From Sneathiella sp. (lineage in GTDB: Bacteria > Pseudomonadota > Alphaproteobacteria > Sneathiellales > Sneathiellaceae), in assembly GCF_029233945.1 (NCBI RefSeq), contig NZ_JARGOQ010000031.1, positions 1 through 44,777 on the forward strand: a DNA stretch of 44,777 nucleotides, written 5' to 3'. A program made the translations under genes and the position numbers. The notes below the pieces were generated by a model. It ran no database searches. It was not told the DNA's origin and was given only the letters and a program-made list of their open reading frames with translations. How positions within the stretch are numbered: position 1 is the stretch's first letter; each line of letters begins with the position of its first letter. Positions 1 through 44,777 of this stretch are shown in pieces.

Positions 1-1202
1 GCCTTGGTGGAGGCAACGCCGATTTCCGGCCCCGCCTGCGTATGGAAGACGAAATCGCTTTCCCGGCCCATGGAGCTTTCTTCCACATTGACGATGGAGG
101 CAATATGCTGCCCGTTCGCTTTTGCATATTTAAGCGCCGCGAGCGTATCCGCCGTCTCCCCCGATTGGGAGATAAAAAGCGCGAGCCCGCCTTTTTTAAG
201 CGGCATCTGGCGATAGCGGAATTCGGAAGCGATATCCACCTCGACGTTGAGATCGGCAATCCCCTCGAACCAGTATTTCGCGATCATCCCCGCATAGAAG
301 GAGGTGCCGCAGGCAACAATCGTCACTTTCGGCAGGTCGTTCCAGTCAAACGGCAGATCGGGCAGCGTGATCGTGCGGCTTTTGGGGTTGAAGAAGCTGT
401 TCAGCGTCTCTCCCATCACCGCCGGCTGCTCAGCAATTTCCTTCATCATGAAATGGCGGTGATTGCCCTTGCCGATCATCGCGCCGGAGAGTTGGGTTTG
501 TTTAATCGGTCGTTCGACCTCTTTGCCATCCTTGTCGTAAAAGGTCGCGCCATCGCGGGTCAGTACGGCCCAGTCGTCTTCCTCCAGATAGGAAATCCGC
601 ACGGTGAGCGGCGCGAGCGCCAGCGCGTCGGAGCCCAGAAACATCTCCCCATCGCCCCAACCGACGGCGAGCGGGGCGCCGCGCCGGGCACCAATCATCA
701 GGTTGTCGTGGGTTTTAAAGATCACCGCGAGCGAGAATGCGCCATGCAGTTTTTTGAGCACGCTGGCCATCGCCTCTTCCGGGCTTTTGCCCGCGTCGAT
801 ATAGCTGGTGATCAGCTGCGCCGCGATCTCCGTATCGGTCTCGGACTCAAAAGTGTATCCCTTTGCTGTCAGTTCATCGGCCAGCTCCCGGTAATTCTCA
901 ATAATGCCGTTATGGACGAGTGCGATCTGCTGGGTCATATGCGGATGGGCATTGACCTCGTTCGGCACGCCATGGGTCGCCCAGCGGGTATGGCCGATCC
1001 CGGCGAGGCCTTGAAGGTTATCGCCTTCCAGCACTCTTTCGAGATTTTCAAGCTTGCCTTCGGCGCGGCGGCGGTCGATCCCGCCCTCGGTCAGGGTCGC
1101 GATCCCGGCGCTGTCATAACCGCGATATTCCAGGCGCTTCAGCCCGCCAATCAGCGACGGCACTACATCCTTCTTGCCGAGAACCCCGATAATTCCACAC
1201 AT
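1..1202 (-). CDS. glmS: Glutamine--fructose-6-phosphate aminotransferase (isomerizing), partial
   Basis: This enzyme makes glucosamine-6-phosphate from fructose-6-phosphate and glutamine, the first committed step towards UDP-GlcNAc. The minus-strand reading starts MCGIIGVLGKK, so the catalytic N-terminal Cys of class II glutaminases is at residue 2. Next come the glutaminase landmarks TRWATHG and HNGIIEN, and later a SIS (sugar isomerase) segment with SQSGETADT. About 400 of the family's roughly 600 residues are present; the C-terminal SIS domain runs off the window start. It lies 37 bp downstream of glmU on the same strand, so the two probably form one operon supplying precursors for peptidoglycan and LPS. 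Identification is secure. Confidence 0.96.
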   Translation of the reverse strand, partial: MCGIIGVLGKKDVVPSLIGGLKRLEYRGYDSAGIATLTEGGIDRRRAEGKLENLERVLEGDNLQGLAGIGHTRWATHGVPNEVNAHPHMTQQIALVHNGIIENYRELADELTAKGYTFESETDTEIAAQLITSYIDAGKSPEEAMASVLKKLHGAFSLAVIFKTHDNLMIGARRGAPLAVGWGDGEMFLGSDALALAPLTVRISYLEEDDWAVLTRDGATFYDKDGKEVERPIKQTQLSGAMIGKGNHRHFMMKEIAEQPAVMGETLNSFFNPKSRTITLPDLPFDWNDLPKVTIVACGTSFYAGMIAKYWFEGIADLNVEVDIASEFRYRQMPLKKGGLALFISQSGETADTLAALKYAKANGQHIASIVNVEESSMGRESDFVFHTQAGPEIGVASTK

Positions 1203-1239
1203 ATTCCGCTTACCTTATAATAAAATCAATATACTGGCG

Positions 1240-2577
1240 CTATTTCTTGACTTTCTTCTTCAAGTCCCGAAACCGCTTGGCCCAGCCGGGCTTCTGTTTC
1301 TCATCGGCCCGCTCAATGCCGAGGGCATCGGCCGCCACATCCTTCGATATGGTGCTACCCGCCCCGATAATCGCGCCATCGCCGACCTTGACCGGAGCGA
1401 CGAGTGCAGTGTTGGAGCCGATAAAAGCCCCGGCCCCGATATCGGTCTTGAACTTGTCATAGCCATCATAATTACAGGTGATGGTGCCCGCCCCGATATT
1501 GGCCTCCGCGCCGATGCGCGCATCGCCGATATAGGAAAGATGGCTGACTTTCGCGCCGGTCTCGATTTGCGATTTCTTCACTTCGACGAAATTTCCGATC
1601 TTCACGTCACGCGCGATGTCCGCCCCGGGGCGCAGCCTTGCAAAGGGGCCAATCTGAGCGGCCTCCCCAATGATGGTCCCTTCCAGATGGCTATAGGCCT
1701 TGATGCGGACATTGTCACCCACTGTCACGCCCGGCCCAAAAAAGACACCGGGCTCGACCACCACGTCCCGCCCGAGTTTTGTATCATGACTGAACCAGAC
1801 GGTGTCGGGATCGATCAGCGTCGCGCCTTCCGTCATCGCTGCCGCGCGCCAGCGGTTTTGCGCGATTGCCTCGGCCTCGGCAAGCTGTGCCCTGTTATTA
1901 ACCCCGAGCAGCTCCTGCTCCGCGCCCTTGACATAGGCGCAAGTGAGGCCGCGGCTGATGGCGATCTCGACGATATCGGTGAGATAATATTCGCCCTTGG
2001 CATTCTTGTTATCGACCGCCTTGATGAGATCCGCGAGATGTCCGCCATTGATCGCCATGACCCCGGAATTACAGAGGCCGACGGCGCGCTCTTCTGCATT
2101 GGCGTCGGCAAATTCGACAATGGCGGTGAGATTGCCCTTGGCGTCCGTGACCAGCCGACCATATTCCAGCGGGTCATCCGGTTCAAACCCCAGCACGACA
2201 ACGGCGCAGGTCTTGCTCGCACGGCGTTTCTCGATCATCTTGCGAAGGGTGCCCGCCTCGATCAGCGGGGTATCGCCATAAAGGATCAGCACATCGCCCT
2301 CAAACCCGTGAAGCGCATCGAGCGCCGCCACCACCGCATGCCCGGTGCCAAGAGCCTCTTTCTGGATGGCAATCTCGGCGGGGGCGACCTCTTTCTGCAC
2401 CGTCTCCATGGTCGGTGACGTCACCACCACGATTTTCTCGGGCTCAAGCGTCCCCACCGTGCCCAGCAGATGGGAAATCATGGGGCGACCGCCCACCTCA
2501 TGCATGACTTTCGGCTTGGCCGATTTCATGCGGGTTCCGGCTCCGGCAGCGAGGACAACGGCGGCTATGGATGACAT
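1240..2577 (-). CDS. glmU: Bifunctional UDP-N-acetylglucosamine pyrophosphorylase / glucosamine-1-phosphate N-acetyltransferase
   Basis: GlmU performs the last two steps to UDP-GlcNAc: acetylation of glucosamine-1-phosphate and uridylyl transfer. The N-terminal half has the nucleotidyltransferase signature VVLAAGAGTRMKS followed by KPKVMHEVGG and YGDTPLI. The C-terminal half is a left-handed beta-helix of hexapeptide repeats (around GAGTITCNYDGYDKF and IGAGSTISKD). The chosen ATG gives a protein of 445 residues, normal for the family. A TTG 21 nt upstream is also in frame but would add an atypical extension. glmS follows in the same direction, and gph is divergent across an AT-rich gap of about 110 bp that must hold both promoters. 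Confidence 0.96.
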   Translation of the reverse strand: MSSIAAVVLAAGAGTRMKSAKPKVMHEVGGRPMISHLLGTVGTLEPEKIVVVTSPTMETVQKEVAPAEIAIQKEALGTGHAVVAALDALHGFEGDVLILYGDTPLIEAGTLRKMIEKRRASKTCAVVVLGFEPDDPLEYGRLVTDAKGNLTAIVEFADANAEERAVGLCNSGVMAINGGHLADLIKAVDNKNAKGEYYLTDIVEIAISRGLTCAYVKGAEQELLGVNNRAQLAEAEAIAQNRWRAAAMTEGATLIDPDTVWFSHDTKLGRDVVVEPGVFFGPGVTVGDNVRIKAYSHLEGTIIGEAAQIGPFARLRPGADIARDVKIGNFVEVKKSQIETGAKVSHLSYIGDARIGAEANIGAGTITCNYDGYDKFKTDIGAGAFIGSNTALVAPVKVGDGAIIGAGSTISKDVAADALGIERADEKQKPGWAKRFRDLKKKVKK

Positions 2578-2687
2578 TTCATTACTCGTTCTCAGCAAAC
2601 TTCATCAAACTTGACTAGACTTGGGCATAAATAACACCTAACCCTACAGGATAAACAAATAAAAAAATGTTACCGGATTTTACATAA

Positions 2688-3350
2688 ATGCAAGATATCG
2701 CCGTAATTTTTGATCTCGACGGGACACTGGTGGATACCGCGCCGGACCTTCATGATGCGTTAAATCACACGCTTGCCCGCGCCGGGCGCGACACTATGGA
2801 CATAGAGCATGTCCAGGGTCTCATCGGTCACGGCGCGCGCGCGCTCCTCCAGAAAGGGCTCACAGCGACGGGCGGCATGCCGGAAAATGAACGGTTTGAA
2901 GAGCTTGTGGCCATTTTCTTCGCCTATTACAAGGAACATCTCAGCGATAACAGCAAGCCCTTTGACGGCGTGGTTGACGCGCTTGAGGCACTCAGGGCCG
3001 AGGGGGCGAAGCTGGGCGTCTGTACCAACAAGTCGATCGGATTTGCCGAACCGCTGCTCAACGAGCTCGATTTGACCCGACATTTCACGGTCATAACCGG
3101 CGGTGACAGTTTTTCAGTCAAAAAGCCCGATGCCGGTCATATTACCGGCACTCTCGACCTGATGGGCCATAACGGCGGGCGGGCCTTTATGATCGGGGAC
3201 AGCATCAACGATATCATGGCCGCGCGCAATGCCGGTATCCCCTCCGTCGCGGTGACCTTTGGCTATACGGAAACCCCCGTACAGGAACTCGGCCCCGATC
3301 ATATCATCGATCATTTCAATGAACTGGTCCCGCTGATTAAATCCCTTTGA
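2688..3350 (+). CDS. gph: Phosphoglycolate phosphatase (HAD superfamily)
   Basis: This HAD-IA hydrolase is expected to dephosphorylate 2-phosphoglycolate, a product of oxidised DNA-end repair and of oxygenase side reactions. All HAD motifs are visible: motif I FDLDGTLVDTAPDL near the N-terminus, motif II VCTNKS, the motif III lysine in KKPDAGH, and motif IV MIGDSINDIMAARNAG. The length of 220 residues is typical. It is divergent from glmU and convergent with the DUF2846 lipoprotein gene. HAD substrate specificity cannot be read with certainty from sequence, but the helical cap and the full-length match favour Gph. Confidence 0.88.
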   Translation: MQDIAVIFDLDGTLVDTAPDLHDALNHTLARAGRDTMDIEHVQGLIGHGARALLQKGLTATGGMPENERFEELVAIFFAYYKEHLSDNSKPFDGVVDALEALRAEGAKLGVCTNKSIGFAEPLLNELDLTRHFTVITGGDSFSVKKPDAGHITGTLDLMGHNGGRAFMIGDSINDIMAARNAGIPSVAVTFGYTETPVQELGPDHIIDHFNELVPLIKSL

Positions 3351-3360
3351 CGGGCTGAAA

Positions 3361-3786
3361 TCAGCCACCCTCATATCGCATTTCCTGAATCTCGCTCAAA
3401 GCCTGTTTTTCGGGAACAAGCACAGTGTAGTAGGTCAGAAGGTAGAAACCTTCCTGGAATACCTTAAGATAGTAGGTTTCTCCTTCAACGACTTCCAGGA
3501 GAAACTCCTGATCAACATACATTCCATCCGTATGAAATTTATGTATTCCGGGCTCCATCTGATGAGTGAGATATCCACCGGTATGGAGTTCTCCGACCAA
3601 CTGACCGCCTGCCACGAATGGCGTCGTTCCCCCGCTCCCCTTCATCTGGGTGCTTATTCTGTATACATAAACGAGAGCTTTGCCCGGTTCCGGCTTCAGC
3701 CCCGCATTAAGTTCGGAAAATTTAGGTCCGGTTGCCGTGCAGCCGACGAGAATGAGGAAAGCAAAGGCAGAGATAAGAAAACGCAT
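3361..3786 (-). CDS. DUF2846-type lipoprotein
   Basis: A 141-residue predicted lipoprotein. The N-terminus MRFLISAFAFLILVGCTATG is a signal peptide ending in a lipobox (LVGC), so Cys16 should be lipidated. The rest is beta-rich, with KALVYVYRIS and a GIHKFHTDG/VVEGETYYLKVF pattern typical of DUF2846 domains, which resemble small envelope lipoproteins of unknown role. It is convergent with gph; the stop codon lies in a short GGCTGA/TCAGCC hairpin shared by both gene ends. No operon partner is obvious, since the lipoprotein hydrolase gene upstream is about 90 bp away. Confidence 0.72.
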   Translation of the reverse strand: MRFLISAFAFLILVGCTATGPKFSELNAGLKPEPGKALVYVYRISTQMKGSGGTTPFVAGGQLVGELHTGGYLTHQMEPGIHKFHTDGMYVDQEFLLEVVEGETYYLKVFQEGFYLLTYYTVLVPEKQALSEIQEMRYEGG

Positions 3787-3874
3787 GAAGGCCCCATGGA
3801 TGGATAAGTAAAGCCTTATCCACCTAGCGCGAAAACTAGAATATCACAACAAAAAATTGTTCCAATTATAGGAT

Positions 3875-4861
3875 CTATTCGTCCTTAAAGAGCGGGAGGG
3901 AGGCGATTTTCTTGCCCGACGGGATTTCCCGCTTCTTGATCCATTCGGCGATATCGCGCCAGACGACGGGGCCTTGCAGATCGCGCATCAGCATATGCCA
4001 GCCGTTCTCATAGAGGACAATATCGCTGCCCGGTGCGAGCTCGGCGGCAATCTTCTCGATCGGTTCCTTCGGGACGAGCTGGTCATTCTCCCCGTAGAGC
4101 AGCAGGGTCGGCAGCTTGATATCCTTCACGGCGTCATAGGCGGCGTCCATGATATTGACGAGACCATAGACGCTGTCGATCCGGGTTTCCTTTATAAAGA
4201 GCGGATCGGCGGAGAGATTGCGCAGCATGGAGATATTGTCGGACGCCCGAATGCCAAGGCCCTGCCCGGTCATCTTGACCTCGGGCACGGTATGCGCCGC
4301 CGTCCAGAGAACCGCCTGATAGAAGGGGTTGAGCGCCTGCCAGCCCCAGACAGCCGGGGCAGAGAGGATAATGCCATCCACCTCCGGGAAGTCATCCGAG
4401 GTGACTGCCGTGATCAGGACCGCGCCGCCCATGCTCTCGCCTAACAGATAGATCGGCTTGCCGGGATATGTCGCCCGAGTCTCCTCCACCATGGTGGCAA
4501 GATCCTGTATCATCAATTCCTGCCCCGGCCAGATGCCGAAATTCGGCGCTTCCCCGAAGCCGCGCTGATCATAGGCGATGGTGGTCAGCTCCTCCCCGAT
4601 CCACCAGCTGCCGGGAAAAGCATAGGTGTTGTTATAATCATTAAAACCGTGCACGGCGATAATAATGGCGGCGGGCTCCTCTGCAGCCCAGATTTTCACG
4701 GGGAGTTTTTCCCCGTCCCGTGTTTGCAGATAGCGATCCGTCAGTTCGGCGGGCGTTGTTTCGGGACCGGCCTGCTGCACCACCGGAGAGCAGGCGGCGA
4801 GGAAGAACAGTGCCATTGCCCAGGGTGTGAATTGCCGAAATAGCCTATCGAAATAATTCAT
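3875..4861 (-). CDS. Alpha/beta hydrolase, monoacylglycerol-lipase-like lipoprotein
   Basis: A 328-residue serine hydrolase of the hydrolase_4 (S33/monoglyceride lipase-like) group. It begins with a signal sequence and a lipobox (FFLAACSP), so it is probably a membrane-anchored lipoprotein acting in the envelope. The nucleophile elbow GESMGG is visible, with an upstream oxyanion-region HGFNDYN, a likely acid in YGENDQLVP and the catalytic His in ENGWHML. Its ATG overlaps the stop of the uracil-DNA glycosylase gene upstream (ATGA), which implies co-transcription, although no functional link is evident. The substrate is unknown; a lysophospholipase or monoacylglycerol lipase is the family-based guess. 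Confidence 0.82.
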   Translation of the reverse strand: MNYFDRLFRQFTPWAMALFFLAACSPVVQQAGPETTPAELTDRYLQTRDGEKLPVKIWAAEEPAAIIIAVHGFNDYNNTYAFPGSWWIGEELTTIAYDQRGFGEAPNFGIWPGQELMIQDLATMVEETRATYPGKPIYLLGESMGGAVLITAVTSDDFPEVDGIILSAPAVWGWQALNPFYQAVLWTAAHTVPEVKMTGQGLGIRASDNISMLRNLSADPLFIKETRIDSVYGLVNIMDAAYDAVKDIKLPTLLLYGENDQLVPKEPIEKIAAELAPGSDIVLYENGWHMLMRDLQGPVVWRDIAEWIKKREIPSGKKIASLPLFKDE

Positions 4862-5454
4862 CCGATCAGTTCCTGAACTCTTTTCCTCAAATACGGCACG
4901 ACATCCGCCTCAAACCAGTCATTTTTCTTCATCCAGCCCTGCACCCGCCAGCTGGGATGCGGCAGCGGCAGGATATCCGGGCCATAGTCCCGAAATCGGG
5001 CTACCGTTTCTGTCAGGGTTTTCTTACGCGTCGATGACAGATAATATTTATGCGCATATTGCCCGACTGCCAGGGTCAGCCGGATATTTTTTAACTCCGG
5101 GATCAGCTTCGGATGCCAGCTTTTGGCGCATTCGGGGCGCGGCGGCGCGTCCCCGCCGCTCTTTTGCTTTCCGGGATAACAGAACCCTTGCGGCACGATG
5201 GCGAAATTCTTCGGATTATAGAAAGTATCCTTATCGACGCCGAGCCAGTCGCGCAAGCGATCCCCGGACGGGTCGTCCCAGGGAATGCCACTCGCATGGA
5301 CCTTTGTGCCCGGTGCCTGCCCCGCGATCAGGACCGGCGCGGCTGTATCGGCGACCAGCACCGGCCGGGGGCCGAGCGGTAGATGCGCCTCGCAGATACG
5401 GCAGGCGCGAATTTCAGTGAGGAGAGTTGCCAGCGGATCAGATGTTTCCGTCAT
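4858..5454 (-). CDS. Uracil-DNA glycosylase family protein, Fe-S type
   Basis: A 198-residue member of the uracil-DNA glycosylase superfamily, which removes uracil from deaminated DNA. Four cysteines (about residues 18, 21, 92 and 109, the first pair as CRIC) match the spacing of the 4Fe-4S ligands in family 4/5-like enzymes. The active-site segment is GQAPGTKVHASGIPWDDPSG, with the His-containing LPHPSWR near the C-terminus. The water-activating region is variant compared with classic family 4 (GEAPG), so the exact subfamily is uncertain. The 3' end overlaps the following lipoprotein hydrolase gene by 4 nt. Confidence 0.8.
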   Translation of the reverse strand: MTETSDPLATLLTEIRACRICEAHLPLGPRPVLVADTAAPVLIAGQAPGTKVHASGIPWDDPSGDRLRDWLGVDKDTFYNPKNFAIVPQGFCYPGKQKSGGDAPPRPECAKSWHPKLIPELKNIRLTLAVGQYAHKYYLSSTRKKTLTETVARFRDYGPDILPLPHPSWRVQGWMKKNDWFEADVVPYLRKRVQELIG

Positions 5455-5475
5455 CAGGCCCCTTTCCGCCCGCGG

Positions 5476-5754
5476 TCAGTTTCCGGGCTGCATCAGGGCG
5501 TTGAGTTCAGTCATGTGGCGCGAACCGGGTCGGTGCAGGATAATACCGTTCGGCACCGATCTGTTCCAATCCTGATCTATTTTTTTGGTTATTTTATTGC
5601 CTGTTACGACACAAATATCATGATTTACTTTAAAAATACTTCCGCCCTCATCCTGATCATATCGTGCGGGGCTTGCGAGGCCGATTTTATGGCCCCGCAT
5701 CGCCAGCCAGCTGGCCGCCCGCCGTCCTTCAAGGATGAGGAAAGGGTCATTCAC
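5476..5754 (-). CDS. Possible small protein overlapping the end of the crotonase gene
   Basis: An open frame of 92 codons beginning with GTG that overlaps the stop of the crotonase gene (GTGAATGA), an arrangement typical of translational coupling. It then runs through a region where no other gene lies, ending just before the glycosylase gene. The product (VNDPFLILEGRRAASWLAM...) is not one I recognise. It has no signal peptide or obvious membrane segment and is moderately charged. Base use towards the 3' end is more AT-rich than in the neighbours. It could be a genuine hypothetical gene or a fortuitous open frame. Confidence 0.35.
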   Translation of the reverse strand: MNDPFLILEGRRAASWLAMRGHKIGLASPARYDQDEGGSIFKVNHDICVVTGNKITKKIDQDWNRSVPNGIILHRPGSRHMTELNALMQPGN

Positions 5755-6547
5755 CTTTGAAATTTCCCGGTCGTTTTTCAAAAAAGGCGGTAATCGCCTC
5801 GTCATGGTCCTTCGCGTGATGGGACAATGCCTGGAAGGCCGCCGACATCTCCAGCAGGCTGTCGAGGCGCATATGCTCGCCCTCCCGCAGGAGTTTCTTC
5901 GCCATACGCAGCGCATGGGGCGGATTTGCCGCGATGCGCTTGGCGAGATCCGTCGCCGCCGTCATCAGATCCGCATCCTCGACCACGCTGGAGACAAGGC
6001 CCCAGTCAAGGGCCGTCGGGGCATCGATCATATCACCGGTAAAGGTGAGTTCCGCCGCGCGACTCTTGCCGATCAGGCGCGGCAGGAACCAGGCCCCGCC
6101 ATCCCCCGGAATGATGCCGAGCTTGACGAAACTTTCCGCGAAACGCGCGGATTTCCCGGCAATGCGGATATCGCACATGCAGGCAAGGTCGCAGCCCGCG
6201 CCGACCGCCGGGCCATTGACGGCGGCGATGGTTGGTACTTCCAGATCGTAGAAAGAGAGCGGGATCTTCTGAATGCCATGACGGTATCCCTGCCGCAGCT
6301 CCGCCGGGGAGCCCGCGAACAGCCCTTCCTTGTCGCGCATATGCTTGACATTGCCGCCGGCGGAGAAGGCCTTGCCCGCCCCCGTCAGGATCACGCAGCG
6401 TACGCTGTTGTCTTTGTTGATACGGTCCGCCGCATTCAGGAATGCGTCGAAGATGATATCATCGGAGAGGGCATTGCGCTCCTCCGGCCGATTGATCGTG
6501 AGGGTTACAATTCCCCCATCTTGTTCATATAAAAGAGCTTCAGTCAT
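5747..6547 (-). CDS. Enoyl-CoA hydratase/isomerase (crotonase family)
   Basis: A 266-residue crotonase-fold enzyme that probably hydrates or isomerises an acyl-CoA intermediate in fatty acid or amino acid degradation. Visible hallmarks are the N-terminal VTLTINRPEERNALS, the oxyanion-hole segments GAGKAFSAGGNVKHM and AAVNGPAVGAGCDLA, and the SFVKLGIIPGDGG strand, which carries Gly-Asp-Gly where hydratases often have a catalytic Glu. That substitution leaves hydratase versus isomerase or another crotonase activity open. It stands apart from other beta-oxidation genes here; an acyl-CoA dehydrogenase lies far away at 42.6 kb. Confidence 0.88.
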   Translation of the reverse strand: MTEALLYEQDGGIVTLTINRPEERNALSDDIIFDAFLNAADRINKDNSVRCVILTGAGKAFSAGGNVKHMRDKEGLFAGSPAELRQGYRHGIQKIPLSFYDLEVPTIAAVNGPAVGAGCDLACMCDIRIAGKSARFAESFVKLGIIPGDGGAWFLPRLIGKSRAAELTFTGDMIDAPTALDWGLVSSVVEDADLMTAATDLAKRIAANPPHALRMAKKLLREGEHMRLDSLLEMSAAFQALSHHAKDHDEAITAFFEKRPGNFKGE

Positions 6548-6620
6548 AGCGCCAAGCTACTCAATTGCCTGCGAAATAGAAAGCGGGAATCGCGCAGTTT
6601 ATCGATTATTCCGGTGATGC

Positions 6621-7400
6621 TCAGGCGGTCCGCCCGTAAAATGTCATCTGCGCTTCCCTTGAAAGCGCAATCCCGGGCTCGGTATTATAGGCCAGGACGG
6701 CCAGCATCCGGGTTCGCGATCCCTCGTTCGGGGTCACCCGGTGCAGGGAGTTTCGTCCCCGAAAGAGCACGAGGGCGCCGGCATCCATGGAGAGGCCTTT
6801 CGCCGCCGTTCGCCCCTCCAGGACATCGGCGACACCCTCAAAATTCATGTCCCCCGCATCGGCATCGCGCAGCGCGCTGACATACTCGAATTCCCCGCCG
6901 CTAGTCGTGGGCTGCACCATCAATGTGATGGCGAAAGAGGAATTATCGAAATGCCAGCCCAGCTCCTGCCCCGTTTCCGCATAATGCAAATTGACCGAGG
7001 AGAGCGGATCGGCATAGTTATAAAGCCTCTCCTCTCCCAGTATATCGCAGAGAAATTCCCTGAATTCCGGCGCGTCATACAGGGTGCGGAGCGGCGAGCC
7101 TTCGGGCAACACATCATCGGTGATACAGCCCTTCGACGAGACAACCATGCGGTTGCGCGTATGATCGGCGGGAAAGGACGGATCGACCGCGCTGAGATAG
7201 ACCGTATGTTCCTTCCGGCTGGCATAAACCTTGTCGCGATGGGCCTCCCCCTCCGCCTGTATCGCGTCAATTGCCGCTTTTGTTGCAAATTTCGGCATCA
7301 CCAGAACGCCCTGCTCGTCCAGCGCCTCCCGGCAGGCGGCGCGAAAGGCGGGGTCATTGATCGGGTGACGGGTCAAATCCACAATTTCGTTCAGTTTCAT
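6621..7400 (-). CDS. 2-oxoglutarate/Fe(II)-dependent oxygenase
   Basis: A 259-residue cupin-fold dioxygenase-like protein. Counting from the ATG chosen here, the iron facial triad is readable as H150-x-D152 (GWHFDNS) and H220 (SLHRVTP), with R231 (SRTRML) as the likely 2-oxoglutarate-binding Arg. The ATG at 7400 is preceded by a strong Shine-Dalgarno (GGGAGG), which decides it over an upstream in-frame start. It resembles HalD/ArpA-type small-molecule oxygenases by overall pattern, but the substrate cannot be inferred. It is divergent from an EamA exporter gene, which may hint at a small amino-acid-like substrate. Confidence 0.78.
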   Translation of the reverse strand: MKLNEIVDLTRHPINDPAFRAACREALDEQGVLVMPKFATKAAIDAIQAEGEAHRDKVYASRKEHTVYLSAVDPSFPADHTRNRMVVSSKGCITDDVLPEGSPLRTLYDAPEFREFLCDILGEERLYNYADPLSSVNLHYAETGQELGWHFDNSSFAITLMVQPTTSGGEFEYVSALRDADAGDMNFEGVADVLEGRTAAKGLSMDAGALVLFRGRNSLHRVTPNEGSRTRMLAVLAYNTEPGIALSREAQMTFYGRTA

Positions 7401-7433
7401 TTTTACCTCCCTCACAATATCTTTGAAACTCAA

Positions 7434-7588
7434 TCAGCGACGGTCGCTTAGCCGGGTTTTATCCAGTTCCTGACCCTATCAGCATCCATATGCTTGTCAC
7501 TGGAAAACTTGACAATAAGCCGGATAGGGAGGATCGTTTAGGCAAGAGGGGTTCAACCTCAAAAAAATAAAAACGATCAAGGAACCCA
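7434..7588. promoter_or_regulatory. Divergent promoter region
   Basis: A gap of about 155 bp separating the oxygenase and EamA transporter genes, which are transcribed away from each other, so both promoters should lie here. A TTGACA hexamer is visible around 7510, but no convincing spaced -10 box follows it. No riboswitch or clear operator was recognised. Confidence 0.3.
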
Positions 7589-8479
7589 ATGTCAGCGCCT
7601 TCAACGCCCGCAGATTCCAGCTTTTCCTACAAGGGAATATTCCTGTTCTGTACCGCTATTTTCTTTTTTGCGGTCATGGACACGACTGTCAAATATGCGA
7701 ACGAGAGCTATCCGCCGGTTCAGGTTGTCTGGGCGCGTTATTTTTTTCATACGGTATTGATGGCGGCCATTTTGCTGCCAAAACACGGCTTGCAGATCAT
7801 CCGGACGAACCGCCTCAAGATGCAGCTCATCCGCTCTATTTTCCTGCTGCTCGCGACCGTCTGCTTCTTCACGGCGGTGAAATATGTCCCGCTCGCCGAT
7901 GCGGCGGCCCTTGGGGCCACGGCGCCGCTCTTCGTGATTATCTTTTCGGTCGTGCTTCTTAAAGAGAAGGTCAACGCCCGAAGATGGGCGGCGGTGATCA
8001 TCGGCTTTGGCGGGGCGATGATCGTCCTCCGGCCCGGCATGCTCGAAGTGCATCCCGCGCTTTTTCTGGTGATTGGAACGTCGATCTTCTACGCGCTCTA
8101 TCAAATTGCCACGCGCTTTCTCTCCGGGATTGACAGTCCGGCGACCACCATTACCTATTCGGCGCTGATCGGCACCGTCGGCATGAGTTTTGTTGTTCCT
8201 TTCTTCTGGGTCATGCCGGATCTGAAGGGCTGGCTAATCTTGGGCGTCATCGGGTTTATTGGCGGATTCAGCCATTTCATCATTATCAAGGCGTTTGACT
8301 ATACGGAGGCCTCCACCGTTGCGCCGTTCCAGTATACGCAGCTCATCTGGCTGGCCATTTTCGGCTATATTGTCTTCGGGAATTTCCCGGATAATTTCAC
8401 GATACTCGGCGCGGCCATCATCGTCGCCAGCGGGCTTTACATCCTCTATCGGGAACGGCAGGTGAAAACCGGGGCCTAG
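7589..8479 (+). CDS. EamA-family (DMT superfamily) transporter
   Basis: A 296-residue integral membrane protein with about ten hydrophobic segments in two EamA repeats, the drug/metabolite transporter fold. The first repeat starts GIFLFCTAIFFFAVMDTTVK and contains the usual WARYFFH motif; the second starts near FLVIGTSIFYALYQIATR. Such proteins export or import small metabolites, often amino acids or nucleobases; the substrate cannot be read from sequence. An AAGGAA ribosome binding site precedes the ATG. Its 3' end overlaps by 4 bp the convergent second EamA gene. Confidence 0.85.
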   Translation: MSAPSTPADSSFSYKGIFLFCTAIFFFAVMDTTVKYANESYPPVQVVWARYFFHTVLMAAILLPKHGLQIIRTNRLKMQLIRSIFLLLATVCFFTAVKYVPLADAAALGATAPLFVIIFSVVLLKEKVNARRWAAVIIGFGGAMIVLRPGMLEVHPALFLVIGTSIFYALYQIATRFLSGIDSPATTITYSALIGTVGMSFVVPFFWVMPDLKGWLILGVIGFIGGFSHFIIIKAFDYTEASTVAPFQYTQLIWLAIFGYIVFGNFPDNFTILGAAIIVASGLYILYRERQVKTGA

Positions 8480-9408
8480 GTATCGTCCGGTTTCTTGGAT
8501 GGGAAAACTGAGACGAGCAGCCCCGCCGCTGTGATCAGGAGCATTCCGCACATGGTCAATATGTCCGGCGTCTCGGCAAAGAAGACGAAGCCCCATATGG
8601 CAGCGGAAACGAGATAGGCATAGTCGAATGTTGCAATAGTTGACGGCGGCGCAATCTGATAGGCGCGGGCGACGCCGACAAAGAAGGCCGCGGAGAGAAC
8701 ACCGAGGAGAAGCATCAAGCCCCATTCTTCCGCACCCATGGGCATCCAGTCACCGAACAGGAACGGAAACTGAGCGCGTGTATCTGCGCCGAGATTGAGC
8801 AGAAAAAGTACTCCGGTCGCAAGCAATCCCGTGATCAGAAATGATCCATGCAGGGCAATTGCCAGAGTAACCGGCGTTTCATCGCGGCATTTGCTCCGGG
8901 TCAGGATCATTGCCAGGGAATAAAAGACGGCGGCCAGCAAGGGAAGCAGGGTGAACCAGGAAAAGGCGTCGGTACCGGGCCGCAAAATGGCGATCACGCC
9001 CAGAAACCCGAGCATCACGCCACCCCATTGCCGTTTTGATACCGGCTCCCCTATCAGGATCGCAGAAAGCAAGGTGGTTATGATTGGATTGGTATAGACA
9101 GCGACCGCCGCCACGGAGAGGCTCAGCACGGGAAGCGATGCGTAAAAGGCAAGCCATGTCAGAACCAGGAACAAACTGCGGATCAGGGTCCATTTCGGGG
9201 TTTGAAAGGCAAGGCGCGCACGGGTTGCGCGGATGAAAAGCAGTAAAACAGGAATGGCAAAAAGTGAGCGGGCAAAGAACAGTTGCCATATTGTCAGGTC
9301 CGCGCTGACGCGCTTCACCAACGCATCCGCGAAAGCCATCAGCAGGACGGACAACAGGATGAGGATAATGCCCTGGCCTGTTTGGTCCGGCTTCACCGCG
9401 TCCTGCAT
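8476..9408 (-). CDS. EamA-family (DMT superfamily) transporter
   Basis: A second EamA transporter, 310 residues with about ten membrane segments (first repeat ILILLSVLLMAFADALVKRV, with a FFARSLFAIP motif; second repeat around FTLLPLLAAVFYSLAMIL). It shares the fold but not close sequence identity with the convergent gene next to it. It follows the ureidoglycolate-lyase-like and M20 amidohydrolase genes on the same strand with only 7 bp separating it from the former. It is therefore a plausible transporter for a ureide, pyrimidine or amino acid derivative handled by those enzymes. That link is inference from gene order. Confidence 0.85.
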   Translation of the reverse strand: MQDAVKPDQTGQGIILILLSVLLMAFADALVKRVSADLTIWQLFFARSLFAIPVLLLFIRATRARLAFQTPKWTLIRSLFLVLTWLAFYASLPVLSLSVAAVAVYTNPIITTLLSAILIGEPVSKRQWGGVMLGFLGVIAILRPGTDAFSWFTLLPLLAAVFYSLAMILTRSKCRDETPVTLAIALHGSFLITGLLATGVLFLLNLGADTRAQFPFLFGDWMPMGAEEWGLMLLLGVLSAAFFVGVARAYQIAPPSTIATFDYAYLVSAAIWGFVFFAETPDILTMCGMLLITAAGLLVSVFPSKKPDDT

Positions 9409-9415
9409 ATTTTTC

Positions 9416-10084
9416 TCACGGTGCGATCAGCGGAACTTTCAGCAGCATGCCGAATTCCACCGCGAAATTGACCGAGACACGGGCGTGGACCTTGCCCTGC
9501 CGGTCATAAAAACGCCCCTCGTTACCGATGGGGAAAACACCCTCATGCCAGATGTTCGGATGGATATAGAGGCCCTTCGTGCCATCGCAGTAAAAGGAGA
9601 CGAAATCCTCCGGCTGCACATCATCGCCCGGCAGCGCGAGCGGCACCATGAACGGCGTGCCGTCGAGGGAATAGAAAAGCTGCCCGCCGTCGGGGTGATA
9701 ATTCGCATGCCAAAGCAGCACCTGGTCCTGCTCCCGTGTGGCAACTTTGCTGTTCGCCTCTTCCGGATCGCGGGACCAGCCGAGGATGTAGGTATCCTCG
9801 ACCGCGTTGTTTCGGCCCCAGAGCACATCGCCTTCCCACCAGAACTCAAAAATGCCCTCCGCCGTGCCGCCCTGATTACCCGTTCCCTCATCGACCTTTC
9901 GGGTGCCGGAGGTGGGCCAGGTGACAATCTCGATCGGGAAATTCTCATAATCCTCGACAAGACAGCCATATCCCTTCAGCGTCTCGTCCGAGGCGACAAT
10001 GACCGGCATATCGAGCAGCGGGAGTTCGGCAGGAATATCCGGGTTGAGAAAATCCGGGGCCTCGGCGGTGGCGGATGTCAGCAT
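9416..10084 (-). CDS. Ureidoglycolate lyase (AllA)-family protein
   Basis: A 222-residue cupin-like protein that resembles the ureidoglycolate lyase/hydrolase family, which splits ureidoglycolate to glyoxylate and urea at the end of purine degradation. Key pointers are the late HPNIWHEGVFP segment with its histidines and the beta-rich VHARVSVNF end. It is longer than the usual 160-170 residues, with an N-terminal extension of about 50 residues, so the assignment to AllA activity is family-level only. It lies between an EamA transporter and an M20 amidohydrolase gene; together they would fit ureide catabolism. Confidence 0.62.
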   Translation of the reverse strand: MLTSATAEAPDFLNPDIPAELPLLDMPVIVASDETLKGYGCLVEDYENFPIEIVTWPTSGTRKVDEGTGNQGGTAEGIFEFWWEGDVLWGRNNAVEDTYILGWSRDPEEANSKVATREQDQVLLWHANYHPDGGQLFYSLDGTPFMVPLALPGDDVQPEDFVSFYCDGTKGLYIHPNIWHEGVFPIGNEGRFYDRQGKVHARVSVNFAVEFGMLLKVPLIAP

Positions 10085-10178
10085 CGACGCGTTCCTTATA
10101 TGGTTTTTTGGTGACTTTAATCGCTTCCGCCGGTTCTGACAACCGCGCCTTCGGGGAAGGGCGGGACCGCCTCCCGAA

Positions 10179-11414
10179 TTACACGACCCCCGCCCGCTCC
10201 ACTATCGCCTGCAGCAGGACATTGCACCCCGCGGCGAGATCCTCCGGTGTGGCTTCCTCCGCCTCGTTATGGCTGATGCCGTTCTCGCAGGGCACGAAGA
10301 TCATGCCCGTCGGCGCCACGCGGGAGATATAGCAGGCGTCATGCCCGGCGCCGGAGATAATATCCATATGGGAGAAACCGGCCCTCTTCGCTCCGGCGCG
10401 CACGGCCTCTACGCAATTTGCATCGAACTCGATCGGCGGGGAATACCAGATTTCCTCGAACTGCATCTCAAAGCCGCCCTCGCCCGCGATTTTTGTCGCA
10501 AAGGCGCGCAGTTCCGCGTCCATTTTGCTCAAAATCTCGTCTTTCGGATGGCGGAAATCGACCGTAAAGAACACCTCTCCCGGGATGGTGTTACGCGAGT
10601 TCGGGCGCGACTCAATCATGCCGACCGTCGCGCAGGCAAAGGGCTGGTTTTCAAGGCCGATACGGTTGACTTCCGCAATGATTTTCGATGCCGCCACAAG
10701 AGCGTCTTTCCGCCGCGCCATCGGGGTCGGGCCGGCATGGGCCTCCTGCCCGGTGATAGTCACCTCATACCAGCGTTGGCCTTGTGCGCCCATCACGACG
10801 CCGATTGTTTTTTCCTCATGCTCCAGGATCGGGCCCTGCTCGATATGGGCCTCGAAAAAGGCCTTGATCTCGCGGCCCCCGACCTCCTCGGTTCCCGCAT
10901 AGCCGATGCGTTTAAGTTCTTCCCCCATCGTCTTGCCGTCAACATCGGTGCGGCTGAGGCCGTAGTCGAGATCGAACGCGCCCGCAAACACACCGGAGGC
11001 AACCATGGCCGGGGCAAAGCGCGATCCTTCCTCATTCGTCCAGACGGCGACCTCTACCGGATGCTCTGTTTGCACGTCGAAATCATTGAGGGTGCGCAGC
11101 ACCTCCAGACCGGCCAGCACGCCATAAACCCCGTCATATTTCCCGCCCGTCGGCTGGGTATCGAGATGCGATCCCATCATCACCGGCGGCAGGTCAGCGC
11201 GCGCGCCCTCGCGGCGGGCGAAGATGTTGCCCATCTTGTCCACCTTTATGGTGCAACCAACCTCGTTGCACCATAATGAGAACAGGTCCCGGCCTTGCCT
11301 GTCGAGATCGGTCAGCGCAAGGCGGCAGCAGCCCCCCTTCTCCGTCGCCCCGATCTTCGCCATCTCCATCAGGCTGTCCCACAGGCGGTCGCTTTTGACA
11401 GTCATATTCTGCAT
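10179..11414 (-). CDS. M20 family Zn-dependent hydrolase (allantoate amidohydrolase / N-carbamoyl-L-amino acid hydrolase)
   Basis: A 411-residue member of the hydantoinase/carbamoylase amidase group within peptidase family M20. These enzymes hydrolyse N-carbamoyl groups (carbamoyl amino acids, beta-ureidopropionate) or allantoate. Metal-binding segments are visible: MGSHLDTQPTGGKYDG (His, Asp), NEEGSRFAP (Glu), HIEQGPILE (His) and SGAGHDACYI (His). Allantoate, carbamoyl-amino acid and ureidopropionate substrates cannot be separated by eye. The ureidoglycolate-lyase-like neighbour downstream favours a ureide route. The true start may be either of two nearby Met codons. Confidence 0.85.
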   Translation of the reverse strand: MQNMTVKSDRLWDSLMEMAKIGATEKGGCCRLALTDLDRQGRDLFSLWCNEVGCTIKVDKMGNIFARREGARADLPPVMMGSHLDTQPTGGKYDGVYGVLAGLEVLRTLNDFDVQTEHPVEVAVWTNEEGSRFAPAMVASGVFAGAFDLDYGLSRTDVDGKTMGEELKRIGYAGTEEVGGREIKAFFEAHIEQGPILEHEEKTIGVVMGAQGQRWYEVTITGQEAHAGPTPMARRKDALVAASKIIAEVNRIGLENQPFACATVGMIESRPNSRNTIPGEVFFTVDFRHPKDEILSKMDAELRAFATKIAGEGGFEMQFEEIWYSPPIEFDANCVEAVRAGAKRAGFSHMDIISGAGHDACYISRVAPTGMIFVPCENGISHNEAEEATPEDLAAGCNVLLQAIVERAGVV

Positions 11415-11492
11415 GATTCATTCCCTTTGCCCGGCCCGGTTTTGGCAAGGATGATTACAGGTGGGATAAATCTTGTCTAGTGTTTCTTCAAG

Positions 11493-13313
11493 CTAACTCC
11501 CTGCGATTTCCTCCTGCAGAATTTCGAGTTCCAGCCAGCGGGTTTCCGCCTCATCCTTGTCGGATTGCGCCTTGGCGAGGGCGTCGGCCTTTTCCTTGAA
11601 CTTTTCCGGGGTCTTGTTGAACAGGTCCGGGTTGGCAAGATCCGTTTCCAGCGACTTGATGGCCTTTTCCAGCTCTTCGATCACGTCGGGGAGGCGCTCA
11701 TAATCGCGCTGGTCCTTGTAGGTGAGTTTTTTACGCGGGCCGGAGGATTTCTGCGCCGTCTCTTTTGATTTGGCGGCTTTGGCGGGCGCTTTTTCTGCGT
11801 CCCTTTTCATGCGCATGTAATCGCTGTAACCGCCGACATATTCCGCCGCGCGTCCGCCCTCCTCTATCACGATGGTGGAGGTCACGAGTTGATCGAGGAA
11901 TTCGCGGTCATGGCTGACGACCATCAGGGTCCCGTCATAGTTTGAGAGCATATCCTGCAACAGATCGAGGGTTTCCATATCGAGATCGTTGGTCGGCTCG
12001 TCAAGCACCAGAAGATTGCTCTCCCTTGCGAGCAGTTTCGCAAGCAACAGACGGTTCTTCTCCCCGCCCGAAAGCGCGCTGACCGGGCTTTTCGCCTGCC
12101 GGTCCTCAAACAGGAAATCGCGCAAGTAAGCCACCACATGGCGCACTTCGCCGCGCACCAGAAGCTGGCCACTGCCCGGATCGGCGAGCGTATCCCAAAG
12201 GCTCATCTCGGGATCGAGGCTATCGCGGTGCTGGTCGAAAATGGCGGGCGTCAGGTTGGTGCCGAGCTTGACCTCACCGGTTGTCGGCTCCAGCTTCCCC
12301 ATCAGGATTTTAAGGAGCGTCGTCTTCCCCGCCCCGTTCGGGCCGATAATGCCGACCCGGTCACCGCGCATGATGCGCGTCGAGAATTTCTGGAGCACTT
12401 CATGCATCCTGCCGTCCGCATCTTCATAGGTCATGGAGATATCGGTGGCCTCGACGACGACCTTGCCGCTTTTCGCGCCGCTGCTCACATTAAGCTTGGC
12501 GCTGCCCACGGGCGCCGTCCGCTCGGCCCGCTCGGCGCGGAGGCGATGCAGCGCGCGGATGCGCCCCTCGTTACGGGCACGGCGCGCGGTAATGCCCTTC
12601 CGTGACCAGTCGGTTTCCTCGGCGATTTTCTTGTCCAGCTTTTTGGCTTCCACCTCCTCGCGGCGGAGGATTTCCTCCGACCATTCATCGAAGGCCGAAA
12701 ACCCCTTGCCATGGGTGCGGAGCTTTCCCCGGTCGAGCCAGAACAGCCGGTTGGTGAGATTTCTCAGGAATTGCCGGTCATGGCTGATGATCAGCAGCGC
12801 GCCCTTGAAACTTTTCAGCTCCTCTTCCAGCCAGAGGATCGTCTTGATATCGAGATGGTTGGTCGGCTCATCAAGCAAGAGCACGTCGGGATCGGAGACA
12901 AGCGCCTCCGCGAGGCTGACCCGCCGCGCCTCCCCGCCCGAAAGCGTTTCAAGCTGGCGTGTGCCGTCGATGCCGACCCCATGAAGCACCTGATCGACGA
13001 GATAGCCCGTCTCGCTGGCCTCTCCCTCCGCGGGCAGGCCCGACTGCACCTGCTCGAACACAGAGCGGCCGGGGGTGATGACAGGCTGCTGTCGCAGATA
13101 ACTGACGCGAATGCCGCTCTGCAAAAACCGCTCCCCGCCGTCGAGGTCGATATCCCCCGCGAGCGCCTTCAGAAGCGTTGACTTGCCCGAGCCGTTCCGC
13201 CCCATCAGGGCGACGCGCATTCCCGGCTCGATCCCGAGTGAGATGTCGTTGAACAGATCGCCGCCGCCAAAAGTAACGCGGGCGTTTTGCAGGGCCAGAA
13301 TAGGTGCCGCCAT
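11493..13313 (-). CDS. uup: ABC-F family ATPase, Uup-like
   Basis: A soluble tandem ABC ATPase of 606 residues. Both nucleotide-binding domains are intact: Walker A GRNGSGKST and GPNGAGKTT, signature LSGGEARRVSL and LSGGEKNRLLL, and Walker B LLLDEPTNHLD and LVLDEPTNDLD. There are no membrane segments. A charged linker lies between the domains and a C-terminal coiled-coil (about the last 80 residues, KAIKSLETDLANPDLF onward) is the mark of Uup-type ABC-F proteins. These act on ribosomes or branched DNA intermediates rather than as transporters. The start at MAAPILALQN was preferred over an upstream in-frame codon because family members begin there. Confidence 0.9.
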   Translation of the reverse strand: MAAPILALQNARVTFGGGDLFNDISLGIEPGMRVALMGRNGSGKSTLLKALAGDIDLDGGERFLQSGIRVSYLRQQPVITPGRSVFEQVQSGLPAEGEASETGYLVDQVLHGVGIDGTRQLETLSGGEARRVSLAEALVSDPDVLLLDEPTNHLDIKTILWLEEELKSFKGALLIISHDRQFLRNLTNRLFWLDRGKLRTHGKGFSAFDEWSEEILRREEVEAKKLDKKIAEETDWSRKGITARRARNEGRIRALHRLRAERAERTAPVGSAKLNVSSGAKSGKVVVEATDISMTYEDADGRMHEVLQKFSTRIMRGDRVGIIGPNGAGKTTLLKILMGKLEPTTGEVKLGTNLTPAIFDQHRDSLDPEMSLWDTLADPGSGQLLVRGEVRHVVAYLRDFLFEDRQAKSPVSALSGGEKNRLLLAKLLARESNLLVLDEPTNDLDMETLDLLQDMLSNYDGTLMVVSHDREFLDQLVTSTIVIEEGGRAAEYVGGYSDYMRMKRDAEKAPAKAAKSKETAQKSSGPRKKLTYKDQRDYERLPDVIEELEKAIKSLETDLANPDLFNKTPEKFKEKADALAKAQSDKDEAETRWLELEILQEEIAGS

Positions 13314-13388
13314 GGAAATTTCGCCAAAAAGAGTATGAGGTCTGCGGCCTTTTAACACTGAATTGGCGGATGGGGCAATTTTATACCG

Positions 13389-14237
13389 CTAATTATCCGT
13401 TCCAATTGAGAATAGAACCGCAAGAACTACCACCGAACCGCCCAGAATTGTTGTGGTGCCAGGGACTTCCGCCAGTAATATAAAGGCAAGGATCGGCGCA
13501 AGAGGGGTTTCCAGGGAGCTTAAAAGGGCCGTCTGGCCAGAGGGAACACGTTTGGCGCCCTCCGCCAATGTGACCGATGCAATGGCAAATAACAGGCCGA
13601 ATGCACAAAGAATATAGATTTCCGTCAGGTCAACGTTAAACGGTTGGCCAAAGACTGCCGCGAAAGGCAATAACAGAAGAGACGATAGCGCGGCGGGACC
13701 CGCTCCCGGTGTATTTGGATACTTCCGGTAAATAACCATTATCACGGCCATGGCGGTGGTCATGCACAAGGCCAGAAAATCTCCGTCGAGGCTGATCTGG
13801 CCAAGGGACCCCGAAACAATAATCGCAACCCCCAGCAGCGCCCCCTCACATCCTGCCATCATCCGGGAGGTTATTCTCTCGTTCATCACAAACCAGGCGA
13901 TTACTGCAGCGATAAGGGGTGACGTCGCATAGATAAGGGAAACATTGGCAATGGAGGTTAGCTTAAAGGACGTGATAAAAGCCACCGTTCCCAATGCGCC
14001 GATCACCGCGACCGCCAGGCCACTGTATCCCATACCCAAAAAATTATGCCGGATCGTTCCCCTGTTTAGCATCCAGAGAGTCGTGAAGGCCGCGGCGAAA
14101 AAGCCTCTCCAGAAAATGACCTCCCACGATCCGGCGTCAACACCCTTGGTGAACAATCCCGCCGTGCTGAATGTTATCGCTGAAACAACAACAAGGCAGA
14201 CGCCAACATAATATTCTGTGTGGGTATTTTGTTGCAA
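13389..14237 (-). CDS. EamA-family (DMT superfamily) transporter
   Basis: A third EamA transporter in this window, 282 residues with about ten membrane segments (GVCLVVVSAITFSTAGLFTK at the start, FWRGFFAAAF as the first-repeat motif, GGSVVVLAVLFSIG at the end). It lies between the ABC-F gene downstream and the DUF1127 gene upstream, all on the minus strand but with gaps of tens of bases. The substrate is unknown. Pro- and Gly-rich loops and the conserved Arg-Gly pair in the first repeat support the family. Confidence 0.85.
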   Translation of the reverse strand: MQQNTHTEYYVGVCLVVVSAITFSTAGLFTKGVDAGSWEVIFWRGFFAAAFTTLWMLNRGTIRHNFLGMGYSGLAVAVIGALGTVAFITSFKLTSIANVSLIYATSPLIAAVIAWFVMNERITSRMMAGCEGALLGVAIIVSGSLGQISLDGDFLALCMTTAMAVIMVIYRKYPNTPGAGPAALSSLLLLPFAAVFGQPFNVDLTEIYILCAFGLLFAIASVTLAEGAKRVPSGQTALLSSLETPLAPILAFILLAEVPGTTTILGGSVVVLAVLFSIGTDN

Positions 14238-14296
14238 TTTTTCCTCGTTTGCGAACTCGGATCCATGGGAATTTCAGGGAAACCGTTGGAACTTGT

Positions 14297-14584
14297 TTAT
14301 CTGCCCGCGCTATATTTTGTCCTTGCTTCCCTCTCGATCCGCTCCTCGATCGAAGACGCGATCTCGGCGCTGTCGAGCCCGATGTCTTTCAGGGCACGAT
14401 AATCCAGGGCCCTAAGTTTATGGTGCTCGGCGCGATTTCGGAGCGAGCGGGCGACCGCCGAAAGCAGGAAGTTAAACAACCGTCGGCTCCTGGAGATTGG
14501 ATGGACGGTCCGTTCGGGCTGCTGTGCCTGAAGGCTTGGATCGGGATCGCGTTGCAACTGTAATAAGTCCATGGAATCCTCCAT
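14297..14584 (-). CDS. DUF1127 (YjiS-like) small protein
   Basis: A 95-residue Arg-rich protein whose C-terminal part (HHKLRALDYRALKDIGLD) is the DUF1127 signature, leucine-rich with the L-x-D-I-G-L core. DUF1127 proteins are abundant in alphaproteobacteria and some act in RNA-related or phosphate and stress regulation; the role of this one is unknown. The N-terminal 45 residues are an unstructured, Gln/Pro-rich extension. It is divergent from the LysR gene, sharing an AT-rich 180-bp promoter region with an inverted repeat. Confidence 0.8.
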   Translation of the reverse strand: MEDSMDLLQLQRDPDPSLQAQQPERTVHPISRSRRLFNFLLSAVARSLRNRAEHHKLRALDYRALKDIGLDSAEIASSIEERIEREARTKYSAGR

Positions 14585-14649
14585 CAGTTTACGTTTCGGC
14601 CGACAACAAACAGAGTTTAATTGAGAAAATTTAAACTGTTATTGTCTAT

Positions 14650-14671
14650 ATTATCTCCATATGAAGATAAT
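14650..14671. promoter_or_regulatory. Inverted repeat in the DUF1127/LysR divergent promoter
   Basis: ATTATCT and AGATAAT arms (7 bp, exact) separated by 8 bp, in the AT-rich gap between the divergent DUF1127 and GcvA-like LysR genes. LysR proteins bind interrupted dyads of this kind, usually near their own gene, so this is a candidate operator for the LysR protein. The assignment is inferred only from position and symmetry. Confidence 0.35.
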
Positions 14672-14766
14672 TTATCCTTGATTTATAGTGTAATATATGG
14701 AGAATTATGACCTTCAACAAACGAGAAGATATCGAGTTATATGTTAGATTATCTCAGGTATAAAAA

Positions 14767-15684
14767 ATGAGTCGCCCGCTCCCGCCCCTGAATGCTCTGC
14801 GCGCCTTTGAAGCGGCGGCGCGGCATCTCAGCTTCACCAAGGCAGCGGAAGAATTGAACGTTACGCCGGGCGCGGTCAGTCATCAGGTCAAGGCGCTTGA
14901 GGACATGCTCAACGTGCCCCTGTTCCATCGCCTGACCCGGGCGCTGCGCCTGACTGTTGCCGGCCAGGCCGCCCTGCCGACACTCGTTCAGGGGTTTGAC
15001 AAGCTGGCCCAAGGGGTCGAGCAGATGCGCACTTATTGCGAAAGCGGGGTGCTGATCATCAGCGTCAGCCCGTCGTTCGGCGCCATGTGGTTGATGCCCC
15101 GGCTTGAAAAATTCCGCAGTCGGCATCCTGATATTGAAATCCGTATCGACGGCACGGATCGTCTGGTCGATCTCGCCCGCGACGGCGCCGATGTGGCAAT
15201 TCGCTTTGGTCCCGGCGGTTATAGCGGTGTGCGTGTCGATCATTTGCTGACCCCGGTGAACACCCCGGTTTGCAGCCCTGCCCTTTTAAACGGGGAACAT
15301 CCCTTGCGGGAGCCTGATGATCTCCGCCATCACACCCTGCTGCATATTGACTGGAGTAACGCGGAGGCAAGCTGGCGCATGTGGTTGCTGGCGGCGGGCC
15401 TGCATGACATAGAGCCAACCCGGGGGCCGCATTTCAATCTGGAGAATATGGCGGTGCAGGCCGCAATCGATGGTCAGGGTGTCGCTCTGGTGGCCGATGT
15501 TCTGGTGGCCGATGACGTGGCCGCAGGCCGACTTGTGCATCCTTTCGATCCGGGCTTCAGCACACCGCTCAAATTCTGCTACTACCTGCTGAGCGCAAAA
15601 GACAGGGCCGAGCAGCCAAAGATTGCCGCATTTCGCGACTGGCTGCTGGCGGAGACACGCTCTGCGGAGCCGGGTGACAGTTAA
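14767..15684 (+). CDS. LysR-family transcriptional regulator, GcvA-like
   Basis: A 305-residue LysR regulator. The N-terminal winged helix (PLNALRAFEAAARHLSFTKA through VSHQVKALEDML) carries the GcvA-subgroup pattern, followed by a periplasmic-binding-protein-like effector domain. GcvA relatives control glycine cleavage, beta-lactamase and other genes; the target here is not evident. The divergent neighbour is DUF1127 and the region between them holds a dyad that may be its operator. The gene is followed by a convergent P-loop protein gene. Confidence 0.88.
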   Translation: MSRPLPPLNALRAFEAAARHLSFTKAAEELNVTPGAVSHQVKALEDMLNVPLFHRLTRALRLTVAGQAALPTLVQGFDKLAQGVEQMRTYCESGVLIISVSPSFGAMWLMPRLEKFRSRHPDIEIRIDGTDRLVDLARDGADVAIRFGPGGYSGVRVDHLLTPVNTPVCSPALLNGEHPLREPDDLRHHTLLHIDWSNAEASWRMWLLAAGLHDIEPTRGPHFNLENMAVQAAIDGQGVALVADVLVADDVAAGRLVHPFDPGFSTPLKFCYYLLSAKDRAEQPKIAAFRDWLLAETRSAEPGDS

Positions 15685-15733
15685 ATCCAGATCTGTCGTC
15701 CCGCTCCGCAGGTCTCTGGGATGCCATACGCAT

Positions 15734-16276
15734 CTATTTCACATGGCGAATGACATTGAAGCCTTCGCCCGGCATCGGCGGGATAAAGAAACGGCTGAAC
15801 ATGTCGAACTCGGCGTCGCTGGCCTTGTAGGGATGATCGCCCGTCTTGTTCCGGGCGCGCAGCCGGGATTTGCAGATCGTGTTCGGGATGTCGAGGAAAT
15901 GCAATTCATGCGGCACCTTTGCGGTCTCGAACAGCTCCCGTCCCCAGCGGCGACTGTCGGGTGTATTGGCGGGAAAGTCGAGCACAACGGAAAAGCCGGA
16001 TTTCAAAAGCCGGGCGATATGGTCCTTCAGCGCATATTTCAGCCGGATAGAGGAACGGATATAGTCGCTGATATCATCGATCTCGCCGGGATAGAGCTCG
16101 TTCAGAAGCACATCCTCTGAAAAGAGAAAGGTCTTGGGCCGCTCCGCGAGCTTGGCGGCGAGTGTCGATTTGCCCGCGCCGATCTTGCCCGCAAGCAGAT
16201 AGAGAACCGGTTCGGTCGGACGACTGTCCGGTTCCTTGCTGGGCGGCGTTTCTTCCTGAGGGGTTTCTTGTAACAT
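15734..16276 (-). CDS. AAA family ATPase / small P-loop kinase-like protein
   Basis: A 180-residue P-loop protein of the AAA_33/zeta-toxin-like kinase group. The Walker A is LLAGKIGAGKSTLAAKLA at about residues 27-44, and VVLDFPANT looks like the Walker B-like strand with an Arg-rich lid (SRLRARNKTG). The N-terminal 20 residues are disordered and acidic/Pro-rich. The ATG follows an AGGAG Shine-Dalgarno. The 5' region carries a promoter, a structured RNA and an intrinsic terminator ending about 40 bp before the start, so it may be controlled by transcription attenuation. The substrate is unknown; no antitoxin partner is seen. Confidence 0.72.
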   Translation of the reverse strand: MLQETPQEETPPSKEPDSRPTEPVLYLLAGKIGAGKSTLAAKLAERPKTFLFSEDVLLNELYPGEIDDISDYIRSSIRLKYALKDHIARLLKSGFSVVLDFPANTPDSRRWGRELFETAKVPHELHFLDIPNTICKSRLRARNKTGDHPYKASDAEFDMFSRFFIPPMPGEGFNVIRHVK

Positions 16277-16316
16277 TTTTCATCTCCTGGTTTAGGGGGC
16301 CTTCGGAGACGGGGCA

Positions 16317-16341
16317 TTAAAAAACCGCCTCAGAGGGCGGT
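16317..16341 (-). terminator. Intrinsic terminator upstream of the P-loop ATPase gene
   Basis: On the minus strand, AACCGCC is paired with GGCGGTT across a short loop, followed directly by a run of six T. It ends about 40 nt before the ATG of the P-loop ATPase gene, so it closes either a small RNA or an attenuated leader. Confidence 0.7.
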
Positions 16342-16430
16342 TGGATCGTAGCCGTTAAGGCATACAGACTTCCGCCATTCGGGGAATGGAGAGAATCTTC
16401 ACCACAATAATGTTTGCGTTGTATGCCATG
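16318..16430 (-). ncRNA. Candidate structured small RNA or attenuator leader
   Basis: A region of about 113 nt with every mark of an independent transcript on the minus strand. TTGACA lies at 16461-16466 and a -10-like TTTAAA at 16437-16442 (18-bp spacing). Then comes an RNA whose outer arms GGCATACA/TGTATGCC (16420-16427 with 16359-16366) pair perfectly and enclose a CCATTC-GAATGG hairpin (16375-16389). An intrinsic terminator follows. No convincing ORF is inside. It matches no RNA family I can name; 6S, SRP and tmRNA do not fit by eye. It could be a free sRNA or a riboswitch-like leader of the P-loop ATPase gene. It is divergent from the suf operon. Confidence 0.5.
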
Positions 16431-16436
16431 CGCGTA

Positions 16437-16466
16437 TTTAAACGGCAGTTTGGGCCCGTTTGTCAA
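16437..16466 (-). promoter_or_regulatory. Sigma70-like promoter for the structured RNA
   Basis: A consensus -35 hexamer TTGACA (16461-16466 on the minus strand) and an AT-rich -10-like TTTAAA (16437-16442) with 18 bp between them, placing a start near 16430. The -10 is poor relative to TATAAT, but the exact -35 and the downstream structured RNA with its terminator support it. Confidence 0.5.
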
Positions 16467-16599
16467 GGATTGGATGCGATAAAAAGTCGCGGATCCGGAA
16501 AATTCCCTTCCCTTGTTTAGAACTCCTCTATACAAGACCAATTCCGTCTGTTATAAAATGCTTGAAATAAGACTGAATTGGTACGATATAAATAACATC

Positions 16600-17073
16600 A
16601 TGATCAAACTCAGCAAAATGACCGATTACGGCGTGGTGATCATGTCCGAGATGGCGCGGTTGCCGGAACGGACATTGACGGCGCCGGACGTATCGCTGCA
16701 TACGGGCCTTCCCGTGCCGACGGCCGCCAAAATCCTGCGCATCCTCGCAAAAAGCCGGTTCCTGAATTCGCAGCGCGGGGCCCATGGCGGGTATTCGCTC
16801 ATGCGCAAGCCTGCAGATATCTCCATCGCCGAGATTGTCCGCGCGATGGAAGGGCCGGTTGCCGTCACCTCCTGCGTTGATGACAGCGTGGAGGATTGCT
16901 CGGTGCAGTCCTGCTGCCCCATGCGCGGCGGTTGGGAAAAGATCAACCGGGCGCTCAATACGGCGCTTGAGGAGGTGACGCTGGCCGATATGTGTCACGA
17001 TACCCTGAATATATACACGAACCGGAGACTGGGCGACGCAGAGGCGCCCGCCTCCCAACTTCCAGCGGAGTAA
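16600..17073 (+). CDS. Rrf2-family Fe-S responsive regulator of the suf operon
   Basis: A 157-residue Rrf2-family repressor (SufR/IscR-like) heading the suf operon. The N-terminal winged helix begins MIKLSKMTDYGVVIMSEMAR, the canonical start of alphaproteobacterial SUF regulators, which decides the ATG despite a weak ribosome site. Three cysteines in the C-terminal segment (around CVDDSVEDCSVQSC, residues about 92-106) are likely Fe-S ligands, so the protein should sense cluster status and repress suf when clusters are sufficient. sufB begins 3 bp after its stop. Close relatives are called SUF system regulator. Confidence 0.9.
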   Translation: MIKLSKMTDYGVVIMSEMARLPERTLTAPDVSLHTGLPVPTAAKILRILAKSRFLNSQRGAHGGYSLMRKPADISIAEIVRAMEGPVAVTSCVDDSVEDCSVQSCCPMRGGWEKINRALNTALEEVTLADMCHDTLNIYTNRRLGDAEAPASQLPAE

Positions 17074-17076
17074 GAC

Positions 17077-18546
<1,470 letters not shown>

Positions 18547-18560
18547 GGAAAGATAAAGTT

Positions 18561-19304
18561 ATGTTGGAAATCAAAGATTTACATGCCACAGTTGGGGATA
18601 AGGAAATCCTGAAAGGCATCAATCTCACCATCAAGGCAGGCGAGATTCATGCGGTCATGGGGCCGAACGGCGCCGGCAAGTCAACGCTATCTTACGTTCT
18701 CGCGGGCCGCGAGGGCTATGAGGTGACTTCAGGCGACGTCCTCTACAAGGGCGAGAACCTGCTCGACCTCTCTCCCGATGAGCGGGCTTGCCGCGGCATT
18801 TTCCTCGCCTTTCAGTATCCGGTGGAAATTCCGGGCGTTGCCTCGGCGACTTTTCTCAAGACCGCCTATAACGCGCAGCGGAAATTTCGCGGCGAGAGCG
18901 AGGTTGACGCGATGGAGTTCCTGAAACTCGTGCGCGAGAAAACGAAAGAGCTCGACATCAAGGACGATATGCTGAAACGCGCCGTCAATGTCGGTTTTTC
19001 GGGTGGCGAGAAGAAGCGCAACGAAGTGTTGCAAATGTCGCTCTTGGAACCTGATTTAATGCTGCTCGACGAGACCGACAGCGGCCTTGATATCGATGCG
19101 CTTAAAATCGCGGCGGACGGTGTCAATCGCCTGCGCAGCCCCGAACGCGCCGGGCTGATCATCACCCATTACCAGCGGCTCCTCGATTATATCGTGCCCG
19201 ATTTCGTGCATGTGCTGGCCGATGGCAAGATCGTCAAATCCGGCGACAAGAGCCTCGCACTGGAACTCGAAGAAAAAGGCTACGCCGCCCTCAGTGCGGC
19301 GTGA
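18561..19304 (+). CDS. sufC: Fe-S assembly ATPase SufC
   Basis: SufC is the ABC-type ATPase that drives the conformational change of SufB-SufD. In 247 residues it shows Walker [10 protein letters not shown], an unusual SufC-type signature ([14 protein letters not shown]) and Walker [13 protein letters not shown] with the SufC-specific Glu-Thr-Asp-Ser-Gly sequence. A good AAGGAAAG ribosome site precedes the ATG. sufD begins just downstream. Confidence 0.97.
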
Positions 19305-19314
19305 TCGGGAATTG

Positions 19315-20610
19315 ATGAGGAACATGAAGAACTTGACGCCTTTAGCTCAGACATACCTTGACCGCTTCGACGCGGCGCGGCGCTCCCTGCCCGGCCATGC
19401 GAGCCCGGCGGTGACGGCGTTGCGCGAGTCCGGCCTTGCGCGCTTCAAGGCGCTCGATTTTCCGGGCCGCAAGGTCGAGGAATGGCGCTTCACCAACCTC
19501 TCCCCGCTGACCAAGGGGATTGAGGCGATGGAAGCACCCGCGACCTCCCTTCCCGTGGCGGAATTCAAAACGCCGCATGTGATGACCTTTATCAATGGCC
19601 GGTTCTCTCATGCAAACAGCGCACTTGGTGAACTCCCCAAAGGGCTCACGCTGACATCCTTCGCAAGCGAACTCGATGCGGGGAATAGTACTCTGCTGGA
19701 AAGCGATGCCGAGGACAGCCGCGCCGTGGTTGCGCTCAACACTGCTTTTATGGAAGACGGCTTTGTGCTGACGGCGGCGGAAAATACCACGCTCGATACG
19801 TCGATCCTGATCCGCTTTGTCAGTCTTGACGGAACCGCCGACAATGCCCGCCATATGCGCAATATTATCCGCCTTGGAAAAAATGCCACGGTGACCCTGC
19901 TGGAAGAGCATGCGGGCGCCGACGGCCATGCCTATTTCGCCAATCCGGTCACCGATATCGCGCTTGAAGAGGGCGCGCGGCTCAACCACTATAAATTCCA
20001 GGCGGAAAGCAACACGGCCTTTCATCTCGCCACGACGGATTGCGAGGTTCCGGCAGGCGCTCATTACGAGAATTTCAGCCTCTCCACCGGTGCGCGGCTG
20101 TCGCGCAACGAGATCACCACCCGGATTACCGGCGACAAGGCCTTGAGCAGTCTTAACGGCGCCTACCTGATCCGGGGGCACCAGCATTGCGACACCACCA
20201 CGATCACCCGCCATCTGGTGCCGGAAAATGAAAGCAAGCAGGTCTACAAGGGCATCCTCGATGACGACGCGCAAGGCGTCTTTCAGGGCAAGATCCAGAT
20301 TGTGCCGGATGCGCAGAAGGTTTCCGGCGATCAGTTGAGCCGGGCACTTCTCTTGTCTGACCGGGCGTCCGTCGCGGTCAAGCCGGAGCTTGAAATCCAT
20401 GCCGACGATGTCAAATGCAGCCACGGCGCTTCAAGCGGCGAGCTGGATGAGGACGCACTCTTTTACCTGCAGTCGCGCGGGATCGACGGGAAGACGGCGC
20501 GCAAGATGCTGATCGACGCCTTCCTCGCCGATGTGCTCGACGAAATCACCGATGAGGCCGTGCGCAGCTTTTTTGCCGCCATCACCGCCCGCTGGATGGA
20601 GGAGGTCTAG
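19315..20610 (+). CDS. sufD: Fe-S cluster assembly protein SufD
   Basis: SufD is the SufB paralogue that completes the SufBC2D scaffold and helps iron entry. The protein of 431 residues has the SufD N-terminal helical part (KVEEWRFTNL is the classic motif), a right-handed beta-helix in the middle and the C-terminal SRGIDGKTARKMLIDAFLADV. The ATG at 19315 lies 10 bp after the sufC stop; an ATG at 19324 is an equally possible start. The alternative upstream frame reading into sufC is not coding. Confidence 0.95.
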   Translation: MRNMKNLTPLAQTYLDRFDAARRSLPGHASPAVTALRESGLARFKALDFPGRKVEEWRFTNLSPLTKGIEAMEAPATSLPVAEFKTPHVMTFINGRFSHANSALGELPKGLTLTSFASELDAGNSTLLESDAEDSRAVVALNTAFMEDGFVLTAAENTTLDTSILIRFVSLDGTADNARHMRNIIRLGKNATVTLLEEHAGADGHAYFANPVTDIALEEGARLNHYKFQAESNTAFHLATTDCEVPAGAHYENFSLSTGARLSRNEITTRITGDKALSSLNGAYLIRGHQHCDTTTITRHLVPENESKQVYKGILDDDAQGVFQGKIQIVPDAQKVSGDQLSRALLLSDRASVAVKPELEIHADDVKCSHGASSGELDEDALFYLQSRGIDGKTARKMLIDAFLADVLDEITDEAVRSFFAAITARWMEEV

Positions 20611-20613
20611 GCC

Positions 20614-21846
20614 ATGAATGACATGACAACCTTCGATGTCGAGAAAATCCGCCGCGATTTCCCGATTTTTGCGCGCGAAGTGCATGGCAAGCCCCTCGCC
20701 TTCCTCGATAGCGGCGCCTCGGCGCAGAAGCCGCAGGTGGTGATCGACACCATGCGACGCGCCTATCTGGAGACTTATGCCAATGTCCATCGCGGCGTGC
20801 ATTACCTGAGCCAGGTCTCGACCGAGCTTTATGAGGGCGCGCGGGAGACGATCCGCGCCCATATGAATGCGGCGAGCGTCGAAGAAATCATTTTCACCAA
20901 GAACGCCACCGAGAGCATCAATCTGGTGGCCAACAGCTATGGCTGGGCGAATTTGAAGCCGGGCGACGAGATTATCCTCTCCACGCTAGAGCATCATTCG
21001 AACATTGTGCCCTGGCAGCTGATCGCCGAGAAAACCGGCGCGGTGGTCAAGGCCGTGCCCATCGATGCGCATGGCGAGTTTATGCTCGATAAATATCTCG
21101 ATATGCTGGGGCCCAAGACGAAGATCGTCGCCGTCACCCATATCTCCAACGCCATCGGCACGATCACGCCGGTGAAAGAGATCATCGACGCCGCCCATGA
21201 CGCAGGCGCGGTGGTGCTGATCGACGGATCACAGGCCGCGCCGCATATGAAGCTCGACATGCAGGCGCTGGATGCGGATTTCTATGTTTTCACCGGCCAT
21301 AAGGTCTTCGGCCCCACGGGCATCGGCGTGCTCTATGGCAAGGCGGAGATGTTGGAGGCCTTGCCGCCCTTCCTCGGTGGCGGCGACATGATCGAGCGCG
21401 TGACCTTCGCGAAAACGACCTACGCCAAGGGCCATAGCAAGTTCGAGGCAGGCACGCCGCCGATCGTACAGGCCATCGGGCTTGGCGCGGCAATCGATTA
21501 TGTGAACGCCATCGGCTTCGAGAAGATTGGTGCCCATGAACAGGCCCTGCTCGCCTATGCCACCGAACAGCTTCAGTCTATCAACAGCCTGCGCATTATC
21601 GGACAGGCCAAGCATAAGGCGGCGATCATTTCTTTCACCCTCGATGGCGTGCATCCCCATGATATCGGCACCATCGTCGATCGCGGCGGCGTCGCCATCC
21701 GGGTCGGCCATCATTGCGCCCAGCCCTTGATGGATCATTTCGACGTGGCCGCGACGGCCCGCGCCTCAATGGCGCTTTACAACAACCGCGCCGATGTCGA
21801 CGCCCTTGTCGCCTCGGTGAAATCGGTACAGGAGATTTTCGGCTGA
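20614..21846 (+). CDS. sufS: SufS-type cysteine desulfurase
   Basis: SufS is a pyridoxal-phosphate enzyme that removes sulfur from cysteine as a persulfide for cluster assembly. The 410-residue sequence has the PLP lysine in TGHKVFGPTGIG and the active-site cysteine in RVGHHCAQPLM near the C-terminus, of group II desulfurase type. His and Asp PLP contacts are seen in THISNAIGT and VLIDGSQAAPH. It starts 3 bp after sufD and its stop overlaps the sufU start by one base. Confidence 0.96.
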   Translation: MNDMTTFDVEKIRRDFPIFAREVHGKPLAFLDSGASAQKPQVVIDTMRRAYLETYANVHRGVHYLSQVSTELYEGARETIRAHMNAASVEEIIFTKNATESINLVANSYGWANLKPGDEIILSTLEHHSNIVPWQLIAEKTGAVVKAVPIDAHGEFMLDKYLDMLGPKTKIVAVTHISNAIGTITPVKEIIDAAHDAGAVVLIDGSQAAPHMKLDMQALDADFYVFTGHKVFGPTGIGVLYGKAEMLEALPPFLGGGDMIERVTFAKTTYAKGHSKFEAGTPPIVQAIGLGAAIDYVNAIGFEKIGAHEQALLAYATEQLQSINSLRIIGQAKHKAAIISFTLDGVHPHDIGTIVDRGGVAIRVGHHCAQPLMDHFDVAATARASMALYNNRADVDALVASVKSVQEIFG

Positions 21847-22301
21847 TGATGGATGACTTGAGAGAATTATATCAGGAAGTGATCCTCGATCATTCGAAGA
21901 ACCCGCGCAACTTCCGGCACCCTGCGGATGCGAACCATGAGGCGCATGGCTATAACCCGCTCTGCGGCGATACGGTGAATGTCTATCTCAAGATGGGTCA
22001 TAACGGCCTGATCGAGGATGCCGCGTTCGAGGGCAAGGGCTGCGCCATCTCCCTCGCCTCCGCCTCGATGATGACGGATATCATCAAGGGCAAGACGGAA
22101 ACGCAGGCGAAAGAGATTTTCGCGGGCTTTCAGAAGCTCGTCAAGGGCGAGGAAAACGAGTTTGACGCGGGCGAGGATACGGAACGGCTGATGATGCTGG
22201 CCGGGGTGAAGGAATTCCCCATGCGCGTCAAATGCGCGACGCTTGCCTGGCATGCCATGAGTTCGGCCATGGACGACAAGCCGGAAATTTCGACGGAGTA
22301 A
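21846..22301 (+). CDS. sufU: SufU-type Fe-S assembly / sulfur transfer protein
   Basis: A 151-residue SufU/IscU-fold protein that accepts sulfur from SufS (SufU uses bound zinc to open the SufS active site). Three conserved cysteines are visible, in YNPLCGDTVNV, GKGCAISLASASMM and VKCATLAWHAM, and there is the GEENEFDAGEDTERLMMLAGVKEFP insertion typical of SufU. The start overlaps the sufS stop as TGATG, giving MMDDLRELYQEVI. No sufE is seen in the operon, so SufU probably fills that role. Confidence 0.9.
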   Translation: MMDDLRELYQEVILDHSKNPRNFRHPADANHEAHGYNPLCGDTVNVYLKMGHNGLIEDAAFEGKGCAISLASASMMTDIIKGKTETQAKEIFAGFQKLVKGEENEFDAGEDTERLMMLAGVKEFPMRVKCATLAWHAMSSAMDDKPEISTE

Positions 22302-22304
22302 GCG

Positions 22305-22673
22305 ATGACTGCGATTGATAAAATTGAACGCCCCGTTGCCACCGGCCCCTTTGAGGAAGGCACGACGGGTTCCCCACTTGAAGAGCCCGTCGTTGCGGCC
22401 CTGCGGGAGGTGTATGACCCGGAAATTCCGGTCAATATCTTCGATCTCGGCCTGATCTATGTGGTTGATATCGCGGAGGATGGCGATGTTTTCGTCGGCA
22501 TGACCCTGACCGCGCCGGGCTGTCCTGTCGCCGGGGAAATCCCGATCTGGGTCCGCGATGCGGTCCTCCCCGTTGAGGGCGTGAAGAATGTCGAGGTTGA
22601 AATCCTGTGGGATCCGCCGTGGAATCCTGATAATATGTCGGATGCGGCGAAGCTTGACCTTGGAATGTTTTAA
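22305..22673 (+). CDS. sufT: SUF-associated DUF59 (MIP18-like) protein SufT
   Basis: A 122-residue DUF59/MIP18-family protein, the SUF operon member that helps Fe-S protein maturation, probably by supporting late cluster transfer. The conserved core is EVYDPEIPVNIFDLGLIY, followed by MTLTAPGCPVA with its Cys, and LWDPPWNPDNMSD. About 25 N-terminal residues are extra. It starts 3 bp after sufU and is followed by sufA after about 30 bp. Confidence 0.88.
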   Translation: MTAIDKIERPVATGPFEEGTTGSPLEEPVVAALREVYDPEIPVNIFDLGLIYVVDIAEDGDVFVGMTLTAPGCPVAGEIPIWVRDAVLPVEGVKNVEVEILWDPPWNPDNMSDAAKLDLGMF

Positions 22674-22705
22674 GGGCGTTACTATATTAATAGTACAGGT
22701 GATAT

Positions 22706-23044
22706 ATGACTGATACGCAAATTATGACAATGACAGATCGTGCCGCCGCGCGGGTTAAGTCGCTGCTCGGCAAGGCATCTGAAAAGCCTCTCGGCCTTCG
22801 CATCGGGATTACCAATACCGGTTGCAATGGCCTCAGCTATACCATGGACTATGCCTCCGACCAGAAACCGGACGATGCCATCGTGGATACGGGCGATATT
22901 ACCCTGCTGATCGACCATGACGCCGTGCAGTTTGTTGCAGGCACGGAGATGGACTGGCTCGAAGAAGGCATGCAATCGCGCTTCACCTTCGAGAATCCCA
23001 ACGAAAAAGGCCGCTGCGGCTGCGGATCGTCCTTCCACGTCTGA
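22706..23044 (+). CDS. sufA: A-type Fe-S carrier SufA
   Basis: A 112-residue A-type carrier that takes assembled clusters to client proteins. The three conserved ligand cysteines are present as GCNGLSY and the C-terminal GRCGCGSSF. The N-terminal MTMTDRAAARVKSLL and the core LRIGITNTGCNG are diagnostic of the SufA/IscA family. It is the last intact gene of the suf operon; a pseudogene follows. Confidence 0.94.
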   Translation: MTDTQIMTMTDRAAARVKSLLGKASEKPLGLRIGITNTGCNGLSYTMDYASDQKPDDAIVDTGDITLLIDHDAVQFVAGTEMDWLEEGMQSRFTFENPNEKGRCGCGSSFHV

Positions 23045-23054
23045 TTGTTTGGCT

Positions 23055-23487
23055 ATGGCCCCGATTCTTCTCCGGGCATGCCTTGTGGCTCTCTTTTGGG
23101 GGTTGCTCCCTCATATTTCTTGAAAACTCTCCGTCAGAGGCGGCAGAAGTACACGATCAGTATGGTTATCACCATATGGATGCGCCGAAGGTCTCTTAAA
23201 TAATCGAAGCTTCACCCTAAGTAATCATTCTGGATATCCGCACGCGCTCCGAATTTAACGAAGGTCATCTCAAGAACGCCATCAATATCGACTATTACGT
23301 GCCCGGTTTTGACGCGCAGATTGCCGCGCTTGATACTCACTCAAGCTATGTCCTGCATTGCCGTTCAGGTGGAAGAAGCGCCAAGACCCTATCCGCTTTA
23401 CGGGAAAATAATCTTAGCCGTGCGATCCATTTCAAGGGCGGCATCATCACCTGGACTGAGGCCGATCTTCCCCTGTTTCGGAACTAG
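23055..23487 (+). pseudogene. Periplasmic rhodanese-like protein, inactivated
   Basis: A decayed gene just after sufA. A signal-peptide-like start (ATG at 23055, MAPILLRACLVALFWGLL) stops at 23121 in one frame. The adjacent frame then continues through HDQYGYHHMDAPKVS, a TAA at 23197, IIEASP, a second TAA at 23218, and an intact rhodanese domain (VIILDIRTRSEFNEGHLKNA to the end). The active-site loop CRSGGRS is preserved. So one frameshift and two in-frame stops separate signal peptide and domain. Rhodaneses move sulfur from thiosulfate or persulfides. The domain part might still be translated from an internal start, but no proper start with a ribosome site is seen. Confidence 0.72.
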
Positions 23488-23695
23488 AGTGCATCTCGAA
23501 AATTTGCTTTTATTTGACAATAATAAGCAGTAATTAATAATATTAAAGGTCGGCCTAAAACCCAAAATAAATCAATAAAATCATTGATTTGAATCAAATT
23601 AGAGCCCTTAATTTCCCCTAAGTTTATGACGGCTATTGAAAATTGACGACCAACAACAAGAATGATTTTCGGGGCCAGGATAAGGGGGTAACAGG
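23488..23695. promoter_or_regulatory. AT-rich leader region upstream of bacteriohemerythrin
   Basis: A gap of 208 bp, AT-rich in its first half, with an FNR-type box (listed separately) and no recognisable ORF. Promoter elements for the bacteriohemerythrin gene should lie here. No terminator was seen for the suf operon or for the rhodanese remnant. Confidence 0.4.
23584..23597. promoter_or_regulatory. FNR/FixK-type binding site
   Basis: TTGAT-TTGA-ATCAA is an exact match to the FNR-family dyad TTGAT-N4-ATCAA, about 100 bp upstream of the bacteriohemerythrin start. It would place this oxygen-binding protein under an oxygen-sensing CRP/FNR-family regulator such as FnrL or FixK. The exact transcription start is not known. 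Confidence 0.65.
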
Positions 23696-24112
23696 GTGGA
23701 TAAGTTTGATTGGCTCGAAAGCTTTGAATTGGGAATAGAGGAGGTCGATGAAGATCATCGCGGTATGCTGGCGCTTATGAAAAAAATTGAAGGTGCCGCA
23801 GATAATGAATCCTACGATCTCTGCAATGAACTCCTTGAGGAACTGCTTGCCTTCACGATCGCCCATTTCAAGCGGGAAGAGCAAATGCTGGAGGACGTGG
23901 GATATCCGAATGTCGACCTTCACAAGGACTATCACCAGGAGTTGCTGGCGCGGGCGAAATCCGTCATGTCGGTCTGTCAGGATATCAAATCAAAGGATAA
24001 TCTGAAGGAATGCTGCTATGAGATGTTCAGCTTTCTGGTCGACGACGTCGTGACCGGTGATTTGAAGTTCAAATCCTATCTGGAGGATAAGGGCCTGATC
24101 AAGCGCCCTTGA
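23696..24112 (+). CDS. Bacteriohemerythrin
   Basis: A 138-residue hemerythrin-like non-heme di-iron protein that reversibly binds O2, used for oxygen delivery or sensing. It starts with GTG and reads WLESFELGIEEVDEDHRGML at the N-terminus, with the first iron His in DEDH. Further ligands are in FTIAHFKREEQML (His and Glu), LHKDYH (His pair) and the C-terminal VVTGDLKFKSYL (Asp). All ligand positions of the four-helix bundle appear to be kept. The upstream FNR box suggests induction at low oxygen. No fused domain is present, so it is a stand-alone carrier rather than a chemoreceptor. Confidence 0.92.
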   Translation: MDKFDWLESFELGIEEVDEDHRGMLALMKKIEGAADNESYDLCNELLEELLAFTIAHFKREEQMLEDVGYPNVDLHKDYHQELLARAKSVMSVCQDIKSKDNLKECCYEMFSFLVDDVVTGDLKFKSYLEDKGLIKRP

Positions 24113-24214
24113 CCGCAAATACCCACATTTTGCCCCAATATCAGAGCATTCGTGACACAACTGCTATATATTGCTACCCTTTTTGTTGAGATAACGACGA
24201 AGGAAAGCAGGAAT

Positions 24215-25504
24215 ATGCAGGATCATTATGGCAACGAGGTGAGTACCGGATCACGCGCGGCACTTGATGCCTATGTTGAGGGGGTGGATCTTTTTCTGGC
24301 GGCTGAGGCCGGTGCCGGCACGGCGTTTGAGCGCGCGATTGCCCATGATCCGTCTTTTGCGCTTGCCCATGCCGCCCTCGCCCGCCATCACCAGATGTAT
24401 GCGGAACCGATGGAGGCGGTGAAATCGATGATCTCCGCGCGGGAGCTTGGGGCGGGATATACGGTGCGAGAGCAGTCCCATGTCGCCATTATCGGGCATC
24501 TGATCGATGGCAACGGCGCGCGCGCCTATCGGGACATCAAAACGCATATTCAGGATTACCCCCGCGATATGCTCACCCTGCAACCCTGCGCCGGCGTATT
24601 CAGCCTGATCGCCTTCAGCGGTCGGGCGTCACGCGAAGCGGAGACGTTCGCCTTTTTCGATCACCTCAAGGGCGCTTTCGATCAGGACTGGTGGTTCGAT
24701 TGCGTCTATGGCTTTGCCCTGACCGAACTCGGTCGCCTGAGCGAGGCCGAACCGATTGTGGAGCGGGCCTACAACGCCAATCCGGCCAACGCCAATGCCG
24801 CGCATTACAAGGCGCATTACCTCTACGAGGCGGGGGAGCATGCGGCGGGCCGGGACTTCGTGCACGACTGGCTAACGGGTTATGACCGGGCGGGCCTGAT
24901 GCATTGCCATATCAGTTGGCATGATGCGCTCTGGGCGGTGGAGCTGGGGGAGATAGACGCCGCCTGGTCCGTGATTGAAGAGGCCGTCCGGCCCGGCGCC
25001 GCCTGGGGTCCGCCGATCAATGTCCTGACCGATATGGTGTCCTTCCTGTTCCGCGCGGAACTGGCAGGCCTCCCCCGGAAGGAGGCGCTGTGGCGCGAAA
25101 TAAGCGACTATGCCTGCATTCACTTCCCCGAGCCCGGCGTGAGCTTTGCCGATGCCCATGCGGCGCTCGCCCATGCCATGGCGGGCCATGATATGGCGCT
25201 CCAGAAACTGCGTGAGACAACATCCGGCTATGCGGCGGATCAGGTGCGCGCCCTTGCCCGTGTTTTCAGCGCCGCCGCCGACGACGACTGGCAGGCCGCG
25301 ATTGACGGCCTTCTCCCGCTGATGAGCCGTCATGAACGGCTGGGTGGCAGCAATGCGCAGCGCGATCTGATCGAATTCACGCTTCTCCATGCGCTTCTTA
25401 AGCTCGGCAAGACGGAGGAAGCAACCCGCCTTTTCGCCATGCGCCGCCCGCTCCTCGCAAAAGACGGTCTGCCCGCTTCGGTCTTTTCAAAGGCGGCGGC
25501 CTGA
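24215..25504 (+). CDS. TPR protein, TTC38-like
   Basis: A 429-residue tetratricopeptide-repeat protein of the TTC38-like type found in many proteobacteria, whose function is not established. Helical repeats are visible throughout (AFERAIAHDPSFALAHAALA, AEPIVERAYNANPANANAAH), with a conserved HCHISWHDALW segment in the middle that is characteristic of the family. It is probably cytoplasmic; no signal peptide is seen. The ATG at 24215 follows an AGGAAAG ribosome site; an earlier in-frame start would add 21 non-conserved residues. It is convergent with the CDF-like gene. Confidence 0.8.
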   Translation: MQDHYGNEVSTGSRAALDAYVEGVDLFLAAEAGAGTAFERAIAHDPSFALAHAALARHHQMYAEPMEAVKSMISARELGAGYTVREQSHVAIIGHLIDGNGARAYRDIKTHIQDYPRDMLTLQPCAGVFSLIAFSGRASREAETFAFFDHLKGAFDQDWWFDCVYGFALTELGRLSEAEPIVERAYNANPANANAAHYKAHYLYEAGEHAAGRDFVHDWLTGYDRAGLMHCHISWHDALWAVELGEIDAAWSVIEEAVRPGAAWGPPINVLTDMVSFLFRAELAGLPRKEALWREISDYACIHFPEPGVSFADAHAALAHAMAGHDMALQKLRETTSGYAADQVRALARVFSAAADDDWQAAIDGLLPLMSRHERLGGSNAQRDLIEFTLLHALLKLGKTEEATRLFAMRRPLLAKDGLPASVFSKAAA

Positions 25505-25513
25505 GAAACGGGA

Positions 25514-26440
25514 TCAGGTCGTCGGGCTTTCCTCTGTCACCACGATGGAGAGATCGATCTCGCCATTGCCTCCCTTCACCGCATCGGATATCCGGATAAG
25601 CTGTGCCCGGAACTGATCGGCGGAGAGATGGCTCGCCATGGCGACGGCAATTTCCACATGATCGTTACGGCCCGACTGGCGGCTGCGGACGGCTTTGATA
25701 TCGACGGCAAGGTCGCAGGCGCCTTTCGCGGTTTCAATGATTTTTTCAAGCTTCTGGCTTGGCAGCGGCGTATCGAGCAACTGCGGAACGCTGCGCGCCG
25801 TCATCCGCACGCCGTTAAAGGTCATGAAGCAACTGACAAATCCGGCGCCGGCTGTATCCATGACCAGCGCAATCAACGGGTCGGTCGCAAGGGCCGCAAT
25901 GGTCAGGGTAATCTGGAGCACCAGCGAATTGATGAGCTTGATGGAGCGGGATTTTACCTGTGCGCGATAGATATCCGACTCATTTTTTTCCTCATTTTGG
26001 AGCATGGCATAGAGTGCGAAGAGATTGATCATGAAGTTGATGCCATTGACGATCGCCGCCGCCGCGAGCCCCAAGGGAGACGGCGCCACGTCAGTGTTGA
26101 ACAGCCGCGTAACCGTAGTGTTCAGGAACCACAGCCCGACAAGGGTGATCATCACCCCGACGATCATCACGATGAATTGTTCAAGCTTGCCAATCCCGAA
26201 TTCATAACGGTGGAACCTGTTCCGGTGGATGCCCCGCAAGATCCACAACGAATAATATTCCACTATCAGCATAAAAGAGGCGCGGACGGAATCGCCCAGC
26301 ATCGTCAGGGAACCGGACGTCAACCCGACAGTCACCTGAGCCGTCACAATCAGGCTGTCAGCTATACTGGCATAGATGATGGTCCGCTCCTGAGACATCT
26401 GCTCCGGCGTGGGGTTCCGAAATTTCACGCTTTCACCCAT
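25514..26440 (-). CDS. CDF-family-like membrane protein with degenerate metal site
   Basis: A 308-residue protein with the fold of a cation diffusion facilitator: six membrane segments, the GSLTMLGDSVRASF motif in segment 2, RYEFGIGKLEQF after segment 3 and a C-terminal cytoplasmic alpha/beta domain. CDF antiporters export Zn, Fe or Mn. Here the ligands are largely missing: the D-x3-D pair keeps only the first Asp, FGHGK is FGIGK, and the His-x3-Asp site in segment 5 is absent (INSLVLQITLT). It may be a non-metal transporter. Its ATG overlaps the stop of the HlyD-type gene upstream (TGATG), so the two are co-expressed. Confidence 0.7.
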   Translation of the reverse strand: MGESVKFRNPTPEQMSQERTIIYASIADSLIVTAQVTVGLTSGSLTMLGDSVRASFMLIVEYYSLWILRGIHRNRFHRYEFGIGKLEQFIVMIVGVMITLVGLWFLNTTVTRLFNTDVAPSPLGLAAAAIVNGINFMINLFALYAMLQNEEKNESDIYRAQVKSRSIKLINSLVLQITLTIAALATDPLIALVMDTAGAGFVSCFMTFNGVRMTARSVPQLLDTPLPSQKLEKIIETAKGACDLAVDIKAVRSRQSGRNDHVEIAVAMASHLSADQFRAQLIRISDAVKGGNGEIDLSIVVTEESPTT

Positions 26441-27672
26441 CAGATGCGCAGCCTCGCGCGGATAATGTCAAGGAGGCCGATGCCGGGAAAATTAACATAG
26501 GCCGCCCGACCCACCGGGCAGTCATCGAAGTTCCCGCGCTCGGCGGAAAACTCGATCAGCGCCTGCCCGACGCCCGCCCCCCGGCCCTTGGCGAGCGCGG
26601 CAAGGTCATCGTTGCCAAGCGTAAAGGCGGACCCGCGTGTCATGATAACGGTTCCGTTGCGCATCTCATAATCCCCTTCCAGCACCACCTCGGCTGTCAT
26701 GCCCGGCTTCAGGAGCGGGACTTCCGCATCAGCGAGCGGGACATCGACCATCAGGATCGAGCAATCGAGCCAGGCGGCGACCGGATCACCGGCCTTAACC
26801 GTTGCGCCCGGCGCGGCGCGGCGGCTCCAGACCACGCTCCCCGGTGGGGCTGTCACCCGGGCCGCCGCCTGCCGCGCATAGTCTTCCTCTGCCTTGGCCT
26901 TGGCGATTTTCGCGGAGATAACATCCGCCTCCGCCTCCCGCAGTTGAAGCTGTGTGGCCTTTTTCGCGAGTTTCAGCTCGATCCGCGCCCCGCGCACCCA
27001 GGTGGGATCATCCCCGTCTTCGGTAATGAAGACCCCTTTGTCCGCCGCCGCGCGCTGAACCTTCATCTTTTCGAGTGTTTCGCGCAGATGCGCGATCTGT
27101 TGCTCAGCTTCCAGGACATCCAGCCAGGCCTCGTCATTTGCGATCTGGGATATGTTCTTGCGCGCGAGCAGCTTGTCATAGCGGTCCGCAATCTCGCGCT
27201 TGAGTTTCAGGCCGCGCTCATTCGTCTGAATTTCAGTTTCCAGATTTTCAATGCGCACATCCAGCAGAGTGCGAAACGCTACTGCATAGCTTGATTTCTG
27301 CTCCCGCCGCTCATCGTCCAGCGTTTCGATATCGTCAAGGAAACGCCGCGCTTCCGAAACCTTAACCGTTGTATGATCCAGATGCGCCTGGGCCGAGATC
27401 AGGTCCGTTCGGCTTAAAAGATCATTCTCGATTATCGCAATCACTCCGTCGGGACCGACCGTTCCGGCGACATAGAGCCGCGCTTCCTGTAGCTTCCCTT
27501 CAATCGGCGCGGTCGCGACATTCAGCCAGGAGGTAATCGCCGCATCGCGCACGATGATGGAACGGATATAGGGTCCGATAATCCAGCCGACATAAATCAG
27601 AAAGCCCAGAATAGTGATGATATAGAACCGCCGGGACCGCTTCTTTCGGTGCGGCGGAATAGTCTCTTCCAT
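26440..27672 (-). CDS. HlyD-type membrane fusion / adaptor protein
   Basis: A 410-residue membrane fusion protein. It has a basic N-terminus, one membrane segment at about residues 16-38 (FYIITILGFLIYVGWIIGPY), a long coiled-coil hairpin (about 95-260) and a biotinyl-lipoyl-like/beta-barrel part (TAPPGSVVWSRRAAPGATVK). Such proteins link an inner membrane transporter to an outer membrane channel or act as glycan co-polymerases. No ABC, MFS or TolC gene is adjacent; the only coupled gene is the degenerate CDF-like protein downstream, an unusual pairing. The promoter should lie in the 170 bp upstream. Confidence 0.75.
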   Translation of the reverse strand: MEETIPPHRKKRSRRFYIITILGFLIYVGWIIGPYIRSIIVRDAAITSWLNVATAPIEGKLQEARLYVAGTVGPDGVIAIIENDLLSRTDLISAQAHLDHTTVKVSEARRFLDDIETLDDERREQKSSYAVAFRTLLDVRIENLETEIQTNERGLKLKREIADRYDKLLARKNISQIANDEAWLDVLEAEQQIAHLRETLEKMKVQRAAADKGVFITEDGDDPTWVRGARIELKLAKKATQLQLREAEADVISAKIAKAKAEEDYARQAAARVTAPPGSVVWSRRAAPGATVKAGDPVAAWLDCSILMVDVPLADAEVPLLKPGMTAEVVLEGDYEMRNGTVIMTRGSAFTLGNDDLAALAKGRGAGVGQALIEFSAERGNFDDCPVGRAAYVNFPGIGLLDIIRARLRI

Positions 27673-27750
27673 ACAGCTTTCCCCTAAAGCAGGTTTCTAC
27701 GCATTCACCGAACAACACAGCATCACGCGATGGTTGCGACGGAGGCCGCG

Positions 27751-27785
27751 CAATCGATCCCGGAACGATCCGGTGTAATCGATTG
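27751..27785. repeat. Nested inverted repeat upstream of the HlyD-type gene
   Basis: CAATCGAT and ATCGATTG (8 bp, exact) flank an inner CCGGA/TCCGG dyad, giving a cruciform-like symmetric site between the HlyD-type and NIPSNAP genes. There is no T-run, so a terminator is unlikely. It could be an operator or a chance dyad. Confidence 0.3.
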
Positions 27786-27845
27786 TGATGATAGTATATA
27801 GAGCATTGCAATTCTATCGGGAAATCAGCAAAGGGCGCGTTTGCT

Positions 27846-28157
27846 TTATCCTGTCGAGGCGAGCTTGAGGAAGGTCCGGTCCTCACGCAGGAGGAATTTT
27901 TCTTTTTGGGCGAACTCGTAATTCTCCCGGCCCAGCGGATCGGCGGCAAGGCGCGTGCGATAGGCTTCATAGGCCGCGAGGCTTTCGATATTATAGACGC
28001 CATAGGCCAGCGTGCTCGATCCCTCATGCGGCGCGTAATAGCCAATGAGATCGGCGCCGCAGCGCGGGATCGCCTCGCCCCAGTTCCGCGCATATTGCGT
28101 GAACTGGTCTTTTTTCGTCGGGTCGATATGGTAACGGATAAAGCAGGTAAGCATCAT
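27846..28157 (-). CDS. NIPSNAP-family protein
   Basis: A 103-residue NIPSNAP (dimeric alpha/beta barrel) protein, with the N-terminal [21 protein letters not shown] and the later [20 protein letters not shown] typical of the family. Its biochemical role is unknown; bacterial members often accompany redox or stress genes. It is divergent from the ArsR-type regulator, which may control it, and lies downstream of the HlyD-type gene in the opposite order of transcription. Confidence 0.8.
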
Positions 28158-28223
28158 TCTCTCCTTCTGTGAAAGGCGATATTACCGCTTGCATGTCGTA
28201 GATGATTCGTTTACCATCGAACT

Positions 28224-28904
28224 ATGAAAGAAGGACCGGACATAGCGTTTCTCGGCTCCCTGATCGGCGATCCGGCGCGGGCGAATATGCTGACGGCGCT
28301 GCTCTCGGGCAAGGCGCTGACGGCGAGCGAGCTTGCCACCGAGGCGGGGATAACCCCGCAGACAGCAAGCGCGCATCTGGGCAAGATGGAAGCCGCGGGT
28401 CTGCTTGCACTGCGCAAGCAGGGGCGGCACCGCTATTTCGCCCTCGCCGATGACGATGTCGGCAGCCTGCTGGAGGCGATGATGGGCCTCGCCGCAAAAA
28501 AAGGTCATCTCCGCACCCGGACCGGCCCGAAGGATCCGGCACTCCGCCATGCGCGGGTCTGCTATAACCATCTCGCGGGCGACCTTGGCGTGCGGATGAT
28601 GGACAGCCTGCTCGCGAAGAATTTCCTGACCCCGGAGAATGAGGGGCTGGGCCTCACGGCGGACGGCAAGGCCTTTTTCGGGGAGTTCCAGATCGATTTT
28701 GAGCCGCTGGAAAAACTCCGCCGCCCGCTTTGCAAATCCTGCCTCGACTGGAGCAACCGGCGCAGCCATCTCGCGGGCTCTTTGGGCAGCGCCCTGCTCA
28801 CCCGCTTCTATGATCTCGGCTGGGCCAGGCGGATCGACAATTCCCGCGTTGTTGCGTTCAGTGCGCGCGGCGAAAAAGAATTCCTCAACATCTTCCCGAT
28901 CTGA
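28224..28904 (+). CDS. ArsR-type winged-helix regulator with C-terminal domain
   Basis: A 226-residue regulator. The N-terminal winged helix (residues 8-75, IGDPARANMLTALLSGKALT through HRYFAL) is ArsR-like. The C-terminal part (ARVCYNHLAGDLGVRMMD, CKSCLDWSNRRSHLAGSLG) is shared by a group of stand-alone alphaproteobacterial regulators with unknown signal. Cysteines in CYNHL and CKSC could form a metal or redox site. The start codon has little Shine-Dalgarno, so the message may be near leaderless. It is divergent from NIPSNAP, the probable target. Confidence 0.78.
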   Translation: MKEGPDIAFLGSLIGDPARANMLTALLSGKALTASELATEAGITPQTASAHLGKMEAAGLLALRKQGRHRYFALADDDVGSLLEAMMGLAAKKGHLRTRTGPKDPALRHARVCYNHLAGDLGVRMMDSLLAKNFLTPENEGLGLTADGKAFFGEFQIDFEPLEKLRRPLCKSCLDWSNRRSHLAGSLGSALLTRFYDLGWARRIDNSRVVAFSARGEKEFLNIFPI

Positions 28905-29011
28905 CCAACCCGGATCGACAGGAGTTTCGTCCCGGCAAGGAACTTTTTCGCGGCTCCGGGCGTTGGTTTCAATCAATCAACTGATCGGCCAAAGGGGAAA
29001 GGAGCCACATA

Positions 29012-29572
29012 ATGTCATCTGCTGAAAAGACAGACCTCGTTCGCGAAGCCGTTGCCATTTTCGATGATCTGGAAACGATGCAGGGCGCCATCGATGAGCT
29101 GGAGAATTCCGGCTTCAATCTGGCGGATTTCAGCTTCGTCGCAAAGGAAAAGGCCGTTGAGGAAAAACTCGGCCATATCTACAACCGGGTTGAGGACCTT
29201 GCCGATGACCCGAAGGTGCCGACGACGATCTTTGTACCCAATGAAATGATGGCCGAGACCAAGGGCGCCCTGATTGGTGCGCCGCTCTATATTGCGGCAG
29301 CCACGGCGACCGGTGTCATGGTGGCGGCCGGAGGCCCGCTCACGCTGACCATCGGCGCGGCAGTGGCGGCAGGCGGTGCCGGCGCGGCGCTTGGCGGCAT
29401 CCTCGCCAGGATTGTCGGGGATCGTCACGCGGAACATCTGCAGGAACAGCTCGATCGCGGGGGGCTGCTTCTCTGGGTGCGCGCCCGGGACGAGACGCAG
29501 GGACAGCGGGCCGTAAAAATCCTCTCCAAATACTCTCCGCAGGATGTCTGGCTGCAAGGGGAGGACAGCTAG
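29012..29572 (+). CDS. Glycine-zipper-containing protein, stress-17M-like
   Basis: A 186-residue protein with an N-terminal ferredoxin-like part (AVAIFDDLETMQGAIDELEN), a Gly/Ala-rich membrane-inserting hairpin at about residues 89-130 (GALIGAPLYIAAATATGVMV and AAGGAGAALGG) and a C-terminal charged segment. The arrangement resembles general stress protein 17M-like and DUF1269 proteins of unknown function. A good AAGGAG site precedes the ATG. It stands alone between the ArsR-type gene and azlC. Confidence 0.6.
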   Translation: MSSAEKTDLVREAVAIFDDLETMQGAIDELENSGFNLADFSFVAKEKAVEEKLGHIYNRVEDLADDPKVPTTIFVPNEMMAETKGALIGAPLYIAAATATGVMVAAGGPLTLTIGAAVAAGGAGAALGGILARIVGDRHAEHLQEQLDRGGLLLWVRARDETQGQRAVKILSKYSPQDVWLQGEDS

Positions 29573-29672
29573 CGCCCGCCATCTGGCTGTCGTTATCTGC
29601 GGGGCGGCGTAATCTTGTCCCTGAGACAATTATTTGCTCGCCATCGATTTAAAGCGCCGATATCCTGCGCCC

Positions 29673-30356
29673 ATGAAACAGGGATTTTACAGCATTCTGC
29701 CCTTTGCCATCGGGGCGGCGGCCTATGGCTTTGCCTTTGGCATCCTCGCGGCACAGGCGGGCTATCCGTGGTGGGGCGTCGCGCTGATGAGTTTTTCCGT
29801 GCATGCGGGCTCGTCGCAGATTGTCGCGGTAGAGCGCTTCGGCGTGGACGGGCTGGTGATCGGCGCGGCGCTCGCCGGGATTGCGCTCAACCTGCGTTAT
29901 CTCGGGATTGTCGCCTCCCTCTCGGCGATCCTGCGGGGCGTGCCGCTCTGGCAGAAGCTGATCGCCATTCATATCACCGGTGATGAGAACTGGGCCCTGA
30001 CCATGGCGCGCCACGCCAAAGACCCGCAAATCGGCGCGGCCTTCCTGATCGGCTCCGGCCTGACGATGATCACGGTCTGGACCAGCTCGACGGCGCTTGG
30101 CGCGCTTTTGGGCCAGCAAATGCCCGATCTCGCGAGCTACGGCCTCGGCTTTGCCTTCACCGCCGCCTTTATCGCCATGGCGCGGGCGATGTGGCGGGGC
30201 AAGCGGAATATCGCGCCCTGGGCCGCGACCTTTGCCATTACCGTCCTGCTGATGAAGCTCGGCATGCAGAGCGCCTATGCCATCCTGCTCGGCAGCCTCG
30301 CCGGGGTCGGCGTCGCGGCGTTCTTGCGTCGCGGGACCGGAGGGAGCATCACATGA
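29673..30356 (+). CDS. azlC: AzlC-family branched-chain amino acid exporter subunit
   Basis: AzlC is the large membrane subunit of the AzlCD exporter for branched-chain amino acids. The 227-residue protein has about six membrane segments and the characteristic AAAYGFAFGILAAQAGYPWW and HAGSSQIVAVERFG motifs. The ATG at 29673 fits the family start better than an upstream TTG. Its stop overlaps the azlD start by 4 bp (ATGA), so both subunits are translated together. Confidence 0.9.
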   Translation: MKQGFYSILPFAIGAAAYGFAFGILAAQAGYPWWGVALMSFSVHAGSSQIVAVERFGVDGLVIGAALAGIALNLRYLGIVASLSAILRGVPLWQKLIAIHITGDENWALTMARHAKDPQIGAAFLIGSGLTMITVWTSSTALGALLGQQMPDLASYGLGFAFTAAFIAMARAMWRGKRNIAPWAATFAITVLLMKLGMQSAYAILLGSLAGVGVAAFLRRGTGGSIT

Positions 30357-30658
30357 CCCTCGATCACTGGTTGCTCATCGCCCTCCTCGCCGTTGGCGCC
30401 TATGGGTTGCGGCTCGCCGGGCTCATCGGCGGGCAGGCCATCCTTCATAACGCGAAGCTGAAAACCCTGCTCGACGATCTGCCGGGCTGCCTGATCGTCG
30501 CCCTTGTCGCCACGTCGCTGGCCGATGCAGCCCCCCTCACCTGGATCGCCGCCGCCTTCGCGCTTGTTGTGGCGATTGTGAGCAATAACGTCGTGATCAC
30601 CATGGCGCTCGGCTTTGCCGCGATGTTCGGATTGCAGTATTTTGGCGTGGGGGTTTAG
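30353..30658 (+). CDS. azlD: AzlD-family small exporter subunit
   Basis: The small partner of AzlC, 101 residues with three or four membrane segments (LLIALLAVGAYGLRLAGLIG, LIVALVATSLA, WIAAAFALVVAIVSNNVVIT). The ATGA overlap with azlC fixes the start. The last 126 bp of the gene recur as a diverged fragment 1.7 kb downstream. Confidence 0.9.
   Translation: MTLDHWLLIALLAVGAYGLRLAGLIGGQAILHNAKLKTLLDDLPGCLIVALVATSLADAAPLTWIAAAFALVVAIVSNNVVITMALGFAAMFGLQYFGVGV
30533..30658 (+). repeat. azlD 3' end, copy 1 (within azlD)
   Basis: The last 126 bp of the intact azlD gene. It matches 32367-32492 with 13 mismatches by my hand count (about 90% identity), mostly at third codon positions, and both copies end in the same TAG. 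Confidence 0.85.
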
Positions 30659-30668
30659 GGGAGCCTAA

Positions 30669-31133
30669 TCACCCCGCGCAAATCATTACCTTTTGCCGTT
30701 CACAGGCCGCCACCCGATGTTTGAAGCAGTCGCGATAATCCTGGTCCGCATAGAGCGCGACGAACGCGTTCAAATCCGGAAAGGCGCCGATTGCAATGAT
30801 GTCCCAGTCTTCGCTGTCGCCGAGGAACATCCCGCCATAAGGGCCGACGTGAAGAAAGCTCCCCCCGGCCTTTTCCATGGCGGGCACGCTGACGGCCGCG
30901 TAGTTGTTAAACGCCTCCATGCCGGAAATGACGGCCCCGGCGTCTGACGGCGACTGCGCATATCCAGCTTTCACCGATAGCTTGAAAAAATTAACGAGCT
31001 TCAGTGGATTTTCCGGAGGAAGGGTCAGGATAGCCTTCCATTGGGCGTTCGTCGGGCTGGAGCCGTCGCTGCCATCGCCATACCAGTCGCAGAACTGCAG
31101 AACCTGCCTGTCAATATCGTGATTGACTTCCAT
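30669..31133 (-). CDS. DUF1330-like dimeric alpha/beta barrel protein
   Basis: A 154-residue protein whose C-terminal two thirds fit a DUF1330/ABM-type dimeric alpha/beta barrel (PLKLVNFFKLSVKA, WDIIAIGAFPDLNAFVALYA, DYRDCFKHR). The N-terminal 45 residues (CDWYGDGSDG...) are extra. The function is unknown; relatives are linked to small-molecule modification. It is divergent from the TetR gene with two palindromic sites between, so it is a probable TetR target. Confidence 0.65.
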   Translation of the reverse strand: MEVNHDIDRQVLQFCDWYGDGSDGSSPTNAQWKAILTLPPENPLKLVNFFKLSVKAGYAQSPSDAGAVISGMEAFNNYAAVSVPAMEKAGGSFLHVGPYGGMFLGDSEDWDIIAIGAFPDLNAFVALYADQDYRDCFKHRVAACERQKVMICAG

Positions 31134-31154
31134 TTGAAATTCTCCCTATTCTAT

Positions 31155-31208
31155 ACACATGTAAACAATACTGTTGAGCCGCTAAATAGGAATTATATTT
31201 ACACGTGT
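31155..31208. promoter_or_regulatory. Pair of candidate TetR operators
   Basis: ACACATGTAAA (31155-31165) and TTTACACGTGT (31198-31208) form an inverted pair, each with an internal palindrome (ACATGT and ACACGTGT), between the divergent DUF1330 and TetR genes. The second site overlaps the tetR GTG start. This spacing and symmetry are typical of TetR autoregulation. Confidence 0.5.
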
Positions 31209-31795
31209 CAAGAAAAAAGGCGACGGGCGTGACCCGAAACGAGATACTGGATGTTGCCTGGGACCTGATTTCGGAACAGGGCGCGGATGTCTCCATGCTG
31301 GATATTGCAAAGGCCGCGAATGTGAGCCGCCAATCCGTGTATCTGCATTTTAAATCGCGGGGCGGATTGCTGATGGGGCTGGTGAAGCGCGCCGATGACC
31401 GGTTTGCCATTCGCGAGGAGTTTTTCGCGGCCATGAAAATAGCGTCCCCCGACAAGAGGCTTGATGCCTGCCTGGGCGCCTGGTTCAAATTCGCGAAAAA
31501 CATTCAGCCCGTGGCCAATGACCTCATTCGCCTGCGCAAAACGGATGCCGATGCCGCCGCCGCGTGGGAGGATAGAATGACCGAATTGCGCCTGTGGGAG
31601 AAAAAGCTGATAGACTCCCTCGCCGCGGACTCCGCCCTCAAGGAGGGCTGGACCGTCACAAGCGCAACAGACTTTCTCTGGGCGTCTTCTTCCGTACAGA
31701 TTTGGGACCTGCTGACCGGAGATCGCGGCTGGAGCGCCCGAAAATGCTCGCAGGTTCTAAGATCGACGATCGCGAACGCCTTGTTACGGGACTAA
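31205..31795 (+). CDS. TetR-family transcriptional regulator
   Basis: A 196-residue TetR repressor: an N-terminal helix-turn-helix (TRNEILDVAWDLISEQGADV to SVYLHFKSRGGLLMGL, residues about 10-56) and a helical ligand-binding domain. The first start is GTG at 31205; a GTG at 31229, closer to an AAGGCGAC stretch, is an alternative. The divergent DUF1330 gene is the likely target, and the paired palindromes between them the operator. It lies in the cassette flanked by azlD-tail copies. Confidence 0.82.
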   Translation: MSRKKATGVTRNEILDVAWDLISEQGADVSMLDIAKAANVSRQSVYLHFKSRGGLLMGLVKRADDRFAIREEFFAAMKIASPDKRLDACLGAWFKFAKNIQPVANDLIRLRKTDADAAAAWEDRMTELRLWEKKLIDSLAADSALKEGWTVTSATDFLWASSSVQIWDLLTGDRGWSARKCSQVLRSTIANALLRD

Positions 31796-31882
31796 AACAA
31801 CGGCAGTTGGAAGCGCCCAAAGGATATCGGCGGGGGATCCTTTCGAACATCTGCTGTGCACCATTATTTCATGCGCCCTTGC

Positions 31883-32275
31883 TTAAGACCCAAGCGGTTC
31901 ATCCAGACCATTTGGCAAGGAAATCCAGAGAACGAGTTGAGAGTCTGGAGAATGACGCGAGAGATGGCCTTTGCCATGTGTGTCTTCGACGAGAACGAAG
32001 CTACCAGCGGGAACTGCTCGGATTTCACCATCACTTGTCTCGTACTCTACTGAGCCATCTAGTCGCACTGTTAGCACTCGATCAGGTACTGTGTGCCAAT
32101 CAACCTGACGCATGCCCGCCGGGATGTGGGTAAAGCGGACGCGTGATGCCGGATAACTGTCGGTAACATCGAACGGTGTGGCGTCGGGGTGGACCGCCAC
32201 TTTTTTCGTCGGTATTTCGACCTCACCGAAATGCGATTCCCCATCCGGCGTGGCATAGATGCGCAGGCACTTCAT
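31883..32275 (-). CDS. Cupin-domain protein
   Basis: A 130-residue single-domain cupin, beta-barrel in pattern with CLRIYATPDGESHFGEVEIP, the HTVPDRVLTVRLDGSVEYET strand pair and AVPAGSFVLVEDTHGKGH, which holds histidines that could bind metal. The function is unknown. The ATG at 32275 with an AAGGGG site was preferred to a TTG 18 nt upstream. It is convergent with the TetR gene. Confidence 0.72.
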   Translation of the reverse strand: MKCLRIYATPDGESHFGEVEIPTKKVAVHPDATPFDVTDSYPASRVRFTHIPAGMRQVDWHTVPDRVLTVRLDGSVEYETSDGEIRAVPAGSFVLVEDTHGKGHLSRHSPDSQLVLWISLPNGLDEPLGS

Positions 32276-32366
32276 CGGAACAATCCCCTTCAAATTTACA
32301 ATAACGAAATGATGTGACTATACCGTGGAAGAGGAACAGTGCAATCCCATCGGATCGGTGAGAGAG

Positions 32367-32492
32367 CCGCTTATCTGGATCGCCGCCGCCTTCGCCCTTG
32401 TTATGGCGATCGTGAGCAACAACGTCGTCATCACCATGGCGCTCGGCTTTGCCGCGATGTTCGGATTGCAGTATGTTGGGGTCGGCATTTAG
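32367..32492 (+). pseudogene. azlD 3' fragment, copy 2
   Basis: An isolated 41-codon stretch PLIWIAAAFALVMAIVSNNV plus the remainder of the AzlD C-terminus, ending in TAG, about 90% identical to the end of intact azlD at 30533-30658. Upstream of 32367 the sequence no longer resembles azlD, so the gene is truncated. The mismatches fall mainly on third positions, which indicates descent from a homologous gene of a related strain rather than a recent local copy. Confidence 0.85.
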
Positions 32493-32553
32493 GGATTGAC
32501 CAAACCCGCCGGTTGTTCTTTAGAATAGGCGCCGACAACAACGGAGCGAGAAA

Positions 32554-32925
32554 ATGCCAACGAGGGAACGGGTCGAGGAATTCATCGAAATGGTCGTCAG
32601 CGGCGCGCATGTCCGGGCGATCACCGATTTCTATCATGCGGACGCGTCGATGCAGGAGAACCTGAAGGCGCCGCGCCGGGGCCGCGAGACCCTCGAAGCC
32701 CATGAGGCGGCGGCGCTCGCGCGGGTTCAGAAAGTCCATACCCACCCCGACCCGGTCTTCCTTGTCGACGGCGACCATGTGGCCATCAACTGGACCTTCG
32801 ATTTCACCGACAAAAGCGGCAACACCCGCCGCCTTGAGGAACTTGCGTTGCAGCACTGGGACGGCGACCGGATACGAAAGGAACAATTCTTCTATGACAC
32901 GGCCAGCGCGTGGGCTGAAGTTTAG
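32554..32925 (+). CDS. NTF2/SnoaL-like protein
   Basis: A 123-residue cone-barrel (NTF2/SnoaL) protein: ITDFYHADASMQENLKAPRR, then FLVDGDHVAINWTFDFTDKS and RLEELALQHWDGDRIRKEQF, the usual order of strands. Such proteins are binding or isomerase-type enzymes with varied ligands; nothing in the sequence tells the ligand. An ACGGAGCGAG site precedes the ATG. It follows the azlD fragment and is the last G+C-rich gene before the AT-rich island. Confidence 0.75.
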   Translation: MPTRERVEEFIEMVVSGAHVRAITDFYHADASMQENLKAPRRGRETLEAHEAAALARVQKVHTHPDPVFLVDGDHVAINWTFDFTDKSGNTRRLEELALQHWDGDRIRKEQFFYDTASAWAEV

Positions 32926-33017
32926 GGGGCTCTCTGCCGTCATATGAAGAAACTTTTGATCTAAATACAGATATCGGATAGTTTTCTACTAAAAGTATTA
33001 TGTTTTGGGAGCACACC

Positions 33018-34106
33018 ATGAGTGACGAGAAACCGATTTACGAAATTGACGAAGATTTTGATGATCCCGATCCAGATCAAACACCATTGCGGGACCGGAA
33101 AGTTGTTACTCAACCATATGATCTAGCTGTTGCTGCTCTTGTTGATCAAATTAAGTCAGAGCAAATTTTTCTTCGACCATTAAATGATCGACCCAATTTT
33201 CAGCGTAAATACGTTTGGACAAATACGTTGGCGTCACGATTAGTGGAGTCGATCCTTTTAAACGTTCCAATCCCACCGTGCTACCTTTCACAAAACGAAG
33301 AATATGAATTTGATGTTATAGACGGGCAGCAAAGGCTGTATTCATTATACCGATATTTGGATAATCAGTTTCCACTTACCGATCTAGAAGTACTTTCGGA
33401 ATTCAGGAAATTACGATTCCACGAATTACCATCCAAAGATCAGCGGAAATTAAAAACCTACACCCTTAGATGTATAGTAATTACGAATGAATCGCATCCC
33501 GAAATTAAATTTGATGTATTTCAGAGACTAAATTCAAATACCGTTCCTTTAAATGCGCAGGAGCTAAGAAATTGTATTCATCGCGGCGAATTCAATAATT
33601 TGCTCGGAGAATTGGCATCCGGCGATATTTTACTAAAGGTACTCAAAAAGAAAATGCCTGATAAGAGATTACGCGATGAAGAGCTCATATTGCGTTTCTT
33701 TGCGTTTCACAATCTTGGGTTAGAAAAATACAGAACTCCGCTTAAGCATTGGTTTAATGAAGCCGCTAAAATAGGAAGAAGTTATACTCCTGAAAAAATC
33801 CAAGAACTAAAAAGCATATGGAACGACGCATTAGAAGTTGCTACGATTCTGTTTCACCCGGAAGAGTGTTTTAGAAGGGATGAATCAAGAGCAATAAATC
33901 GAGCCTTGTTTGATCTAATAATGTATACCGCTAAAAATTTGACAGTAGCTGATGCTTTGAAAATAAAAGTGGATTTTAAAAAGAAATATAATGAACTTAA
34001 CAGGAACGAGGAATTTCAAGATTTAATTAGCAGATCTGTAGACCATAAAAAAAGAACACTTCGTCGTTTCGAAATTTGGAACGGAGCTATGAAAGGAATA
34101 CAATAA
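33018..34106 (+). CDS. DUF262 (ParB/GmrS-like) protein
   Basis: A 362-residue DUF262 protein, the nucleotide-binding ParB-like module found in GmrSD, BrxU and other anti-phage proteins. Visible motifs: RPNFQRKYVW at about residue 58, DGQQRLYSLYRYL at 92 (the DGQQR core), and the FQRLN-T-PLN-QELRN segment at about 148-164. There is no GmrD-type HNH nuclease domain, so activity would come from the partner. The N-terminal 20 residues are very acidic. The gene is much more AT-rich than its neighbours and its codon use differs, which signals recent acquisition. A GGGAG site precedes the ATG, and the HEPN gene follows after 2 bp. Confidence 0.82.
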   Translation: MSDEKPIYEIDEDFDDPDPDQTPLRDRKVVTQPYDLAVAALVDQIKSEQIFLRPLNDRPNFQRKYVWTNTLASRLVESILLNVPIPPCYLSQNEEYEFDVIDGQQRLYSLYRYLDNQFPLTDLEVLSEFRKLRFHELPSKDQRKLKTYTLRCIVITNESHPEIKFDVFQRLNSNTVPLNAQELRNCIHRGEFNNLLGELASGDILLKVLKKKMPDKRLRDEELILRFFAFHNLGLEKYRTPLKHWFNEAAKIGRSYTPEKIQELKSIWNDALEVATILFHPEECFRRDESRAINRALFDLIMYTAKNLTVADALKIKVDFKKKYNELNRNEEFQDLISRSVDHKKRTLRRFEIWNGAMKGIQ

Positions 34107-34108
34107 AA

Positions 34109-34813
34109 ATGGCGAAATTTACCGTCGTTTACAGTGATTTCCTGGCTCGCTTAGATGAAGTCGAAATACTTAGAAAGAAGGCCGAATATCTGGAGAAGAA
34201 CGCGCATATTGAAATCAAATTTAAAAATGAAATTAATGCCCTTTGCCGTGGCTCTGTTGTATTGCTTTTAAGCCATGTGGAAGCGTACATAAAAGAATTG
34301 GGCGAGCATGCTTTAGAGATATTCTATAAAAAAAAACTTAATAGAGACAAATTCGCCCCACAGTTTTTTTATCATATTTCGAAGGATATCGTTGACGAGA
34401 TAAAAAACACTTCAGACCATAAGGGGCTGTCGATCAAACTCCTAAATTTTGTGGAAACTGATGGTGAATTTTGGAAACAAGGAGTCTGTTTGCCGAAACA
34501 AATACCTGTAGAAAGATTTAATAAAGGATTTTCAAACCCAAGTTTCAAGAAAATTAAAGCCTATCTTGGCCGATTTGGGTATTCTAGCTATCAGGGTGAT
34601 CTTAAAAGTATCTTAAAACGAGATTCTGAAATAACAATAAATATGATCGATCAATTAGTTAATATGAGAAACAAAATAGCGCATGGAGATAGCAACGAAA
34701 CTTCTACACCAGAAGAAATTAAAATTATTATCGAATTTGTACGCAGATTTTGTAGAGCTACGGATGTAGCGTTCAGTAACTGGTGTAAAAATGAATTATG
34801 TTCAATTCGCTAG
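34109..34813 (+). CDS. HEPN-domain protein, MAE_28990/RiboL-PSP-like
   Basis: A 234-residue HEPN protein of the MAE_28990/MAE_18760-like group, predicted RNases seen in toxin and defence loci. The SHVEAYIKELGEHALE helix and the C-terminal VNMRNKIAHGDSN with the Rx4H catalytic motif (R187 and H192 counted from this ATG) identify it. The start is set by the 2-nt gap after the DUF262 stop. Base composition is AT-rich like its partner. I infer RNA cleavage, possibly controlled by the DUF262 protein. Confidence 0.75.
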   Translation: MAKFTVVYSDFLARLDEVEILRKKAEYLEKNAHIEIKFKNEINALCRGSVVLLLSHVEAYIKELGEHALEIFYKKKLNRDKFAPQFFYHISKDIVDEIKNTSDHKGLSIKLLNFVETDGEFWKQGVCLPKQIPVERFNKGFSNPSFKKIKAYLGRFGYSSYQGDLKSILKRDSEITINMIDQLVNMRNKIAHGDSNETSTPEEIKIIIEFVRRFCRATDVAFSNWCKNELCSIR

Positions 34814-35067
34814 ATAAGATTTCATTAAATATTTCAGCCAATTCTCTTGCATTCCACGCAATAGTATCGTATAATACACCCTCACGTTGAGCCATACATA
34901 AGTCTCATGGATACGTGACAAGGGGTGGCTGCCCCTTTCAGCTATTTTCCATATATATGCGAATAAATGTACCCGGCGTTGGGCTCTATGCCTGGCGGGT
35001 ATTTGTAAGCCGGTAAGCCGGGCGACGTTTGCTGGGGGTTAGGTCGGCCCCAAAGGGTAATGTTCCT
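34814..35067. other. Downstream boundary of the AT-rich island
   Basis: A stretch of 254 bp without an ORF. The first half is AT-rich like the island; it then returns to genome-typical G+C with short repeats (GTAAGCCG twice in a row, and an imperfect ACCCGGCG/CTGGCGGGT dyad). A hairpin AAGGGG/CCCCTT at about 34920-34937, followed by a weak T-rich tail, could terminate the HEPN transcript. No integrase, tRNA or direct repeat flanking the island was recognised. Confidence 0.3.
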
Positions 35068-35835
35068 TCAGAGGCAGCGGTTCAGGATGGCTCCGGTGGT
35101 ATCGGCGGTAAACTCGCCGAGGCGGTTCATGGTACCGATCTTCTGCAGACGATCAGCAGAGATCATGGCCACCATATCAACAGAACCGCTTTTCAGGACC
35201 AGGCCGTAGCGCTGGCCGGTCTGCCAGACGGAGGTCAACGGTGATGGGTCTCCCTCCACGCTGTGCGAAAGATCCCGCTCGCCGAGGACAACTTTATCCC
35301 CGTCTGTATTGCAAGCCGTGCTCCAGGGCCCGCGAAGGCGCAGGGGCACGCTATCGAAGTTCCAGACCTTGTCGTACGGGACCTTGATAACCTCGGTGAA
35401 ACGTGCACGTAAATTGACGGGCTTGACAATGGGGGCGATCGGGGTCGGTCGATTGATTTCGGCCAGCTCCGGTCCCTTCCCATCGTCCGCCATCGACGAC
35501 ATGGGCGCCACAATACTATAGGCAAAGAGGAAGATGGCGAGCATCGCCCCGCCAAGGGCCATGCTGCCAACCGCAAATTTCGAATTTTTATAGGCGCGGG
35601 TATCGCGAAAGCGCACCCGTTCGGCCACCTCTATACAATGATAGATGTTGCGATCCTTTTCGCGGGAGAAATAGCCGCCGAGGATGCGCACGCGCTGACC
35701 GCCCCATTCCGCGATGAGCTGGCGGGCGATGTCCTGCGCCGGTTTTTCCGCCTCATAGCGGCCGAAGCTGCGCCATTTGGTGTCGAACAGCGTTTGCACG
35801 ACAAATTGCGAGTAATTATTTGTATCCGTTGACAT
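35068..35835 (-). CDS. Hypothetical protein with one membrane segment
   Basis: A 255-residue protein I do not recognise. It has a soluble N-terminal part (residues 1-80, with FVVQTLFDTKWRSFGRYEAE), one membrane segment at about 86-111 (FAVGSMALGGAMLAIFLFAY) and a C-terminal periplasmic domain with TACNTDGDKVVLGERD and a final NRCL. It may form a disulfide through the two C-terminal-domain cysteines. The 5' leader has a CTTCAG/CTGAAG hairpin (35843-35878). The neighbours give no clue. Confidence 0.6.
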   Translation of the reverse strand: MSTDTNNYSQFVVQTLFDTKWRSFGRYEAEKPAQDIARQLIAEWGGQRVRILGGYFSREKDRNIYHCIEVAERVRFRDTRAYKNSKFAVGSMALGGAMLAIFLFAYSIVAPMSSMADDGKGPELAEINRPTPIAPIVKPVNLRARFTEVIKVPYDKVWNFDSVPLRLRGPWSTACNTDGDKVVLGERDLSHSVEGDPSPLTSVWQTGQRYGLVLKSGSVDMVAMISADRLQKIGTMNRLGEFTADTTGAILNRCL

Positions 35836-35940
35836 TTTTATCCTTCAGACCCGCTCAGAAAATGGACTGAGCCTGAAGATTAGGCAATCAGGATAAAGAA
35901 ACCGTTAATTTCCGCCTATTTTTCGGCGGTTTTGAGCAGA

Positions 35941-35970
35941 AAAAAAGGCGCCCGATGGGGTGCCTTTTTT
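35941..35970 (-). terminator. Bidirectional intrinsic terminator at the end of the peptide ABC operon
   Basis: AAAAAAGGCGCCC, a GATG loop, then GGGTGCCTTTTTT: a 7-bp GC-rich stem flanked by A and T runs, so it can work on either strand. It lies 30 bp after the stop of the fused ATPase gene and closes that operon. Confidence 0.85.
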
Positions 35971-35999
35971 GTCGTGGCTGGAGAATTTGTTGGCCCGGC

Positions 36000-38108
36000 T
36001 CAGGCGATCTTTTCCTCGCTATGGGTGACGATCACCGGCTCCATGGCGTTCAGCACGTCATCCTCCAGATGGCAGAGGATATTATGACCGCTGGAAAGCT
36101 CCTTCACCGGCGGCATTTCCGTCTCGCAGATACTGCCGATTTTACGCGGGCAGCGGGTCTGGAACGGGCAGCCGGGCGGCGGGTTCACCGCGGAGGGAAT
36201 ATCGCCCTTCAGGATGATCTGTTTCTGCTCGACCGAGGTATCGGCGATCGGCACGGCGGAGAGAAGCGCCTCCGTATAGGGATGATAGGGCGGCGAGAAA
36301 ACCTCGTCTGTCGTCCCCTGCTCCACGATATGGCCAAGATACATAACCACAACACGATCAGAGAGATAGCGGACAACGCTCAGGTCATGGCTGATGAACA
36401 GCAGCGTTGAGCGGAGATCGTTCTGGATTTCGGTCAGCAGCCCCGTCACCGCCGCCTGGACCGACACATCAAGCGCCGAGACAGGCTCATCCGCGACCAC
36501 CACCGCCGGGTTCCCGGCAAAGGCGCGGGCGATGCCGATGCGCTGTTTCTGCCCGCCCGAAAGCTGGCGCGGCCGACGATGGGCAAAATCGCGCGGAAGT
36601 TTTACAAGATCAAGCAGGTCATTGACCTTCTCGCGGACCTTGTTCGGGTCCTTCTCAACCCCGAATTTCCGGATCACACGGGCGATCTGGCTACCCACGG
36701 AATGGGAGGGGTTGAGGGTGTCGAACGGGTTCTGGAACACCATCTGCAAATGCCCGACCGTGCGCGCCTTGCGCTTTTGCACGGAGACATGGGCGAGATC
36801 CTCCCCATTCAGGATAACCGCGCCGTCCGTCGCCTCCTCCAGCCCCATCAGGACCTTCGCGAAGGTGGACTTGCCGCAGCCGGACTCGCCGACGATGGCG
36901 ACCGTTTCCGCCTCGCGCGCGTTGAAGTTGATATCCTCATTCGCCTTCACGGTCTTCACGGCGTCGCCGCGGATCATGGCAAGGACAGAGCTGGACCGGA
37001 GCTCGTAATATTTCTTCATATTCCGGACTTCCAGCACGACCTTGCCGGATTTCACGGATTTCACCGTCACGGCCTCATGATCGCCCTCGGCCCAGTCAAT
37101 TTCCTCAAACCGGGCGCAGCGGACCGTATGCCCCTCTTCCCCGGGAACGGCGCGCATGGGGATCTTCTCCTGATCGCAGGTGCCCGCCTTGAAGAAGGCG
37201 CAGCGCGGCCCGAAGAAGCAGCCTTGCGGGCGCTGATGCGGGAGCGGCAGTTGCCCCGGAATGGGCACCAGCGGCCGTTCGTTCTTGTCCGCGCCGGGCA
37301 GCGGGATGGAGGCGAACAGCCCGCTCGTATAGGGGTGGCACATCTCGTCAAAGACTTCATTGACCGTGCCGTCCTCGACCGCCTCGCCGGAATACATGAC
37401 CGTCACCCGGTCGCAGGTATCCAAAATCAGCCCGAGGTTATGGGAGATATAGATCATGGCGGTGCCGAACTCGGCGGAGATTTCCTTCACCAGCTCGACA
37501 ATGCCCCGCTCCACCGTCACGTCAAGCGCAGTGGTGGGCTCGTCGAGCAGCAGCAGATCGGGTTTCGAGAGGAGCGCCATGGCAATCACCACGCGCTGCT
37601 GCTGGCCGCCGGAAATCTGGTGCGGATAGGCGTCCATGATCCGCTTCGGATCGGGCAGCTTCACCGCCTCCAGCAGTTCAAGGGCGCGGGCCTTGGCCTC
37701 CGTCACCGTGACATCCTCATGAAAGAGCGGCACTTCGGCCAGCTGGTCCCCGATCTTCATGGAGGGGTTGAGGGACGCCATCGGCTCCTGATAGATCATG
37801 GCGATCTTGGAACCGCGCAGGGCCCGCAGTTCTTCCTCCGACATGGTGCGCATATCGCGGCCATGGAAGAAGATTTCCCCGCTCTTGATATAACCGTTGG
37901 AGCCGAGATACTGCATGATCGCAAGCGCAACCGTGGACTTGCCGCAGCCGGATTCCCCGACGATGCCGACGCCCTGCCCCGGCATCACTTTCATGTTGAA
38001 GTCGATCACCGCCGGGATTTCCCCGCCGCGCGTATCGTAGGAGATGCAAAGATTGCGGCATTCCAGAATAGGTGTCTGTTCTTCCATAATTTTAGGGTCA
38101 GGACTCAT
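36000..38108 (-). CDS. Peptide ABC transporter, fused double ATP-binding protein (DppD-DppF type)
   Basis: A 702-residue fusion of the two ATPases that energise oligopeptide/dipeptide importers. Each half is complete: Walker [10 protein letters not shown] in both, signature [12 protein letters not shown] and [12 protein letters not shown], Walker [12 protein letters not shown] and [12 protein letters not shown]. Each half also ends with the OppD/F-type Cys-rich loop ([26 protein letters not shown]). The ATG at 38108 lies inside the inserted element. The ancestral start is probably the in-frame ATG at 38087 ([12 protein letters not shown]), which gives 695 residues. The gene ends at the intrinsic terminator at 35941. 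Confidence 0.93.
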
Positions 38109-38359
38109 TAATTTGCTCCATTCTGCGCATCGCCTTTGGTTGCTGGCCAGGCACGGCTTCGCAGGAAACCCGGCGGGTTTTCAAGAAGGCGTAACGCCGC
38201 CAGCGGCCATAGGCGACGCGCCCGAAGGGTTTGAAGAGGAGGCGAAATCTGCCACGGAAACCGTCCTTGAATATGTGCAGACATGTCCTGCGTCCGGTTA
38301 CCTTGCATCTTTCACCTCCTCTTCAAACAGAATTGCAGTAAATTAATGGGTCCTGACCC
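38095..38359. mobile_element. MITE-like element with terminal inverted repeats and TA flanks
   Basis: A 265-bp insertion between the permease and ATPase genes. The ends are inverted repeats starting GGGTCAGGAC (20 bp with one mismatch, then looser similarity to about 30 bp), and TA dinucleotides flank both sides (38093-38094 and 38360-38361). An inner perfect 19-bp inverted repeat lies at 38229-38247 and 38310-38328. There is no transposase, only a 66-codon ORF, so it is a non-autonomous element. TA duplication is typical of IS630/mariner-type or some IS5-type transposases; the family is not identified. Confidence 0.8.
38108..38308 (-). CDS. Small ORF inside the MITE-like element
   Basis: A 66-codon frame with an excellent ribosome site (GAGGAGG, 8 nt before ATG) whose TAA overlaps the ATG of the ATPase gene as TAATG. 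The predicted product (MQGNRTQDMSAHIQGRFPWQ...) is Arg/Pro-rich and unrecognised. Because the ribosome site is locked in a 19-bp hairpin and the frame is carried by the element, it may be a fortuitous frame or act only as a coupling leader. Confidence 0.3.
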   Translation of the reverse strand: MQGNRTQDMSAHIQGRFPWQISPPLQTLRARRLWPLAALRLLENPPGFLRSRAWPATKGDAQNGAN

Positions 38360-39243
38360 TAATCCTTCATCGATATTTCGCGCAGGCCATCGGCCAGCAG
38401 GTTGAACCCGAGGACCAGCGACGAGATTGCCGCGGCCGGGACAACGGCCATATGTCCTGCGAAACTGCCGAGGGGCTGGGTTTCGGCGATCATCTTGCCC
38501 CAGTCCGGATCTGGTGGCGGCAGACCGAGCCCGAGATAGCCGAGCATGGCGATGGTGATCGTCGTATAACCAAGCCGCAGGCAGGCATCAACGATAAGCG
38601 GCCCGCGCGCGTTGGGGAGCAGCTCGACCAGCATGATATACATGGCGCTCTCGCCCCGGGTCTGGGCGGCGAAGATATAGTCCCGCGTTCGAAGATCGAG
38701 CACGAGGCCACGCACGATACGCATGATGCCGGGCGCCGAGGCGAAGGTCACCGCGAGCACGATGTTAAAGCCCGTCGCGCCGAGATAGGTAATGATGATG
38801 ATGTAAAGCACGATCACCGGGAACGACAGCAGGACGTTGGAGATAAAGGAAATCACCTCATCCCACCAGCCACCGAGATAGCCCGCGACAACGCCCATCA
38901 GCATGCCGACGATATAGGCGACCGCCGTTGCCGTCGTCGCCCAGATCAGCACCTGCTGCGCGCCGAAGATGACGCGCGAGAGGATATCCCGGCCCTTGTG
39001 ATCGGTGCCGAGCCAGTAAAGCCCGCCGTCTCTTGCGTCTGACAGCGGCATTTTGAAGGGTTCCAACGGCGCGTTCGGATCATAGAGCGGGAGGATCGGC
39101 GCGAGGATCGCGAGGATCACCCAGAACAGGATCAGCGACAGGCCGAAAATCGCGATCGGGCTTTCCCGAAGCAATCCGAGCGATTTAAATATCTTGGCGA
39201 TCGCCGAGGGCGACGTATCGTTTGATTGAATTTCTGCGGTCAT
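38359..39243 (-). CDS. dppC: Peptide ABC transporter permease (DppC type)
   Basis: A 294-residue inner-membrane permease with an N-terminal cytosolic segment and six membrane helices. It has the OppC/DppC marks YWLGTDHKGRDILSRVIFG near the N-terminus and the EAA-loop region (LGATGFNIVLAVTFASAPGI followed by IVRGLVLDLRTRDYIFAA). The stop codon is TAG made from the TA flank and the first G of the inserted element; before insertion it would have been TAA. A GGGAGG site precedes the ATG. Confidence 0.93.
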   Translation of the reverse strand: MTAEIQSNDTSPSAIAKIFKSLGLLRESPIAIFGLSLILFWVILAILAPILPLYDPNAPLEPFKMPLSDARDGGLYWLGTDHKGRDILSRVIFGAQQVLIWATTATAVAYIVGMLMGVVAGYLGGWWDEVISFISNVLLSFPVIVLYIIIITYLGATGFNIVLAVTFASAPGIMRIVRGLVLDLRTRDYIFAAQTRGESAMYIMLVELLPNARGPLIVDACLRLGYTTITIAMLGYLGLGLPPPDPDWGKMIAETQPLGSFAGHMAVVPAAAISSLVLGFNLLADGLREISMKD

Positions 39244-39257
39244 ATCAACGCCCTCCC

Positions 39258-40190
39258 TTATGTGAACCGAATGCGCGGATTAAGCAGCGTATAGCCGATA
39301 TCCGAGATGAATTGTGAGAACACGGCGACGAACACCGCGACCAGGGTACAAGCCTCGATCACGAAGATATCGCCGAACAAAGCGGCATCGAGAAGCAATT
39401 TCCCGAAGCCCTTATAGGCAAAGAAAACCTCCACCACGATCACGCCCGAGAGCAGCCAGTTAAGCTGCAATATGATCACCGTGAAGGGCGCGATCAGCGC
39501 GTTACGGAGCGCATGTTTCATGATGACGCGTCGGTAAGGTATCCCCTTCAACACCGCCGTCCGGATGTAATGGGACGTCATAACCTCCGCCATGGAGGCG
39601 CGGGTCATGCGCGTGGTATAGCCAAAGCCATACATCACCAGCACAAAGACAGGCAAGAATATCTCCGCCCAGCTGAAGCCGCTGGTCATCGCCGAGGTGC
39701 CGGGCAGCCAGCCCAGCCAGAAGACGAAGATGGCGGAAAAGAAGGTGGCGCTCGCGAATTCCGGCACCGAGGTGGTGAGGACCGATCCGACCGAGACCAC
39801 CCGGTCCTGTATCGATCCCTCCTTCATGCCCGCGATCACGCCCAATGTTAAGGAGAGCGGGATCATGAAGAGCATATAGAGCCCCGCAAGAATGGCGGTA
39901 TTCCCGAGCCGGGGCCAGAGCACGTCGGCGACCGGGGATTTATACTGGATGGAATAACCGAAATCACCGGTCAGGGCATTGCCGACCCAACTGACATAGC
40001 GTTCCAGAAAAGGTTCGTTATAGCCATTGTTTTCAAGCCACAACTCCCGCTGTTCATTGCTGGAATAGGGCCCGAGGACCTTTCCGGCGACGGCCAGCTT
40101 GTCGGATTCGAAAATGGCAAAAAGCGTAAAGGAGACGATGACCATAATCAGGGCCATTGAGAGAAATCGACGGAATGCCAGTATCAGCAT
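39258..40190 (-). CDS. dppB: Peptide ABC transporter permease (DppB type)
   Basis: A 310-residue permease with six membrane segments and the OppB/DppB N-terminal pattern (FRRFLSMALIMVIVSFTLFA) and EAA loop (YTTRMTRASMAEVMTSHYIR). A strong GGGGGGAG site precedes the ATG. It is followed by dppC after 14 bp and preceded by the substrate-binding gene; a stem-loop lies in the gap. Confidence 0.93.
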   Translation of the reverse strand: MLILAFRRFLSMALIMVIVSFTLFAIFESDKLAVAGKVLGPYSSNEQRELWLENNGYNEPFLERYVSWVGNALTGDFGYSIQYKSPVADVLWPRLGNTAILAGLYMLFMIPLSLTLGVIAGMKEGSIQDRVVSVGSVLTTSVPEFASATFFSAIFVFWLGWLPGTSAMTSGFSWAEIFLPVFVLVMYGFGYTTRMTRASMAEVMTSHYIRTAVLKGIPYRRVIMKHALRNALIAPFTVIILQLNWLLSGVIVVEVFFAYKGFGKLLLDAALFGDIFVIEACTLVAVFVAVFSQFISDIGYTLLNPRIRFT

Positions 40191-40228
40191 GTTATTGCTC
40201 CCCCCGGGGCAAAATGGCGCTAAAAACA

Positions 40229-40257
40229 GATAAGGGCGATATCATATCGCCCTTATC
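40229..40257 (-). terminator. Intercistronic stem-loop with T-run
   Basis: GATAAGGGCGATA and its exact complement are separated by three bases, and on the minus strand the stem is followed by TGTTTTT. It lies 15 bp after the substrate-binding protein gene and 39 bp before the permease start. This site for a partial terminator or mRNA stabiliser commonly lets the binding protein be made in excess over the membrane subunits. Confidence 0.75.
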
Positions 40258-40271
40258 GTCATTTCCAGATT

Positions 40272-41948
40272 TTAGCTGTCGATCCAGACCTTATAGAACT
40301 GGTGGTACTGGGTCGGATGCGCCTCTACATCCATGACCTTCTCGCTGGCCAGGAAGAATTTCGGCTGCCAGATCGGCTGGATGATAATGGCATCATCCTG
40401 GAGGATTTTCTCGACTTCCTCCATGGCGGCTTTACGTTTTTCCGCATCAACCAGGGATTCCGCCTTGTCGAGTGCTTTTTCGAAATCGGGATTGTTGTAC
40501 CCGGTTTCATTCCACGGAACGCCGTTACGATAGGCCAGGCTGAGCACCATGGTGCCGAGCGGACGATGGGTCCAGGCCGTGATGCCGAACGGCGTCGTTG
40601 CCCAGATTTCCCAGTATTTGGAAGCGGGCATCAGGTTGAGGTTGAGGGTAATCCCCGCTTCTGCCGCCTGGTCCTTCATGATTTCGCAAACCTGCTGCTG
40701 CCACGGGCCGTTGGTGTTACCCACATCGATGGTCAACTCGATCCCGTCCGGATATCCCGCTTCAGCGAGCAGGAGCTTGGCTTTGTCGATATCCCGCTCC
40801 TGCCGGTTCAGCGCGTAATATTCCGGATGGATCGGGGAAACATGGTGATGCTCACCGACATCCCCGCGTCCCTGATAGACAAGCTCGTTATATTTTTCCG
40901 CATCGACGCAGGCCATCAGGGCCTGACGCACCCGCTTGTCGTCAAACGGCTTCTGCGTGATATTCATGCGCATCACGCCGGTTTGCGCGGTCCGTGCCTC
41001 CAGGATCTTCATGCCCGGAATGGACTGCGCCATGCCGAGGGAGGCGATATCGAACTCATAGTTCATATCCACCTGACCGGAGGCAACGGCAGCCAGCTGC
41101 GCGGCGGAACCCGCGCCATGGTCAAAGTAATGAATCTCGTCGAGATAGACTTCCCCGCCCCAGTAAGGCTGGTCAACCCGTTTCAGGATCGCTTTTTCAC
41201 CAACCGCGAAATCAACGAGGGTGAACGGGCCCGTGCCGTTCGGCTGCTCGACAAGATTGCCCTTGAAATCGCGATGAACGATCATCGTCGGATAGTTGTA
41301 AAGATTCTCCGGGATGGAGAGAACCGGTGTGTTCAGGTTCAGCCGGATCGTATAGTCATCGACTTTTTCGAGCGCGCCTTCGGTCATGACCTTCTTGGCA
41401 TCGTCCCCCTCGCCGACGCTGGTCAGCATGGAATCGAACAGGCCGACATTGGACGAGCCGGTCGCCGGGTCGAGCCAGCGGGTGAAGTTGAACATCACGT
41501 CATCGGCGTTGAAGTCATCGCCATTGTGCCATTTAATGCCCTCGCGGAGCTTAAATGTCCATGTCTTGAGGTCGTCGGAGGCAGACCAGCTTTCCGCAAG
41601 ATACGGGCGGGTCACATTGTCGGCGCCGGTAATCACAAGATATTCGCACATCTGGCGGGCGACGTTGGATGGCGGCGTCCAGCTGTAGACGGCCGGGTCG
41701 TTCATTTCCTGAACTTCCATGGAGACCTTCAGGATGCCGCCCTTCTTGGGCTCGGCGGCTTTCGCCTCAATCGTGGGGTCCGCCATGCCGACGATGGAAT
41801 AGGCGGCAGCGGCCGACAGACCGAGCAAGGTTGAGGTTCTCAGGAACTCCCGGCGGTCCATCTTGCCGCTGCGGTATTGTTCCGTAACGTCTTCGATCAT
41901 GGGATGGATGCGCCCTGGCGCTTCATGATCCATCTTTTTCACTGACAT
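40272..41948 (-). CDS. Extracellular solute-binding protein family 5 (peptide), Tat-exported
   Basis: A 558-residue periplasmic binding protein of family 5 (DppA/OppA type), which gives the transporter its peptide specificity. The N-terminus has a long pre-region and a twin-arginine signal (DRREFLRTSTLLGLSAAAAY) ending near AKAAEPKKG. The SBP_bac_5 core reads YLAESWSASDDLKTWTFKLR and FNADDVMFNFTRWLDP. The ATG at 41948 follows a GGGAG site; an upstream in-frame TTG is less likely. It heads the operon; the promoter should be in the AT-rich 700 bp upstream. Confidence 0.93.
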   Translation of the reverse strand: MSVKKMDHEAPGRIHPMIEDVTEQYRSGKMDRREFLRTSTLLGLSAAAAYSIVGMADPTIEAKAAEPKKGGILKVSMEVQEMNDPAVYSWTPPSNVARQMCEYLVITGADNVTRPYLAESWSASDDLKTWTFKLREGIKWHNGDDFNADDVMFNFTRWLDPATGSSNVGLFDSMLTSVGEGDDAKKVMTEGALEKVDDYTIRLNLNTPVLSIPENLYNYPTMIVHRDFKGNLVEQPNGTGPFTLVDFAVGEKAILKRVDQPYWGGEVYLDEIHYFDHGAGSAAQLAAVASGQVDMNYEFDIASLGMAQSIPGMKILEARTAQTGVMRMNITQKPFDDKRVRQALMACVDAEKYNELVYQGRGDVGEHHHVSPIHPEYYALNRQERDIDKAKLLLAEAGYPDGIELTIDVGNTNGPWQQQVCEIMKDQAAEAGITLNLNLMPASKYWEIWATTPFGITAWTHRPLGTMVLSLAYRNGVPWNETGYNNPDFEKALDKAESLVDAEKRKAAMEEVEKILQDDAIIIQPIWQPKFFLASEKVMDVEAHPTQYHQFYKVWIDS

Positions 41949-42650
41949 ATTAGATAACTCCCTATCCAATTAAATTTTCGATTTGCGGTTACTTGATTAA
42001 TCTTGATTTAATAATATGACTGTCACATTTTTTTGACGGCCTTTTTGTTCATTTTGCGACCATAATTTTCCTGTTCAACGCAAATTATGCCGCAATTTCA
42101 ACCATTTTCCTCTCAGTTGATGCACAGCATAGTGAAACGGAGTGCGGCTCGTCAATGGAGATAGCAAAAAATATTATTTGATTACATAAATGTGATAAAA
42201 AAATGAAAAATCAGACTACTAGAAGTAATTATTCATATAAAAACAGCATACTTATAATTATTTACTTTACTAAAAATTCTCTGCCTTAAATATTTTTTGT
42301 TGACAAGTTTACCTTAAAGCAACGTTCGGGTTTTTATATAAATTATATCTATTCTATATTTCATTTCCACTTTGATGTTACGCAATATTAAGACGGCCCG
42401 CCCTGAAAATCCACCCCTCGGCGACAACCCGTTCCACCCTTCCACGTTTGGTAAAGGATAAGAACCGGCAGGGGAAAGTCAAATGCAGCGACAGGAAATA
42501 GTCGCCTCGCGCCTCATGAACATAATAAAACCGGCACAGAAATAGGTCCATTTTCCCCCATGGCCGAGGCAAGGCAACAGCATGAATTTACATTGCGTGA
42601 ACAGGGCTGTATAACGAGGTGAACAAAAACAATAACAAGATGGAACCATC
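41949..42650. other. Long AT-rich intergenic region
   Basis: A gap of about 700 bp between the divergent peptide-transporter operon and the acyl-CoA dehydrogenase gene. The part 42000-42370 is AT-rich well beyond the neighbours, with short direct and inverted A/T motifs but no clear operator. The part 42390-42570 is GC-richer and holds a 64-codon minus-strand frame of doubtful status. Both promoters must lie here. No RNA gene or tRNA was recognised. Confidence 0.4.
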
Positions 42651-43793
42651 ATGCAGCGCGAACTTTTCAGTGAAGAACATGAACTTTTCCGGGCCTCCGC
42701 CCGCCGCTTTGTCGAGGAGCGGATTGTCCCCTTCCATGCCCAGTGGGAAAAAGATGGCCAGGTGAGCCGCGACGTCTGGCGCGAAGCGGGCGAAGGCGGC
42801 TTTCTCTGTTGCTCGGTGCCGGAGGAATATGGCGGCGTGGGCGGCGACTTTCTGTTCGGCGCGATCTTTCTGGAAGAACTCGCGCGCGCCGGGACCAGCG
42901 GCCCCTCTTTCCATCTGCATTCGGAGATTGTCGCGCCCTACATCACCGCCTACGGCACGGAAGAGCAGAAAAAGCACTGGCTGCCCAAGCTGGTGAAGGG
43001 CGAGGCCATCGCCGCCGTCGCCATGAGCGAGCCCGGCGCCGGATCGGACTTGCAGAATATCCGCACCACCGCCCTCGCCGATGGTGATGATTATGTGATG
43101 AACGGCCAGAAGGTCTTTATCAGTAATGGCCAGCTCGCCGACCTGATTGTCGTCGCCTGCAAGACCGATCCGTCTGCGGGCGGCAAGGGCGTTTCCCTCG
43201 TGCTGGTGGAGGGCGACCGGGAAGGATTTTCGCGCGGCCGCAATCTGGAGAAAGCCGGATATAAGGCGCAGGACACCTCGGAGCTGTTCTTTAATGACGT
43301 GCGGGTGCCGAAATCCAACCTGCTCGGTGAGGAAGGGCGGGGCTTCAAGCAGCTCATGCAGCAGCTCCCGCAGGAACGGCTGGTTATCGCCGTACGCTCC
43401 GCCACCAGTATCGAGACCGCGCTCGACTGGACTGTCGAATACACAAAGGAGCGCAAGGCCTTCGGCCAGAGCATCGCTGAGTTCCAGAATACCCGCTTCA
43501 AGCTTGCGGAGATCAAGTCGAAAGCCGTTATGATGCGTGCCTTCGTTGATCGCTGCATCGCCGCGCATCTTAAAGGAGAGCTCGATTCCGTCACCGCCGC
43601 CATGGCCAAGATGCAATCGACGGAAGTTCTCTGGCAGGTTCTCGATGACTGCGTGCAGCTTCACGGCGGCTATGGCTATATGTGGGAATATCCCATCTGC
43701 CGCGCCTGGGCCGATAATCGCATGGCCCGCATTGCCGGCGGCACCACCGAGATCATGAAGGAAATCATCAGCCGCGACCTTCTGGCGGACTAG
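42651..43793 (+). CDS. Acyl-CoA dehydrogenase
   Basis: A 380-residue flavoenzyme that oxidises an acyl-CoA to the enoyl-CoA. Hallmarks are VAMSEPGAGSDLQNIRTTA (FAD/substrate segment), YVMNGQKVFISNGQLADLIV, the ERKAFGQSIAEFQNTRFKLA helix and the C-terminal LHGGYGYMWEYPICRAWADN and GGTTEIMKEIISRDLL. The IAGGT-E at the C-terminus carries the position of the catalytic glutamate seen in many medium/long-chain enzymes. The substrate chain is not determinable. The MarR gene downstream starts 115 bp later. Confidence 0.93.
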   Translation: MQRELFSEEHELFRASARRFVEERIVPFHAQWEKDGQVSRDVWREAGEGGFLCCSVPEEYGGVGGDFLFGAIFLEELARAGTSGPSFHLHSEIVAPYITAYGTEEQKKHWLPKLVKGEAIAAVAMSEPGAGSDLQNIRTTALADGDDYVMNGQKVFISNGQLADLIVVACKTDPSAGGKGVSLVLVEGDREGFSRGRNLEKAGYKAQDTSELFFNDVRVPKSNLLGEEGRGFKQLMQQLPQERLVIAVRSATSIETALDWTVEYTKERKAFGQSIAEFQNTRFKLAEIKSKAVMMRAFVDRCIAAHLKGELDSVTAAMAKMQSTEVLWQVLDDCVQLHGGYGYMWEYPICRAWADNRMARIAGGTTEIMKEIISRDLLAD

Positions 43794-43860
43794 GCTCCTA
43801 CCGGTCCTGACCGGCGGGGCCTCGGCCTCGCTCTTTCCCGCATAATCTGATTGATTATAC

Positions 43861-43872
43861 ATAACTAGTTAT
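43861..43872. promoter_or_regulatory. Candidate MarR operator palindrome
   Basis: ATAACTAGTTAT is a perfect 12-bp palindrome, extendable to about 20 bp with one mismatched pair, in the 115-bp AT-rich gap before the MarR gene. It is the usual size and position for autoregulation by a MarR dimer. Confidence 0.5.
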
Positions 43873-43908
43873 ATATCTTGTTATGATATTAATTAAACGG
43901 GAAATGCG

Positions 43909-44409
43909 ATGGTTGAAGATTTTGTCCGCCGGAAGGGATATCTCACCCTCGGCACGCGCCTTAAACGCATCGGCGATCGCCTGCAGGCGGATGTGCAACA
44001 GTTGATCGACGCCGAGGGAGTCGCCGTGCAGACGGGGCAATACCCCCTCCTCGCCGCCATTGACGAGCAAGGCCCCATGACCGTGGGCGATCTCGCCGAG
44101 GCGCTTGGCGTCAGCCAGCCCGGTATCACCCGCAGCGTTGGGCAGCTTGCAAAGCAGGGCGTCGTGACGGTGGCCCGCGGCCCCAAGGATCAGCGCACCA
44201 AGGTCGTCACCCTCACCCGGCAGGGGCAGGATATAGTGGACCAGGGCAAGCGCGATCTCTGGCCATTGATCGATGAAAGCCTCGCGGCCATTTGCGAAAA
44301 GGAGCGCGGCAATATCCTCGACCAGCTCGATCGCCTTGAACGCGCTCTGCAGGAAAATTCCCTGTTCCAGCGGATAAAACAAAATGAAAAGGCGAATATC
44401 GATGGCTGA
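43909..44409 (+). CDS. MarR-family transcriptional regulator
   Basis: A 166-residue MarR regulator: a winged helix at about residues 50-100 (GPMTVGDLAEALGVSQPGIT, RSVGQLAKQGVVTVARGPKD, DQRTKVVTLTRQG) flanked by dimerisation helices. The stop overlaps the start of the GNAT gene by 8 bp, so they form an operon, and the GNAT enzyme is a probable partner. A palindrome 37 bp upstream may be its operator. Confidence 0.88.
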   Translation: MVEDFVRRKGYLTLGTRLKRIGDRLQADVQQLIDAEGVAVQTGQYPLLAAIDEQGPMTVGDLAEALGVSQPGITRSVGQLAKQGVVTVARGPKDQRTKVVTLTRQGQDIVDQGKRDLWPLIDESLAAICEKERGNILDQLDRLERALQENSLFQRIKQNEKANIDG

Positions 44410-44777
44410 ACATATCCTCAACCGGCCGATCTGGAACTCCCTGAACACCCGCCATGCCCCCTTTGCCGTGGGAGAAGACGGCGCCCGCCGCTTCCGGGAG
44501 AATGTGAGTATCTTTGCCGGTCTCAAGGATGAAAGCGCGGAGAGTCTTTCCGCCCTCGCCCGGCTGATGCCGAAGCAGGGCAATCTTTTCCTGATCCAGG
44601 TTGCGCCGATTGCGCTGCCGGACGGAATTCGCGTCGCCATCGCCGGAGAGGGATATCAGATGATCCTTGAAAATCTGAATGGCCCGAAAACGAAAGTCCC
44701 CCAAATCGAACGGCTGACCGAGGCGGATGCGGAGGATATGTTCGCCCTCGCCACACTCACCAAGCCGGGGCCTTATC
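44402..44777 (+). CDS. GNAT-family N-acetyltransferase, partial
   Basis: The first 125 codons of a protein that runs off the window end. The N-terminus (LNRPIWNSLNTRHAPFAVGE) and the middle (RRFRENVSIFAGLKDESAES, with QIERLTEADAEDMFALATLT) are like those GNAT enzymes that carry a long N-terminal domain before the acetyl-CoA-binding fold. The catalytic part is not in the window. It overlaps marR and is expressed with it. Confidence 0.75.
   Translation, partial: MAEHILNRPIWNSLNTRHAPFAVGEDGARRFRENVSIFAGLKDESAESLSALARLMPKQGNLFLIQVAPIALPDGIRVAIAGEGYQMILENLNGPKTKVPQIERLTEADAEDMFALATLTKPGPY

Follow-up and report, generated by a model that had tools for sequence, protein, structure and literature searches.

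The window analyzed here is a whole 44,777-nucleotide stretch of Sneathiella sp. DNA, and the parts of the element described here lie on its minus strand. Beside the suf genes, a short element precedes a gene for a 180-aa P-loop kinase (Pfam AAA_33, E 1.8e-27; 15734..16276). An earlier note on this DNA had described the element as a structured RNA of about 113 nt with its own promoter and terminator, and when we read and folded the sequence we found these parts in place. There is a –35 element TTGACA (16461..16466), an 18-nt spacer and a –10-like element TTTAAA (16437..16442), followed by 8-bp closing arms (GGCATACA and TGTATGCC) around a CCATTC/GAATGG hairpin. The RNA ends in an intrinsic terminator (AACCGCC-CTCTGA-GGCGGTT followed by T6; U tract at 16319..16324, end at 16319), and about 40 nt separate the terminator from the kinase ATG at 16276. 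The fold of the window RNA has an energy of –35.6 kcal/mol (z = –2.75), which was equally low in 1 of 200 shuffles. A terminator scan recovers the terminator; however, it finds 2 terminators in the 2-kb region as compared to a shuffle mean of 2.0, which is chance level, so conservation is the better evidence. The promoter was not listed by scan because TTTAAA fails the scan's –10 rule.

The earlier note had read the RNA as non-coding; however, it holds a leader ORF of 24 codons (MAYNANIIVVKILSIPRMAEVCMP, stop TAA; 16355..16429) that was overlooked. Its ATG at 16429 lies seven bases past the –10 element, at the predicted transcription start, and the transcript would be leaderless. Of 24 genomes from the genus, eight keep the element, the window's among them, and each time it lies between an Rrf2 gene and the kinase gene. 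In all eight copies the leader ORF is intact, TTGACA is kept and the ATG lies 35 or 37 nt from TTGACA. The sole indel among the eight ORFs is an in-frame 3-nt insertion (in G014), and the stop codon alternates between TAA and TGA at one fixed position. Variable sites are spread evenly over the three codon positions (7, 6 and 7) with no third-position excess, so there is no clear purifying selection on the leader peptide. Differences that are synonymous are a little commoner in the leader frame (61/168) than in the other two frames (34/152 and 36/160), and a second reading frame is likewise open across the ORF in all eight copies. The closing arms, which fall within leader codons 1–4 and 22–24, retain at least 7 pairs in every suf-locus copy, with compensatory change absent. 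The earlier note had looked to conservation of these arms in relatives, and this holds within the eight suf-locus copies only, as we did not see such arms by eye in the other 23 leaders of the same type that are described below. A 30-nt match in another genome of the set (G005) is the terminator alone and was not accepted as a copy of the element.

The leader peptide could itself be a functional small protein, with the terminator merely ending its message, and the preservation of the ORF in all eight copies is what such a protein would give. In contrast, peptides of different clades have little in common beyond an isoleucine-rich core, and the missing third-position excess also argues against a selected product. 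We therefore regard a functional peptide as very improbable.

To see how far the element extends, we compared the regions upstream of P-loop ATPase homologues, a check that the earlier note had proposed, and found the same leader plan in 31 leaders (A-type); these comprise the eight suf-locus copies and leaders before kinase relatives elsewhere in the genus and among further Alpha-, Beta- and Gammaproteobacteria. Searches for kinase relatives recovered them from 21 of the genus's 24 genomes, from 28 of 385 alphaproteobacterial genomes (5 of the 28 from the genus), from 18 of 369 genomes of the Acidovorax record's class and from 32 plasmid records. We read by eye the DNA preceding about 80 kinase loci and saw these 31 A-type leaders and 11 leaders of a second kind (B-type); one leader (L156) looks decayed, at one locus (L124) the leader stands before an SgcJ/EcaC gene ahead of the kinase gene, and at the remaining loci the contig ended or we saw no leader. 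When 69 kinases are placed on a tree, the A-type label needs 5 changes as compared to a shuffle mean of 22.5, near-copies included. No A-type leader is found on one well-supported branch, formed by 11 kinases that are more distant, or in 17 nearer kinases, those of Kiloniella for example. The earlier note had placed the element with suf. The same plan precedes kinase relatives at other loci, and because the element accompanies the kinase there, the suf neighbourhood is incidental and we rejected a link to suf or iron.

The predicted leaderless start recurs outside the window. Of 40 A-type leaders, 31 have their best –10-like hexamer ending 5–8 nt ahead of the ATG (mononucleotide shuffles: mean 13.0, maximum 24), and the figure is 25 of 33 when the suf-locus copies are reduced to one (shuffle mean 10.9, maximum 18). 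The window hexamer scored in this count is the overlapping TTAAAT.

Three pairings can form in every one of the 31 kinase leaders: a hairpin 1:2, an antiterminator 2:3, and 3:4 as either a terminator or a hairpin. Hairpin 1:2 lies close to the end of the ORF or right at it, a C-rich segment 3 comes next, and hairpin 3:4 comes last. In the window, segment 1 (CCATTC; 16384..16389) is the 5' arm of hairpin 1:2, and segment 2 (GAATGGCGG; 16372..16380) pairs either with segment 1 or, via GGCGG, with segment 3 (CCGCC; 16336..16340), which is the 5' arm of the terminator. Segment 4 (GAGGCGG; 16325..16331) is the 3' arm of the terminator and has an alternative partner in segment 5 (CCGTCTCC; 16305..16312), which is complementary both to segment 4 and to segment 6, the Shine-Dalgarno region AGGAGAT (16282..16288). 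Since segment 3 is common to both, the antiterminator 2:3 and the terminator 3:4 are mutually exclusive in 31 of 31 leaders. Helix 3:4 is followed by a U tract, as in a terminator, in 20 of the 31; it lacks one in six Sneathiella leaders, in G681 and in four enterobacterial leaders. In an alignment of 16 leaders, hairpin 1:2 shows covariation, with a two-helix score of 0.244 as compared to a shuffle mean of 0.165 (0 of 500 shuffles), and 4 of its 9 pairs change on both sides.

A structured RNA with a terminator and a possible helix sequestering the Shine-Dalgarno sequence would also suit a ligand-binding riboswitch that works independently of translation. However, no conserved core is apparent outside the helices in the 16 aligned leaders, and the in-frame indel, the conserved start position and the in-frame isoleucine codons all point to translation, so that we give a riboswitch next to no weight.

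To measure how a translating ribosome would affect the competing helices, we folded the part of the RNA that ends with segment 3, masking the ribosome footprint for each A-site codon in turn. In all 31 kinase leaders, the probability of 2:3 is at least 0.95 at four or more A-site codons, with the ribosome just before segment 1, and it drops towards the stop codon, where it is at most 0.27 in 29 of 31 leaders (the exceptions are B. pyrrocinia at 0.61 and G681 at 0.39). In a related leader, L197, it is still 0.92 with the ribosome at the stop. When no ribosome is present, the probability of 2:3 is 0.59 in the window leader and 0.88 to 0.99 in G005, G004, G009, G022, P. dispersa and the E. coli copy; termination would therefore not be assured in a leader that is left untranslated. 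Equilibrium folding of a longer RNA gives the window leader a probability of 3:4 of at least 0.93 at every ribosome position, so its switch must rest on the order of folding; the equilibrium value drops below 0.5 in only 15 of the 31 leaders, the window's own not included.

Downstream of the terminator, the exclusive helices formed by segment 5 may add a translational layer. In the window, helix 4:5 was matched by 21 of 200 shuffles, which is weak, and pairing of segment 5 with the Shine-Dalgarno segment by 4 of 200. With related leaders counted singly, at most 10 of 200 shuffles matched 4:5 in 17 of 31 leaders and the Shine-Dalgarno pairing in 12 of 31. Opening of the Shine-Dalgarno segment is near-constant along the ribosome scan in nearly all leaders, which speaks little for such a layer. 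We put a translational second layer at slightly under even odds.

To identify which codons a ribosome would be decoding when the antiterminator is favoured, we counted residues in the six critical codons of each leader as compared to the rest of the ORF. Isoleucine makes up 71 of 162 codons inside this critical stretch (44%) and 26 of 352 outside (7%), with 0 of 1000 permutations as high; the count covers 27 of 28 representatives (19 of the 31 kinase leaders plus 9 leaders before other genes, with Thalassospira dropping out). The enrichment is stable over three footprints and three widths of the stretch, and a separate count on the 19 kinase leaders gave 45 of 114 inside and 23 of 247 outside (0 of 2000 permutations). 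Valine is enriched more weakly than isoleucine, and leucine, alanine, serine and threonine show no significant enrichment. The window leader carries isoleucine at codons 7 and 8 (ATT ATT; 16406..16411) and at codon 12 (ATT; 16394..16396), the last in the stretch where a paused ribosome favours 2:3; one isoleucine falls within its six critical codons, and the G014 leader has zero there. All 11 leaders that precede genes other than the kinase gene carry isoleucine within or adjoining the critical stretch. In several of the tests on leaders, each relative entered as a case of its own.

What we computed is the parts and how they are conserved, which pairings compete and where the isoleucine codons fall; from these we infer a course of transcription, translation and pausing, and a signal. 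The element would be a ribosome-mediated attenuator before the P-loop kinase gene that senses slow isoleucine decoding, and we give this reading a probability of roughly 0.7. The promoter would start a leaderless transcript at the ATG of the leader ORF. A ribosome moving at normal speed would reach segment 2 and the stop codon, 3:4 would pair, and transcription would terminate at about 16319, leaving the RNA of about 113 nt as an sRNA-like product. A ribosome held at isoleucine or valine codons would instead cover segment 1, so that 2:3 would pair, no terminator would form and the kinase gene would be transcribed. The simplest cause of such a hold would be too little charged isoleucine tRNA. 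An attenuator controlling the kinase gene is very likely; slow isoleucine decoding as the signal is the part we favour less firmly. The regulated gene is no known isoleucine gene, which is a point against the reading. The earlier note had left a free sRNA, a riboswitch and an attenuator side by side, and of these it is the attenuator that the data favour as the main reading.

In searches with known RNA families, nothing in the window exceeded an Rfam cut-off. The best weak match is RF00624, P9 ('Pseudomonas sRNA P9'), at 18.3 bits; this is far under the gathering score of 43, so we call the window's element a relative of P9 and not a member. P9 is over its cut-off at 3 of 12 A-type loci searched (L107, L150 and L023), at L159, L160 and L162 (its own finds in a genome search) and at L195, and just under it (42.5 to 42.7) at the same-genus locus L038 (G007, 42.5), L028 and L153. 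A hit to a well-known Rfam family, which the earlier note had counted against a new element, is thus found for relatives only, where scores exceed 43. At a lax threshold P9 matches 11 of 12 leader loci; the exception is the Vibrio leader L216, which has no P9 match even at E 1. Over 369 genomes the P9 model found 22 places, 4 of them over the cut-off, and of the 18 below it three were read: those in G459 (L163) and G681 (L178) are leaders by sequence, and L164 is without a leader. But for L164, the P9 matches that we read are thus ORF-carrying leaders, with the window's leader a diverged P9 relative.

A covariance model, R1, that we built from the 16 leaders found 24 places in 707 genomes, made up of 10 leaders of its own training, three new leaders (L184, L195 and L197) and 11 others (L186–188, L196 and L198–204), which looked like ordinary terminators and were rejected. 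The kinase leaders of G005 and G015 escaped R1, and its match in G001 is at another place. The leader of a GNAT gene that it found (L184) resembles the Rfam Trp_leader family, below the cut-off (36.8 vs 41 bits).

P9 and the related leaders have a hairpin and terminator plan in common; in contrast to a leader, P9 is typed by Rfam as Gene and named an sRNA. The terminated RNA of about 113 nt could accordingly be a trans-acting sRNA with its own targets, perhaps with a dual function, and for rnTrpL, an attenuator product of S. meliloti, an action in trans is reported (PMC7298713). However, the counted leaders immediately precede a gene whose start codon lies at most about 110 nt from the leader stop, although some leaders were located through the downstream gene, which favours such gene adjacency. 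In addition, the ORF is kept while peptide and arms differ between clades, and an sRNA needs neither these nor gene adjacency. We consider an sRNA role decidedly unlikely as the main function.

To characterize the regulated gene, we modelled the window kinase with AlphaFold2 (mean pLDDT 86.1). In Foldseek the best matches are polynucleotide kinases, from bacteria and from mammals, along with fungal kinases (E 2.4e-8 for 4gp6). By Z-score, 4gp6 and 4jt2 at 15.4 to 15.7 are level with PSTK (O-phosphoseryl-tRNA kinase) and PFKFB at 16.0. The modelled fold is that of a P-loop kinase like the bacterial Pnkp kinase, and a shared fold shows no function. A search of an antiphage library gave weak P-loop matches only, and one of a phage library gave one family of unknown function (E 8e-25) plus weak P-loop matches. 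Staphylococcal phages carry distant kinase relatives under the annotation 'ZipA protein' or 'cell division protein', and so does a small plasmid of S. aureus (L158, L125).

Related leaders also precede genes of other families. SgcJ/EcaC-type genes lie behind leaders at L159, L160, L162 and L197 (found via P9 and R1) and on plasmids of Azotobacter (L124) and Rhizobium brockwellii (L215); FlaR-like P-loop kinase genes do so at L163 and L195 (via P9 and R1) and at L216 and L218 (Vibrio, plasmid records), and the GNAT gene at L184 (via R1). The SgcJ/EcaC family model is over its cut-off for L160, under it for L197 and without a match for L162, the products of all three match SnoaL/DUF4440, and L159 was placed by likeness to L160. 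The FlaR-like products have sub-cut-off matches to 'DNA topology modulation protein', for which we take 'FlaR-like' to be the corresponding label. Among plasmid relatives of the SgcJ, FlaR-like and GNAT genes, a leader is present at 4 of 15 loci read (L124, L215, L216 and L218) and absent at 11, including all 7 GNAT relatives. On the Azotobacter plasmid (L124, 2577-3468), the SgcJ/EcaC gene overlaps a kinase gene and comes first in one unit behind an A-type leader. On a Nostoc plasmid (L217, 901-1966), a FlaR-like kinase gene overlaps a GNAT gene, and no leader was seen.

The best NCBIfam match of the L184 GNAT is NF040702, a model for isoleucyl-tRNA synthetases carrying an acetyltransferase domain, at 63 bits (full-length cut-off 1999) and within the acetyltransferase domain. 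Of three comparison GNATs, one is without an NF040702 match, and in two the model is absent among the best 25 matches listed. Because it concerns one locus and the seven plasmid relatives are without a leader, a link between the GNAT and isoleucyl-tRNA synthetase is a lead only. This match, together with a kinase fold near kinases that act on RNA or tRNA and equally near PFKFB, is the basis for a speculative extension in which P9-related leaders would be a mobile isoleucine-decoding switch of a scattered regulon (AAA_33 kinase, FlaR-like kinase, SgcJ/EcaC and GNAT) protecting against a poison of isoleucyl-tRNA synthetase or tRNA-Ile; we hold this extension to be doubtful.

The same set of genes bears on another explanation, in which the upstream ORF senses ribosome-targeting antibiotics in general and isoleucine codons are merely a convenient pausing context. 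The downstream kinases, GNAT and SnoaL-like proteins resemble drug- or metabolite-modifying enzymes, relatives of these genes are found on plasmids, and E. coli toiL, the upstream ORF of topAI-yjhQP, is reported to sense several antibiotic classes and to report translation stress to an accessory gene (PMC12121999). In contrast, the critical codons are strongly isoleucine and less so valine, with the other four residues counted not significantly enriched, which makes a general antibiotic sensor improbable in our view. The proposed isoleucine attenuator is like toiL in that a predicted upstream ORF would report translation stress to an accessory gene; they differ in that toiL works through translation and Rho-dependent termination (according to a data-set title cited in PMC12121999), and an intrinsic terminator or hairpin is found here.

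Among other known systems, S. meliloti trpL is reported to have a leaderless upstream ORF at the RNA 5' end, a terminator and antiterminator, and a free terminated RNA (PMC7298713), all of which are predicted from sequence for the leaders here; however, trpL has tryptophan codons and a biosynthetic gene, and the present leaders have isoleucine codons and accessory enzymes. Among the papers listed by our literature searches, we saw none on such a leader. If the attenuator reading is right, it provides a testable mechanism for a family catalogued by Rfam among the sRNAs, and leaderless leader ORFs of one kind would occur in Alpha-, Beta- and Gammaproteobacteria. Four accessory enzyme families would be joined by one likely control signal, slow isoleucine decoding, which would be a direct clue to what the kinases and acetyltransferases act against. 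In E. coli, the ilvGMEDA, ilvBN and thr attenuators use isoleucine/valine or threonine/isoleucine leader codons to control biosynthesis operons. The likeness to these lies in control by such leader-peptide codons, and the difference in what is controlled: biosynthesis operons there, and a P-loop kinase, SgcJ/EcaC, FlaR-like kinase or GNAT gene here.

The 11 B-type leaders (L039, L101, L104, L105, L106, L110, L112, L121, L149, L151 and L155) precede the same kinase family and have an ORF ending in RI..PA or similar, with a GC-rich hairpin over the stop and no U tract. We excluded them because folding showed no consistent switch, and an Rfam search at four B-type loci gave no match over the cut-off at the leader. 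In G007 (L038), the kinase gene is followed by a gene that by eye is a relative of an ABC-type ATPase gene, whose counterpart in the window lies farther on (11493-13358). Lastly, E. coli FDAARGOS_1373, the single match to a Phytobacter query among 5426 E. coli genomes, carries a kinase gene with an isoleucine-rich (IIIIT) leader (L157, 2595-3101), and its neighbours are YagK/YfjJ-domain, helix-turn-helix and GTPase genes.
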